A program made the translations under genes and the position numbers. DNA of 64,000 nt from Candidatus Kapaibacterium sp. (GTDB lineage: Bacteria; Bacteroidota; Ignavibacteria; Kapaibacteriales; UBA2268). The notes beneath the pieces were generated by a model. It was not told the DNA's origin, did not search any database, and was given only the letters and a program-made list of their open reading frames with translations. This document shows, piece after piece, positions 1 to 64,000 of the stretch (the first letter of the stretch is position 1; each line of letters begins with the position of its first letter). The stretch lies in assembly GCA_026418625.1 (NCBI GenBank), contig JAOABA010000024.1:1-64000 (forward strand). Reading direction: 5' to 3'.

Positions 1-40
1 AAAATTTTTACAAATGTTTTAATAAATCGAGATAAAAATC

Positions 41-115
41 TTTGCGACCTTTGCGTAAGTCTCAGCGAACTCTGCGAGAAATAAAAAGAGTTTCACGCAG
101 AGAACGCAGAGGTAG
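41..115. repeat. Fragment of a dispersed 'ctttgcg...ctctgcg / cgcagagaacgcagag' intergenic repeat
   Basis: ctttgcgacctttgcgtaagtctcagcgaactctgcgagaaa followed by tttcacgcagagaacgcagaggt; the two halves are imperfect inverted repeats. Confidence 0.6.
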
Positions 116-182
116 AAAAGAGACCGCAGAGCTTTAACTAAATTATTCTTAAATTCGAAATGAATAATTGAAGTTGTTTTAT

Positions 183-1307
183 TTAAGTTTTCTTGTTTGA
201 TAAGAGTTCAAGATAGTATTTAATGATATTATTAATCTCAATATCTCTATCAAATTTTTGTTCAACTGTGTAACGTGCTTTCTTACCGATTTTATCAAGC
301 AAATCTCTGTTCTGATAAAGCATATTTATTAAATCCGATAAGTCATTGCTATTTTTGGGTTCGAAAATATAACCGTTTTTTCCGGAATCAATAATTTCTG
401 GGACACCCCCACAATCTGTTCCGATGACTGCCAACGAGCAAGCCATTCCCTCTATTATCACCAAACCAAATGTCTCGCAATGGCTTGGAGCAACGAAAAT
501 ATCAAAGCAATTCATCAGCTCGGGAACTTTGTCAGTAAAAGGAAGAAAAATTACCTTATCCTCAATTTTGTTTTCAGTAATTGTATTATTGAGTTCTCTG
601 AAATATTCTTCATCATTAGAATCTCCGGCAAAAACGAGCTTGATATTTTCCTTGTTTTCCAATTCCATAAAAGCATTCAAAAGCACATCCTGACCTTTCT
701 GTCTGTCAATTCTGCCAATGCAACCAATTAAAAAATCTTCAGTGGGAAGATTGAAATTCTTTCTAAGTTCTATCTTCTTCTCTGGTATTGGTTTAAATTT
801 CTGGATATCAATTCCATAAGGTATTACTCTTACCTTGGTAGAATGAATTATAGTTGTTTTTAAAATATCTTCTTTCATTCTGTTATTAAGGACAACAGCA
901 CCGTCCAAATTCTTGAAAATCCAGTTATGGACTAAATCCTTCTTATTTAATCCTGATTGCATTTGCTGGTGGAAAACTATAATCGGTTTTTTCCGTGATA
1001 ACATCTTTGCAAGGATTGCAGTGCTTAAAAGTGAGGATTTCCCGACAATACTAATATCAGTTCCACTTTGATTAAAAATTTTGCTTAAATTATACGCAGC
1101 ATGAAAATTAAAATATGGCTGTTTCATTTTAATGTGTTTCACTTTTAAGTCTAATGTTTCAGCGAGCTTTTCCACTCTTGAATTGGGAAATGCAACCACA
1201 TCTACATTAAATGTCCGGTCTTGAAGTTCTTTGCCGAGCTTGGTTGTTGCAATCTCAAGACCGCCATATTCAAGCAAAGGATTAAAGATTGTGATATTAA
1301 TATTCAT
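183..1307 (-). CDS. Glycosyltransferase family 4 (GT-B)
   Basis: ORF with IGCIGRIDRQKGQDVLLNAF and PSHCETFGLVIIEGMACSLAVIGTDCGGVPEII motifs; ORF track starts at 1334 (TTG), but ATG at 1307 (MNINITIFNPLLEYGG) fits better. Confidence 0.88.
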   Translation of the reverse strand: MNINITIFNPLLEYGGLEIATTKLGKELQDRTFNVDVVAFPNSRVEKLAETLDLKVKHIKMKQPYFNFHAAYNLSKIFNQSGTDISIVGKSSLLSTAILAKMLSRKKPIIVFHQQMQSGLNKKDLVHNWIFKNLDGAVVLNNRMKEDILKTTIIHSTKVRVIPYGIDIQKFKPIPEKKIELRKNFNLPTEDFLIGCIGRIDRQKGQDVLLNAFMELENKENIKLVFAGDSNDEEYFRELNNTITENKIEDKVIFLPFTDKVPELMNCFDIFVAPSHCETFGLVIIEGMACSLAVIGTDCGGVPEIIDSGKNGYIFEPKNSNDLSDLINMLYQNRDLLDKIGKKARYTVEQKFDRDIEINNIIKYYLELLSNKKT

Positions 1308-1312
1308 ATTAT

Positions 1313-1981
1313 TTACAAAACTGCTGAAGGGCAATACTTATTTATTTTACAAATTCCACATTTTGGTTTTCTTGAAGTGCATACTTTTCTGCCTAAGTTA
1401 ATAAAATAGTGAGTGAAGATAACCCATTGATTTTTAGGAATTAATTCCATTAGTTCAAATTCAATTTTTTCTGCATTATTTGTCTGAACAAAACCAAGCC
1501 TTTGCGAAATTCGACTTACGTGTGTATCTACGACAATACCCGGGACATTAAAACAATGCCCAAGAATAACGTTTCCAGTTTTTCTACCAACACCGGGAAT
1601 TTTGAGTAAATCATCCATATTATCGGGGACTCTGCAATTAAATTCTTCCAAAATCATTTTTGAGGCAGCTTTTATGTGTCGGGCTTTAGCTTTATAATAT
1701 CCTGTTGAAAAAATCAGAGATTCCAACTCCTCATTTTCCAAATTTACGAAGTGTTCTGGCAGAAAATATTTTTTGAAAAGCTGTTCAGTAACAATATTAA
1801 CCCTTGCATCAGTGCATTGAGCCGATAGTATCGTAGCGATTAATAGTTCGAAGGGTGTTGAGAAATTAAGTTGTATTTTGACATCAGGATATTCCTTCTT
1901 CAAAATATCCAGAATTTTTTTCATTCTTTTCTTTTCTGCTTCTTTCTCAGATTTGTTTATCTTTTCTTCGCCTTTTTTCAT
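1313..1981 (-). CDS. nth: Endonuclease III (HhH-GPD, Fe-S)
   Basis: HhH LLKIPGVGRKTGNVILG, VDTHVSRISQRLG, and C-x6-C-x2-C-x5-C cluster (CTSRKPKCGICKINKYC). Confidence 0.93.
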   Translation of the reverse strand: MKKGEEKINKSEKEAEKKRMKKILDILKKEYPDVKIQLNFSTPFELLIATILSAQCTDARVNIVTEQLFKKYFLPEHFVNLENEELESLIFSTGYYKAKARHIKAASKMILEEFNCRVPDNMDDLLKIPGVGRKTGNVILGHCFNVPGIVVDTHVSRISQRLGFVQTNNAEKIEFELMELIPKNQWVIFTHYFINLGRKVCTSRKPKCGICKINKYCPSAVL

Positions 1982-2613
1982 TTTAACTGTGATTTTAAAA
2001 AATTACACATTGAATTTGGTGTTTCTCTATGATAAATATAAGTTTTTATTTCAGTTTTCATAATTTTCAAGCCACAATTTTCAACTCTTTCGAAAAAATC
2101 TGTATCATCAGCATAATCAACATTTCTAAAATAACCGATTTTTTGAAATACATCCCTTTTTATAAAAAAAGTTCCTCCTATAATGCAATTATCTAAATGA
2201 ATTAATTTAGATGGGTTATTTTTATCAGGGACAAAGGGATCACCGAAAATTTCGAAGCCACCGTGGAGCAGATCAATTTGAGGATTTTCCTGCAAGATTA
2301 AATATCTCGTTGTAAGATGGTTGATTTTATATTCATCATCTGAATCAAGAAATGTTATATATTGTCCCCTTGATTGATAAACACCTGTATTTCTTGCAGT
2401 TGGTAAACCCTGATTTTTTTGGAAAATGTATTTGATATTACTGTAACTTAGGACAATTGGCTTAATTACCTCAAAAGTATTATCACTGCTTCCATCATCC
2501 ACAATAACTGCCTCCCAATCTGTGAAGTCCTGATTTATAAGCGATTTCAAAGCTCGTGTTATGAGCTTTTCTCTGTTAAAGGCAGTAATAATAATTGAGA
2601 AAAAAGGTCCCAA
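1978..2613 (-). CDS. Glycosyltransferase family 2
   Basis: FSIIITAFNREKLITRALKSLINQ...VDDGSSDNT...FLDSDDEY; overlaps the nth start. Confidence 0.88.
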   Translation of the reverse strand: MGPFFSIIITAFNREKLITRALKSLINQDFTDWEAVIVDDGSSDNTFEVIKPIVLSYSNIKYIFQKNQGLPTARNTGVYQSRGQYITFLDSDDEYKINHLTTRYLILQENPQIDLLHGGFEIFGDPFVPDKNNPSKLIHLDNCIIGGTFFIKRDVFQKIGYFRNVDYADDTDFFERVENCGLKIMKTEIKTYIYHRETPNSMCNFLKSQLK

Positions 2614-2704
2614 ATTTTTTTAATTCCGCAAATAAAAGAAACTTAAACGATTAGTAATTAAAATTAGTCATTAGAGATTGATTTATTAATAGTTATAACT
2701 ATTT

Positions 2705-3367
2705 ATGGATTTTGTAAAATTTTGGACAGTATGCTCTCTTAATGGAATATTGTTAGATGAAGAGCAAATGGTTTTAATTGAGAGATATTCTAACGAATTG
2801 CTCTATTGGAACAAGAAGGTTAATCTCATTTCCAGAAAAGATGAAGAAAATCTTCTTGAAAGACATATCTTACATTCCCTGACACCATTAAAATACATTA
2901 GTTTTAAAGAAAAAGCATATTGCCTTGATGTTGGCACGGGCGGTGGTTTGCCGGGGATACCATTGAAAATTGCAAGACCTGATTTGAAATTTACCTTAAT
3001 TGATTCTATTTCTAAGAAAATAAAAATGACAGAAATGTTTGCAAAGCATACTGAATTGAAAGACATTAAGGCAATAGCAATCCGAGCCGAAGATTATGAA
3101 AAATCAAACAACAACATAAAAAGATTTGACTATATTTTTTCGAGAGCTGTGGCTAAAACTGACTTAGTAATAAGCTGGGTGAGGAATATAATAAAAAAGG
3201 ACGGGTTAATCGTCTTGTATAAAGGCGGAAATTTGGATGAAGAAATTGAAATAGCTAAGAGAAGGTTCAAAGATGTTGATATAAATGTTATCAGCATTAA
3301 TATGAATGGCAGTTCTTGGTTCAGCGATGAGGATAAAAAATTATTGGTTTGTAAATTTAATATTTAA
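2705..3367 (+). CDS. rsmG: 16S rRNA (guanine-N7) methyltransferase RsmG
   Basis: CLDVGTGGGLPGIPLKIARPDLKFTLIDSISKKI, family-typical. Confidence 0.92.
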   Translation: MDFVKFWTVCSLNGILLDEEQMVLIERYSNELLYWNKKVNLISRKDEENLLERHILHSLTPLKYISFKEKAYCLDVGTGGGLPGIPLKIARPDLKFTLIDSISKKIKMTEMFAKHTELKDIKAIAIRAEDYEKSNNNIKRFDYIFSRAVAKTDLVISWVRNIIKKDGLIVLYKGGNLDEEIEIAKRRFKDVDINVISINMNGSSWFSDEDKKLLVCKFNI

Positions 3368-3401
3368 AACTATTTGAACTTTTTTGGATATATAAACTGA
3401 A

Positions 3402-4076
3402 ATGAGTAGGAAAGTATATATAATATTACTTCTGGCAATTTTCTTGTTATCATTCGATAATTTGATTTGCCAAAAGTCAGACAGCAAGATTAAACTGGCA
3501 CGTGTTAAATATTCAGGCGGTGGTGATTGGTATAATGACCCTTCGGCAGAGGTTAACTTGTTACGTTATGTTGCGAAAGCAACAAATATCCCCGTAGAGC
3601 CTGTTTATGAATATGTTGATCTTGCTTCAGACAATTTATTTCTTTATCCTTTACTTTTCCTGACAGGACACGGCAATGTTAATTTTACCGAAGAAGAAGT
3701 CAGAAAATTAAGGACTTACCTTCAAAATGGGGGTTTCCTTTATATTGATGATGATTATGGTTTAGATGAGTTCATTCGCAAAGAGATGAAAAAGGTTTTT
3801 CCCGATCAGGATTTTGTTGAACTACCTTTTTCTCACGGTATATATCACAGTCATTTCAAATTTCCAAATGGACTGCCAAAAATTCACGAACACGATAAAA
3901 AAGTCCCGCAAGGATTTGGTTTATTTTATCAAGGAAGATTGTGTGTATTTTATACTTATGAGGCTAATTTGGGTGACGGTTGGCCAGATCCTGAAATCCA
4001 TAACGATCCACCTGAAAAGCGTGAAGCTTCCCTTCAAATGGGAACAAACATTATTGTTTGGGCTTTGACTAACTAA
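3402..4076 (+). CDS. DUF4159 domain secreted protein
   Basis: Signal peptide then ARVKYSGGGDWYNDPSAEVNLLRY...GGFLYIDDDYGLDEFIRKEMKKVFP...PFSHGIYHSHF. Confidence 0.75.
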   Translation: MSRKVYIILLLAIFLLSFDNLICQKSDSKIKLARVKYSGGGDWYNDPSAEVNLLRYVAKATNIPVEPVYEYVDLASDNLFLYPLLFLTGHGNVNFTEEEVRKLRTYLQNGGFLYIDDDYGLDEFIRKEMKKVFPDQDFVELPFSHGIYHSHFKFPNGLPKIHEHDKKVPQGFGLFYQGRLCVFYTYEANLGDGWPDPEIHNDPPEKREASLQMGTNIIVWALTN

Positions 4077-4090
4077 TACAAAGGACAATT

Positions 4091-7000
4091 ATGCCTGAAT
4101 ATATAAATAAATATCAAGAAATTTTAAGTAGATTAAATTCAACAGCAAGAAAAGAATCCACTTTAATTTTACTCGAAGCTCTCATAAAAATTTTGACATT
4201 TGGAATGATAATTTCATTATCATTTTCTTTAGTAGAATTGATAATGAATGGTGATAAAAGCTTCAGGTTCATTTTATTCTTTCTATCATTATCAACTTTA
4301 TTCGTTTTATCAGTAAAATTCCTAATTCCTTTTTTCAGCAGGACTATTGGTTCGGCAAAACCAAATCCATATAGTATTGCTCTCAGAGTTGGTAATTATT
4401 ATCCTGAAATTAAGGACAGATTATGCAATACTTTGCAGCTTGTTGGAAATATAAATATAAGTGCCGGCACATCAGAATCCCTCACTCTTGCAGCTTTTGA
4501 AGAAGTATCAAAGGAAGTGAAGGGAAAAGACTTTAATGTAATCATCGAAAAAAGCAAATTGAAAAAAAGCCTGATATTTTTCCTCATAACTTTTATTATT
4601 ACTGTTTTATCATTTACAATTTTTCAAAATAGCCTTGGTTTTGCATTTTATCGGGTAGTAAATTATAATCAGTCATTTAATCCTCCGGCACCCTTCAAGC
4701 TTTATTTAGAACCTTTGAATAAAACTGTTCTTAGGGGTGAAAATGTTAAAATCACAGTTAAAACAAGCGGCAATCCACCGGAAAAGATAAATCTAATTAT
4801 TAAAGAAAATAATCAGGAAAATCCTGACAGTTACAATCTAAAATTAGATAAAAATAATAACTACGTTTTCGAAATTGCAACAATAAAAAATTCAATTGAA
4901 TATTATGCTGAAGCGGAGTGGCTCACAGACATAATTACTACTGACAAAGGAAAAATAAATGTAATAGATTTACCTTTGATCAAATCTCTGACAGGGAAGC
5001 TCATCTATCCATCTTATACAAATTTAGGCGCCAGAAATATTGACGAGCAAACGACTGAAATTTCTGCTTTGATTGGCTCGAGGCTCGATTTCTCATTATT
5101 ATCAAATAAAGATATAAAAGATGCCAAAATCTTTTTTGTTAAGAATAATTTTAATACTTCCAACAATGATTTAACAGGAGAAACTGCAAAAGAGCTAAAG
5201 AATGATACTGTTATCATAGGTTTGAAATCTGCGGGAAATAGGGCAAACGGCGGTTTTACAATCAATCAGTCAGGTGTATTCCATTTCGAGATAGCCGATA
5301 AAGACGGTCAAAAAAGCACAAATCCAATTAAATATAATGTTTTAGCTTTAACTGATGAATATCCAAGAATAGAGCTTATTGACCCAACAACTGATGTTCA
5401 AATCGGTGAATCAGCTTTACTGCCAGTCAGGTTAAGTGTTTCAGATGATTACGGTATAACAAGCTTAAAGCTTTATTACAAACTTCTCGAATCAAGATAT
5501 TCGCCACCTGATCCAAAATATTCAAATCTATCTATACCGTTGCTATCTAATGAAACATCAATGGAGGTTCCTTATCTTTGGGACTTAAAGAAAATTGATA
5601 TATCTCCCGGGGATATTTATGAGTTTTATTTTGAAGTTGCTGATAATGACAGAGTCAGGGGACCAAAAACAGCTCGGACTAAATCATTGCTTGTCAGACT
5701 TCCTTCGATAGAAGAGGCACTCAGAGCAGTTGATACAGACCAGAAAAAAATCGAAGAAGAACTGAAAAAAGTCCTTAAAGAATCCAATGAATTGAAAAAA
5801 CAGATGGATGAATTGGACAAAGAATTACTTAAAAATCAGTACAAACCCCAATTAGATTGGAAAGACAAGAAAAAAGCCGAAGATATTCTTAAAAAGAAAG
5901 AAGAAATTCAAAAGAAATTCGAACAAATTCAACAAAGTTTAGACCAACTTAATAAATCATTGCAGGATAATAATGTTCTGTCGCCAGAGACTGTCCAGAA
6001 ATTTTTGGAGTTGCAAAAATTGATGGAAGAAGTAGATTCACCAGAATTAAGAAAGATGCAGGAAGCAATGCAACAAGCAATGGATAAAATGTCTCCTGAA
6101 GATTTGAAGAAGGCAATGCAAAACTATAAATTCGATGAAGAACGATTTAGACAAAGCATAGAAAGAACACTAAAAATTTTAAAAAGACTTCAAGCTGAGC
6201 AAAAGGCTGACGCATTAAGCAAAATGGCTGAAGAATTAACCAAGAAACAGGAAGAGCTTAATAAACAGCTTAATAACACTAATCCTTCAGACAAGCAAAA
6301 ACGAGATGAATTAGCCAAACAGCAGGATAAGTTAAACGAGGATTTGAAAAATATCTCGGATAATCTGAAAAGCCTTGAGGACTTAATGAAGGAGATTGGC
6401 GACAATATGCCAATGAAAGAGCTTCAGGATGCGAAAGATGCACTTAATGAAAATGAAACATCAGATGCAATGCAGGAAGCAAGCAAGGATATGCAGTCGG
6501 GTGATTTTAACAAGGCTGACAGCAAACAAAAAAAGGCTTCATCGAACCTTAAGAAGTTTGCTGAAAATATGAATAAGCTAAAAAATGAGATGAACGACAG
6601 AGTTACTCAAGAAGCCATCAGAAAAATGCAAAAGGCTACTACTGATATGCTTAAACTGTCACAAATGCAGGAAGATCTAAGGAATCAAACCAAAAATTCG
6701 GATTATAATTCAACAAAGTTTAATGAATTAGCAGAAAATCAAGCACAAATATCATCTGCAATGAGCAATTTGGTAAATTCTATGATGGATCTTGCCAATA
6801 AGACTTTCGCAGTAACACCAGAAATGGCAAAAGATTTGGGAGATGCCCTTCAGAAAATGCAACAAGCTATGCAAAGTCTTGCTAACAGGCAGACAAGTAA
6901 TGCATCGAGAGCTCAGCAAGACGCAATGTCTTCAATGAATCAGGCAGCTATGCAAATGCAACAAATGCTTTCAATGATGCAAAATCAGGGAAGTGGAGCT

Positions 7001-7603
7001 TGTGAAAATCCCGGTGGTTCGGGTCCCGGCAAAAAACCCGGGCAACAACCCGGAATGGGCTTTATGGAAAGGTTGCAACAATTAGCTGCTCAACAGCAAA
7101 TGATTAACCAATCATTGCAAAAACTTTCGGGGCAGGGTGGTGGTTTATCGGATCAGCAGAGAAATGAATTAGGTCGTATTGCCGGTGATCAAGGAAAAGC
7201 TCAAAAGACACTGGAAGAATTAGCCAAAGAGCAGAAACAATTCTCAGGGGAAAGACTTGCTTTAGGGGACTTGGAAAAAATTGCTAAAGAGATGAAGGAA
7301 GTAATGACTGATTTGCAAAGTGGTAATATAACTCCCGAAACACTCAAAAGACAGGAAAGAATTCTTTCTCGATTACTTGATGCAACCAAATCTATAAACG
7401 AAAGAGATTACGAGAAAAAAAGAGAATCCCGCACTGGAATTGATGTTATTCGAAAAAGTCCTGATGCTCTCAAATTAATGACTGATGAAGACCGAAAACG
7501 AACATTGCAGGATATTCTTAGAAACTTAAAAGAAGGCTATTCAACTGATTATGAAAATATAATAAAAAAATATTTTGAGCAGCTACAGCAATTCCCTCAG
7601 TAA
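4091..7603 (+). CDS. DUF4175-like membrane protein with long coiled coil and Gln/Met/Gly-rich C-terminal region
   Basis: Two N-terminal TM helices, Ig-like region, then about 600 aa of heptad-like E/K/Q/M-rich sequence; 14 nt after the DUF4159 gene. Confidence 0.7.
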   Translation: MPEYINKYQEILSRLNSTARKESTLILLEALIKILTFGMIISLSFSLVELIMNGDKSFRFILFFLSLSTLFVLSVKFLIPFFSRTIGSAKPNPYSIALRVGNYYPEIKDRLCNTLQLVGNINISAGTSESLTLAAFEEVSKEVKGKDFNVIIEKSKLKKSLIFFLITFIITVLSFTIFQNSLGFAFYRVVNYNQSFNPPAPFKLYLEPLNKTVLRGENVKITVKTSGNPPEKINLIIKENNQENPDSYNLKLDKNNNYVFEIATIKNSIEYYAEAEWLTDIITTDKGKINVIDLPLIKSLTGKLIYPSYTNLGARNIDEQTTEISALIGSRLDFSLLSNKDIKDAKIFFVKNNFNTSNNDLTGETAKELKNDTVIIGLKSAGNRANGGFTINQSGVFHFEIADKDGQKSTNPIKYNVLALTDEYPRIELIDPTTDVQIGESALLPVRLSVSDDYGITSLKLYYKLLESRYSPPDPKYSNLSIPLLSNETSMEVPYLWDLKKIDISPGDIYEFYFEVADNDRVRGPKTARTKSLLVRLPSIEEALRAVDTDQKKIEEELKKVLKESNELKKQMDELDKELLKNQYKPQLDWKDKKKAEDILKKKEEIQKKFEQIQQSLDQLNKSLQDNNVLSPETVQKFLELQKLMEEVDSPELRKMQEAMQQAMDKMSPEDLKKAMQNYKFDEERFRQSIERTLKILKRLQAEQKADALSKMAEELTKKQEELNKQLNNTNPSDKQKRDELAKQQDKLNEDLKNISDNLKSLEDLMKEIGDNMPMKELQDAKDALNENETSDAMQEASKDMQSGDFNKADSKQKKASSNLKKFAENMNKLKNEMNDRVTQEAIRKMQKATTDMLKLSQMQEDLRNQTKNSDYNSTKFNELAENQAQISSAMSNLVNSMMDLANKTFAVTPEMAKDLGDALQKMQQAMQSLANRQTSNASRAQQDAMSSMNQAAMQMQQMLSMMQNQGSGACENPGGSGPGKKPGQQPGMGFMERLQQLAAQQQMINQSLQKLSGQGGGLSDQQRNELGRIAGDQGKAQKTLEELAKEQKQFSGERLALGDLEKIAKEMKEVMTDLQSGNITPETLKRQERILSRLLDATKSINERDYEKKRESRTGIDVIRKSPDALKLMTDEDRKRTLQDILRNLKEGYSTDYENIIKKYFEQLQQFPQ

Positions 7604-7792
7604 ATTGAGCTAAAAACCTTTTTTTTTGAAAGTGAGAATTTATCAAACACTTATATTACTGGAAAAAAATTTGGTATTTATGCGGTCTAAAGCATTGATA
7701 AATATATCTACAAATTTTTTTTATTTTTTTTTGTTAATTGAAAGTTAAGTTACTTTCTTAGCAAAATAATTTTTATTTATTAAATTAACGGG

Positions 7793-10700
7793 ATGCATAA
7801 GTTTATTAACAGATTAATTAATTTCTTTGATTTATTCAATAAGGTAACAAACATCCCTTTAAATTTACTTAATAAGAAAGGAGAAGTTCTTTTTTCTTCT
7901 TATGAATACTGGCGAGAAAGGAATTTTAGTAGAGAAAATTATGACTTAATTGATTCAATTTATAACGAACTGGCAGTTAGCAAACTTAAATCATATCAAT
8001 CCAAACCTGATTTGTTAAATATCGAGGCTAAACTTTTAATAACTAATAATTTTTTATATTCATTTCATTTACCGTTAAAAAGTTATTCTGACAATTTTTG
8101 CTTGGTAATTGGAAATTTTTTTCTTGGAGAAAAGATTTTAGATTTAAAACTTATAAATAAAATTGCTGAGAAGGTTGGCTGTGATGTTTTTTTAGTCGAG
8201 GAAGTAATTGATAAAATACCTGTCTTAACACAGGAAAAACTTAATTCAGTTCAAACATTTATTGAAAATTTCATACAGAATTTTCTAAAAACTGAGTCTG
8301 ATATTATTCCTGAGGAGGAAACACAAAAGCAAGAGGGGAAGATTGCTTCAGCTATAAATCTGAATAATATCAATATAGACTTTTTGGATTTTCTTGAACA
8401 TAATTCAAGAACTATTAAACTTCTGATAGATGAGAAATTCAATTTTCTCTCAATTAATCAATATTTTGAAGAATTATTTGGTGTTAAAAAGGATGAAATA
8501 ATTGGGAAAAATATATTGGATTTTATTTCCAAATCATCCAGATCGAGACTAAGGCTTTATCTTGAAAAACTTGAAATTGATGAAATATCAGTGCCTATTT
8601 CCATAGAAATGACAAGTAAAAGCCAGCAGCCTTTAACTTTTATACTAAACTTTGAAAGAATAAGGCAAAATGAAGAAGGGAACCGTATTTATTTTGCTTA
8701 TGGTTTTAATATAACCTCTTCATCTCACGAAATACAGTCGTTAAGAGAAAATGAAGAAAAATATCGGAATATAGTTGAACAATCATCGGATGGAATATTT
8801 ATTACGGACCAGAACGGCAGAATTATTGAATGGAATAAGGCTTTGGAAAATATTACTGGATTGAAAAAAGAAGAAGTAATTGGCAAATATAGTTGGGATA
8901 TTAAAGAACCATTTGACCTCGACTCACTCAGTTATTATGAGCTTAATTATATTGTCAGTGAATTCGAAAATTATGGCTATGTTAATGAAAATTATGAATT
9001 AATCAATAAGCTAAGCGAGCAAAGAATATTAAACAAATTCGGAGAAAATAAGATAGTTCAATCAATAGTATTTCCTATAAAAACAAGCAAAGGGAATTTG
9101 ATTGGCTCAATAATCAGAGACATAACTAACAAGAAAAATCTCGAAGCAGAATTAATCAAAGCTAAAGAAGATGCAGAATCAGCTAATAAAGCAAAAAGTG
9201 AATTTCTGGCTATGATGAGCCACGAGATAAGAACTCCAATGAATGGAATATTGGGGATGGTGGAATTAGCTCTTACTACCGAATTAACACCAGAACAAAG
9301 AGAATATCTTGAAGCAGTTGAGCATTCTGCAGAGTCTCTCTTAAATATAATCAATCAGATATTGGACTTTTCAAAAATTGAAGCTGGAAAACTTGAAATT
9401 GAAATTACAGAATTTAATCTTAGGGATTTAGTTGAGAAAATAGCCAATATTTTGTCAATAAAGGCATTTGAGAAAAATCTTGAATTAATCTTAGATTATG
9501 ATTTTAACTTACCTGATATTTTTTATGGGGATTCGGTCAGAATAAGACAAATTTTAATAAATTTATTGATTAATGCTATTAAATTCACAGATTACGGAGA
9601 TATTGTTTTTTCAGTTAAGGGTAATAATGTTGAAGGAAATTACTATGAGTTGGAATTTTCGATTACAGACACTGGAATTGGAATAGCCGAAGATAAATTG
9701 GATAAATTATTTACTGAATTCACTCAGTTAAGCGACAGTGCAACACGAAATTATGGAGGGACAGGATTAGGACTTGCTATATCAAAACAGTTAGCGACCC
9801 TGATGGGAGGCGAGGTAAACGTAAAAAGCAAATTAAATAAAGGAAGCACTTTCACATTCAAGATAAAGTTAGAAGCGGGCGAGATAAAACAGCTCCCTGC
9901 AGTATCTAATGAAATATCCTATACTGATAAAAATATTTTGGTAATTGATGATAACCAAAAATCATTGAATTTAATATCGAAAATCCTGACCTATTTAGGA
10001 ATGAATGTTCAGACAGTTTCAAATCTCAGTGATATTTTTATAAAATTAAAAGAAGCTGAATTAGAAAAGCTGACTTATGATGCAATCCTCCTTGATATTC
10101 AATTGCAACATTTGGATGGAATTTCGATAATGAACCAGATAAGAACTGAATTAAGCACCAAAGATTTACCATTTATTGTAATGCTGACACCTCAGGATTT
10201 AACAACTCATTTAAAAAAGTTAAAAGCCAATGAAGTTGAAAATTATCTAATTAAGCCTATTAAATTTAACGAGTTAATAAATGTCATAAATTCTTTATTC
10301 ACAAAAGGAAAAAATAAGCAAATAAAGATTGATTTTAGTGAAAATAAAGAAGATATAAAAGAGGCAGAGAGAAACCAAAACAATTTAAAAATTTTAGTTG
10401 CTGAAGATAATATTATCAGTAGTCAGTTAACTGTATCTATTCTTAAAAAAAGAGGTTACGAAGTTGTTACAGCCGCGAATGGTGAGGAAGCTGTTGAACT
10501 TTATAAAAACAATCACTTTGATTTAATTTTGATGGATGTTTTAATGCCAAATCTCGATGGTTTTGCCGCTACAAGAAAAATCAGGGAATTAGAGAAAGCG
10601 ATGAATAGACATACGCCTATAATAGCTTTAACAGCTCACGCTATTGAAGGTTTCAAAAAACAATGTCTCGAAAGCGGTATGAATGGATATCTTTCAAAAC

Positions 10701-11167
10701 CTGTGCGTATGAATGAAATCTATGAATTAATTAATGATATACAGCAGAAAGAGAAAGAACTTGATGATGATAATGATGTCAATCAAATTACTGATTCAAC
10801 TGATTCAACTGAAACAAATAGAACTATAATAGATTTTGAAAAATTAACTGAAAGAGTCGAAGGTGACACGCAGTTAATTTCGATAATAACAAATTATTTT
10901 ATTGAAAATTATCCAAAATTTCTTCAGGACATCAAAGACTCAGTTTTGCAAAATAACAGGTCTGATTTAAAATTAAAGGCACACACACTGAATGGAATGC
11001 TTCTAAACCTTGAGATACTAACTTCAAGGAACGAAATTTCATTTTTAGAGAATGAAGCTGAAAAAATTTCTCAAGATGAAGCACTAAAAATTCTTAATAA
11101 AATAGAAAGCGGATTGAAACAAGCCGAGAATTACCTCAAAAATCTTATAAGCTATAACAATAATTAA
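7793..11167 (+). CDS. Hybrid sensor histidine kinase (N-terminal sensor, 2x PAS, HisKA, HATPase_c, 2x REC, HPt)
   Basis: FLAMMSHEIRTPMNGILGMVELAL; YGGTGLGLAISKQL; two REC domains (NILVIDDNQ..., KILVAEDN...LILMDVLMPNLDG); HPt-like KLKAHTLNGMLLNL. Confidence 0.92.
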   Translation: MHKFINRLINFFDLFNKVTNIPLNLLNKKGEVLFSSYEYWRERNFSRENYDLIDSIYNELAVSKLKSYQSKPDLLNIEAKLLITNNFLYSFHLPLKSYSDNFCLVIGNFFLGEKILDLKLINKIAEKVGCDVFLVEEVIDKIPVLTQEKLNSVQTFIENFIQNFLKTESDIIPEEETQKQEGKIASAINLNNINIDFLDFLEHNSRTIKLLIDEKFNFLSINQYFEELFGVKKDEIIGKNILDFISKSSRSRLRLYLEKLEIDEISVPISIEMTSKSQQPLTFILNFERIRQNEEGNRIYFAYGFNITSSSHEIQSLRENEEKYRNIVEQSSDGIFITDQNGRIIEWNKALENITGLKKEEVIGKYSWDIKEPFDLDSLSYYELNYIVSEFENYGYVNENYELINKLSEQRILNKFGENKIVQSIVFPIKTSKGNLIGSIIRDITNKKNLEAELIKAKEDAESANKAKSEFLAMMSHEIRTPMNGILGMVELALTTELTPEQREYLEAVEHSAESLLNIINQILDFSKIEAGKLEIEITEFNLRDLVEKIANILSIKAFEKNLELILDYDFNLPDIFYGDSVRIRQILINLLINAIKFTDYGDIVFSVKGNNVEGNYYELEFSITDTGIGIAEDKLDKLFTEFTQLSDSATRNYGGTGLGLAISKQLATLMGGEVNVKSKLNKGSTFTFKIKLEAGEIKQLPAVSNEISYTDKNILVIDDNQKSLNLISKILTYLGMNVQTVSNLSDIFIKLKEAELEKLTYDAILLDIQLQHLDGISIMNQIRTELSTKDLPFIVMLTPQDLTTHLKKLKANEVENYLIKPIKFNELINVINSLFTKGKNKQIKIDFSENKEDIKEAERNQNNLKILVAEDNIISSQLTVSILKKRGYEVVTAANGEEAVELYKNNHFDLILMDVLMPNLDGFAATRKIRELEKAMNRHTPIIALTAHAIEGFKKQCLESGMNGYLSKPVRMNEIYELINDIQQKEKELDDDNDVNQITDSTDSTETNRTIIDFEKLTERVEGDTQLISIITNYFIENYPKFLQDIKDSVLQNNRSDLKLKAHTLNGMLLNLEILTSRNEISFLENEAEKISQDEALKILNKIESGLKQAENYLKNLISYNNN

Positions 11168-11268
11168 ATAACTTATTAATAAAATTTGTTTTAAATTTAT
11201 AAAATTCTTAATATTGCTGATTATAATTTACTTTCTGTAAATGTTAATTTTAATTTATTGTTTTAAAA

Positions 11269-11673
11269 ATGGAAAATGAAAATCAAACAATTTTGATTAT
11301 TGATGATGATTTCTTTTTTGCCCGATATCTGGCAAGAATAATTCAGGAAAATATACAAATTAAGGTTGAAATCAAAGTTGATCCACACGAAGCAATTAAG
11401 TATTTGAATGACAATATACCAGCCTTGATAATTCTCGATATGATGCTGCCTAAAATGGATGGACTGACATTTCTCAGAAATTTAAGAAGTAATGATGCAA
11501 CACAAAATGTTCCAGTAATTGTTTGTTCAGCTCTCGGGAACCAACAAACAGTAGGAGAATCGGTAAAGCTTAATATAGCCGGCTATATTGTAAAACCTAC
11601 CAATCAAACAATTGTTATCGACAAAGTTACCAATGCATTAAGTATGTTATCAAAAGAAAATCCGAGTGAATAA
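11269..11673 (+). CDS. Single-domain response regulator (REC)
   Basis: ILIIDDDFFFARYLARII...LIILDMMLPKMDG...GYIVKP. Confidence 0.88.
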   Translation: MENENQTILIIDDDFFFARYLARIIQENIQIKVEIKVDPHEAIKYLNDNIPALIILDMMLPKMDGLTFLRNLRSNDATQNVPVIVCSALGNQQTVGESVKLNIAGYIVKPTNQTIVIDKVTNALSMLSKENPSE

Positions 11674-11678
11674 TTTTT

Positions 11679-12755
11679 ATGATAAATATTATTGATGAAT
11701 TAATTAAAAACGAGAAATACCCACCTGTTCTGCTTGTTTTCGGTGAAGAAGAATTTTTAATAGAAGAAACATTGAATAGAATCAAGACAAAATTTCAAAT
11801 TAATGATGAAAATTCTTTTGATTTCGAAGTTCTTGATGGTGAAAAAACAAGTTACAAGGAAATAGTTGAAAAATGTCTTACTTTCCCATTTGTTTCAAAA
11901 ACAAGAACTGTAGTAGTAAATAATTTTGAATCATTAACAGAAATATCAAAATCAAAAAAGGAGAAGATAAACATTCCTTTCAAAAATTATTTGGAAAATC
12001 CACAAAATTCAACTTTCTTGGTTTTAATTTCAAAGGACAGTTCTATAAATAATAAAAGCTCTGCGAAAAATTCACAAAAGGCGCCAAAAAAAGGGAAGAG
12101 TCAATCAACGCTAAAGTTTCCTTATGATTTAATTTTCGAGAGACATAAAACTATCGAATTTAAGAAGTTTAAAGATAATGATTATATTAGCTGGATTCAA
12201 AAAAAAGTGGAGGCAAATAACAAGAAAATCAGTCCAGTAGCGGCGCAGATTTTTTTTACTTCTTTGAATCCAAATTTGAGAGACATTGATAATGAACTTG
12301 ATAAACTTTTATTATTTGAAAAAAATAAGAATATAATTGATGAAGAAGACATAACTCAATTGATAGGACAATCCAGAAAATTCAATGTTTTTGAGCTTCA
12401 AAAAGCCATTGGGAATAGGGACATTAATTTATCATTGGAAATCTTAACCAATCTGCTTAAGAACGAACGTCAGGAAATGCTCATAATGACTATTATCGCT
12501 AAATATTTTATTACATTATGGAAACTCTATGACCTAAAACACTCGAACTTAACGAGTGCCGAAATTGGAGCAATGGTTGGTGTAAATCCCTATTTCATAA
12601 AGGAGTATCAAAATGCACTAAATAAATATCAAATTGAAGAGATTGAAAGAGCAATAGTATTATTTAATGAAATAGATGAAAAATTGAAATCAACTTCTAT
12701 AGATTCACTTTATCTAATGCAAAGCCTTCTGATAAGAATAATGGAAAAAAATTGA
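11679..12755 (+). CDS. holA: DNA polymerase III subunit delta
   Basis: PPVLLVFGEEEFLIEETLNRI...; overall HolA organisation. Confidence 0.83.
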   Translation: MINIIDELIKNEKYPPVLLVFGEEEFLIEETLNRIKTKFQINDENSFDFEVLDGEKTSYKEIVEKCLTFPFVSKTRTVVVNNFESLTEISKSKKEKINIPFKNYLENPQNSTFLVLISKDSSINNKSSAKNSQKAPKKGKSQSTLKFPYDLIFERHKTIEFKKFKDNDYISWIQKKVEANNKKISPVAAQIFFTSLNPNLRDIDNELDKLLLFEKNKNIIDEEDITQLIGQSRKFNVFELQKAIGNRDINLSLEILTNLLKNERQEMLIMTIIAKYFITLWKLYDLKHSNLTSAEIGAMVGVNPYFIKEYQNALNKYQIEEIERAIVLFNEIDEKLKSTSIDSLYLMQSLLIRIMEKN

Positions 12756-12811
12756 AACTTTCAAATTAAAAATAAATAATACGTCTTTGGAATTTTATTT
12801 TTTTGAAAACT

Positions 12812-14503
12812 ATGAGACAGAGTCAATATTTTATACCAACATTAAGAGAAGCACCAGCAGATGCCCAAATTCCATCTCATCAACTTATGTTAAGAGCGGG
12901 CTTAGTTAGGCAGGTCGCTTCTGGAGTTTTCACTTGGTTGCCGCTTGGATATAAGATTTTAAAAAAAATTATAGAAATTCTGCGAGAAGAGATGGATGCC
13001 ATCGGTGGGCAGGAATTTTTGATGCCTGCTCTTAATCCTATTGAAATATGGGAACAAACTGGCAGGGTCGAAGCTATGGGAGATGTTATGTTCCACATAA
13101 AGAATAGAGATGGACTGGTGTTAGCTCCAACACACGAAGAAATTATTACCTATCACGCACGACAACACATTCAATCATATAAGGATTTGCCACAAATTTG
13201 GTATCAGATTCAAAATAAATTCAGAAATGAACCCCGACCCAAATCAGGTGTGTTGCGTGGCAGACAATTTTTGATGAAAGATGCTTATTCACTTGATTCA
13301 TCTTGGGAGGGATTAGATGAGAGTTACAGAAAGCATTATGAAGCTTATAAAAAAATCTTCACTCGCTGCGGGATAAAATTTTTTATAGTTGGAGCATCAA
13401 GCGGTGCAATGGGTGGAAAACAATCCGAAGAGTTTATGATTGAGTCAGATGCCGGAGAGGATGTTTGCGCTATTTCAGATTCAGGCTATGCTGCAAATCT
13501 CGAAGTTGCAACATCAGCTATTGAACCAGTTGGGCGAATTTCAGAGAATTTAAATTTAGAAGAATTCCCTACACCAAATGCAAAAACAATTAATGATCTT
13601 ATTGAACAATTTGGACTTCCTGAGGATAGACTTGCCAAATCTGTAGTTTATATTATTGATTCAAAACCTGTTTTAATCCTGATGCGGGGTAATGATGAGT
13701 TAAATGAAACAAAACTTCAATCTGCATTCAAAACAAATACGTTCAGGCCAGCAGAACCTGAGGAATTACTTCAGATAACCGGTGCAAATACTGGTTCAAT
13801 AGGACCTGTAAATCTAAAAACAAGTATAAAAATAGTTGCTGATAATTTATTAAAAGACGCTAATGGTTTGACAAGTGGAGCGAATAAAGACGGTTTTCAT
13901 TTAAAAAATATAGATTTAACTCGGGATTGCAAAATTGATGAATATTTAGATTTAAGGACAGTCAGAGAAGGCGAACCCTGCATCAAAAACGGTTCACCAC
14001 TGAGAATTGTTAAAGCAATCGAATTAGGTCATATTTTTAAATTAGGGACGAAGTATTCTGAAGCACTCGGAGCAAGATTTTTGGATTCTGAGGGCAAAGA
14101 ACACCCCATTATTATGGGAAGCTACGGTATTGGGGTTGAACGAATAATGGCATCCTATATAGAGCAAAATTACGATGAATCAGGAATTATATGGAATAAA
14201 GCTTTAACACCATTTGATCTTCATCTTATTGGACTTGGTTTAAGCAAGACACCTGAAGTAAAAAAAGCTTGTGAGAAAATTTACAGTGACTTAACTGGAT
14301 TAAATCTCGAGGTTCTGTTTGATGATAGGGATGAAAACCCCGGTGTTAAATTTAACGATGCTGATTTAATTGGAATTCCATATCAGATTATAGTTGGCAA
14401 AAAAAATCTTGACAATGGGAAAGTTGAAATAAAGGATAGAAAAACTGGCGAGAGGAAATTAATTGATTTAAATATTTTAAAAGAAGCAGTTCTAAACTTA
14501 TAA
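12812..14503 (+). CDS. proS: Prolyl-tRNA synthetase (bacterial type)
   Basis: MRQSQYFIPTLREAPADAQIPSHQLMLRAGLVRQVASGVFTWLPLG; LAPTHEE; FRNEPRPKSGVLRGRQFLMKDAYS; ORF-track start 12803 is TTG, ATG at 12812 preferred. Confidence 0.95.
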   Translation: MRQSQYFIPTLREAPADAQIPSHQLMLRAGLVRQVASGVFTWLPLGYKILKKIIEILREEMDAIGGQEFLMPALNPIEIWEQTGRVEAMGDVMFHIKNRDGLVLAPTHEEIITYHARQHIQSYKDLPQIWYQIQNKFRNEPRPKSGVLRGRQFLMKDAYSLDSSWEGLDESYRKHYEAYKKIFTRCGIKFFIVGASSGAMGGKQSEEFMIESDAGEDVCAISDSGYAANLEVATSAIEPVGRISENLNLEEFPTPNAKTINDLIEQFGLPEDRLAKSVVYIIDSKPVLILMRGNDELNETKLQSAFKTNTFRPAEPEELLQITGANTGSIGPVNLKTSIKIVADNLLKDANGLTSGANKDGFHLKNIDLTRDCKIDEYLDLRTVREGEPCIKNGSPLRIVKAIELGHIFKLGTKYSEALGARFLDSEGKEHPIIMGSYGIGVERIMASYIEQNYDESGIIWNKALTPFDLHLIGLGLSKTPEVKKACEKIYSDLTGLNLEVLFDDRDENPGVKFNDADLIGIPYQIIVGKKNLDNGKVEIKDRKTGERKLIDLNILKEAVLNL

Positions 14504-15002
14504 ATATTTTAGCAGGGAAGACAATTTTATATTAGTGGTAAATTATTTTGATAAATTGATGTCCAATCATCAAAAAATAAACCTCTTTAAAAAGTGTGAA
14601 AATTTTTTACTTATCTGTCAGAAAATTTGTCAATAAAAATAATTCAAGAAAAATTTAAGCCATTAGAGTTTTTTTTATTAATTTTATAATTTGTTAAAAA
14701 GCATTATAAAGAAAATAAAAATAAGGTTTATTAAAATGTTTGTGTGAAAGTTTTTAAACAGTGTAAGGAAACACACACAAGAAAAGTTATAAAATTTTGA
14801 AAGTCGCATAATGGACGGAGAAAAGTTATCAGTAAAAATTGGAATTTCTTTAATACTCTTTTATATTTGTAAGTTGATTTGTAAGTTGAATAATAGTGAA
14901 ATTAGTTGACCTTAACGAAAATTTTCATACCATAGGGTTGAAAAGGGGTAAGGTCAATTTTATAGTATTTAAGCTAAAATTTTAGGGAAAAAATAGGAAC
15001 AA

Positions 15003-15743
15003 ATGAAACAAAAAGAAGATAAGAATAAAGAAGATATTATTAAAAAGTTTGAAACTTCATCAGAAGATAAAGGTAATATTGTATTAAAAGTTCAAAATTT
15101 TGTTGAAGAGAATAGGAAATTAGTAATTGGGATATCATTAGGCGTTTTAGTTCTTGCAGTATTAATTTTCTTTATTAAAGGAAGAATAGAGGAAGGTAAT
15201 CGAGAAGATTCCATAAACGCATCGGTATCAATATCAAGAATAATGCAATATTACCAAGATGGCAACTACCTAACAGCCCTCAATGGAGATAGTGTTAAAA
15301 AAGTTCAGGGTGAAAAAGTCATTGGATTAATAGAGATAGTAAATAGATACGAAGGAACAGACCAAGGCAAATATGCAGCATTATATGCTGCAAGCGCTCT
15401 GCTTAATTTAAATAGGTATCAAGAAGCAAAAAAGTATTTTGAAATTGCACTAAAATCCCCATCTCAAATAGTTCAAGAAGGTGCAAACGCTGGATTGGCT
15501 ACAATTTACGAAATGGAAGGAAAATACATAGAAGCTGCAGATTATTACGAACAGGCAGCCCTAATTGCAGTTGAGTTAGGACTCAAAAACCGATATCAAT
15601 TTTTTCAAGCATTATGTTTAGAAAAAGCTGGGGATAAAGAAAAAGCAGAAAAACTATATAGAGAAGTAATAGGAGATAATAGATCGGATTATGTTAACTC
15701 TGCAAAGGCAGGGTTAATTCGTCTTGGCACGATAATTGAGTGA
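15003..15743 (+). CDS. Membrane-anchored tetratricopeptide repeat protein
   Basis: Single TM (LVIGISLGVLVLAVLIFFI) followed by TPR-like repeats. Confidence 0.75.
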   Translation: MKQKEDKNKEDIIKKFETSSEDKGNIVLKVQNFVEENRKLVIGISLGVLVLAVLIFFIKGRIEEGNREDSINASVSISRIMQYYQDGNYLTALNGDSVKKVQGEKVIGLIEIVNRYEGTDQGKYAALYAASALLNLNRYQEAKKYFEIALKSPSQIVQEGANAGLATIYEMEGKYIEAADYYEQAALIAVELGLKNRYQFFQALCLEKAGDKEKAEKLYREVIGDNRSDYVNSAKAGLIRLGTIIE

Positions 15744-15845
15744 TAGAAATATTTGATATAAAATATCAAAATAGTGTGGAATTAATTTAATAATGAGAAA
15801 TAAATTTAATTTGTTGTTTATAATAGCAATTTTTTTGGAGGTAAT

Positions 15846-18800
15846 ATGCGTCGATTGTTTCGTTTAAGTTTACTAATGGTGATATTGTGCTTGCTGTCTT
15901 TCGCAGAGAGCTTTGCACAGAACCAGGTTTACGTATCAGGACGAATTGCTCCAGGCCACGTGCGAGTCTTTTTGAAGGACTCTATCTACATTATTAACAG
16001 GGACTTAGTCATAGGTGGAACCCTGATAATAGAGCCCGGAACAACAGTTCTATTTTATCCACAGGGTCGAATTATTGACTCGGTTGGTGGAAGAATCATT
16101 GCAGATGGTTTAGCATCAGCAACTTACACCGCCAATCCCGGTGGATTAGATCCAATTGCAACCCCCGGTTCAGCTCAGAACCCGACGGGTTATTCAGGTT
16201 ATGCAGATCTAAACTATTTTTTCCATGCTGGTGTAATTAACAGGACTACAACTAATGAGCCAACTGTTAATACTAGTAAGAGAGATTATATTTATAACGT
16301 TGTATTAAACACTGCAACACGAAGACTAGAAAATCTAAGAACAGAGGAAATAGGATTGCCATTAGGTGCAAACCGTGTTAAAATTACAGCTGAACAAGCT
16401 ATGATGTTCATAGCAGCAAGGTTAGAAATCGATCCAATGAATGATATTAATTTGAATATTAGACCTTGGAGAAGAGTTGGAGATAGAGCAGTTAACATTA
16501 CAACAGGAAGAATTAGATTTATTGGACAACCAGACAATAACTTTTCAAGAGAATGGGGTCATATAGTCGTTCTTCCCGGTGCCAGAGCAGCATTTTTCAG
16601 AAATGTTACATTCGAAGGCTTCAGAAAAGATACAACTATTGATAGATATCCTTATTATGCTGAAAATCAGGCAGATGCAGATTGGGCTGCAATTAATGCT
16701 ACTATGAAAAAATTAACTAATGGAAGCGGTGGTGTTCTTACAACATTCTCCAGCAGAACTTGGTTAATTAATTGCGAATTTAATAATAATATGGCAAGAA
16801 ACCGTGGTGGTGCATTGCAATTTTTACAAGCTCCAGATGGTTTCCCCAAAAATGTAAATATAACTCAATTTTATCCAGTCGACAAAAACCCGAATTTGAC
16901 TGAACGTGACGGTTCAATCTCTCAAATTGTTCAAAATCATCCAATTCCAATGATTGATAGAATTGATGAACCGGGAAATGTCGAGCCAATAGGAGATTAT
17001 GACAGACAAGCTTATGACGACGGACGTCTGGCTGTATATCTTGGTAGAGTAAGAAATCTCAAATTAAGCGGTAATAAAGTTCTATTAACTAATTTTGGTG
17101 AAAGATACATTGGAACTCCACCAGTTAGAGTAGTGATGGATTTAACTGATGAACCAGCTAATTTCCCACAAGTAACAGGTAATTTTGCTTACGGTGGTGC
17201 TATTTATATAGCTGGTAAAGATGGGCAACCCGGTATGGATTCCCAAATTGAAATTGGTTTAGGTGTTAATAATTCAATTAGGCTACAGGGTGGAACAGAA
17301 ATTGTATTTCCGAATGAAGATACATTTGAAGCAGTTGGTAATAGTGCAAATAACTACCAGAATTCAGGAAATACTCTCGGTTCACGAGGTGGTGCAATTT
17401 ACCTTGGACGATATACCTCTTTAATCGTAGCTGGTAAATTTAATGCTAATGAAACCTACACAAAGTATCTACAAGATTCACTCACAGGAACAAATATTGG
17501 TTGGTATTCCAGAGGTGGTGCTATCTATACTGAAAACACTTTTGGAAGATTACAGGTTAGAGGTGGTCCAAGAAGAGATGCTATCAATAACCCAACCGAA
17601 TTTACAAGGAACAAATCAGGTGCTGGTGGTGCTATATTTAATGATGGTAATACCGATCCTCAAATGTCTCCAATCATTGGTGGTTCGGATGTTGTCGTCA
17701 GAACTAGAGATTATGGTTATAATATTAAATTTGCCGAAAACCAAGCTTTAACTTATGGTGGCGCCATCTATACATTAAGAAACTTCACAATTTATGGTTC
17801 TGGTGGTGTCGAAGCTAATGCTATTATTGGTTACGGCGGTAAATATCCAGTTCTATTCGAGAATAATACAGCTGGTTATGCTGGTGGTGCTATAGACGTT
17901 AGAATTCCTAGTAGTTCAACAATGCCACCAATCAACCAGAGAGCTGTTCAGATTGTCAGAGCCGAATTCAGAAAGAATACGGTTGGACAGGGTATAGCAG
18001 AAATGAATAAGCAACACATCAGAGGTGGTGGAGCTATTTATTCATTGAATGCAGACATAAATGTTGTCAAAGGTGTTGAATTCACAGGAAACAAAGTTTA
18101 TAATGGTAATGGTGGTGCATTAGCCATTATCAATCCTTGGATTGCAACAAAACGATTCTATGTGTCGGACCTTGACAAAGTTGATATTCAATCAAATATG
18201 TTAGCCACAGGATTTACATCAGTTGACGAAGTTATGACTTATCAATCTGATGCTTATCCACCTGATGCAAGAATGCTTACAAGATTTCTTGATAATGAAA
18301 TTGAAGTTGACGAAGATATTTTAACATCGCAAAGTGGAACAGGTACAACCCAGATAGGTCATGGATTACAAGGAACTTCAGCAAAACTTCTTGCAACATC
18401 ATTTATTGATCAGAATAATGGTTTCGCAGTTGGTATGAACGGAACCATAGTCAGAATTACACAAGGCGGTGCTAAATGGGAATACAAAAACTATAATATA
18501 CCATATAGATTTAATGACGTTACCTTTATCGGTGGTGGTGTTGGATTTATCGTTGGAGATAGAGGAATCATTCTCAAGACAGTTAACAACGGCGGAGACT
18601 GGAGAGTCGTAAGAGATCCATTAGATAATTTCTCATTAAATTCAGTATTTTTCGTAGGAACTGATATTGGTTATGCTGTTGGTGGTAGAGGTAAAATATT
18701 CAAGACTACCGATGGTGGTGAAACTTGGTTCGATCCAGTAATTTCAACACAATCACTAAACAACCTCAATGCAGTTTACTTTACTGGTGTAAATACAGGT

Positions 18801-21800
18801 TATGCTGTTGGTGATAGAGGAGCTATTCTTGTTACAACTAATGGCGGTGCAAACTGGAATATTCAAAATGCAAATACAATAAGTGATCTTAAAGATGTTT
18901 ATTTCTCAGATGCAAGCACTGGTTATATCGTTGGAAATTACGGAGTTATATTTAAAACAACAAATTCAGGTGGTAATTGGTCAAGAATTTATGACGACCC
19001 AGCTGTAAACTTTAACTCAGTATTTTTCACAACACAAACAACTGGTTATGCAACTGGTGATTTTGGTGTTCTTCTTAAAACTACAAACGCAGGAACAAAC
19101 TGGACTGCATTGACACCAAATACATCATACAGTTTAAGTGACATTTTCTTTGCATCGAGTGCAGTAGGTTATGCAGTTGGTGATTATGGTTTGATGATTG
19201 GAACACGAGATGCTGGTGCAACTTGGAAAGATATCATCCCAGCAGACATAAGTATTGTTGATGTTAAAAGATGGCATCCCGATGCAATGCTTCCAGAAAA
19301 TGGAGTTGGTCTTGGTGGAGCAATTTACATTCTTGATAGTGCAAATTATGTAAATCCCGGAAGACAAGACTCAATATCCTTTAATAGAGTAAGAATTCAA
19401 AATAACAAAGCTTATACAGGATCAGCAATTTACTCAGATAATTATGATCTTAAGTTAATCTTCTCAAGATCATTAATCACTGGTAATGAAGCATATAGTG
19501 ACATCGGTTACGAACAAAATGTTATTACAGGACCTGCTAAGAGCCAAAATCAACAAATTATAGAGAACAAGGCTTCCAGTGATTTAGCTGGTGCAACACT
19601 TTATGGTGAAATAATTGGTCCACTACCATCAACAAATTCCTCGTGGGCAGCCAACTCAATATATAATAACAAAGCAAGATTCTTAATTAGGTTACCCGAT
19701 GGTCCAAATACCAAAGGTGTTCTTGCCGGTAAAGGTGTTGGACTTGGTGGAACAGATACATTAAGAGGAAACTACTGGGGTAGAACCGAAGCCAACGTTA
19801 CTATGCAGGTTCAAATTAACAAATGGAATTCAAATGCAAATACCGAAACATTCTTCGTTGAATCTCATTTCAATCCGATGAATGAAACTTATATTCCATT
19901 TGTATTTTCAACAAATCCTGCTTCATTAGCAGATCCAACACATCAAGGTCCATTTGAATCTCCTGCAAGATTTAATTATAGACCAATTCCATTAAAGAAT
20001 GGTGCTAATGAAAATACAGTTGGAGATCAAACTATACCCGAAAAGATGCTAATGTCTGGATTAGTTTATGATCTTTATGATAAGGGAACTGATATTAAAG
20101 TTGCTGATTATTCCAATAGAAGAATGAGTCCAATTGAAGACTTTGCTGTTGGAATTCCACCAGTAATTAGAAGATATACAGAACAAGCTTATCAGGATAA
20201 ACCATCATTTGGCAAATATGTCAGACGTTGGTTAAGAGATCCATTTATTGCAGAGCTAAGAGATAATAATGGTAACTTAGTTTATCCAGAATTCGCACAA
20301 TTACAAGATGAATTCAGACCTGATAAATATGGTAATTATTATCATCCAATAGGTTATCCATTGTTCCTCGAAGCAAGAGTAAACTATGATGGATTAGCCG
20401 AAAGAAGCAACCACGATACAAGATTATTAAATGAAAGTGTGTTCTTTGTTATAAATGAAAACACTGGAGACTTTATCAGAGTAAATATGCGACAGGTTTC
20501 TGAAAACGCTCCATTCAGAGAAGTTTTCAGAGCAAGAGTAGAACTTGTTCCAGATTCATCAAATAGAAATCCCAATACAACAATTAGAAGAACTATTGAA
20601 GGTTTGTATAACCTTGGAACAGGTGATTATTTACTCAGAAACTTAATACATCAGCCATATAACGAAGATAGAGCAGCTTTACCCGGAAGAAAATACCACG
20701 CTTCAACTGGTTCTTTCGGAAGAGTTCCAAATCTATTCTCAAACCGTCATTTGAATAACCCTGTTCCTTATATGGCACCATCAAATGCCGGAACAGCTAC
20801 ATTCTTTGCTGGTGAAAGATATACTGCACTTCCAGTTGACACTGGTGATGTAGTAAGAATAGTATCAAGGACTGTTCTTTGGAAAGAAGGAGTAATACCA
20901 GCTTATGATGATGGTATTTCGTTCAAGATTGTTTCCTCGACAATGCCACCGGTATTTACAGGAAACGTTGTCAAGTTGCAATCTGACACAATAGTAAAAA
21001 TTCAACCTTCTGAATATCCTTGGAAGAGATCAGCAGGTATAATGGATACTCTCAAAATAACCGAATTCTTACATAGAATATTTGTTACTGAAGATAGAGA
21101 ATATCCAGTTGCTCCCGGAACATATAGTGGCTTAACAGTTGATGAAGGACAAGGAAGAGATTCAATCCTTACAGTTACAGCTATTGATACTAATAAATTC
21201 TTTGATCCAAGGTCACTTTACTATCCAGATGATTATGCAAGATTGACATATTCTTGGTATGTTTACTCAGAATCTGGTCTTGCAAGATGGTTAATGGTTG
21301 ATACTATTCCTGCTGGCGATAACTCAGTCCAAAATCCAAGAGATGGAGCATTGGGTTATATTATGTTCAGAGGTCGTCCGATTAATCCATACGTTGTTCC
21401 CGGTGGTGAATTTGTTGAAGTTTCTGCTGCAAACTATCCACCACATATGAGAACAATTGATTCACTAAAATCTTTACCTGTTAGCAAGCGTTTACCTGAT
21501 GATGTTATAGCTAAATATATAGGATTGTTCAGACCATATATGTCAAATGCAAAATATGATCTATTGGAAGAACAAACAAGGGCAAGATATCTACAACAGG
21601 ATACTATAAACTATGGACCGAATTACAAGATAAACTACCTATTCAAAATATTTGTTGTGGATTCACAACCAAGATTCTTGAATTGGGTTGCAACACGAGA
21701 AGAATCAGATAATCAGGCTGATACATTAAGAAGAAGAATTAATCGCAATGGTGATGAAGAAGTATATGTAGTATATAAACCATCAGTTTATACCTGCGGT

Positions 21801-23984
21801 ATGACTCAAGATAATGAATTGAAAGCCAACTTGACAGATAAATTAAGATTCCAAGTTGACTTCAATACTGATGATGAAATGGAAGATGAATGGGCAAAGA
21901 ACTGGGACTTCAGATTTGGTAAGACAGCTTATGGATTTATGAACATAGCCATTAGAAATAATGATGGGTGGTCTGGCAGAGGATCAGATACTGTCGTTAT
22001 TGACACAACCACTTATGACGCTGATATGGATGGAAGAGAAAATGATATGGTTATCACTCAATCCAGACCGACTTGGATGTCTAACAAATATTTATTCCAA
22101 TACGGTGAAGAGGATACTACATATAAAGATCCATTCGGTATTCACGTCACAAGCTTTGGTCAAATCAACGTAAGAATTGACGCAAACGAAGCTTATCAGT
22201 TACTAAAACCAAGAGATCAATATAACGGTGCTTATAATACTGACACAGTATTTACCATTGTTGTTAATGATGGACACGGTGGATTGAACTTTATGCCAAT
22301 GAAAGTCTTCGTAAACATTAAGCCGACAATTATTACTGAGTCATTGCCTAATGCTAAAGAAGATATTGACTACAATCCACAGTTACTTGATTCGGCAAAG
22401 ATGATCAAGATTTATGATCCAAACTTCCATCAGAATCATAGATTTGAATTAATTTATGAAGATGATCCAAGAGATTTCATCGACAAAGATCCTTGCTTCC
22501 CCGAAGCAGGTCAATGGGATATTAGAAATCTTAAGACTACACCAAGATGGCTCAAGATTAATCCAGTAAGTGGTCTCCTTTATGGAACACCCGGAATTGA
22601 AGATGCTTTGAGAAATGAACAAGTTACAGTAGCTGTTTGGGACTTGGTTGATGGAGAAATTCAGCTATCAGATGTTAAGACATTAAGTCTATTTGTAGAT
22701 AGCACAAACCATAAACCAAGACTACTTGCAGCTCCACTCGTTAAATGCGTTGACAAAGGAAGACCTTACTCTGATACATTAATTGTAACAGATTATGATC
22801 TGAAGAGATTGGTCAAAAATCCTGGTGATATAATTGAAACATTGACTTTAAGAGTTATTAGACCAGCAAGTGGCTTTACAATTGAGCCAGCTACAATTAC
22901 TGGTAAAGGTGGCGGCAAAAATGATCCAGATTCAATCAAAGTTGTCATCAAGACAACTAGCTTTGATGCACCAATCGATCCAGACGGCAAAGTAACAATA
23001 GAAGTAGAAGTTCAAGATGCAGCTGGTGCTACACACAGATTAATTTACAGATTGAAAGTATCTGATCCTGTTGATTTCATCTGTCCGATTGTTATCGAGA
23101 ACACATATCCAATAGCTGGAAATGTTCCCGGTGATATGAAGAGTGCATATCAAATTCTTGAATTTGGTGTTGCCGAAGGTGCAACTACTGGTGATGGATT
23201 AGATGGAGAGGTTGTTGGTAAACTCGACAATCAATTCTGCGAATGGGAAATTCCACCGAGACCAACAAATGATATCTTTGACGCAAGATGGACAGTGCCA
23301 CAAACAAATGGAACACATAGAAATATATTCCCAAGAGCAAGAGTCAATGCAGGTGTTACAGTCGAAGACGTGAGAATATATAAAGGTATATTCCAAGCTG
23401 GAGCTGAAGCTGGTAATACATCAATTTACTATCCTGTTTCAATTAGCTGGAATAGAAATGATGTTCCTGCAAAAGATGACGCAGTAAGGAATCCAAGACG
23501 TTCACAATGGTTCATTAGAGATGCCTACTCCAATGGTAACATATTTAACTATAATATGAGAACTGGTGAAGGCTCTCCATTGACAGGTGAAATCTCCATA
23601 AAAACTGAAGGTGATAGGTTCAGAATTCAAATAAATCGTGATGTAGTTGACGCTTTCATTATATTACACGATTGGGCAAGTGATGCACCAATAAGTGGAT
23701 TACCAAATGAAACAGGTATAATATCTGTCAATCCAAATCCATTATCAAAATACACACAAGTCCAATTTGGTTTGATAAACAATGGCAGAGTGAAACTTGA
23801 TGTAATTGACGCTCTTGGTAATGTTGTTGCAGTGATTGCTGATGCAGACTATGAAGCCGGACAATACACTGTAAATTGGAATGCTGTTGATAGAAGTGGC
23901 AACGACTTACCCAATGGCGCATATACTTGCAGAATGACTGTTGGAACCACAACTTCAATTTACAAAATGGTTATTGTAAAATAA
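15846..23984 (+). CDS. Giant T9SS-secreted surface protein: GGA[IL]-rich (Pmp-like) region, inserted seven-repeat YCF48-type propeller, Ig-like region, T9SS CTD
   Basis: Signal peptide; about ten GGA[IL] motifs; seven GYAVGxxGxIxxTxxGGxxW repeats; C-terminal VNPNPLSKYTQVQFGL...LPNGAYTCRMTVGTTTSIYKMVIVK. Confidence 0.88.
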   Translation: MRRLFRLSLLMVILCLLSFAESFAQNQVYVSGRIAPGHVRVFLKDSIYIINRDLVIGGTLIIEPGTTVLFYPQGRIIDSVGGRIIADGLASATYTANPGGLDPIATPGSAQNPTGYSGYADLNYFFHAGVINRTTTNEPTVNTSKRDYIYNVVLNTATRRLENLRTEEIGLPLGANRVKITAEQAMMFIAARLEIDPMNDINLNIRPWRRVGDRAVNITTGRIRFIGQPDNNFSREWGHIVVLPGARAAFFRNVTFEGFRKDTTIDRYPYYAENQADADWAAINATMKKLTNGSGGVLTTFSSRTWLINCEFNNNMARNRGGALQFLQAPDGFPKNVNITQFYPVDKNPNLTERDGSISQIVQNHPIPMIDRIDEPGNVEPIGDYDRQAYDDGRLAVYLGRVRNLKLSGNKVLLTNFGERYIGTPPVRVVMDLTDEPANFPQVTGNFAYGGAIYIAGKDGQPGMDSQIEIGLGVNNSIRLQGGTEIVFPNEDTFEAVGNSANNYQNSGNTLGSRGGAIYLGRYTSLIVAGKFNANETYTKYLQDSLTGTNIGWYSRGGAIYTENTFGRLQVRGGPRRDAINNPTEFTRNKSGAGGAIFNDGNTDPQMSPIIGGSDVVVRTRDYGYNIKFAENQALTYGGAIYTLRNFTIYGSGGVEANAIIGYGGKYPVLFENNTAGYAGGAIDVRIPSSSTMPPINQRAVQIVRAEFRKNTVGQGIAEMNKQHIRGGGAIYSLNADINVVKGVEFTGNKVYNGNGGALAIINPWIATKRFYVSDLDKVDIQSNMLATGFTSVDEVMTYQSDAYPPDARMLTRFLDNEIEVDEDILTSQSGTGTTQIGHGLQGTSAKLLATSFIDQNNGFAVGMNGTIVRITQGGAKWEYKNYNIPYRFNDVTFIGGGVGFIVGDRGIILKTVNNGGDWRVVRDPLDNFSLNSVFFVGTDIGYAVGGRGKIFKTTDGGETWFDPVISTQSLNNLNAVYFTGVNTGYAVGDRGAILVTTNGGANWNIQNANTISDLKDVYFSDASTGYIVGNYGVIFKTTNSGGNWSRIYDDPAVNFNSVFFTTQTTGYATGDFGVLLKTTNAGTNWTALTPNTSYSLSDIFFASSAVGYAVGDYGLMIGTRDAGATWKDIIPADISIVDVKRWHPDAMLPENGVGLGGAIYILDSANYVNPGRQDSISFNRVRIQNNKAYTGSAIYSDNYDLKLIFSRSLITGNEAYSDIGYEQNVITGPAKSQNQQIIENKASSDLAGATLYGEIIGPLPSTNSSWAANSIYNNKARFLIRLPDGPNTKGVLAGKGVGLGGTDTLRGNYWGRTEANVTMQVQINKWNSNANTETFFVESHFNPMNETYIPFVFSTNPASLADPTHQGPFESPARFNYRPIPLKNGANENTVGDQTIPEKMLMSGLVYDLYDKGTDIKVADYSNRRMSPIEDFAVGIPPVIRRYTEQAYQDKPSFGKYVRRWLRDPFIAELRDNNGNLVYPEFAQLQDEFRPDKYGNYYHPIGYPLFLEARVNYDGLAERSNHDTRLLNESVFFVINENTGDFIRVNMRQVSENAPFREVFRARVELVPDSSNRNPNTTIRRTIEGLYNLGTGDYLLRNLIHQPYNEDRAALPGRKYHASTGSFGRVPNLFSNRHLNNPVPYMAPSNAGTATFFAGERYTALPVDTGDVVRIVSRTVLWKEGVIPAYDDGISFKIVSSTMPPVFTGNVVKLQSDTIVKIQPSEYPWKRSAGIMDTLKITEFLHRIFVTEDREYPVAPGTYSGLTVDEGQGRDSILTVTAIDTNKFFDPRSLYYPDDYARLTYSWYVYSESGLARWLMVDTIPAGDNSVQNPRDGALGYIMFRGRPINPYVVPGGEFVEVSAANYPPHMRTIDSLKSLPVSKRLPDDVIAKYIGLFRPYMSNAKYDLLEEQTRARYLQQDTINYGPNYKINYLFKIFVVDSQPRFLNWVATREESDNQADTLRRRINRNGDEEVYVVYKPSVYTCGMTQDNELKANLTDKLRFQVDFNTDDEMEDEWAKNWDFRFGKTAYGFMNIAIRNNDGWSGRGSDTVVIDTTTYDADMDGRENDMVITQSRPTWMSNKYLFQYGEEDTTYKDPFGIHVTSFGQINVRIDANEAYQLLKPRDQYNGAYNTDTVFTIVVNDGHGGLNFMPMKVFVNIKPTIITESLPNAKEDIDYNPQLLDSAKMIKIYDPNFHQNHRFELIYEDDPRDFIDKDPCFPEAGQWDIRNLKTTPRWLKINPVSGLLYGTPGIEDALRNEQVTVAVWDLVDGEIQLSDVKTLSLFVDSTNHKPRLLAAPLVKCVDKGRPYSDTLIVTDYDLKRLVKNPGDIIETLTLRVIRPASGFTIEPATITGKGGGKNDPDSIKVVIKTTSFDAPIDPDGKVTIEVEVQDAAGATHRLIYRLKVSDPVDFICPIVIENTYPIAGNVPGDMKSAYQILEFGVAEGATTGDGLDGEVVGKLDNQFCEWEIPPRPTNDIFDARWTVPQTNGTHRNIFPRARVNAGVTVEDVRIYKGIFQAGAEAGNTSIYYPVSISWNRNDVPAKDDAVRNPRRSQWFIRDAYSNGNIFNYNMRTGEGSPLTGEISIKTEGDRFRIQINRDVVDAFIILHDWASDAPISGLPNETGIISVNPNPLSKYTQVQFGLINNGRVKLDVIDALGNVVAVIADADYEAGQYTVNWNAVDRSGNDLPNGAYTCRMTVGTTTSIYKMVIVK
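18385..19245 (+). other. Seven YCF48/HCF136-like repeats within the giant protein
   Basis: GFAVGMNGTIVRITQGGAKW / GFIVGDRGIILKTVNNGGDW / GYAVGGRGKIFKTTDGGETW / GYAVGDRGAILVTTNGGANW / GYIVGNYGVIFKTTNSGGNW / GYATGDFGVLLKTTNAGTNW / GYAVGDYGLMIGTRDAGATW. Confidence 0.85.
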
Positions 23985-23995
23985 ACTAAATTAAA

Positions 23996-24023
23996 CCTGT
24001 TCGCATCTACGGATGCGAACAGG
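23996..24023 (+). promoter_or_regulatory. Perfect 12-bp hairpin with TACG tetraloop between two T9SS genes
   Basis: CCTGTTCGCATC-TACG-GATGCGAACAGG; no downstream T-tract. Confidence 0.85.
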
Positions 24024-24071
24024 ATAATAATAGGTATGAAAAAAAATTCAATAATAAATATGGAGATAAAA

Positions 24072-25949
24072 ATGAAAAGATTTCTAAGAATTGCTGTGGG
24101 TTTGATGGTTATGCTGGGTATAACATTAAGCTTACAGCCATTGAAAGCACAAGTTTATGGTGAGTTCGACACCATCAGAATAAAAAGTGGTGTTCCTTAT
24201 CAGGAGCTTGGAGACGACAGAGTCGTCATTCCACCTGCTACATTTGGCTTACCACCAATGTGGAATCCTGATCTTGACGATGGTTATTCATCACCAACCG
24301 GTATTCCAATCGGTTTTCCATTTGAGTTTAATGGTGAGGTTTATACAAGATTATGGATCTGCGTTAATGGATTCGTAACATTTACACCTCCTCCATTCGT
24401 TCCCTCAAAGCAACCGAATGGATTGTTTATCGATGCTGTCTCATATCCAAAAAATGTTATCGCACCATTTTGGGGTGATCACGTATTTAGACAGCAAAGT
24501 GAAAGATTTAATGGATATATGCCATCTGAAATTTCCGTTTTAAGAACAGATAGTGTATTTGTCGTTCAATGGAAAAATTTAAATATTAACGACGGAACTG
24601 TAAAATCGAGTGTTGGCAACTTCCAATTAAGACTTTATAAATCAAAAGATCCACTGTCGTTCCAAGGTGACATAGAATTTTGCTATGGACCTGTAGCTGG
24701 AAATATTTACGATCCCGGAACTATTGTTGTAACAAAGGGTGCCTCAGTTGGTTTAAAGGGTGAATTCAATGTTCAAGGCGGGTTCAGTGATTTCTTAAAT
24801 GGATTATATTACAACAAATCACCAGAAGAAGCAAGAACAAAAACAGATCTAACAAATCTTTGGCCCCCCTCAGAAGGTGCAACTGATAAGAGAATTTGGT
24901 TTAAAGCATTGTCGAGATTTAATGTTGATGAATGGTGGGGTGATGGTGATGTTGATTTTTCAAAAGCTAATCCAAATAGACATTTAGGAATGGATCAAAG
25001 CAGATGGGTTACAGTTAATGATGCAAGAATCATTATGAGATCAATAGCAACAAATATTCCACTTGATAGTGTTAGAAGAAGGCAAGCATATCACGGAGAC
25101 GTAAACCATAATGGTCGTTACTACTATGACAATAATAATGTGAGAACTGATATTCCTTGGAGAGATAAATATTATGGAGATAATTTACCAGCAGAAGTCA
25201 GTTCTATTAAGAGAATTTTCTTCCAATGCAATGAATATGATGCTGCCTTGATTTTACACTATATTAGTGCAAGATTACCCGAATTACCTTGGCTTCTCGA
25301 CACTGTTCCACAATATGGAAAAATTGGAGCAGATGAAATAGCAAATGGATTCAAATTTGGAAATGCAAATGTCATATCAGAGAATACTTATAGAATTCCA
25401 GTCTATCTAAATGGCTATATGAAAGGTGCTATCGGTGGTAAATTTAAAGTAAATGGCGAATTGTTAGATGCAGCAAGCTCAGGCAACTTATTAGTTGATT
25501 ATTTCGGTAACAATGTAGTTATCGCAGGATCTGACGAATTTGATGCTCAAACACCTGTTTGCTATCTGACAGTTAAGAGTGAAAAACCTGAAATTTCAAT
25601 CACCGATATACGATTTAATGATGTTAAAGTTGATGACTATAAAGCCACTTTATTAACTGTTGAAGATGCAAATAACTCAGTATTAGTGAGTAATTATCCA
25701 AATCCATTTAGTCATAAAACATCATTCAATTTGAATTTACCAAAATCTGGTAATTACAAGTTGGTTATTGTTGATGCTTTAGGAAATACTGTTAAAACAT
25801 TGTTAGACGGTTATGCTGATTCAGGAAATTCCGTAGTTGATTGGGACGGAACAAACCAAATTGGTAATAAAGTTGAATCAGGTATGTATTTATTCAAATT
25901 AACCGGCGATAATGTTTCGGTTTCTGGCAAATTGGTTATTACAAGGTAA
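24072..25949 (+). CDS. T9SS type A sorting-domain protein with dockerin-like segment
   Basis: Signal peptide MKRFLRIAVGLMVMLGITLSLQPLKAQ; CTD NYPNPFSHKTSFNLNLPKSG...ESGMYLFKLTGDNVSVSGKLVITR; GDVNHNG...NEYDAALILHYISARLPELPW; ORF track starts at 24036, start moved to 24072 on RBS (ggag) and signal peptide. Confidence 0.82.
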   Translation: MKRFLRIAVGLMVMLGITLSLQPLKAQVYGEFDTIRIKSGVPYQELGDDRVVIPPATFGLPPMWNPDLDDGYSSPTGIPIGFPFEFNGEVYTRLWICVNGFVTFTPPPFVPSKQPNGLFIDAVSYPKNVIAPFWGDHVFRQQSERFNGYMPSEISVLRTDSVFVVQWKNLNINDGTVKSSVGNFQLRLYKSKDPLSFQGDIEFCYGPVAGNIYDPGTIVVTKGASVGLKGEFNVQGGFSDFLNGLYYNKSPEEARTKTDLTNLWPPSEGATDKRIWFKALSRFNVDEWWGDGDVDFSKANPNRHLGMDQSRWVTVNDARIIMRSIATNIPLDSVRRRQAYHGDVNHNGRYYYDNNNVRTDIPWRDKYYGDNLPAEVSSIKRIFFQCNEYDAALILHYISARLPELPWLLDTVPQYGKIGADEIANGFKFGNANVISENTYRIPVYLNGYMKGAIGGKFKVNGELLDAASSGNLLVDYFGNNVVIAGSDEFDAQTPVCYLTVKSEKPEISITDIRFNDVKVDDYKATLLTVEDANNSVLVSNYPNPFSHKTSFNLNLPKSGNYKLVIVDALGNTVKTLLDGYADSGNSVVDWDGTNQIGNKVESGMYLFKLTGDNVSVSGKLVITR

Positions 25950-27132
25950 GATATTTCTGCTAATAACTGTCTGGCTGCTTATTTTAAGCAACCAGACAGC
26001 CAAAGCAGACACAGTTGATGTAGTTCTTTCTCAAGTTGGATCAATTGATGTTTGTGGAGATAAATCCGATAAAGATATAATAATATTAATATCAATCGGA
26101 AGAGTGCTTCAAAGCGATTCGTTATTTGGATTTAATTTTGAAATAAGTTATGACTCGGTGAAGTTTAAATTTCATTCACCAGTATATTTGAATACATTAG
26201 CAGAGTTCTTTGACATTAAAGATGTAAACTTTGGAAAAAAAGGTTTAGTAAGAGGTTATGCTTCAGTTGGTCTCTTAGGGAGTCAGATTTCAGGAAATAG
26301 GCCACTCATAGGAATTTACGGTGACTATCTTGGCAGCTGTGCTGACTCATCAGAGATTAAATTAAATTATATTGAATTTACTGATGAATTCAAAAAAGTG
26401 ATAAGATCGTATAAACCAACTATGGTTCAAGCTGTTGAGGTAGATAAACCTAACAGATATCTAAAAACTGATTTTGAATTAAATTCAATATCTGATTTAA
26501 GAAAAGATACGATCATTGATATTAAAATAAATCTTGAAATGGGAACGCAAATTAAACTCGACACAGCAACTATAGTGATAAAGGCTGATAATAAGAAATT
26601 AATTGCATTTGAAGATTTCGAATTAAGTAAAGATTTGGAATTTATATCAAACGAATATATTGATAGTAGTTTTTTAAACATAAAATTTAAATTCAATAAT
26701 AATATTAATCAGTTTATTAATTTAAAAGCAAGGGTTAATGAAAATAAAACAGATAGCTCAGTTATAAAAGTAAACCCGATTTACACAAATTACTGTTCGT
26801 GTGTTAAAAGATTTTTTGGAGACTCAATAATAGTAAGAAGTAAAGAAAAAATTGACACACCAACAGTGGTTTCTGAAGAAAATAATCGGATTGAAAATAA
26901 AGCTATAATTAGTTATTATGATAATAATACAGATTCATTCATTTTAAATTTTAAGGAAAATATTTCAGGAGTTCTAAAATTATATAATTTATGTGGATTA
27001 TTAATAAATGAACAAAAAATTGACTGGAGCAACAAAATCTATTTAGAAGGAAACTATTTAAATAATGGAATATATTTAGGAATCATAAACACAAATTTGA
27101 AAAATTATAAAATAATATTGATAAAAAATTAA
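25912..27132 (+). CDS. Secreted protein, divergent T9SS CTD, possible cohesin-like N-terminal domain; start overlaps upstream gene
   Basis: MFRFLANWLLQGKIFLLITVWLLILSNQTAKA|DTVD reads as a signal peptide; C-terminus GVLKLYNLCGLLINEQ...NNGIYLGIINTNLKNYKIILIKN. Confidence 0.72.
   Translation: MFRFLANWLLQGKIFLLITVWLLILSNQTAKADTVDVVLSQVGSIDVCGDKSDKDIIILISIGRVLQSDSLFGFNFEISYDSVKFKFHSPVYLNTLAEFFDIKDVNFGKKGLVRGYASVGLLGSQISGNRPLIGIYGDYLGSCADSSEIKLNYIEFTDEFKKVIRSYKPTMVQAVEVDKPNRYLKTDFELNSISDLRKDTIIDIKINLEMGTQIKLDTATIVIKADNKKLIAFEDFELSKDLEFISNEYIDSSFLNIKFKFNNNINQFINLKARVNENKTDSSVIKVNPIYTNYCSCVKRFFGDSIIVRSKEKIDTPTVVSEENNRIENKAIISYYDNNTDSFILNFKENISGVLKLYNLCGLLINEQKIDWSNKIYLEGNYLNNGIYLGIINTNLKNYKIILIKN
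25967..25999 (+). promoter_or_regulatory. Hairpin inside the signal-peptide coding region of the 25912 ORF
   Basis: CTGTCTGG-C-TGCTTA-TTT-TAAGCA-A-CCAGACAG (8+6 bp stem, one internal mismatch). Confidence 0.75.
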
Positions 27133-27165
27133 ATTAATCGTTTACCAAAATATTAGGGGGTATTC

Positions 27166-30100
27166 ATGAAAATTAAATTATTACAACGCAAGGATTTCAG
27201 GATTCTGCTCGGTTTGTTTATCGTGGTTTTGGCTACAACATTTACAAACGTAAATCTTTTTAGCCAAATCCGACCGAACATTCCTGTATTATCCTTAACA
27301 GGCGCCAATAATAACTGGGACGAATCCTGGTATCCTGATGGCAGAATCTGGATGCCAGCATCCTTGAATGAGCCAAGAGAATTTCTTATGCCGGTCTTTA
27401 TTGATAATAGATGGCACATCTATGAAGAAACTGCCAATATTTATCAACCAGACCCAATTAAGAGCTTTCAATTTACAATTATGTATGACTCATCAGCTTT
27501 GAGAGTAGTTGGCGTCCAAAAATTTGGTCCTCGAGATGAGCAGCTTGGCTATGAGCCATTAGCAAAAACCTTTAACATTTCTTGGATGGATGTAAAAGAT
27601 TTTTCATACAGAAAATATTTGAACCCATTTACACCTGAACAGGATGCTAAAAAAGGTCGAGCAATAAGAATTGTCGGAACTTCTACACAACCACTACCTG
27701 TTACAAATTTAGGCGGTGAAGAATTTAAGGTATTGCTTTATATAAGATTTAAGATTATACCAAAGGATGGAGAACCATTTGGAACATCCGGAAATACACC
27801 GATTTATATAAAGAACGATACAATTAAATATAATGATCTCAATGTTTGCAAACAGGCACCATTTGAAAAATTAAGACCATACTATCCTTGGGTCATAAGC
27901 GACTACCCCGATCCGAACCCATATACCGGTTTGGCAGGTGTTAAAAACGGAGATCCATATGATGCTTCTCAAAACACTGCAAAATGGCCTGTTGAACCAA
28001 TGCTACCCGGAACAATCTATCTAAGATTAAGTGATAGGATTCCAGTTATTGCTTATACTCTTGACAGAGCTATTGGAACTCAGCCACCAATATCTGAATT
28101 AGGTCCAGATCTTTGGAACTTATCGGATCCAATAACAATAGACTCAGGTTCATTTACACCCATTTATGGTAGAAGAGTATTTCAACTCAGAAACGGTATT
28201 ACAACCTCGAGGCTTTTGGATGTAACATTAGAATCAGACAAACCTTGGTTAAAATTCAGAGCTTTAAACTTAGGTCCAACATCAAAAGTTCCGCCGGGCT
28301 TTGGTGGTCCAATTGATAAAGGAACTATTAATTGGTTAGATAATGGTATTTTAGGAAATGATCAAATTGGAACTCCGATCGCTGGTAGATTAACGAGACC
28401 TGATGGAGATGTTTGGATTGAAATACGGTGCGATCCACAAGGCTTACAACCTCAAGAAGGTGAAATGGCTGGTATTTATGTTGGTTATATTACAATTAAA
28501 TCTCATACAGCTTATATTTCTCCAGTTAAGTTGAGAGTAACATTTATCTATTTCAGAGTTCCATACGAACCAGAATTATATAACCCGACAGGTAATCATA
28601 GTGGTATTAGATTGACAGTTAGAAACTCATCAGGTGCTACTGGCTTCGAGTCACATTTGATTTTTGGAACTGGTCACAGAGCAACAATTGGAATTGATTC
28701 ATTATTTGGTGAATATGCTTATGAGTTTGGTTTCACGCCGGGTAAATTCGAAGCAAGATTCTTCCCACCAGATGAAGCACCAGATGAAATTAAATTACAA
28801 ATATCAAATGGTTATGGTGATTTTGCACCAGACGATGATAATAATGATGGTTCACCAAAACGTTCTAATTCAAGAGATATCAGAAACATCTATGATACTT
28901 TAACATCGCTTGTTTATAAAGTAAGAATTAATGAAGATACTGCTGCTAACTATCCAATTATTATTGAATGGGATCTTAATGACTTTCCAGAGGGTGCCCA
29001 ATTATTCTTAAGAGACACTCTTAATGGTGCGCTATTCCCAAGCATTGATATGAGAAAGGCAACAGTCATAGGAACGACAAAGAGAGCTTATGCTATTCAA
29101 GACCCACGAGTTAAATCCTTCTTAATTGAATATACATTACCTAAAGTTATCAACTATGTTGATGAATATGGTAACCCAATTATTAAGAAAGGATGGAACT
29201 TGTTATCATTACCAGTTAGACCTATTAACTCAAAATGGGATGTATTTTATCCAAATGCTATTAACATTCCATACTTCTTCTCGCAAAATCAATATCAGCA
29301 ACCTGATGCAGGTATTCTAAAAGTTGGTATTGGATACTATATTAAATATGATGCACAGGTTGATAGACAGTTTGCAGGAACATTTATCAGTGAAATTTCA
29401 AATCCGAGAGATCCAGTTCGTGTTTATCCCGGATGGAATACAATTGGAGCTGGCTCTGCAGCTGTTAATGTTCGTGAAATTTCATTCACAAACTTTAATC
29501 TTGAGCTACCAACTGTAAACTATACAAGAACCTTCGGTATTTGGGGTTACAGAACTGATAGAGGATTTTATGAAGCCTCTGAATTAAAACCGGGTCTCGG
29601 ATATTGGATTAAAGTTAATGCAAACGGATACTATAGGCTTCTAATTCCGAGAGCAAAAGCTCTTGACATAGAAGCTGATGTTAATCCGAAACAAGATATA
29701 CTGAAAACATCAGATATGCTTGTCATTAGAGATAATGAGCAAAGCCAAAGCCAAGTTTACTTCACAAGTAATGCTGATGTTGATGTTAATGTTTTTGAAT
29801 TACCACCAGCACCACCATCAAATCTATTCGATTTAAGGTTTGCCGATGGTAAATATCTTAGCAATCAAAACGAGTCTGTTGTTCAATTGCAAGGTGTTAC
29901 TTATCCATTAACACTTTCAATTAACAATCCTTCAGCCAGATATACATTCTACGATGCAGCAACCGGAGAATATCTCGGAACAATATATGAAGGTTCCAAT
30001 GGTAGCATCGAAATTAAGAGTGAAAGATCTAATGCTATTAAGGTTTTGAGATCAGTTGTTGCAACTGAAGGTTTCTCAGCATTGGCTTATCCTAATCCAA

Positions 30101-30327
30101 TCGCTGACAAAGGCACTGTTGCATATAACTTACCAGAAAATGGAAATGTTCAAATTAGCTTATTTGATGTTCTTGGCAATGAAATTATGAATCTATTCAA
30201 TGGATTTGCTACAGCTGGATATCATACTGTTGACATTAATGCAGCTAATTTAGCATCAGGTAGATACATACTCAAAGTAACAGCTGGTGGACAAACCTTA
30301 ATCCAAACAGTTACAATTGTTAAATAA
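27166..30327 (+). CDS. T9SS type A sorting-domain surface protein
   Basis: N-terminal signal/TM; CTD ALAYPNPIADKGTVAYNLPENGNVQISLFDVLGNEI...ASGRYILKVTAGGQTLIQTVTIVK. Confidence 0.83.
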   Translation: MKIKLLQRKDFRILLGLFIVVLATTFTNVNLFSQIRPNIPVLSLTGANNNWDESWYPDGRIWMPASLNEPREFLMPVFIDNRWHIYEETANIYQPDPIKSFQFTIMYDSSALRVVGVQKFGPRDEQLGYEPLAKTFNISWMDVKDFSYRKYLNPFTPEQDAKKGRAIRIVGTSTQPLPVTNLGGEEFKVLLYIRFKIIPKDGEPFGTSGNTPIYIKNDTIKYNDLNVCKQAPFEKLRPYYPWVISDYPDPNPYTGLAGVKNGDPYDASQNTAKWPVEPMLPGTIYLRLSDRIPVIAYTLDRAIGTQPPISELGPDLWNLSDPITIDSGSFTPIYGRRVFQLRNGITTSRLLDVTLESDKPWLKFRALNLGPTSKVPPGFGGPIDKGTINWLDNGILGNDQIGTPIAGRLTRPDGDVWIEIRCDPQGLQPQEGEMAGIYVGYITIKSHTAYISPVKLRVTFIYFRVPYEPELYNPTGNHSGIRLTVRNSSGATGFESHLIFGTGHRATIGIDSLFGEYAYEFGFTPGKFEARFFPPDEAPDEIKLQISNGYGDFAPDDDNNDGSPKRSNSRDIRNIYDTLTSLVYKVRINEDTAANYPIIIEWDLNDFPEGAQLFLRDTLNGALFPSIDMRKATVIGTTKRAYAIQDPRVKSFLIEYTLPKVINYVDEYGNPIIKKGWNLLSLPVRPINSKWDVFYPNAINIPYFFSQNQYQQPDAGILKVGIGYYIKYDAQVDRQFAGTFISEISNPRDPVRVYPGWNTIGAGSAAVNVREISFTNFNLELPTVNYTRTFGIWGYRTDRGFYEASELKPGLGYWIKVNANGYYRLLIPRAKALDIEADVNPKQDILKTSDMLVIRDNEQSQSQVYFTSNADVDVNVFELPPAPPSNLFDLRFADGKYLSNQNESVVQLQGVTYPLTLSINNPSARYTFYDAATGEYLGTIYEGSNGSIEIKSERSNAIKVLRSVVATEGFSALAYPNPIADKGTVAYNLPENGNVQISLFDVLGNEIMNLFNGFATAGYHTVDINAANLASGRYILKVTAGGQTLIQTVTIVK

Positions 30328-30349
30328 CAAAATTTAGCAATAGAATATC

Positions 30350-30385
30350 AAATGGGCAACGTCAATGATGTTGCCCATTTTTATT
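30350..30385 (+). terminator. Rho-independent terminator after the 27166 T9SS gene
   Basis: AATGGGCAAC-gtcaatgat-GTTGCCCATT followed by TTTATT. Confidence 0.85.
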
Positions 30386-30461
30386 AATTAAAGATTTAAT
30401 AATTTTAAGCTTTCATTGTAACAAAAACTGATTTTTTTTGTTAAAGTAGATTTTAAGCATT

Positions 30462-31229
30462 ATGAAAAAATTTCTAATAATAATATTGTTATTTACAATT
30501 CCCTTTATGTTATTAGGGGACTATAAGAACACAAGAGTTCGTCTTTTTCTAAAAACTAAACTTGGAGAAGAATTTAATACTCTAGTTTTTGGAATAGATA
30601 AAGATGCAACAGATTATCTTGATAAAAATATCGGTGAGCAGGAATTATTTCCCGGTCATCCCCCATCTGGATTACACGCTGTTTTTATTATTTATGATTC
30701 TATTCAAAAGGAAAATGTCTGGTCTTATCTTGATTTGAAAGCTTTCCCTGATCTTGACACTGGATATAAATATTACAGAATGGACGTTCAGTATCACGCC
30801 GGTGACAATTTGATTTTTGAATGGAGACCATTTGGAGATGAAATAAGAGAAGCTTGGATTAATGATATAATAACTGGGGATTTAGTAAAAATAAATATGA
30901 AGGATTCCTCCCGTGCATTTATCGAAAATCAATTTATTAAAAAATTTGATTTGAAGGTTAAATATGAGTCTAATACAAATGTTGATGAAGTTCCTAAAGA
31001 TGATATCTTGATTTATAATAATCCAATCAATGATAATATTCAAATTATCAGCTCTGAACAGATTAAAGATTTTACTCTGTTTAATTTGTTTGGTAAGGAA
31101 ATGATAAGTGAAAATATAAATGATAAAAAAGCTAACATTGATATTAGTTTTTTATCCTCAGGTCTGTATTTCGTTAAACTAAAATTCTTTAATGATAAAA
31201 CCATTATCAAAAAAATCATTAAAAACTAA
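30462..31229 (+). CDS. Secreted protein with T9SS type A sorting domain
   Basis: Signal peptide; C-term IYNNPINDNIQIISSEQIKDFTLFNLFGKEM...SSGLYFVKLKFFNDKTIIKKIIKN. Confidence 0.78.
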   Translation: MKKFLIIILLFTIPFMLLGDYKNTRVRLFLKTKLGEEFNTLVFGIDKDATDYLDKNIGEQELFPGHPPSGLHAVFIIYDSIQKENVWSYLDLKAFPDLDTGYKYYRMDVQYHAGDNLIFEWRPFGDEIREAWINDIITGDLVKINMKDSSRAFIENQFIKKFDLKVKYESNTNVDEVPKDDILIYNNPINDNIQIISSEQIKDFTLFNLFGKEMISENINDKKANIDISFLSSGLYFVKLKFFNDKTIIKKIIKN

Positions 31230-31310
31230 TTATAAACTGATTTTATTATAATGATTATAATGAAAATTACTTTAGCACGTTACTATTTTTCTTAATACTT
31301 GGAGAGATTA

Positions 31311-32492
31311 TTGGTAAATGATAATAAAGACAAAGATTTGCAAGAAGTAAATCAGGCTAATAATACATTTGATAAAGCAGGTAAAACTTCAAATCAGGCG
31401 ACTAACAATAAGGAGAGTTCAAACCGCTCAGATACTCATTCTAGTGCTAAGAAACAAACAATTATTAAAAAACAAAGCTCATCAACTTCTAAAACGAATG
31501 TCAGTAGCAACCAAAAACAATCAAACCAGCAAAAAGATTTAGAAAAGAATTCAAAACAAAATGATACATTAGTATCAGTTGTTGTTCCTCTTCTTAATGA
31601 AGAAGAGTCATTACCAGAGTTAGTGCTTCATTTAGAACAAGTCCTTGGCAAAATAGCTGGTAAAAGATATGAGATTATTTTTATTGATGATGGGTCAACA
31701 GATAATTCGTTCGCAGTCATAAAACAAATAAGAGCGAGGAATCAAAGAGTAAGGGCATTCCGTTTCAGAAGAAATTACGGAAAGTCTGCGGCTCTTTCAG
31801 TTGGTTTTCAAAATGCCAAAGGACGAATTGTTATAACTATGGACGCCGATTTACAGGATGACCCTGATGAGATACCAAATCTTATAAATAAAATTCGCGA
31901 GGGATATGACCTTGTATCAGGTTGGAAGAAAAAGAGATATGATCCAATTACAAAGACTATTCCATCTAAGTTTTTCAATTTTGTAACATCGGTATTCAGT
32001 GGGGTTAAGTTACACGATTTTAACTGTGGTCTAAAGGCATACAGACAAGAACTTGTTAAAGACCTACAGGTTTATGGTGAAATGCATAGATACATACCTG
32101 CTTTGGCTCACTGGGAAGGATATAAGGTTACTGAAATTCCTGTTCAACATCACCCAAGAAAATATGGAAAGACAAAATTTGGAATTTCCCGCTTCCTGAA
32201 AGGATTTCTTGATTTACTGACAGTTATGTTTACCACAAGATTTTTAAAGAGACCATTACATTTTTTTGGAACACTCGGTGGAATATTTGCATTTGCAGGA
32301 TTTGTCATTGATTTATACTTATTGATTGATTGGATAATAGGTAAAACATACCTTAGCAATCGCCCTCTTGCATTATTCGGTATTGCATTGATTATTGTCG
32401 GTGTTCAGTTGATTTCTCTTGGCTTACTGGGGGAATTGATAGCCAAAAATATGTTTGAAAAAGTAAATTATAAGATAAAAGAAAAATTATAA
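31311..32492 (+). CDS. Glycosyltransferase family 2 (DPM1/ArnC-like, two C-terminal TM helices) with low-complexity N-terminal extension
   Basis: VSVVVPLLNEEESLPELVLHLEQVL...FIDDGSTDNS...MDADLQDDPDEIPNL...; TTG start, RBS GGAGAG at 31301 favours TTG at 31311 over 31299. Confidence 0.85.
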   Translation: MVNDNKDKDLQEVNQANNTFDKAGKTSNQATNNKESSNRSDTHSSAKKQTIIKKQSSSTSKTNVSSNQKQSNQQKDLEKNSKQNDTLVSVVVPLLNEEESLPELVLHLEQVLGKIAGKRYEIIFIDDGSTDNSFAVIKQIRARNQRVRAFRFRRNYGKSAALSVGFQNAKGRIVITMDADLQDDPDEIPNLINKIREGYDLVSGWKKKRYDPITKTIPSKFFNFVTSVFSGVKLHDFNCGLKAYRQELVKDLQVYGEMHRYIPALAHWEGYKVTEIPVQHHPRKYGKTKFGISRFLKGFLDLLTVMFTTRFLKRPLHFFGTLGGIFAFAGFVIDLYLLIDWIIGKTYLSNRPLALFGIALIIVGVQLISLGLLGELIAKNMFEKVNYKIKEKL

Positions 32493-32508
32493 ATTCATAC
32501 GGATTGTT

Positions 32509-33252
32509 ATGATTAAAATATTAAAATTTACGATATTGATTTTTGCTGTGTTTTTTATCAATTATACCTTGTTTTCTCAATTTAAGAATATTAATATAAC
32601 CTCAGGAGTTTCTACGATTAGCATTCTTGGAAATAATCCGGGTGCTAAGTCAATTATTGAGAGGGATACTACCAAGGAACCAATTTATGGAGGAAGCTTT
32701 AAAACACCACAAACGTGTTTTACTTTTCAGGTTAACGTTGGTTTAGATGATCAGAATAAATTTATTATCCCAGTTGGTTTTGAGTATGTTTATTTTTATG
32801 CCCTCGAAAGAATACCTGCAGCAACCCAATTGACAGTTTATTTAAGGCATTCCATATCAGTTCCTACTTTTTACACAGGCTTTATGTATCAGTTTATGAA
32901 GTTTCCTTTAGCGAATGTCAAAGCTTATGCCGGTATTGAAGCCCGTGCTTCATTTGTCCAAGAGGGAGTCTTTTATCGAAGATTCTATTATCACGCTCTT
33001 GATTCTTCCTTTATTTATGAATCAAAAACCAAAGATGCCGCTACTCGTTTAGGGGCTGTTGTCAGGTTTGGATTTCAAGGGGAGGTAATTGATCCTTGGT
33101 ATGTCAATTTTAGTGCTGCTTACGGCATTATGAATTTGATTGGGAGAGATGATAAACGAGGCGAACTTTTAACACCACTGACAAACTTTGAAACAAAGGA
33201 ATCATTAGTCTATAATTTACATTTTGCTTTGTTGATTCAATACAGACTTTGA
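32509..33252 (+). CDS. Outer-membrane or secreted protein of unknown function
   Basis: Signal peptide (ILIFAVFFINYTLFSQ), beta-rich sequence. Confidence 0.6.
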   Translation: MIKILKFTILIFAVFFINYTLFSQFKNINITSGVSTISILGNNPGAKSIIERDTTKEPIYGGSFKTPQTCFTFQVNVGLDDQNKFIIPVGFEYVYFYALERIPAATQLTVYLRHSISVPTFYTGFMYQFMKFPLANVKAYAGIEARASFVQEGVFYRRFYYHALDSSFIYESKTKDAATRLGAVVRFGFQGEVIDPWYVNFSAAYGIMNLIGRDDKRGELLTPLTNFETKESLVYNLHFALLIQYRL

Positions 33253-33259
33253 TTAACTG

Positions 33260-34348
33260 ATGCAAGTGGACAAAGATTTGATCTACAAGAGCGACTGTTC
33301 GTATTTTAAGGGTTATATTCCCTGCAAACCCCATAAGGAAAAAGGGGTTCATTGCAAAGATTGTGAATATTACGACCCAAAAGATAAAATAATCCTGATT
33401 ATCAAACTTGCTGCCATTGGTGATGTTATCAGGACAACACCTTTGATTCACAAAATCAAAAAAGAACATCCTGATTCGCTTATCTGGTGGCTTACTTATA
33501 CCCCTGACATTCTCCCCTCGGTTGTTGATGCAAAATTTAAATATGATGCTGAATCCATTACAATTTTTCAGGCAACTGATTTCTTCAAAATTATTAATCT
33601 TGACAAGGACCCACAAGCCGGAGCCTTAACTTCTTTATTAAAAGCCAAAGAAAAATATGGATTTACTTTTTTGAATGGTAAACCAGCTCCATTGAATGAG
33701 CTTGCCGAGCATAAATTCTTGACCGGGCTTTTTGATGATGTCAGCCAGATGAATAAAAAGTCCTATCTTGAAGAGATTTTCGAAATTTGCGGTTGGAAGT
33801 TCGAGGGCGAAGAATACATCCTTGATTGTGATGAAAATGAAAAATGGGATATTCCAAATGAGGGGAAGAAAATAGTAGGTCTTAATACCGGCTGCGGCGA
33901 AAGATGGGTTTCGAGGCTTTGGAAAAACGAAAATTGGATTGAATTGATAAATTTGCTTAAAGATAAAGGATATTTTCCATTACTTCTTGGTGGCTCTCAG
34001 GAAGACAGCAATAATAAATACCTTTCAGAAAAAACAGGAGCTAATTATCCCGGGCATTTTTCATTGAAAAGATTTATTTCGCTTGTCAATCAGTGTGATG
34101 TTGTAGTTTCAGCCGTAACAATGGCGATGCATATAGCAATAGGATTGAAAAAGCCATTAGTTCTGATGAACAACATCTTCAATCCGTATGAATTTGAACT
34201 TTACGGAAGGGGTGAAATAATTCAGCCCGAAAAAGAATGCAAATGTTATTTCAGTCCTAAATGCAAGAATCCTGATTATTTCTGTATGGATTATATTAAA
34301 CCGGTTACTATATTCAATTCAATTGATAAAATACTTCAAAATCAATAA
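33260..34348 (+). CDS. Glycosyltransferase family 9 (heptosyltransferase-like) with Cys-rich N-terminus
   Basis: CSYFKGYIPCKPHKEKGVHCKDCEYY then ILIIKLAAIGDVIRTTPLIHKIKKEHP. Confidence 0.83.
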   Translation: MQVDKDLIYKSDCSYFKGYIPCKPHKEKGVHCKDCEYYDPKDKIILIIKLAAIGDVIRTTPLIHKIKKEHPDSLIWWLTYTPDILPSVVDAKFKYDAESITIFQATDFFKIINLDKDPQAGALTSLLKAKEKYGFTFLNGKPAPLNELAEHKFLTGLFDDVSQMNKKSYLEEIFEICGWKFEGEEYILDCDENEKWDIPNEGKKIVGLNTGCGERWVSRLWKNENWIELINLLKDKGYFPLLLGGSQEDSNNKYLSEKTGANYPGHFSLKRFISLVNQCDVVVSAVTMAMHIAIGLKKPLVLMNNIFNPYEFELYGRGEIIQPEKECKCYFSPKCKNPDYFCMDYIKPVTIFNSIDKILQNQ

Positions 34349-34369
34349 TTATAAAACCATCTTTTCAAA

Positions 34370-35815
34370 ATGTCCCGAACTTCCGAAATAAAGTTTGTTG
34401 AACTGGAAATCGAATCGGCAGCTTTCACTGGTGTAGGCGTAGCAAGGCTGGATAATCTGGTTTATTTTGTTAAAGGAGCAGTTCCGGGGGACATTGTTAA
34501 AGCAAGAATTATAAAGAAAAAGAAAAAACATTGCGAAGCCGTTATTGAAGAAATCATTGTTCCTTCGGCACACAGGATAGAGCCTATTTGCAGCCATTTC
34601 GGTATTTGCGGAGGTTGTTCTTGGCAAAATTTGGATTATAGTCAGCAAATTTTCTGGAAAAGGCAGCACGTTATAGACTCTTTCCAAAGAATAGCAGGAC
34701 TAAATGTTGAAACTTATAATGAGACAGTTCCTTCCGAAAGGCAATTCTTTTTTAGGAACAAGATGGAATTTTCGTTTGGGGATTCAAGATGGCTGACTGA
34801 CGAAGAAATTCAATCGGAGAGTGAAATTCATAATAAAAACTTTGCCCTTGGGCTTCACATTGCGGGACGTTTCGACAAAATACTCGATATTCAAGAGTGC
34901 TATATTCAACCTGAATTTGGTAATAAAATTCTGAATTTAATTCGAAATAAAGCACTTGAATTTGATGTTAAAGCATATAATTTAAAATCTCATAATGGTT
35001 TTTTGAGGAATCTGATAATTCGTTCATCGCTTTATTCCTCAGAAATGATGATAATCCTGCTGACAGACGAAATCAAGGAAGAATCTGACAAGAAATTTCT
35101 GAACTGGTATTACGAGGAATTCAGTAAGGAAATGCCTGAAAATATTTCAGTTTTACATTCCTTCCATACTGGTTTTTCACCCGTTTATTTTGGTGATTAT
35201 ATAATCATAAAGGGCAAGGATTATTTGATTGAAGAAATTGACGGAATAAAGTTCAGAATTTCACCTTTTTCTTTTTTTCAGACAAACAGTTATCAACTGA
35301 ATAAATTCATTAAATATATAGTCAATTCTGCGGATATCACAAGCGACAGCATAGTTTGGGATTTATATTGCGGAGCCGGCTCAATTACTCTACCTGCATC
35401 CAAGAGGGCAAAAGAGATTTTTGGCTTCGAGATTTCCGAAAGCAGCATTAAAGATGCAAATACAAATAAGGAAATGAATAATATAGAAAACGCTAATTTT
35501 TACTCCATTGATTTGCATTCAAAGGAAATTTCTTCGAAGCTGAAAGAATTTCCTGAACCTGTCAGAATAATTATTGACCCTCCGAGAGCGGGTATGCATA
35601 AAAATCTGATACAAGTTATTAAGGAGATAGCACCCCCGAAAATTGTTTATGTCAGTTGCAATCCAACGACACAGGCAAGGGATTGTGCCGAACTTTCCGA
35701 AATTTTTGAAGTAAAATCAGTTACTCCATTCGATATGTTTCCTCAAACTTATCATATCGAATCAATTGCTGTCCTTGAAAGAAAGCTACGACAAAGCTAT
35801 GACAAAAACCTTTAA
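34370..35815 (+). CDS. rlmD: 23S rRNA (uracil-5-)-methyltransferase RlmD/RumA family
   Basis: CSHFGICGGCSWQNLDYSQQ Fe-S motif; FFQTNSYQ; DPPRAG; VYVSCNPTTQARD. Confidence 0.88.
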   Translation: MSRTSEIKFVELEIESAAFTGVGVARLDNLVYFVKGAVPGDIVKARIIKKKKKHCEAVIEEIIVPSAHRIEPICSHFGICGGCSWQNLDYSQQIFWKRQHVIDSFQRIAGLNVETYNETVPSERQFFFRNKMEFSFGDSRWLTDEEIQSESEIHNKNFALGLHIAGRFDKILDIQECYIQPEFGNKILNLIRNKALEFDVKAYNLKSHNGFLRNLIIRSSLYSSEMMIILLTDEIKEESDKKFLNWYYEEFSKEMPENISVLHSFHTGFSPVYFGDYIIIKGKDYLIEEIDGIKFRISPFSFFQTNSYQLNKFIKYIVNSADITSDSIVWDLYCGAGSITLPASKRAKEIFGFEISESSIKDANTNKEMNNIENANFYSIDLHSKEISSKLKEFPEPVRIIIDPPRAGMHKNLIQVIKEIAPPKIVYVSCNPTTQARDCAELSEIFEVKSVTPFDMFPQTYHIESIAVLERKLRQSYDKNL

Positions 35816-36464
35816 ATATAACATATCTGAAATTTTCTACTCAATTCAGGGTGAGGGAACAAGGGTAGGTCGTCCCTGTGTATTTGTAAGATTTCAGGGG
35901 TGTGAGCTTCGCTGTGATTGGTGCGATACCCCTTACGCCCTTGAAATCAAACAGAAAGAGCAGTTGATGAACCTCGAGGAAATAACCCAAGAAGTTGAAA
36001 AGTATGAATGCAAATTTGTTATGCTGACCGGCGGAGAGCCTCTTTACCACAAAGGAGTGAAAGACTTAATAAATTGGTTCTGTGATAATAATTTTGAAGT
36101 AGTTATCGAGACCAACGGTCATCAATCAATTGCAGAGATTGACAAAAGGGCAAATTTTGTTGTGGACATAAAATGCCCGGGTTCGAAGATGGAAAAATTT
36201 AATAATTATGAGAATTTTAAGCATCTGAAAAAGAATGACGAAGTTAAATTTGTAATCCTTAATCGTGAGGATTTTGATTTTGCTATTAACATTATCAGAA
36301 AATATGAATTAAATAATATAGTTGATAATATTTTATTTTCACCTGTTTTTGCAGTTCTTGAACCTGTAACGCTCGCCGAATGGATATTAAAAGAAAAAAT
36401 AAACGTCCGACTCCAATTACAAATCCATAAATTCATCTGGCATCCGGGAAAACGGGGAGTGTAA
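35799..36464 (+). CDS. queE: 7-carboxy-7-deazaguanine synthase QueE (radical SAM)
   Basis: EIFYSIQGEGTRVGRPCVFVRFQGCELRCDWCDTPYAL (CxxxCxxC); ATG 35799 overlaps the rlmD 3' end. Confidence 0.92.
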   Translation: MTKTFKYNISEIFYSIQGEGTRVGRPCVFVRFQGCELRCDWCDTPYALEIKQKEQLMNLEEITQEVEKYECKFVMLTGGEPLYHKGVKDLINWFCDNNFEVVIETNGHQSIAEIDKRANFVVDIKCPGSKMEKFNNYENFKHLKKNDEVKFVILNREDFDFAINIIRKYELNNIVDNILFSPVFAVLEPVTLAEWILKEKINVRLQLQIHKFIWHPGKRGV

Positions 36465-36559
36465 AATTTTAAAGATAAAATCCTATTATTTTTTAAATAT
36501 CATAGGACATTTTTTAATAGCCTTTCTAATTCTAATTAATTCAATCACTTACATTCTTC

Positions 36560-36614
36560 TACGTGTTTTTTGGTATTTTTTAAAAATTTCAAAAAATACG
36601 TGTTTTTTGGTATT
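36560..36614. repeat. Two 18-bp direct repeats, 37-bp period
   Basis: tacgtgttttttggtatt at 36560-36577 and 36597-36614. Confidence 0.85.
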
Positions 36615-36823
36615 GCTTTAACATTTTTAATCAATTAAGTTACTTTTCGGGAAAGTGTTTTTTTTTGTGGAAAAATGGGTCATCACAAAAACAATTGTAA
36701 TGCTGTAAATCACTGAAATAAAGAGAAAATGTGAGGGACCACAAAAAAATAAGAAATTTCAAATATGTTGTTCTTTTGATGGAATATAATTCAATTTTGA
36801 TAAATAATAAGAAAGGTGCATCG

Positions 36824-39800
36824 ATGAAGAAATTTTTATTGCTTTTATTTGCTTTGCAATTATTGCTAAATGTTAATCTGAAATCTCAGGAAATATATTC
36901 CTGGGGAAGTAATGGTAGTGGTCAACTTGGCTTGGTGGCTTGGTCTCCCGGACAAATAGGCACTGAAACAACTTGGAAGGTTATTGCTTGCGGTTATACA
37001 CACACAGTAGCAATCAAGGAAGACGGGACACTATGGGCTTGGGGTAGTAATGTTTTTGGTCAATTAGGAGACGGGACGACTCAAGATAAATCGACGCCCA
37101 CACAAATAGGGACAGCAACCAACTGGCAGTCAGTCGCCTGTGGTAATAGACATACAATAGCAATCAAAGGAGACGGGACATTATGGGCTTGGGGGTCTAA
37201 TATTGCTGGCAAATTAGGGTTAGGAGATTACAAAGACAGATCGGTACCAGTTCAAATAGGGACAGAAAGCAACTGGAAAGAAGTCGCCTGTGACATGCAT
37301 CATTCAATAGCAATCAAAGGAGACGGGACATTATGGGCTTGGGGGAGTAATGATTATGGTCAATTAGGGTTAGGAGATTACAATCACAGATCGGTACCAG
37401 TTCGAATAGGGACAGCAACCAACTGGCAATCTGTCGCTTGTGGTTATTATCACACGCTCGCAATCAAGGAAGACGGGACATTATGGGCTTGGGGGTATAA
37501 TTATTATGGACAATTAGGAGACGGGACGACTGAAGATGAAATGATACCAACACGAATAGGGACAGCAACCAACTGGAAGTCAATAGCCTGTGCTAGCAGT
37601 CATACTATAGCAATCAAGGATGACGGGACACTATGGGCTTGGGGGTATAATTACGGTCAATTAGGAGACGGGACGGTAAGTTATATGAGAACCAGCCCGG
37701 CTCAAATAGGGACAGCAAACAACTGGAAGAATGTCGCTTGTGGTTATGAACACACAGTTGCAATCAAGGGCAATGGGACATTATGGGCTTGGGGTAGAAA
37801 TGTTTTTGGTCAATTAGGAGACGGGACGTCAACACAAAGAAACACCCCAGTTAGAATAGGGGACGCAACCAACTGGCAGTCAGTCGTCTGTGGTGATTAT
37901 CATACAGTAGCAATCAAGGGCGATGGGACACTATGGGCTTGGGGAAGGAATGAATATTATGGCCAATTAGGAGACGGGACGACAACAAATAGAACGATAC
38001 CAATACAAATAGGGGCAGCAACAAACTGGGAGTCAGTCGCCTGCGGTTATTATCATACAATAGCAATCAAGGGCGATGGGACATTATGGGCTTGGGGGAA
38101 TAATCAATATGGTCAATTAGGAGACGGGACGACAACAACGAGGACAAGCCCAGTTCAAATAGGGGCAGCAACAAACTGGGAGTCAGTCGCCTGCGGAGGT
38201 TCTCACACAATAGCAATCAAGGGAGATGGGACATTATGGGCTTGGGGTGAAAATTATTCTGGTCAATTAGGAGACGGGACGACAACAACGAGGACCAGCC
38301 CGGTTCAAATAGGAAACGAAACAAACTGGGTGTCAGTCGCCTGCGGTGGTTCTCACACAATAGCAATCAAGGATGACGGGACGATATGGGCTTGGGGAAG
38401 GAATGATTATGGTCAATTAGGAGACGGGACGACAACAACGAGGACCAGCCCTGTTCAAATAGGGACAGCAACAAACTGGCAGTTAGTCGCCTGTGGTTAT
38501 GAGCATACATTGGCACTTAAGTCTGTTTTAGCAAATATTGCAACAAAAGAAATAAGTAATATAACAACGAACACTGCAGAAAGCGGTGGTGAGATTAGCA
38601 CAGATGGCGGTGCTGAGGTTACGGCAAGAGGTGTTTGCTGGAATACTGCAGGAAGTCCTGACCTTACTAATAAACTCGGATTTACTGAAGATGGCTCAGG
38701 TATCGGTTCATTTACAAGCAATATAAGCGGTTTGTCACCAAATACGAAATATTATGTAAGAGCTTATGCCACTAACAGCGTTGGAACTTCTTATGGCCAA
38801 GAAATTGAGTTTACAACTGCTGTTCAGACAAATACCCAACCCCCACTCGGTAATCTTGTATTATGGTTAAACGGAAATGACATTGACGCAAACGGCGAAG
38901 CTGACCCAATCGCACAGCCTAAGCCAACACCACCAGACAAATGGTATGTAGAAAGTTTCTTTGATATTTGGAATGATGTTCAGCTGCCAAAGGATTATGC
39001 AACTGCTCCGACTAGCGAAAAGAAACCCAAAAAGACTCAGAAGGCAACAAATATCAACCGAAATACAGTATTTTTCGAGAGTGATTACGATGCAAACAGC
39101 TACGGAAAATCTGATATGATGACAATAGATTATAGCAGTGAAATCACAACAAGCAACGATAATAAATGGAGTCCGGACGGCTCGCCGAAATCTGTTTTTA
39201 TCGGATTTACCCCCGGTGATGTGAATCAAAACGGCAACCCTCATCCTTATTGGTCAGACGGGACAAAGTGCATTTTTGAAGCAGGTGGACCGCTTTCCGG
39301 CTATAATTTTTATATTAAAAATGGTTTTCTTATCATTGGTGCTTGGAACAGATATCAGAGCGTGTATTTCAAAACACAGATGCCGATTTCTACTAACACT
39401 GACTACATTGCACGCCTTGAATTTAAACAGGGAAAAGTAAGGGCAGTTCTAAATTCTTGGAATGGGACGGTAAACAATACAAGCTGCACATCTTGGGAGC
39501 CGTTTGACGGTTTCACCAAAGATGCTACGGACAAAAGCGGACTTGGTGGTGCCGCAAGAACACGTTATTACGATTACACAATTGGCTCAACTTATTCGGA
39601 TGAATACGAGGGTTGTATTGATGAAGTTCTTATTTATAATAAGGAATTGACAGCAGAAGAAATAAGTGATATTTACGGATACTTTTCAAATGGACTCGTT
39701 GGAAGATGGAAATTTGACGATGGCGTTGGAGGATGCTATAACCCATCAAACAGCAACCCACCAATACCAAAAGTTGGGGAATGGTCAGTCTTGGAAAATA

Positions 39801-40081
39801 ATAATTATATTGATGTAGATGAGGGAAACTATATCAAGATATTGCCAAATCCTTTTAATTCATCTGCAAAATTGGAAATATATCTGAACAAAGAAACTAA
39901 TGCAGAGATTGAGTTGATTGATATGACAGGAAGGGCAATTCAAGCTATTCACAAAGGGAATCTTCAAAAAGGATTTTCAGCTTTTAATATAAATGGGAAC
40001 TTGCTGCCATCAGGGACATATTTCGTAAAAATCTTAGGTGACGGTATTTCTTATTATGAAAAAGTTGTATTGATTAAGTAA
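36824..40081 (+). CDS. RCC1-repeat protein with FN3-like and LamG-like regions and T9SS CTD
   Basis: Eleven RCC1-type repeats ([19 protein letters not shown]...PVQIG..TNWxSVACGxxHTIAIK), C-term [15 protein letters not shown]...[24 protein letters not shown]; start moved from 36731 (GTG) to 36824. Confidence 0.9.
36895..38520 (+). repeat. About 150-bp tandem repeats encoding RCC1 blades
   Basis: gacgggacattatgggcttgggg and ggtcaattaggagacgggacgacaacaacgaggaccagcccggttcaaatagg recur with near identity. Confidence 0.9.
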
Positions 40082-40100
40082 AATAGAGGTAAAAAAAATT

Positions 40101-40169
40101 GGGGCTGTCTCAAAACGAATATATTGAAAAATAGTTAAGAGTTAGAATTAATAATTTTGAGACAGTCCC
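40101..40169. terminator. Long inverted repeat between convergent genes: bidirectional terminator, or IS/MITE-end-like element
   Basis: GGGGCTGTCTCAAAA...TTTTGAGACAGTCCC (15-bp arms, one mismatch), A-tract upstream and T-tract downstream. Confidence 0.7.
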
Positions 40170-40176
40170 TTTTTTC

Positions 40177-40917
40177 TTACCACTTTTTCTGCAAGTTTCG
40201 GTTGCCTTGGGGAACTAAGAGCTTGCGGACGTCCTTTTGGACTTTTTTCTCATCATTTCTGATTGCATTGAGCATTCTTTGAGCGTCTTCTTTGGAAATT
40301 TTTGGCTCTTGTTGATTTTTCTGATTTTTGTCCTGTTTTTGCTCCTGATTATTAGCTTGTGATTGCTGATTATCTTTATTCTTATCTTTATTGTCTTTGT
40401 TTTTATCCTGATTATTCTGGTTCTGCTTTTGGTCTTGTTTATCTTTGTTTTGTTGATTCTTTTGATTTTGTTGCTTTTGTTGTTGCTCCTGAATTAGCAT
40501 CTTCCTTGCATACTCAAGATTGTATTTTGTATCAACATCATCGGGCTTCAATCGGAGCGATCTTTTATAAGCATCAATACTTTCAGAGTATTTCTTTGCC
40601 TTGAGTAAAGAGTTGCCCAAGTTATGATAGGCTTTTGCAAGGACATCCTTATCAATATTTTGACTTGCGAGGTTTTGGTAAATGCTGCCTGACTCGTCGA
40701 ATCTGCCCTGCTTATAAAGGGAATTGCCAAGATTGAAATTAGCCTTAAGAGAGTTACTGTCAGCTTCGAGGGCTTTTTTGTATTGAACTTCAGCATCAAT
40801 GAATTTTCCATCCTTGTAGTTCTTATTACCTTCCCGTATAAATTTTTTTGGGGATTCTGAAAATCCGAGATTATGAATCAGAGCTAAAGACAAAATTATT
40901 GAGATAAAAAATTTCAT
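40177..40917 (-). CDS. BatC-like TPR protein with Q/N/K/D-rich tail
   Basis: TPRs ANFNLGNSLYKQGRFDESGSIYQNLA..., low-complexity EQQQKQQNQKNQQNKDKQDQ...; adjacent to VWA gene. Confidence 0.75.
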   Translation of the reverse strand: MKFFISIILSLALIHNLGFSESPKKFIREGNKNYKDGKFIDAEVQYKKALEADSNSLKANFNLGNSLYKQGRFDESGSIYQNLASQNIDKDVLAKAYHNLGNSLLKAKKYSESIDAYKRSLRLKPDDVDTKYNLEYARKMLIQEQQQKQQNQKNQQNKDKQDQKQNQNNQDKNKDNKDKNKDNQQSQANNQEQKQDKNQKNQQEPKISKEDAQRMLNAIRNDEKKVQKDVRKLLVPQGNRNLQKKW

Positions 40918-40922
40918 TCCGT

Positions 40923-41963
40923 TTAAGTCCTTTTTGTTTCAAATAGTTTTAAGGATGTAATGAGTTTATTCCTACGCTCTGAAAAGAGCAGCTCAAGAAA
41001 GAGAAAGAAGAACGCCAAACCGAAAAAGTATTGGTATCTATCTTCATAATCAGTGAAAAGTTTGGTTTCGAACTCTTTTTTGTCCAGACCAGCCACTTTG
41101 GAGAGAATATTATTTAATTCAGGTTCACTATCGCCGGTTGGGAAGAATTGTCCTTTTCCGGCAGCGGCAATTTGTTGGAGCATAGTTGGATCGTATTTTG
41201 TTATAACAACATTGCCGTCACGGTCTTTCAAATATCCGGTTAATGAGCCATTATTATAAATTGGGACGGGTGCACCGGTAGTTGTTCCCATACCGATAGT
41301 ATAAACGACAAAGTTTTTTTCTGCGGCACGGGAGGCTTCGGAGACAGCGTCATCTTCGTGATTTTCTCCGTCAGAGATAATTATCAGGGCTTTCCTGCGA
41401 TTATCATTTTCTTTGAATTGTTCGCTTGCCAATTCTATTGCACGACCGATTGCTGTTCCTTGAGTAGGAATTAGCTCAGGCTCAGTGAAACCAAGGAAGA
41501 GCTTGGCAGCAGAATAATCAGTTGTTAAGGGAAGCTGGACGAATGCTTCACCAGCGAATGCTACCAACCCAATTCTGTCGTTTTCGAGCTTATCAATCAG
41601 TTTATTAATCATTTGTTTTGCACGTTCCAAGCGGTTTGGTTTGATGTCTTCAGCTCTCATACTGTTTGAAATATCGAGAGCGATAATAACATCCACGCCC
41701 TCACGCTTTGCTTCGGAAATTTTAGTTCCAATCTGCGGGTTTGCAATTCCTAAAATGACACTTGCAACAGCAAGAAGAATCAAAGTAATTTTGATATAGC
41801 TTTTGTAAGGAGAGGTTTCAGGATTTAATGTGCTCAGAAGCCGGGGGTCTCCGAATTTTTTGAGTGATGAATTTCTCAAATTTCGATTAATAATAAAAAC
41901 CAGCAAAATCACCGGGATGATGATTAGAGCATATAAAACTTCAGTATTTTCGAACCTGAACAT
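40923..41963 (-). CDS. VWA domain membrane protein (BatA/BatB-like)
   Basis: DVIIALDISNSMRAEDIKPNRLERAK (MIDAS), N- and C-terminal TM helices. Confidence 0.87.
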   Translation of the reverse strand: MFRFENTEVLYALIIIPVILLVFIINRNLRNSSLKKFGDPRLLSTLNPETSPYKSYIKITLILLAVASVILGIANPQIGTKISEAKREGVDVIIALDISNSMRAEDIKPNRLERAKQMINKLIDKLENDRIGLVAFAGEAFVQLPLTTDYSAAKLFLGFTEPELIPTQGTAIGRAIELASEQFKENDNRRKALIIISDGENHEDDAVSEASRAAEKNFVVYTIGMGTTTGAPVPIYNNGSLTGYLKDRDGNVVITKYDPTMLQQIAAAGKGQFFPTGDSEPELNNILSKVAGLDKKEFETKLFTDYEDRYQYFFGLAFFFLFLELLFSERRNKLITSLKLFETKRT

Positions 41964-42060
41964 AAGTCTTTTAGCGATTTAATTTGAACAACAAAAGACG
42001 AAAGGAAAAATTAGTTAGTATTTTTAAGGTGGTATGATAATAAGATGATTTGTTCCTTTT

Positions 42061-42173
42061 AAATAATGATTTTAATCATTTCTTTTATTCTTTATTTTTT
42101 TTACTATAGCCCACGAATAAATTCGTGGGATGATTTGATTTTTTTGTTATAAAATAATGATTTTAATCATTTC
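42061..42173. repeat. 22-bp palindromic direct repeats (family D)
   Basis: aaataatgattttaatcatttc at 42061-42082 and 42152-42173; the second encodes the RAYT C-terminus. Confidence 0.75.
42110..42129. repeat. REP-like palindrome family A
   Basis: CCCACGAATAAATTCGTGGG. Confidence 0.85.
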
Positions 42174-42608
42174 CAATAATCCGATTTTCATTCATTTTTT
42201 CGTGAATCATAACAAATTTGTCAAATTCTTCTTGAAAAGTTAATTTTCGATGATGTTCTTTCTGATTTTTGATATATTCAAACACTTTATTAACAATTGA
42301 TTCGCTGACAGAATATACAGCGCAACCACTCTGCCAAGAAAATTTTCCTGGGAAAAAATTATTCTGATTAATGAAATGTGAAGAACTTCCTTTTATTTGT
42401 TTGATAATATCTGTCATTGCTATTTTCGGATTTTGCAAGAATAGGCAATGAACGTGATCTGGCATTCCGTTTATTATTCTTACCGGGCAAAGAATATCTA
42501 TGAATTGTTCCCGAATATAATTGTAAATTTGTTCTTCAAAACGAGGTAAAATGAGCTTTTGTCTGTCTTTGACAGCCCAAATTGCGTGTTATAATATGAT
42601 TGTGACAT
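42163..42608 (-). pseudogene. IS200-like / REP-associated tyrosine transposase (RAYT), N-terminally frameshifted
   Basis: Frame 42163-42465 MPDHVHCLFLQ...YIKNQKEHHRKLTFQEEFDKF; same frame extends upstream as HAIWAVKDRQKLILPRFEEQIYNYIREQFIDILCPVRIING; MSQSYYN start (42608) lies in another frame. Confidence 0.8.
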
Positions 42609-42616
42609 ATTTTTAT

Positions 42617-42634
42617 AAACCATTAAAATGGTTT
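42617..42634. repeat. REP-like palindrome family B
   Basis: AAACCATTAAAATGGTTT. Confidence 0.8.
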
Positions 42635-42658
42635 TATAATTTTTTATGATTTCTTTCA

Positions 42659-42678
42659 CCCACGAATAAATTCGTGGG
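42659..42678. repeat. REP-like palindrome family A
   Basis: CCCACGAATAAATTCGTGGG followed by ctatgttttcaataattt. Confidence 0.85.
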
Positions 42679-42779
42679 CTATGTTTTCAATAATTTTTTT
42701 ATTTTCAATTATCCTCTGACTTTTTGCTTTTTCTAATGTTCATATTATAGTCAGATAATATAAATTTTACAGAAGGGTT

Positions 42780-42968
42780 TTAAAAAGGGCTTTTTATTTC
42801 TAATTGCTTGCAGATAATTTTACAAGTTATATTCACTATTTCATTATGGCGAGGGACACTTGATTGTTTATCATTTTTAGTATTTTGCCATATAGAATGA
42901 TTGCTACCTTCACGAATTTTAATGCAGCCCATTCGTTTTAAATATCTTTCGAAATCAATTCTTTTCAT
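42780..42968 (-). CDS. hicA: HicA-family mRNA interferase toxin
   Basis: FERYLKRMGCIKIREGSNHSIWQNTKN...SVPRHNEI...TCKIICKQLEI; conserved G-S-x-H. Confidence 0.85.
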   Translation of the reverse strand: MKRIDFERYLKRMGCIKIREGSNHSIWQNTKNDKQSSVPRHNEIVNITCKIICKQLEIKSPF

Positions 42969-43195
42969 TTAGCAAAAATCATCTTTCTCTTTAGGACTTT
43001 TTGCTCTTTATAATCATTCATTAATTTCATTTTTTGGGTTTCAAGCAAAAGATTTAATGCATCTCTTAAATTTTCTTTTAATTCTTCGATGGTTCTTCCT
43101 TGGGAAATTGCTGCGGGGAATTCTTCAATTTGACCTGCAAACCATCCACTCTCCGGGTCTTTTTGAATTAATATTGTCAATTCTGCGTTTTTCAT
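42965..43195 (-). CDS. hicB: HicB-family antitoxin
   Basis: MKNAELTILIQKDPESGWFAGQIEEFPAAISQGRTIEELKENLRDALNLLLE; 4-bp overlap with hicA; start set to 43195 instead of 43249. Confidence 0.85.
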   Translation of the reverse strand: MKNAELTILIQKDPESGWFAGQIEEFPAAISQGRTIEELKENLRDALNLLLETQKMKLMNDYKEQKVLKRKMIFAK

Positions 43196-43233
43196 TATCA
43201 ATAACTTATTAAATCTTATATTTAAATTTGACG

Positions 43234-43258
43234 AATAATAATTTATCAAATTATTATT
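43234..43258. promoter_or_regulatory. Perfect 11-bp inverted repeat upstream of hicB (candidate operator)
   Basis: AATAATAATTT-ATC-AAATTATTATT, 38 bp upstream of the proposed hicB start. Confidence 0.5.
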
Positions 43259-43299
43259 ATTGTTTAAAAAATTCTTTTCCTAATCACATATTGTTTTCT

Positions 43300-43545
43300 T
43301 TAACCTTCCAAAGGTATGAAATTTTCGGAAGGTTCCCTAAAATGCCAATACATCAAATTTAGCGGGAAATTACTCTTTATAGTATTAATTACTGCAACTC
43401 GTTGCTTATCTTTATAAATAAATTCTCTTTGATAGGGAGGGCGAATATCCAATTTTCCACCATAACCAACAACGCTTTCTTCGGCATTATCTTTATAGCC
43501 ATTAGCTATTTCCTTGACTGTTTCTTCTTTTAGCTCGATTTTCAT
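43300..43545 (-). pseudogene. N-terminal fragment of a DUF262 (GmrSD/ParB-like nuclease) protein
   Basis: DIRPPYQREFIYKDKQRVAVINTIKSNFPLNLMYWHF, then ends before the DGQQR motif expected in the family. Confidence 0.72.
43302..43335. repeat. Imperfect palindrome at the DUF262 truncation point
   Basis: AACCTTCC...GGAAGGTT, encoding REPSENFIPLEG-stop. Confidence 0.6.
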
Positions 43546-43562
43546 TGCTTTCTCTTTTTTTT

Positions 43563-43596
43563 ATTCATCCGATGACTTAGAGTCATAGGATGAATT
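43563..43596. repeat. REP-like hairpin family C (left of RAYT)
   Basis: ATTCATCCGATGACT-TAG-AGTCATAGGATGAATT (one mismatch). Confidence 0.9.
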
Positions 43597-43610
43597 TGAA
43601 CGAATAAATT

Positions 43611-44183
43611 TTATATTACAATTAATTTTCTTTCAGTTAATTCTTTCAATTCATTTGTCTTAATTATACCCAAAATTAATTCTTTGCTTGGCAGAGTTCC
43701 ATTCCTTAAATCAATATAATCCTGATAACTTGAAAAAAGCCAATCTTCAGCTTTTTCCACTAATCCAGAGCGAATTGGATTTTGATGAATATATGTTAAC
43801 AGGGTTATTAAATAAGAATCTAAGGGAATGAGCTTTGCTTTAGTTTTTTGATTAAAAAGATTACCGTGCCGATTCCACATTTTGTTAAATGAACGAGTAT
43901 ATGACCTCAAAAGTATTGCTATTTGGCTTGAGATTTTTTTAGAATAACCATATTGATATTCATCCGATGACTTAGAGTCATCGGATGAATTACTTCTTTT
44001 CACTTTTACCAAAAAATGAAAATGTGTCGGCATTAAACAATAGCCGATAGTTTCAAAGTAATCATCTAAATAATACCGATATTTTTTAAGAAAATACAGA
44101 TAATTTTCCTCAGAGCGAAAGAGAGCCTCCTCGTTATTCGTTCTATTGTAAATGTGGTAATATGTATTTTCGTAAAATTGCAT
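43611..44183 (-). CDS. REP-associated tyrosine transposase (RAYT/TnpA-like, Y1-HUH)
   Basis: YYHIYNRTNNEEALFRSEENYLYFLKKY; GYCLMPTHFHFLVKVK (HUH); TYIHQNPIRSGLVEKAEDWLFSSYQDY (Tyr). Confidence 0.9.
   Translation of the reverse strand: MQFYENTYYHIYNRTNNEEALFRSEENYLYFLKKYRYYLDDYFETIGYCLMPTHFHFLVKVKRSNSSDDSKSSDEYQYGYSKKISSQIAILLRSYTRSFNKMWNRHGNLFNQKTKAKLIPLDSYLITLLTYIHQNPIRSGLVEKAEDWLFSSYQDYIDLRNGTLPSKELILGIIKTNELKELTERKLIVI
43958..43990. repeat. REP-like hairpin family C inside the RAYT ORF
   Basis: ATTCATCCGATGACT-TAG-AGTCATCGGATGAAT, 33 bp, translated as NSSDDSKSSDE. Confidence 0.92.
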
Positions 44184-44196
44184 TTTTTCCTTTTTT

Positions 44197-44230
44197 ATTC
44201 ATCCGATGACTTAGAGTCATCGGATGAATT
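44197..44230. repeat. REP-like hairpin family C (right of RAYT, upstream of its RBS)
   Basis: ATTCATCCGATGACT-TAG-AGTCATCGGATGAATT. Confidence 0.92.
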
Positions 44231-44247
44231 TTTAAATCATACCAAAT

Positions 44248-44267
44248 CCCACGAATAAATTCGTGGG
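44248..44267. repeat. REP-like palindrome family A
   Basis: CCCACGAATAAATTCGTGGG + ctatgtttt. Confidence 0.85.
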
Positions 44268-44285
44268 CTATGTTTTAATTTTTTT

Positions 44286-44486
44286 TCAATCATTCTCTAA
44301 CTTTTTGCAAAAATAATGAGATTATTTTAAACCATTAAAATGGTTTTATTATTCCTTTATGATTTCTTACACCCACGAATAAATTCGTGGGCTATGTTTT
44401 CAATAATTTTTTTATTTTCAATCATCCCATAACTTTTTGCAAAAATAATGAGATTATTTCAAACCATTAAAATGGTTTTATTATTC
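44286..44486. repeat. Composite B-A-B array, 132-bp period
   Basis: tcaatcat...actttttgcaaaaataatgagattatttNaaaccattaaaatggttttattatt at 44286 and 44418; family A palindrome at 44372-44391. Confidence 0.88.
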
Positions 44487-44714
44487 AAATTTCTTTCTCT
44501 AAATATTAATTCGGGCTTCTTCGTTAATATTTTTGTGATGTAGTTTTGAAAGGTGTCGGGTTGGAATTGTTGGAAACAGTCTTAGCATCTGGCTCGAAGC
44601 CGATTATAAATCAGTTTGGTTAATATTTAAATGATGTTTATTTTCACAGCTAAACTTAATTGATTGAAGAAAAATAATTAAAAAATTTGAAAAAATAGTT
44701 AATTTGCTTTTGAT

Positions 44715-45677
44715 GTGGGTCTGAATAAAAATAATATTGGATTGATTTTGAACTATTTTCTGGTAGTGTTGGCTTTTTTGTTTTTTACGGTGTATAAAAT
44801 TTCGTTTTCATCATCGCAGGACAAAATCTATCAATCGAAAATTAAGTTCTTCAGACCTGTAATTACCGAACTAACCAAAAGGGGAGCAGACACTAACTTT
44901 ATTTATTCTCTTTTGGCAGATTCGAAGACTCAGTTCAATGAAAGGTTCGTTAAAATAAACGTAACGGGCTACCTTACCAAGACAGACTATTCGCATAATT
45001 ATAACCGTGCTTCGGTGAAATCATCGAACGAGTTTTTGCAGGAATATATGGATATTCTTACGAAGTGCGAGGAAATATATAAAGTGCCTAAAGAAATCAT
45101 TTCTGCGATTATCTGGATTGAAACAAAAAACGGGAAGTTCTTGGGAAATAATCACGTTCCCAGCGTTTTTTTAAGCACCGCCCTTGCCGAAGAGCAGTAT
45201 TTTATTGACTTGAATATTAAAGCAATGAAAGAGACATTCAAAGGTGATGATGAGGAGCGATACCAATTGGAGCAGAAAATCATTAAACGTGCAGGGACGA
45301 AATCGAATTGGGCAATGAATGAACTTTTGGCACTCGAAAAAATGAGCAAGATATCACCTATACCCGTGAATGATTTAATGGGTTCTTGGGCTGGAGCATT
45401 TGGCATACCGCAGTTTTTGCCCTCAAGTTATATCAAGTGGGCTGTTGATGGGAATGGAGATGGAGTTGTGAATTTATTCACTTTCGAGGATGCGATTTAT
45501 AGTGTTGCGAACTATTTAAGGGAAAACGGTTGGGGACGATCACGGGAATCCCAGAGAGCTTCGGTTTTCCTTTACAATAATAGCACAGATTATGTTGATG
45601 CCGTCTTTAGATTAGCACATAAACTAAGACAGTTGAATCAAGTGGAGTCTGACTCCACAAATGTTATCCAGCAATAA
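44715..45677 (+). CDS. Lytic murein transglycosylase (MltB-like)
   Basis: EIISAIIWIETKNGKFLGNN...WAGAFGIPQFLPSSYIKWAVDGNGDGVVNLFTFEDAIYSVANYLRENGW; GTG start. Confidence 0.85.
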   Translation: MGLNKNNIGLILNYFLVVLAFLFFTVYKISFSSSQDKIYQSKIKFFRPVITELTKRGADTNFIYSLLADSKTQFNERFVKINVTGYLTKTDYSHNYNRASVKSSNEFLQEYMDILTKCEEIYKVPKEIISAIIWIETKNGKFLGNNHVPSVFLSTALAEEQYFIDLNIKAMKETFKGDDEERYQLEQKIIKRAGTKSNWAMNELLALEKMSKISPIPVNDLMGSWAGAFGIPQFLPSSYIKWAVDGNGDGVVNLFTFEDAIYSVANYLRENGWGRSRESQRASVFLYNNSTDYVDAVFRLAHKLRQLNQVESDSTNVIQQ

Positions 45678-45678
45678 T

Positions 45679-48186
45679 TTATTTTGTTATATTGTTCTTT
45701 GCTTTTTTTGATTCTTTCACCTCTCCATTACGGAAGATGAAAGGAATTGCCTCGCTAATATGGCTGACAGGAATGATATTCATATCCTTTTTCACGAGTT
45801 CATTAATATCGTCAATATCACGTTCATTGTCCTTTGGTATAATGACAGTCATAATGCCAACGCGTCTTGCAGCTAAGAGTTTTTCGTTAAGTCCGCCAAT
45901 AGGAAGGATATTTCCTCGAAGAGTTATTTCACCGGTCATAGCAACATCTCCTCGAACTTTCCTACCGGAAGCGGCAGAAATAAGTGCAACAGTTATTGTA
46001 ATACCAGCCGAGGGACCATCTTTGGGGATTGCACCTTCGGGAACGTGAATATGAATTTCCTTTTTACGATAGAAATCTTCGGGAACACCAAGAAATTCAG
46101 CATTTGAGCGAACATAGGAAAGGGCAGCCCTTGCTGATTCCTTCATAACTTCGCCAAGTTTTCCCGTCAATGTAAGTCGTTCTTGACCGGGCATAATGGT
46201 TACTTCAATTGGAAGGATATCACCACCTACAGATGTCCAAGCCAAACCAGTTGCAACACCGACTTTATCCTGCAAATCTTCTTTCTTGTCTTTGAATTTT
46301 GGTGCCTTGAGTAGTTCTTCGACTTTGGCTTCATCAATAACAAATGATTTTTTCTTGATGGATTTTTTAAAATCGGGATTGTCTTTCAGGATTTCACGGA
46401 TAGAATCACTTTCGCCGTTTGATTTGCTTTTTCGATGTTTATCATAATCCTGAACAATATTTTTTGCTACTTTTCGCAAAAGGGATGACAATTCACGTTC
46501 GAGATTGCGGACCCCCGATTCACGTGTATATTGCCTAATAACCTTGTTGATTGCCTCGTCAGTAATTTTGATCTTTATACCATCAAGACCAAATTCAGCT
46601 AAAAGTTTTGGAAGGATATGTCTTTTTGCAATTTCAAGCTTTTCGGGTTCAAGGTAGCTATTGAGTTCAATTATTTCCATCCTGTCCTGAAGCGGTAGAG
46701 GAATTTCATAGCGAACATTAGCAGTAGTGATGAACAAAACATTAGACAAATCATAATCAACCTCAATGTAGTGATCATTGAAGGCTATATTTTGTTCAGG
46801 GTCAAGGACTTCGAGCAAAGCCGCAGATGGATCGCCACGGAAATCCATAGACATTTTATCTACTTCATCGAGAAGGATAACAGGGTTGATAGTTCCGGCT
46901 TTTTTCATAGCTTGGATGATTTTGCCGGGCATTGCACCAATATAAGTTCTTCGATGACCACGAATTTCAGCTTCATCACGAACTCCACCAAGAGAAAATC
47001 GAACAAATTTGCGACCTAAAGCTCTTGCGATAGAGCGTCCAAGCGAAGTTTTGCCAACTCCCGGAGGACCGACAAAACAGAGAATTTGTCTCTTTAATGA
47101 TCCCGCAAGATTAAGGACAGCAATAAATTCAAGAATCCTTTCTTTTGGTTTTTCGAGGTCATAATGGTCTTCGTCGAGAATTTTTCTGACGTGTTCTATG
47201 TCGAGATTGTCGTCAGTCTTGGTTTTCCAAGGCAATGAAGTAAGGATTTCGAGATATGTTCTATTCACGGAAAACTCCGGTGACATAGTGGGTGTTTTCT
47301 TCAATCGTTCAAATTCTTCATAAGCTTTGTTCTTAGCGTGTTCGGGCATATCAGCTTTTTCGATAGCTTCCTTCAAAGCAGCCAATTCAGGAATGGCTTC
47401 TTCTTCTTCACCAAGCTCTTTTTGCAAGGCTCTGATTTGTTCTTGTATGTAGAATTTTTTTTGAGTTTTATGAATAGTGTCCTGAACCTTAGAGTCTATT
47501 TCATCTTCAAGTTTTAATAATTCCAATTCTGAAGACAAAATTTTTGCTAATTCAAAGTATTGCTCCTTTAAGTTAGTTTTTTCGAGAATGACTTGTTTTA
47601 CTTCGACCTTTTGCTGGACATTAGCAGCAGCGAAGAAGAGTTTTCGAACCGGATCGTTAATATTTTCATACGCACCGATAATGTCAGGAGGTAAATTGCG
47701 ATTTTCCTTGACATATTGAATGAAAAGCTCGGAGGTATGTCTCATTGTAGCTTCGAATTCTTTATCACCTTCAATATAATGAATAGGAAGTTGAGTGATT
47801 TCAGCCGATAGATAATCGGTGCTTTTTTTTGGTTTTTTTATTTTTGCCTGAAAAATTCCTTCAACTAACACTTTAACCAAATTGTTCGGAAGCCTTAACA
47901 ATTGAATTATTCTTGCAGTTGTCCCGTATTGATATATGTCATCAAATGTTGGTTCTTCTATAGCAGGATTCTTTTGTGCAGTTACAAATATAAATTTTTC
48001 TCTATCAACAGCCTCTGCAACGGCTCTCAGAGATGAAGCCCTTCCGATAAGAACCGGAAAAATCATATAAGGAAAAATAATGATATCTCTTAATGGCAAT
48101 ATATTAAGAACTTTTGGTATTGTTATATTTAGTTTATTTGCTATATCCAGCTTCAAAAGTGATTCATCAAAATTATCCATATCCAT
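45679..48186 (-). CDS. lon: ATP-dependent protease Lon
   Basis: GPPGVGKTSLGRSIARALGRKFVRFSLGGVRDEAEIRGHRRTYIGAMPGKI; HIHVPEGAIPKDGPSAGITI. Confidence 0.96.
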   Translation of the reverse strand: MDMDNFDESLLKLDIANKLNITIPKVLNILPLRDIIIFPYMIFPVLIGRASSLRAVAEAVDREKFIFVTAQKNPAIEEPTFDDIYQYGTTARIIQLLRLPNNLVKVLVEGIFQAKIKKPKKSTDYLSAEITQLPIHYIEGDKEFEATMRHTSELFIQYVKENRNLPPDIIGAYENINDPVRKLFFAAANVQQKVEVKQVILEKTNLKEQYFELAKILSSELELLKLEDEIDSKVQDTIHKTQKKFYIQEQIRALQKELGEEEEAIPELAALKEAIEKADMPEHAKNKAYEEFERLKKTPTMSPEFSVNRTYLEILTSLPWKTKTDDNLDIEHVRKILDEDHYDLEKPKERILEFIAVLNLAGSLKRQILCFVGPPGVGKTSLGRSIARALGRKFVRFSLGGVRDEAEIRGHRRTYIGAMPGKIIQAMKKAGTINPVILLDEVDKMSMDFRGDPSAALLEVLDPEQNIAFNDHYIEVDYDLSNVLFITTANVRYEIPLPLQDRMEIIELNSYLEPEKLEIAKRHILPKLLAEFGLDGIKIKITDEAINKVIRQYTRESGVRNLERELSSLLRKVAKNIVQDYDKHRKSKSNGESDSIREILKDNPDFKKSIKKKSFVIDEAKVEELLKAPKFKDKKEDLQDKVGVATGLAWTSVGGDILPIEVTIMPGQERLTLTGKLGEVMKESARAALSYVRSNAEFLGVPEDFYRKKEIHIHVPEGAIPKDGPSAGITITVALISAASGRKVRGDVAMTGEITLRGNILPIGGLNEKLLAARRVGIMTVIIPKDNERDIDDINELVKKDMNIIPVSHISEAIPFIFRNGEVKESKKAKNNITK

Positions 48187-48279
48187 TACTGACCAATTAA
48201 TTAATAAAATTATGCATAATATAAATTACACGTTAATATAATTATATTGTTTTATAAGAGATTAATTAAAAAATAAAAA

Positions 48280-48306
48280 ACCATCGGTTGTAAAAAAACC
48301 GATGGT
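48280..48306 (-). terminator. Intrinsic terminator downstream of the 48331-48762 gene
   Basis: minus strand ACCATCGGTT...AACCGATGGT followed by TTTTTTATTTTTT. Confidence 0.8.
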
Positions 48307-48330
48307 CTTGAAAAAAAATCTAGCTTAAAA

Positions 48331-48762
48331 TTAGATTTCGTCAACTATCAGAACAGTAATTCCGCCAGAAGTTCTTACTCTTCCAACGAGAGTAATTTCC
48401 GAACCGGCTTTATCGGCTAATTTTTTTGAAGTGTTTTTGCCATCAGCATAAACAACGATGTAAACTTTATTCTTAGCTCTAAAAGCAAGGAGTTCCCCCC
48501 TTTCATACATAGCTTTTGCTTCATCTTTAGTTAGATTTGGTGCTTTATTATTTGTTACAACTGACAGTAAATTAACAACATAACCCTTAACAGATGTAAA
48601 ACCTTTTGGAAGTTTTGCTGGTGGGGTTTTTGTATCACCTTTTACAACAGTAGCCGATGGATCGGGTTGAATTATTTTACCTTTCTTTTCAATTGGTGCT
48701 TGTGCATAGGTAAGAGACATAGCCAGCAAGAAAGCAGTTGCAAATAAAAGTATTCTTTTCAT
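48331..48762 (-). CDS. Secreted protein of unknown function
   Basis: Signal peptide MKRILLFATAFLLAMSLTYAQ. Confidence 0.6.
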   Translation of the reverse strand: MKRILLFATAFLLAMSLTYAQAPIEKKGKIIQPDPSATVVKGDTKTPPAKLPKGFTSVKGYVVNLLSVVTNNKAPNLTKDEAKAMYERGELLAFRAKNKVYIVVYADGKNTSKKLADKAGSEITLVGRVRTSGGITVLIVDEI

Positions 48763-48807
48763 TATTTTTCCCTTTAATTGTTAATAAAATCTATTAATCA
48801 AATCAAA

Positions 48808-49761
48808 TTATCTGACTTCAGCATTTAAATTTTTCCTTATGACTGGTGCAGGATTGTTATTTTTATTTGTCAAAGCATAAGGTAAACCGGGTGTTTTCTG
48901 ATATGAAACTTCAAGTTCAACATATCTATCAGGAGCAGTTCCTTGAAGAATAACACCATTGTTTGCTTTAACGAAAACTTTTGCAAAATTGCCTGCTGGA
49001 TTTCCCGGTGGATAAGACTTAACGAACAAAACAAAACCTTTTGTTTTATTTGTGAAATCAACCATTCTTTGCAATGGATTTGGATTTTTGTCAATACCTT
49101 GAGAATCAAAAACATCACTCAATTTATCAACATTATCAACAACTTTGTAAATATCTAAATTTCTTGCTGGTTGACCATTATTATTGTAGTTACCTTTGTC
49201 ATCGGTATAGTCACTTGCTTTTGGCGAACCGATTTCATAAACATTATTTCTTGTATCAAGGCAGATATCCCATTTTACATTACTTGCTGCAGTCAAAGTT
49301 CTTGGTTGACCGTCATCGTCTTGGAAAACAAGACCGCTACCACGTGAGGAAGCATATTCATAAACTCTTATGCTAAAGCTGTATCTGTGAGCTGGAGCCC
49401 ATTTTACTGAAACAGGAACACTTGCTTTACCATTAGAAAATACTGCTTTAATCGAGAAAGTGTATTCTTTAATTTCAGGTAAACCTGAGATATTGGCTAT
49501 TGTTGTTCCCTTAGGAATAACGATGGGATTGAATGTTCCGGGTGTAATTTCAACGACGTATTCTTTGAAAAGAGCTTCTACTTCCGATGGAGATGCGTCG
49601 AATTTTAGAGAAACAGTAGCACTGTCAATTGACGTTGCCATTAAGTTGCTAATGGGTTTCGGGACAGGGTCTTCAGTGGCAGTTGTTTCGTCACAAGATA
49701 TAAAAAGCAATGCAGAAAGGGTGGTTAATAAGATTAAACCTAAAATTTTCTTATAAAGCAT
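48808..49761 (-). CDS. Lipoprotein with FN3-like domain
   Basis: Lipobox LLFISCDE; FN3-like SLKFDASPSEVEALFKEYVVEITPG. Confidence 0.62.
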   Translation of the reverse strand: MLYKKILGLILLTTLSALLFISCDETTATEDPVPKPISNLMATSIDSATVSLKFDASPSEVEALFKEYVVEITPGTFNPIVIPKGTTIANISGLPEIKEYTFSIKAVFSNGKASVPVSVKWAPAHRYSFSIRVYEYASSRGSGLVFQDDDGQPRTLTAASNVKWDICLDTRNNVYEIGSPKASDYTDDKGNYNNNGQPARNLDIYKVVDNVDKLSDVFDSQGIDKNPNPLQRMVDFTNKTKGFVLFVKSYPPGNPAGNFAKVFVKANNGVILQGTAPDRYVELEVSYQKTPGLPYALTNKNNNPAPVIRKNLNAEVR

Positions 49762-49941
49762 ATTTCCTCCAATAAACTGAAAAATGTGAAAAAAATTACG
49801 TTTTTAATTCAAAATTATTATTATTGAACGTAATTTGTGCTTAATTTAAATTTAACTATAATTAACAAATGCAAAATGCAAACAATAAATTAACAAAACA
49901 AGTTCAAATATCCATATAAATTTAAAATGTTTCAAAAAAAA

Positions 49942-51120
49942 TTACAAAAGAGGAATTATTTTATTTTGAATTTCTCCTGCAACTTCAACTTGACCGAGAT
50001 TTGTTATGATAACATCAATCTCAGTTCTAAAGCCATTAAAACCTTTTAAATAAATACCCGGTTCAATTGAGAAACAAGAGCCTTTGATAATATTTCTTTC
50101 ATCTTTTGTTTCCAAGTTATCCATATGCACCCCCGGACCGTGAACTTCCTCACCTATATTATGACCTGTCCTGTGGAAGAAATTGTTTTCAAATCCTGCC
50201 TGATTAATTATTGAACGGCAGGCATCATCAACTTCCCAGCCTTGAACTGATAAAGAGTTATTAAATCTTGCTTTAAGTAAAGAAAGTGCTGCATCTCTTG
50301 CTTTGCAGGTTATTTGAAATATGTTTTCCAAGTTTTCAGGAACATTATCACCAACATAAGCCATCCAAGTAATATCAGCATAGATTGAACCGGGCTGATT
50401 TTTCTTTGCCCATAAATCTATCATCACTGTATCTCCAAGCTTGATTTCTGAATAAATTTCTGGGGTTGGTATATAATGTGGGTCTGCATTATTTGCGTTA
50501 ACTGAAACGATTGGTCCCATATCCCAAATCATATTATTTTCTCTGAATTTGTCCTGCATCAATTGTTGAATAATGAATTCATTGCAGCTTTCATTGTTCT
50601 TAATTCGCTTCGAAATTTCAGAAAAAGCAAAATCTTTCACCTGATAAAGAACTGAGACAGCTTGTTTGTGGCTTTCAATATCTTCATCTGTCAAATGTGA
50701 CTCAAAGAGGCTTACAAGTTCCCCGCTTGAGGCAACCTCAATACCAAAGCTCCTTATTAACTCGAGCGTTCCCCCATCTACAACACAAATATAGGGTATC
50801 ATATTATTTTTTGAATATTGCATTGCAATTTTTTTGGAATCCCCTAAAATTTCTTTTAACAGATTATGTAGTTTCTGCCAAGCAAGGTAAACGAATTTTT
50901 CTCCGGGAAGATGGTCGAGATTATAAGGTTCGATACTATGAACAAGTTTTTTGGGGATTCCATCAGAAGGAATGAAATAAAACCATCGTCGTGTAAAGAT
51001 TTTATTGCTATCAATGGAGAGAATTTTTTGAGCGATGGGGTCACGACGGTGAAAATCATAAAATAGCCACCCATCGAGCTTCAATTCTTTAAGTGCTTTT
51101 TGAATTTCTTCAATTTTCAT
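49942..51120 (-). CDS. M24-family metallopeptidase (aminopeptidase P-like)
   Basis: MIDLWAKKNQPGSIYADITW...FHRTGHNIGEEVHGPGVHMDN...GSCFSIEPGIYL. Confidence 0.85.
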   Translation of the reverse strand: MKIEEIQKALKELKLDGWLFYDFHRRDPIAQKILSIDSNKIFTRRWFYFIPSDGIPKKLVHSIEPYNLDHLPGEKFVYLAWQKLHNLLKEILGDSKKIAMQYSKNNMIPYICVVDGGTLELIRSFGIEVASSGELVSLFESHLTDEDIESHKQAVSVLYQVKDFAFSEISKRIKNNESCNEFIIQQLMQDKFRENNMIWDMGPIVSVNANNADPHYIPTPEIYSEIKLGDTVMIDLWAKKNQPGSIYADITWMAYVGDNVPENLENIFQITCKARDAALSLLKARFNNSLSVQGWEVDDACRSIINQAGFENNFFHRTGHNIGEEVHGPGVHMDNLETKDERNIIKGSCFSIEPGIYLKGFNGFRTEIDVIITNLGQVEVAGEIQNKIIPLL

Positions 51121-51138
51121 TTGATTAATCCTATAATT

Positions 51139-52044
51139 CTATAAATCTTTTAGATATTTACACAGTTTTGGTCCAATATAATTCGCTAAAGGTAATGGAA
51201 TTTTTTTCCAAATACTTGATGCGATTTTGTATTTATTATAAATGTCAGAATTTTTGTTAGTTAGAACTTCTATTTTTATCGGGACTGCTCCCCATCTTCT
51301 TTTGAATTCATAATTACTGCTTAAATAAGCTGACCGTCCAAAGTCAAAAAATTTGTCATTTGATTCATAAGATGATTTTATGATGTTGTAATAAAGAAAA
51401 TGTCCAGCTAAATGATTTTGAACTTGATTGAGTGTTCCAGACCAAGGTATCCAACAAAAATCATTATCTTTCAAAATACAAGCAGCAGAAATAATTTTAT
51501 TTTGTTTTTTTGATGTAAGAATAAAATAGTTGGCTTGAAAGTAATGACGAAGTAAAAAAAATAGCTTTTTGGGCAAAGAGGGTGTTCCGTGAGTATGCAT
51601 TATTTTTTGAAAAATCGAATAAAATGTTTCGATTATCCTGTCGGAATCACCAATTTCAATTTTAAAATCTGAAAAATCTGAATTATTAAGATATCTTTTT
51701 AATCTGCTTGAAAAAGAGTTCTTGACTTCATCAAAACTAAGGTTTTCGAAATTTATGCGGAGTGTAACTGGGGACCCAGATGTAATGTTTTTTTCATCAA
51801 AATTCAAGGCTCTAATCTGGTAATTTTTATTCTTTAATTCTTCGGTAAGGTTTTTAGCTGAATTAAGAGTTAGGTCAGTATAACTCAAAATTGGTAAATA
51901 AGAATAAATCTTAGAACCAAGAAATCCTTTTACTATTGCATAACCATTTTCAAATTTATAGTTGTAGAGTTCTTTTAATAAGTCTGACCAACGAAGACAG
52001 AAGTTCTTAGAAAAAAGGGTGCTATGTAGAGATAGCTCTGTCAA
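51139..52044 (-). CDS. FemAB/GNAT-like acyltransferase
   Basis: Overall FemAB-like pattern ([24 protein letters not shown]...[22 protein letters not shown]). Confidence 0.6.
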
Positions 52045-54539
52045 AGTTTAGCACCGATACTGAAGTAGAACATAACAGGACCCCAAATGGCTTTGTCTGG
52101 ATTTTGTTTTAAGTAAAATGACCTGCCTATGCTAAATTTAGTTGGTCCAAATGGTGTATCGATGGAAATGCTACCACCCAGACCGTGTCTGAATTTTAAG
52201 AATTTTATTTCTTCGGGCAATTCCCAAACAGACCCTAAATCATATCTAAAACTAATGTAGGTATCGAAGACTAAAGTAATGGGAGATAAAAACCTGTATT
52301 CAATTGAACCGAGAGCAATTTGTCGCCCTTTGAACTCATCTTCACGCATCCCAAAGAAGGATTCTTCGCCACCAAGCATAAAGCTTTCTGTTATGGGCAA
52401 GGATGCATCTGCTAGTCCAAAAAATAGCTTAGGTTTTATAGTATGTGAGCCAATAGATATATTACTATGGTAATAAAAAATTAATTTAGAAAATCCTTTA
52501 TTATCGGGAGTTTGCAAAAGAGAAGATTCAAGAGATAATAAAAGTAACCTGCCTTTAGCAGGAAAATAAGTTTTATCTTCTGTATCAAATGTGGCACCTG
52601 CCTTAAAAGTGTGAACGGCAAAATATGGTAATTTATCTTCGATATTTATATCATTAACTCGCTGCCTTTCAAATCTCAATTCGAGATAAAGCAGACCTTT
52701 TTTCTCGAATTGCCATCCAAAAGTAGTTTTTAAGCCAAATCGTTCATAAACAGACTCATCCTTTATTATATTTTCATATTTATTTTCAGATAATATTTCT
52801 GATTCAGTAAAGTTATAGACATTTTTTTTATCGTAATAAAAACTCGCTTTGCTTGTCAGGAAGGTAGATAATATGCGGGGGTAAGAAAAATTAAGATGAG
52901 TATAAATGTTTCTGCTTCCACCTAAGAATCTTAAGTTTAATTTTGAACCAGAAGTTAGAAAATTATCATATAAAACATCTATGTTCCCTCTGAAATTTCT
53001 TTCGTTATCAACACGAGCACCTAAGTTTACTAATTGAGTGCCGATTTCCCGAACTTCAACAGTAACAATTGAAGCGTCATCTTCATCGGGTTTATCGTAA
53101 GAAATTAATACATCGGAAAAATAACCCGTTGAAATTAGATTTTCCCAGGATTTGTTGAGTTTGTTAATGTTAAGATTTTCATACTTTTTGAATTCTAATT
53201 CACGCCTTATAATAAAATCACTGACAGAGTTGTTGCCTTTAATTTTTATATCTTTAATTTTAATTTTTCTGACATCAATTTCGAGAACTTTTGTAAGATG
53301 ATTGAAAAAGTAACTTTTAACATAGATTAACTCTGGTGAATTGCGAGTGAATTTTAGAAGACTATCAAGAATCACATGGTTTAAATCAAAGTCATATTCA
53401 GCGCTTTTGAATAATTTTATAAGATAATCATAAAGTTTATCATTATTATCATAATTTCCAGTTAGTTTAATATCTTCTAATATAGAGGTCTGAATTGGGT
53501 TAATTTTTAAGTGATTTGATGATAAATTGTTGATTGAGTCAGTGAATTGAATAATTTTTGACTGGATTTTTTCAATATATTTGGATGCAGCAAAAGAGCC
53601 GGCTTCAATAAGAAAAGGAATATTAGTAAAATCTGAATTGCTATGTCTATTTAGTTCCGGCGTAATCAAAAAGTCCGTTAAAAAGCTAGATTTATCGCTG
53701 AATTTTTTCATTAATACTGAAAGAACTTGATCTGCAACATTTAAAACGTTATCTAGATCTTCGGTTTGTTGAAGACCAGAGATTGTATTAATGGCAATGA
53801 TTATGTCTGGGTTATATTCCATTGCTGCTTCTACTGGTATATTCTGAAATATCCCACCATCGACAAAGATCATTGAATCAATTTTTATTGGTTTATTAAC
53901 AAGTGGAATAGTAGATGAAGCTTTTATAGCGAGAAGCAGATTCCCCTTTGAAAAGGTTATTGGTTCACCACTTACTAAATCTGTTGCAACAGCTCTAAAT
54001 GGATATTTTAAATTGTCGAAGTCGCCATAAGCCTGATAGGGAGCTTTATATAATAACTCTTGAAGGAATTGATGATACTTAAGCTGCGAGCTTAGCCCTT
54101 CGGGAACGACAAATTTAAAATCATTAAATCGAAATGTCAGAAAATTTCTATCATTGATTTCCTTTTGGTCAAGAAAATAAAAGCTACGAAGATGTTCATC
54201 TGTTAAAGATAAAATTTCATTCCAATTTGCATTTAGAACAATTGACTCAAGCTCAGAAGCTGTATAACCACTTGCGTAAAGGGCACCTATAATAGCTCCA
54301 ATACTTGTTCCAACGATATAGTCAAATTTGATACCTGCTTTTTCCAATTCCTTTAAGGCACCAATTTGAGCCAGACCTCTTGCTCCGCCCCCACTAAGAA
54401 CAAGAGCTATTTTTGGAGAACGAATATTTTGTTTAGTGAAAGAATGTTGAGGGTAGAGATTTGAATAATTTAAAAAGAGAATTATTACAAGAATTATTGG
54501 ATAAATATAACTATTTGATTTTTTATAAGACATAAACAT
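52041..54539 (-). CDS. Patatin-like phospholipase fused to POTRA/outer-membrane beta-barrel (PlpD-like)
   Basis: [61 protein letters not shown]-terminal barrel [13 protein letters not shown]...FYFSIGAKL. Confidence 0.88.
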
Positions 54540-54817
54540 TAACGGATTTCGAAGCTGTCGTAAATCCCTTGATAGGTTAGAATTTTCTGGCTGACAGATT
54601 TTACGTAAGCTCGCATCGGTCCAATTTTTAATCTTTCGTATAATTCTTCGACAAGGTCTTTTCTGCCTTCGACCACAGTCAGGACATTCCCATTGTTCAA
54701 ATTTTTAACATATCCGTTCAATCCAAGTGCAGTGGCATTTCGGTAAACGAAATACCGAAATCCAACTCCTTGGACTAAACCAGACACTATAAATTCCGCT
54801 GAAATAAGATCATCCAT
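54539..54817 (-). CDS. acyP: Acylphosphatase
   Basis: [42 protein letters not shown]. Confidence 0.92.
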
Positions 54818-55375
54818 TTAAGTAATATTATATACTATGTCATTAGAAATTTTAAGTGATGTTTCTCGATTTATCAGGCGATTGATTATTGCTAAAGCAA
54901 AATCAAAAGCAGTTCCAGCGCCTCTGCTTGTAATAATATTTTTATCTTCGACAACAATATCATCTTTGTAATTATAGCTATCGAGTTGAGACTTAACTGA
55001 TGGATGACTTGTTATCATTGTATCAGTTGAGATTAGTTTATGCTCAGAGAGTAGAGTTGGAGCAGCACAAATTGCACCGATTAATTTGCCTTTTGAATTA
55101 TGCAAGGCAATTATTTTTCTTAAATGCTCATTTTCTATTAACCTTTGGGTTCCTACTGCTCCGCCGGGAATAACAATAGCATCAAACTCATCGTCAACTT
55201 CAATGTCTTCAATTAATAAATCAGAAAGAATTTTAACACCCCTTGAACAGGTAATAATATCATTTTCACCTGCTACTTTTACTGAAATTCCAGCACGACG
55301 AAGCATATCAATCACAATTACTGCTTCCATTTCTTCGCTTCCGTGCGCCAAAGGAACTAAGACTTTTATATCCAT
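54818..55375 (-). CDS. DJ-1/PfpI family protein
   Basis: VLVPLAHGSEEMEAVIVIDMLRRAGI...IVIPGGAVG...GAICAAPTLL. Confidence 0.87.
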   Translation of the reverse strand: MDIKVLVPLAHGSEEMEAVIVIDMLRRAGISVKVAGENDIITCSRGVKILSDLLIEDIEVDDEFDAIVIPGGAVGTQRLIENEHLRKIIALHNSKGKLIGAICAAPTLLSEHKLISTDTMITSHPSVKSQLDSYNYKDDIVVEDKNIITSRGAGTAFDFALAIINRLINRETSLKISNDIVYNIT

Positions 55376-55382
55376 ATTACTA

Positions 55383-56714
55383 CTAATTTTGTTTCAAGAA
55401 TTTAAAATTGCCATTATCATCAACATCAATCATAACAGTATCACCAGATATGAAGCTACTTTCGAGTATTGCCAAGCTCAATGGGTCTGCTATATGTTTT
55501 TGAACAGCTCTTTTCAAGGGTCTTGCTCCGTATTGTGCATCGTATCCAAGTTTGGAAATCCAGTTAAGTGCTTCATCGCTGATTTTTAATTCAATACCGT
55601 TATTTTTAAGCTTTGCAGCCAATAATTTAATTTGAAGCTTTGCTATTTGAATTATTTCATTTTTAGTTAATGGTTTGAATAAAATTATTTCATCGATTCG
55701 GTTCAATAGCTCAGGGCGAAGCCTTCTTTTTAACATTTCGGTAATACTTACTTTTAGTCCAGATAAAATACTATCCCTATTGAATTCATCAATATCAGTC
55801 AGTCTTTCCTGAATTAATTCTGTGCCTAAATTAGAAGTCATAATGATGATTGTATTTTTAAAATTAACAACTCTTCCTTTGCTATCAGTCAGTCTGCCAT
55901 CATCAAGAACCTGAAGAAGAATATTAAAAACATCAGAATGAGCTTTTTCGATTTCATCAAGAAGCACAATAGAATAGGGTTTTCTTCTGACAGCTTCAGT
56001 TAGTTGACCTCCTTCTTCGTATCCTACGTATCCGGGAGGAGCACCAATAAGACGTGATACTGAGAATTTTTCCATATACTCGCTCATATCAATTCTTACG
56101 AGAGCGTTTTCGTCGTCGAATAGAAATTCCGCTAAAGCTCTTGCCATTTCAGTTTTGCCAACACCGGTAGTTCCGATAAAAATAAAAGAACCTACCGGGC
56201 GGTTGGGATCTTGCAAACCAGCTCTTGATCGGCGAATAGCATTAGCAATTGATGATACTGCTTCTTCCTGATCAACTAGTCTTTGGTGAATTCGTTCTTC
56301 CATTTTCAGGAGTTTTGTTCTTTCGGATTCGAGCATTCTCCTAACAGGTATCCCAGTCCATTTTGCAACTATTTCCGCAATATCCTCTGCATCAACTTCT
56401 TCTTTAAGTAATTTGCCTTCTCTTTGGATTTCTTCGAGCTTTTGATATGAATTTCTTAATTTTTTTTCAAGCTCAAGAAGCACTCCATACCTTATTTCAG
56501 CTACTTTAGCAAGATTGCCCTGACGTTCGTAATCATCTGCAATAAGTTTGTTGTTTTCGATTTGAGCTTTGATGTTTCTAATTTCCTGAATAATGCTTTT
56601 TTCTTTTTCCCATCTTGCACGTAGCTCCATTTCCTGAGCTTTCAGATTGCTTATTTCTTTCTCGATTTCTTCTAATCTTAACTTTGTTTTTTCTCTTGTA
56701 TTATCTTCTATCAT
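55383..56714 (-). CDS. ClpB-like protein with only middle-domain coiled coil and second AAA+ module
   Basis: Begins MIEDNTREKTKLRLEEIEKEISNLKAQEMELRARWEKEKS; AEIVAKWTGIPVRRM; IGTTGVGKTEMARALAEFLF; GAPPGYVGYEEGGQLTEAVRRKPYSIVLLDEIEKAH. Confidence 0.88.
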   Translation of the reverse strand: MIEDNTREKTKLRLEEIEKEISNLKAQEMELRARWEKEKSIIQEIRNIKAQIENNKLIADDYERQGNLAKVAEIRYGVLLELEKKLRNSYQKLEEIQREGKLLKEEVDAEDIAEIVAKWTGIPVRRMLESERTKLLKMEERIHQRLVDQEEAVSSIANAIRRSRAGLQDPNRPVGSFIFIGTTGVGKTEMARALAEFLFDDENALVRIDMSEYMEKFSVSRLIGAPPGYVGYEEGGQLTEAVRRKPYSIVLLDEIEKAHSDVFNILLQVLDDGRLTDSKGRVVNFKNTIIIMTSNLGTELIQERLTDIDEFNRDSILSGLKVSITEMLKRRLRPELLNRIDEIILFKPLTKNEIIQIAKLQIKLLAAKLKNNGIELKISDEALNWISKLGYDAQYGARPLKRAVQKHIADPLSLAILESSFISGDTVMIDVDDNGNFKFLKQN

Positions 56715-56949
56715 ATTTTTAGCCTAAAATTTATTAAACAAATTTAAGAAAAAACATTATAATAGTTTCTTCCTAAAAAAAATTTCCGATAATAAAAAAA
56801 GTGGCTAACAAAATTTTATTTTATGTGTTATTACTATTGAAAGTGAATTGAAATAAGAAATAAAAAATTTTAGAGGTTTAAACCTTGAAAAATTATTTAG
56901 AGTCAAATATATTAGTTAATTTTGTTAAACTTTTTTTAGGAGAAAAAAT

Positions 56950-57606
56950 ATGAAATTACTCAAAGCAAGCTTTCTGGCAACATTGGTATTGTTGCTTGTA
57001 GTAGGACTAAGCTCCTGCAATACTGACAGTTCAACAGTCGCCCCTACAAATAATTCAACTGATCTTATGATGATTGATAATTCAGCTACACCAAGCGAAG
57101 TAGTTGATGCAACACTCGACCAGCCAATGCAAATGAGACCACCACTCGATGATAGAGGTGGCAGAGATATGGGTGAGAGAAAGATGTTCAATCCGATGTT
57201 CAGAGTTATTCAGGAAATGAAACTCACACCTGAACAGATGGAACAATTCAGAGCTTTACTAAAACAAAGAAATGACTGCATCACCGAAGCTTTGAAGATA
57301 TTGAGAGAATCCGAGAAAGCTATTTTGGAACAATATAAGGCTCAGTATCAGGCATTATATGAAAAAGTAAAAGCCGGTGAAATAACCAGAGAAGAATTCC
57401 GTGCTCAAATTAGAGAATTAAATCAACAAGTTAGAACCGCTTTTCAAGAAAATCCAGTAAGGGAGAGAGTTATGGCGATGATTAAAAATTGTGATGAAGC
57501 ATTCAATACTTCAGTTGAATCCTTACTCGATGAAACCCAATTAGCAATCTGGAAAAAATTCTGGGAAACTTTCAAAAATAGAGTTGGAACTGGTCCAATA
57601 AAATAA
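56950..57606 (+). CDS. Lipoprotein with Spy/CpxP (LTXXQ)-like domain
   Basis: Lipobox VVGLSSCNTD; MKLTPEQMEQFRALLKQRNDCITEAL... helical. Confidence 0.65.
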   Translation: MKLLKASFLATLVLLLVVGLSSCNTDSSTVAPTNNSTDLMMIDNSATPSEVVDATLDQPMQMRPPLDDRGGRDMGERKMFNPMFRVIQEMKLTPEQMEQFRALLKQRNDCITEALKILRESEKAILEQYKAQYQALYEKVKAGEITREEFRAQIRELNQQVRTAFQENPVRERVMAMIKNCDEAFNTSVESLLDETQLAIWKKFWETFKNRVGTGPIK

Positions 57607-57630
57607 AAAAGTTAAATTAGCAACACTTAT

Positions 57631-57666
57631 GAAGCTGTTTGGTTAACCAGACAGCTTCTTTTTTTT
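57631..57666 (+). terminator. Rho-independent terminator
   Basis: GAAGCTGTTTGG-TTAA-CCAGACAGCTTC followed by T-run. Confidence 0.9.
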
Positions 57667-57732
57667 GTTAAACATTTTATTTATTCTGCCGAATATTTCA
57701 TTATTAAATGGATATATATTTAATAATGGAAT

Positions 57733-58215
57733 ATGGAAAAAAATGCTGAATATTTAAACGGGGAAAAGACAATACTTATCATTGATGATAAGCAAATTAA
57801 TATTGATTTTCTAAGTAGTTCGCTTAAAAGAGAGGGTTTCAGGGTTATTTCCTCAAAAGATGCTTCAAATGCTTTGAATTTAGCAAAAACAAAACTTCCT
57901 GATTTGATTCTCTTAGATGCTCATATGCCCGAAAAAAATGGTTTTGAGATTTGCGTTGAGTTTAAAAAAATTGATGAAATAGCTAGTATTCCCATTATTT
58001 TTATGATTGCTAAAAATGACAGTAAATATTATAATCAATGTTTTTCTTCAGGCGGTTCAGATTTTGTTTGTAAGCCACTAAATATTCAGGTTCTTGTGCA
58101 TAGAATTAAAACGCATATTGAATTGCGAGAGTTAAAAGAAAAATTACTCCCACCATCGAAAAGACGAAAACAGCAAAAACCACTTAGTGAATTAATAAAG
58201 ATGGTTTCTTTTTAA
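57733..58215 (+). CDS. Single-domain response regulator
   Basis: ILIIDDKQINIDFLSSSLKREGF...LILLDAHMPEKNGFE...CKPLN. Confidence 0.88.
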   Translation: MEKNAEYLNGEKTILIIDDKQINIDFLSSSLKREGFRVISSKDASNALNLAKTKLPDLILLDAHMPEKNGFEICVEFKKIDEIASIPIIFMIAKNDSKYYNQCFSSGGSDFVCKPLNIQVLVHRIKTHIELRELKEKLLPPSKRRKQQKPLSELIKMVSF

Positions 58216-58291
58216 TTTTTATAAAAAAGTTCTGAATACAAATTTATACCTTACATTTTCGTTTTAATCTTTTGTTTATATTGAATTAAAA

Positions 58292-58507
58292 ATGACAAAG
58301 ATTTTAATTTTTTTTCTTGTTGCAATACTTATAATTATCATAGTTATAGGCTTAGTAGTAAAGTCATTTAGGAATTATTTAAATAATTTTTTTAAAGGCT
58401 TTGAGATGCCATCAAAAAATAATACAGAGCAATCAAAAAACAAAGTCATATATGAAAAGAATGGAATAGTTGTTATGAAGGGCGAATCTAAGCCAAAGAA
58501 AGATTAA
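58292..58507 (+). CDS. Small membrane protein (DUF4834-like)
   Basis: One TM helix; short basic tail VIYEKNGIVVMKGESKPKKD. Confidence 0.5.
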   Translation: MTKILIFFLVAILIIIIVIGLVVKSFRNYLNNFFKGFEMPSKNNTEQSKNKVIYEKNGIVVMKGESKPKKD

Positions 58508-58631
58508 TTCTTAAAAACAAATCATAAATCATCAAGAGAAAATTACCTCAAAATGTTCATAAACAAGAAAATTCGCATTGATAATTTTTTTAATTTAATT
58601 TTTTTTTGAAGGAAAAATCTAAATAAGTCAA

Positions 58632-60194
58632 ATGGTTTCAAAAGCTCCGGTTTATGCTGCGATTGACGTAGGGACAAATTCATTTCATTTAATCATAGCA
58701 AGTGTTAATAACAGAGGAATGCTTCACGTTTTCCTTAGGGAGAAGGAGATGGTAAGGCTTGGTAGTGGTAGTGGCGATATGAAATATATTCAGAAAGATG
58801 CCATAGAAAGAGGAGTAAAAGCCTTGCAGAATTTTGCCGAGCTCGCTCGTAGCAAGAATGCAGAAATTAGAGCGGTTGCAACAAGTGCCGTTCGTGAGGC
58901 TCTAAATCAGGACGAATTTTTAAATATTGTCAAGGAAAAAACAGGAATAGAAATCGAAGTAGTTTCTGGGACTGAAGAAGGGAGATTGATTTATATCGGA
59001 GCTATTCACGCTTTGCCAATTTATAATCAAAAGGTTTTTATTCTTGATATAGGTGGTGGAAGCACCGAAACTATTATTGGTCAGGATGGAGAAATTCGTT
59101 ATGTCCATAGTGAAAAAATTGGTTCAATCAGGTTGACAAATCGCTTTGGTCTTGATGGAAATATTACAAATGAGCAAATTAAAGAATGTAGGGATTATAT
59201 AAGGGGTTGTTGGACTCCGATTTTGAAAAGAATTTATTCAATTGGTTTCGAGACTGTTGTTTGCACATCAGGCACTATTTTGAATATAGCAGCTATGTCA
59301 CTCACAATGAATAAGGAAACTGTGCCAGATATTCTCAATGGTTTGACCGTAACAAAAAGCAGAATGCTGGATGTAATTGATAGAATTTTAGATAGTAAAA
59401 GTTTGTCTGCAAGGCAAAATTTACCGGGAATGGATCCGAAAAGAGCTGATATTATAGTTGCGGGTGCTTTAATTCTTGAGCAGGCTTTGATTCAACTTAA
59501 TATTGAAAAAATTCTTATTTCTTCTTTTGCTCTTAGAGAGGGAATTGTATTCGATACCGTCCAAAAAAAAGAGGCTTTACAAAAATTTCACCATCTGAGT
59601 CGTTTAAGATTTGAAACAATTTATAGTATTTGTCAGGAATATAAGGTTAATTTAACGCATTCGGAACACGTAAAAAATATTTCGTTGAAATTATTCGACG
59701 ACCTTCAATCATTGCATAGGCTTGGCTACGCTGAACGGGAATTATTAGAAGCAGCAGCTTTACTTCACGATATTGGTTATCATATTTCTCACGACCAGCA
59801 TCATAAACATAGTTACTATATTATTAGTCATTGTATAATGCCCGGTTTCACGAATCCTGAGTCTGAAATCATTGCAAATATTGCAAGGTATCATAGAAAG
59901 AGCCATCCAAAGAAAAAGCACGAAAATTTTGAAGTTCTTCCTGATAGTAAGAAACAAATTGTTAGAATATTAGCCGGAATACTTCGTATTGCTGAGGGTA
60001 TTGACAGGCGTCAAATGCAGGTAATTAAAGATGTTAAAGCAGAAATCAAAGACAATGAAATTAATATTTTCCTTTATCCTGATGAAAATGAGCAAAACCC
60101 TGACATAGAACTATGGGGTGCCAATAGAAGAAAACTGTTATTACAGGAAACTTTTAATCTTCCCGTTAATATTAGTTTAGCAGACAAAGCATAA
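58632..60194 (+). CDS. ppx: Ppx/GppA phosphatase with HD domain
   Basis: AAIDVGTNSFHLIIASV; VFILDIGGGSTE; HD AAALLHDIGYHI. Confidence 0.9.
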   Translation: MVSKAPVYAAIDVGTNSFHLIIASVNNRGMLHVFLREKEMVRLGSGSGDMKYIQKDAIERGVKALQNFAELARSKNAEIRAVATSAVREALNQDEFLNIVKEKTGIEIEVVSGTEEGRLIYIGAIHALPIYNQKVFILDIGGGSTETIIGQDGEIRYVHSEKIGSIRLTNRFGLDGNITNEQIKECRDYIRGCWTPILKRIYSIGFETVVCTSGTILNIAAMSLTMNKETVPDILNGLTVTKSRMLDVIDRILDSKSLSARQNLPGMDPKRADIIVAGALILEQALIQLNIEKILISSFALREGIVFDTVQKKEALQKFHHLSRLRFETIYSICQEYKVNLTHSEHVKNISLKLFDDLQSLHRLGYAERELLEAAALLHDIGYHISHDQHHKHSYYIISHCIMPGFTNPESEIIANIARYHRKSHPKKKHENFEVLPDSKKQIVRILAGILRIAEGIDRRQMQVIKDVKAEIKDNEINIFLYPDENEQNPDIELWGANRRKLLLQETFNLPVNISLADKA

Positions 60195-60240
60195 AAAGTG
60201 AAAATACATTAATTTTAATTTTTAATTTTTGATAAAAATA

Positions 60241-61665
60241 ATGGTTAAAATAGAAGAAAAATATTTTTTTGATAAAATAAGATTAAGCAAAGAAGAGCTG
60301 ACTAAGCTACTATCAATTGCATTGGAAAAAGGTGGTGATTTTTCCGAAATTTTTATTGAGTATAGATTTAACAATTCTGTTACAATAGAAGAAGACATAG
60401 TTAAAAGCTCATCACGAAACATTTCAATAGGTGCTGGAATTAGAGTATTAAATGGAGAGCAGACCGGTTATGCTTTCACAAATGATTTATCTTATGACAA
60501 GCTAAAAAAAGTAGCTATTACCGCTGGTTCCATAGCAAATTCGATTAAAACTAATTCTGCAGTAAATTTAAATGAACAAAGCTCAAAAAATCAATTTTAT
60601 TCCACTCATAACTTGGTTACTGAGCTTGATTTAAATAAGAAAATTAATTTAGTTCGCTCTGCCTATGATGCTGCTTTAAATTATGACAAAAGGATAGTTA
60701 AGGTTAGTTCAACTTTGGCAGATGAAGTTCAATTTGCTTTGATTTGTAATAGTAATGGAATATTTATTACAGACATTAGACCACAAACAAGATTAATGGT
60801 GGTTTCAACTGCAGAAGAAAACAAAATAAGAGATACTGGATTTGAAAATGCAGGTGGAAGAGTTGGAGTTGATTTCTTTGAAACTGATAAAAGACCTGAA
60901 GAGATTGGTAGATTAGCCTCGGAAGAAGCAATAAATCTACTTTCGGCTGGAGATTCTCCCGCTGGAGAAATGACCGTTGTTCTGGGAGGTGGACAATCTG
61001 GTGTGTTAATTCACGAAGCAGTTGGTCATCCACTCGAAGCAGATGGTGCTTGGAAAAAAACTTCCATTATGTCAGGTAAACTTGGTGAAATGGTTGCAAA
61101 TCCCTTAATTACTATTTATGATGATGCAACAATTCCTTCTTATCGAGGAAGCCTTAATGTTGACGATGAAGGAACAGAAACCGAACCTGTTTTATTGATT
61201 GAAAAAGGAAAATTAGTTGCTTATATGAATGATTTACTATCCTCAAGAATAATGAAACATAAACCTAATGGTCACGGCAGAAGGGAATCATACAGATTTT
61301 CGCCTATTCCAAGAATGAATAATACTGTTTTAGAAAAAGGGGATAACACAGCCGAAGAAATCATTAAAAGCGTTAAAAAAGGATTTTACGCAAAATCTTT
61401 TCAAGGTGGGATGGTGAATTCGACTGGTAAATTCACATTTTCAGTGAACCTTGGATATTTAATTGAGAACGGTCAGTTAGCCAAACCTGTGAAAAATGCA
61501 ACACTTATTGGTTCAAATTTTGAAATATTACAAAATATTGATATGATTGGAAATGATACGGGATTCTTTCTCGGAACCTGTGGTAAAGATGGTCAATCAG
61601 TTCCTGTAACTTGTGGCACTCCAACAGTGAGAATTAGCAAAATGACAGTTGGAGGCAAATTATGA
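60241..61665 (+). CDS. tldD: TldD-family metallopeptidase
   Basis: MTVVLGGGQSGVLIHEAVGHPLEADG (HExxxH); start moved from 60229 (TTG) to 60241. Confidence 0.92.
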   Translation: MVKIEEKYFFDKIRLSKEELTKLLSIALEKGGDFSEIFIEYRFNNSVTIEEDIVKSSSRNISIGAGIRVLNGEQTGYAFTNDLSYDKLKKVAITAGSIANSIKTNSAVNLNEQSSKNQFYSTHNLVTELDLNKKINLVRSAYDAALNYDKRIVKVSSTLADEVQFALICNSNGIFITDIRPQTRLMVVSTAEENKIRDTGFENAGGRVGVDFFETDKRPEEIGRLASEEAINLLSAGDSPAGEMTVVLGGGQSGVLIHEAVGHPLEADGAWKKTSIMSGKLGEMVANPLITIYDDATIPSYRGSLNVDDEGTETEPVLLIEKGKLVAYMNDLLSSRIMKHKPNGHGRRESYRFSPIPRMNNTVLEKGDNTAEEIIKSVKKGFYAKSFQGGMVNSTGKFTFSVNLGYLIENGQLAKPVKNATLIGSNFEILQNIDMIGNDTGFFLGTCGKDGQSVPVTCGTPTVRISKMTVGGKL

Positions 61666-62987
61666 GTAAAGATATGAATTTGCTGAGCTTAGCCGAAAAT
61701 TTGGTAAATTATAGTAAATCCAAAAATGTTGATGAAATTCAAGTTTCAATAGCAAATGAAGATGAATTTACTGTTGAAGTTAGAAATGGAGAGATAGAGA
61801 GATTAACAGAATCTGTTTCAAAAGGAGTATCAATAAAAGTCATTTTGGATAAAAGGGTTGCTACTGCATCAACATCGGATTTCGACGATGAAACACTTAA
61901 ATTTTTAGTGGATGATGCTATTGAAAGAGCAAAACTATCAAGTCAAGATGAATTTGCAGGATTACCTGACGAATTTTTTGATAAAAGTCAAGAAATTGAT
62001 TTAGAAATTTATGACCCACTTCTCGAAGAAATTCAGCCAGAAATAAAAATTAACATTGCAAAAGAAATTGAGCAAATTTGCTTAGCTGATAAAAGAATTA
62101 AACTTTCTGAAGGGTCTTTTTTTCAATCAGGTTTTGGCGAAGTTTTTATCGCTAATTCAAAGGGATTTTCGGGTTCATTTAAATCTACTTCTTGTTCATC
62201 TGGGGTTTATTTACATTCAGCCGATGAGAATAATTCATACGAAGAAGGTTGGTGGTCCAATTCAGTTAATTTTAACGGATTGATGAAGCCGGAAGAAATT
62301 GCAAAAATTGCAATTAATAGAGTTACACGTTTGATTGGAGCAAAAAAAATTGAAACTCAAAAAGTCCCGGTAATTTTCGAAAGACCAATGACTTCAATGC
62401 TATTAGGTTTTTTAGCAAGTTGTTTGAATGGTCATTCTATTTATATGAACCAATCTTTTCTTGTTGACAAATTAGGTCAGAAAATTGCGGGTGAAAATAT
62501 AAATATTATTGATGATGGATTAATCAAAGGTGCTATAGGTTCCAGACTTTTCGATAGAGAAGGTGTTCCAACAAGAAAACTGTCTTTGATTGAGAATGGA
62601 ACTCTCAATTCTTATATTCTTGATACATATAGTGGAAGAAAATTAGGTTTGAAATCAACCGGTCACGCTTCGGGTGTAACTAATTTTTACTTGGATAAAG
62701 GTAACACCAATCCAGATGAAATAATAAAATCAACCGATAAAGGACTTTTGCTAACAAGAACTATAGGGCAGGGAACAAATCCCACAACTGGCGATTTATC
62801 ACGAGGTGCTTTTGGTTTGTGGATTGAGAAGGGCGAAATTGCTTTTCCTGTTGCTGAAATAACTATTTCAGGAAACTTAAAAGATTTACTTAATAGTATT
62901 GAAATACTCGGTGATGATTTGATTTTCGACCGCTCAATCACAGGTCCGACAATAAAAGTTGCTGAGATGACTGTTGCCGGTATTTAA
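61662..62987 (+). CDS. pmbA: TldE/PmbA-family protein
   Basis: ATGA overlap with tldD; GVPTRKLSLIENGTLNSYILDTYSGRKLGLKSTGHA. Confidence 0.88.
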   Translation: MSKDMNLLSLAENLVNYSKSKNVDEIQVSIANEDEFTVEVRNGEIERLTESVSKGVSIKVILDKRVATASTSDFDDETLKFLVDDAIERAKLSSQDEFAGLPDEFFDKSQEIDLEIYDPLLEEIQPEIKINIAKEIEQICLADKRIKLSEGSFFQSGFGEVFIANSKGFSGSFKSTSCSSGVYLHSADENNSYEEGWWSNSVNFNGLMKPEEIAKIAINRVTRLIGAKKIETQKVPVIFERPMTSMLLGFLASCLNGHSIYMNQSFLVDKLGQKIAGENINIIDDGLIKGAIGSRLFDREGVPTRKLSLIENGTLNSYILDTYSGRKLGLKSTGHASGVTNFYLDKGNTNPDEIIKSTDKGLLLTRTIGQGTNPTTGDLSRGAFGLWIEKGEIAFPVAEITISGNLKDLLNSIEILGDDLIFDRSITGPTIKVAEMTVAGI

Positions 62988-63008
62988 AAATTCGAGCTTT
63001 AAAGTAAT

Positions 63009-63953
63009 TTACCAAGGTAAGTGGTCTAAATCAACATTTCCACCTGAGAGAATTAAACCGATTCTTTGGTTTTTGAGGTCAATTTTCTTTTCTAAGAGTA
63101 ATCCAAGTGTTATGGCTGATGAGGGTTCCACAATTATCTTCATTCTCTCCCAAATAAGACGCATAGCCTTGATAATAGCTTCATCACTAACAGTGATAAT
63201 ATCATAAACATAATTCTTTATTATTTCAAAAGTTATTGTTCCCAATGAAGTTAACAAACCATCGGCAATTGTTTTGGGATTAATTGATGGAACGATTGCC
63301 CCGGTCTGAAGGGATTTTTTTGCATCATCAGCGCCTTCAGGTTCTGCTCCTATAACTTTTGTATTCTTCGAAAGAGTATTAATCGTTAAAAGAGTTCCAC
63401 TAAGTAGCCCCCCACCACCAACTGGAGTAATTATATAATCAAGTTGCTCTATTTGATTAATAAGTTCGAGTGCGGCTGTTCCTTGCCCAGATATGACAAA
63501 AGGGTTATTATAAGGGTGAATAAAAACTGCGTTAGTTTCTTCCACAACTTTTTCTAAGGTTTCTTCTCTTGATGCAAGTGTTGGCTCGCAGAAAATTATT
63601 TTAGCACCATAACTCTGAACTGCATCAATTTTGACTTTCTTTGAATTATTGGGCATAACTACATAAGAAGGAATTCCTCTTAATTTTGCTGCTAATGCCA
63701 GAGCTTGAGCGTGATTTCCAGAGGAATGTGTTGCAACTCCTCTTTCAGCCTCTTCCGAAGACAGGGCAAAAACAGCGTTAGATGCTCCACGAAACTTAAA
63801 AGCGCCAGCTCGCTGGAAATTTTCGCATTTAAAGAACAAAGAGCAACCTGTTATCTCGTTAATAATATTTGAGGTATGAACCGTTGTATGATGAATTAAT
63901 GGCTCTATCCTTATTTTTGCTTCCAGAACATTGTTGAAATTTGGCACTTGCAT
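63009..63953 (-). CDS. PLP-dependent threonine/serine dehydratase
   Basis: FFKCENFQRAGAFKFRGASNAVFAL; THSSGNHAQALALAAK; TPVGGGGLLSGTL. Confidence 0.87.
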   Translation of the reverse strand: MQVPNFNNVLEAKIRIEPLIHHTTVHTSNIINEITGCSLFFKCENFQRAGAFKFRGASNAVFALSSEEAERGVATHSSGNHAQALALAAKLRGIPSYVVMPNNSKKVKIDAVQSYGAKIIFCEPTLASREETLEKVVEETNAVFIHPYNNPFVISGQGTAALELINQIEQLDYIITPVGGGGLLSGTLLTINTLSKNTKVIGAEPEGADDAKKSLQTGAIVPSINPKTIADGLLTSLGTITFEIIKNYVYDIITVSDEAIIKAMRLIWERMKIIVEPSSAITLGLLLEKKIDLKNQRIGLILSGGNVDLDHLPW

Positions 63954-64000
63954 TTTTTAATTTTTTTATTCAACTATAAATTTAAAGTTAAAGAATTAAA

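Follow-up and report, generated by a model that had tools for sequence, protein, structure and literature searches.

The RAYT Locus and Its Three Hairpins

In the stretch of Candidatus Kapaibacterium sp. DNA analysed here (64,000 nucleotides, hereafter the window), the minus-strand locus at 43611-44183 is REPtron-like, and encodes a RAYT (TnpAREP) of 190 amino acids whose gene carries its own REP hairpin in frame; the loop that holds it is also where relatives have palindromes of unrelated sequence. The internal hairpin (ATTCATCC; 43958-43990, minus strand) is a perfect palindrome of 33 nt with 15-bp arms and a 3-nt loop (15-3-15), and contributes 11 codons, translated as NSSDDSKSSDE, at residues 65-75. 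The 5' flanking copy (44197-44229, minus strand) lies 13 bp upstream of the ATG at 44183 and the 3' flanking copy (43563-43595, minus strand) 15 bp past the stop codon, and all three are in one common orientation. The preliminary description had the hairpin on both sides of the gene and again in frame within it, as 33 bp or 11 codons, and each of these copies was located. It also took the internal hairpin to be the gene's own flanking repeat, which agrees with the identical 33-mer 206 bp away on the 5' side; as a small correction, the 3' copy has one mismatch. Half-site matches in the window number 16 against 2.45 expected, a count reached in none of 100 shuffles. As RNA, the hairpin has a predicted folding energy of -21.6 kcal/mol (z = -8.1).

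The gene was rightly called a RAYT. It contains the HUH motif THFH (residues 53-56) and the Y motif YIHQNP (Y131), with H54, H56, Y131, N135, and P136 invariant, and it matches NCBIfam NF047646 (REP_Tyr_transpos) at E=3.4e-15, which is below the curated cut-off, and Pfam Y1_Tnp weakly. A profile built from 38 relatives had TnpAREP 4er8 as its sole match in the PDB (E=3.4e-7), and the same structure was the best Foldseek hit (E=3.8e-8, TM 0.59/0.67, 16% identity) of an AlphaFold2 model predicted with a pLDDT of 95 and a pTM of 0.90. Two features of the RAYT/TnpAREP group (TnpAY1 class 2) were found, namely the HUH and Y---NP motifs in an IS200-like fold, and palindromic repeats that flank the gene and are dispersed in the genome. 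The model places the 11 residues in the loop between the HUH-bearing strand (beta3, residues 54-61) and helix C (73-102), adjoining the HUH strand, in keeping with the earlier suggestion that they form a loop.

Other features lie close to the RAYT gene. Next to it is an IS200-like Y1_Tnp gene (42262-42594, minus strand) whose reading frame is interrupted by a stop, and a separate palindrome, CCCACGAATAAATTCGTGGG, occurs at 42110, 42659, 44248, and 44372, around the Y1_Tnp gene and beyond the RAYT gene. Downstream of the RAYT gene, the minus-strand ORF at 42780-43249 resembles the HicA toxin (Pfam E=2.6e-9) and follows a small HicB/UPF0150-like ORF. The minus-strand ORF at 43300-43545, of 81 amino acids, is probably a gene fragment; it matches the GmrSD nuclease N-terminus weakly, with a score under the cut-off.

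Internal Palindromes in Related RAYT Genes

We gathered relatives from 394 genomes of the class and from 80 named contigs, most of which belong to draft genomes of Ignavibacteria or other Bacteroidota; together these sources gave 144 distinct genes. As the preliminary description had anticipated, most of them lack the 11 residues, with 57-59 residues separating the HUH and Y motifs in 92 of the 144. It had also held that homologues encoding the same residues by non-palindromic DNA would speak for an ancestral protein sequence; none was found, and the sole homologue with a similar peptide, L082 (KSSDDFQSSDDY), encodes it by a hairpin of its own. Judged by the homologous sequences, the 11-codon segment is an inserted DNA element and not ancestral protein, and this comparison rules out a coincidental palindrome or an ancestral peptide.

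Internal palindromes with arms of at least 13 bp are present in 13 of the 144 genes, against 1.0 expected from dinucleotide shuffles. Internal hairpins differ in sequence between genes, about a dozen of which, besides the window RAYT, have one in the same linker. Examples are L082 (AGTCATCC), L081 and L083 (AGATGTGCC, twice in the former and once in the latter), L161 (a decayed AGATGGAC), L205 (ATCGGTGG), L121 (GAGACTTC), L237 (CAACCCTTG), L260 (AACTTTTCC), L130 (CAAGACCTG), and L090 (GATGTCTG), the last of which has a stop in its reading frame. In L079, one half of the palindrome is clear and the other has decayed, and the genes of both L161 and L079 are open despite their decayed copies. Nearly all palindromes with arms of at least 15 bp lie 5-19 residues past the HUH motif, the second one of L081 being at 26. 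Two genes depart from this: L219 has its palindrome near the C-terminus, and that of L227 falls in a conserved N-terminal motif and is likely a coincidence. All three codon phases (0, 1, and 2) are used, and the resulting peptides are unrelated between carriers.

Two further RAYT loci have arrays of hairpins. In the second RAYT of genome G017 (L122, contig C93, approximately 2200-2380), the linker holds tandem half-hairpins, read as KDVQHHQE repeats, together with one full hairpin, and the coding sequence is divided between two frames; retention of the frame by internal hairpins is therefore not automatic. The RAYT of L011/L088 (G011, contig C15) has a linker without a hairpin, eight similar hairpins after the gene at a spacing of about 44 bp, and hairpins overlapping both ends of its open frame.

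In an alignment of eight internal 33-mers, 13 of the 15 base pairs have changed on both sides while 97.5% of the cells are paired, a level that none of 500 shuffles reached, and in slid structures pairing falls to 34-40%. It is the palindrome that recurs in the linker and not the peptide it encodes. When a tree of 56 relatives is calculated with the linker left out, the presence of a hairpin requires at least seven changes of state. The window gene belongs to a clade of seven in which six are carriers, and since these have hairpins of several different families, the pattern suggests a single old insertion whose sequence has since turned over. Other carriers (L121, L136, L205, L237, and L260/L130) are scattered on the tree.

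Agreement Between Internal and Flanking Hairpins

Each internal hairpin was aligned with the flanks of 14 genes, giving 13 valid rows (that of L079 was not counted). In eight of the 13, the gene's own flank was the single best of the 14, an agreement with a chance of roughly 1e-6 under equal chances, a rough figure that took 14 rows and ignores kinship. L083 departs from this pattern: its flank belongs to the hairpin family of the window whereas its internal hairpin belongs to that of L081, which is otherwise practically gone from the L083 genome. Hence an internal copy can persist when the flanks change, and strictly concerted evolution of internal and flanking hairpins is ruled out by this gene.

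Hairpins Elsewhere in the Genomes

Statements on genome-wide dispersal rest on pattern searches, and the window's own genome is a draft assembly in 58 contigs. It contains 21 hairpins with at most three mismatches, against none for a reversed-pattern control. Perfect copies of the exact GATGACT form are confined to the RAYT locus, and most other copies are a GATAACT form located in sorting domains. Across the taxonomic family, the hairpin family of the window occurs in 23 of 55 genomes (control 0): in seven of the eight with a close RAYT and in 16 of the 47 others (Fisher p=0.007, with kinship ignored), at a mean of 15.3 and 1.6 copies respectively. Some RAYT-negative genomes also carry hairpins, in up to 20 copies. 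Other families are dispersed as well, that of AGTCATC in G017 with 89 half-sites per strand (control pattern 0), and that of AGATGTG in G015. A search with the AT-rich pattern AACTTTTCCAAAGTT in six genomes carries no information, its counts being near those of the control in most of them.

The preliminary description had proposed looking for hairpins in frame within other ORFs, and in the window's own genome (G000) such copies do occur. A sister hairpin, ATTCATCCGATAACT...AGTTATCGGATGAAT, which differs by a paired change on both arms, is found at 15 places in sequence of the type A sorting domain of the type IX secretion system (T9SS), at the end of the domain in the context LSE-KIHPITLSYRMN-IEHLPSGIYYVRLGDWVGRF (loci L061-L077; e.g., L071 2482-2514, L074 2460-2492, and L076 2506-2538). 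Seven of these are in long open frames of 396-753 codons, and the other eight are on short frames of 46-88 codons, often with stops just upstream, and possibly represent gene fragments or genes with a frameshift. Conservation also extends for about 60 nt downstream of the hairpin, so that recombination among sorting domains explains the 15 copies as well as hairpin movement does, and the GATAACT copies could have spread in this way. The surroundings of the sorting-domain hairpin were also searched for an inverted unit of greater length, and none was found.

In addition to the 15 domains with the hairpin, we read 44 others, of at least 150 in this genome. Some type A domains (L312, L315, L316, L320, and L330) have different palindromes in the same loops (GTAGAGACACAGCATGCTGTGTCTCTAC and CATCAACCCTACGGTTAACCATAGGGTTGATG), some with GTAG...CTAC ends like those of double-foot REPs, although no matching RAYT was found in the window's genome. 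Of the best-scoring domains, 27 that were readable had no palindrome with arms of at least 12 bp. We found no report of REPs in T9SS sorting domains in the literature searched, which was mostly outside subscription journals.

A further case is a hybrid histidine kinase of G017, with two AGTCATC hairpins in frame in its HATPase domain (L371, contig C30, 1501-1581); the HATPase match there takes 143 residues to cover 108 profile positions. The hairpin peptide in this kinase, SSDDFQSSDD, is the same as that in the RAYT of G017.

Comparison With Known RAYT Systems

To our knowledge, the REPs of the E. coli TnpAREP only flank its gene. The window RAYT shares the fold of this enzyme with bound REP (PDB 4er8), the REP type of which, unlike the window hairpins, has a GTAG guide sequence.

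An in-frame REP within a RAYT gene is not new, since intragenic REPs have been reported before. REPs in frame within tnpAREP genes, between the HuH and Y motifs, were described as unique to subclass 2.4, in which the variable region sits away from the active site, the Y motif is YIxNNP, and the REPs have a GT[AG]G foot (Quentin et al., 2018, PMC6006769). The window RAYT is like this subclass in having flanking REPs together with an in-frame REP between the HuH and Y motifs, in the beta3-alphaC region. It differs in its SS tail motif and in an uninserted HUH-Y spacing of about 58, and also in its Y motif (YIHQNP) and the lack of a GT[AG]G foot in the sequence around all three hairpins, by which two differences the window gene extends the published phenomenon. 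Subclass 2.6 (Bertels group 5), of Bacteroidetes, has YIH[QN]NP, an SS tail motif, hairpins without GTAG, an NH[LIV]H motif, and a 21-aa insertion between alphaC and beta4 (PMC6006769). The window RAYT resembles it in its YIH[QN]NP-type motif, SS tail motif, GTAG-less hairpins, and Bacteroidota host, but its HUH motif is THFH and its insert-free relatives have a shorter HUH-Y spacing. In the model, 12 residues lie between the helix 73-102 and the strand 115-119, where the 21-aa insertion would be sought. Internal REPs were not reported for subclass 2.6 (PMC6006769), whereas the window RAYT has one. Intragenic REPs, Rickettsia palindromic elements among them, were also listed by Di Nocera et al. 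(2013, PMC3733652); these likewise are palindromic repeats in frame within protein genes, but there the hosts are unrelated genes and here the host is the gene of the repeat's own transposase.

The preliminary interpretation was partly borne out: it was right about the RAYT, its own repeat, and the loop insert, its feedback element is so far unsupported, and it missed the recurrence at the same site, the published precedent, and the in-frame copies elsewhere.

Origin of the Internal Hairpin

We consider it probable that the locus is a compact REPtron, in which a RAYT (an HUH, single-tyrosine ssDNA endonuclease) is flanked on either side by its cognate 33-bp REP and has taken up a third copy in frame. 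Under this mechanism, the RAYT would recognise the hairpins as single-stranded DNA and spread their copies. A copy arriving within the RAYT gene would survive only as a stop-free multiple of three bases in a surface loop that tolerates the added length, for which the linker following the HUH strand may be a suitable place. Later, the internal copy could be converted or replaced along with the flanks as the REP family shifts, or be left as a coding relic. The absence of the insert in most relatives, its place in the beta3-alphaC loop, the recurring unrelated palindromes with their paired changes, the changes of state on the tree, the own-flank agreement, the dispersal of the hairpins and their higher frequency alongside a close RAYT, the copy in the G017 kinase, and the split gene of L122 all support this reading. 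The RAYT-negative genomes with hairpins and the internal/flank mismatch in L083 count against it, as does the restriction of perfect GATGACT copies to the RAYT locus of the window genome, where most others are GATAACT copies in sorting domains.

Alternatively, the internal hairpin may be a control site, where the RAYT binds its own mRNA or gene, or where the stem slows translation or attracts cleavage, resulting in negative feedback. Such feedback is possible, and would account for the usual agreement of the internal hairpin with the flank; the palindrome that is kept while its sequence changes and the strong predicted RNA stem also fit. As the explanation of the insert we nevertheless find it unlikely, given that most relatives have intact genes without an internal hairpin, that the internal hairpin of L083 is of another family than its flank and nearly absent elsewhere in that genome, and that decayed copies are found in the open genes of L161 and L079. 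Still less likely is a benefit of the 11-residue peptide itself to the protein, which might for example gain an additional hairpin contact from it, with the palindrome being incidental: the loop does adjoin the HUH strand and the insert remains in frame, but the peptides are unrelated between carriers that use all three codon phases, and paired changes maintain the palindrome. Finally, a chance palindrome in an ancestral coding segment, or a misassembly, to which the draft state of the window genome lends some room, is very improbable in view of the identical 33-mer 206 bp away, the absence of the insert in most homologues, and the same arrangement in independently assembled genomes.

A wider and more speculative proposal, which we regard as rather doubtful, is that RAYT-linked palindromes in these Bacteroidota are a recurring source of loop sequence (in the RAYT linker, the T9SS sorting-domain loops, and the kinase ATPase loop), and that action of the enzyme keeps the internal copy in step with the flanks, making a self-regulating or self-marking element.

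Taken with the published record, these results extend an oddity, REPs inside a REP transposase gene, to genes that do not match the one subclass credited with REP inserts. In these genes, palindromes of unrelated sequence use one and the same insert site, and the internal and flanking repeats usually change together. The sets of internal and flanking hairpins offer natural material for tests of RAYT hairpin recognition, and the in-frame copies in other genes connect REPs with varying loops of secreted and signalling proteins.
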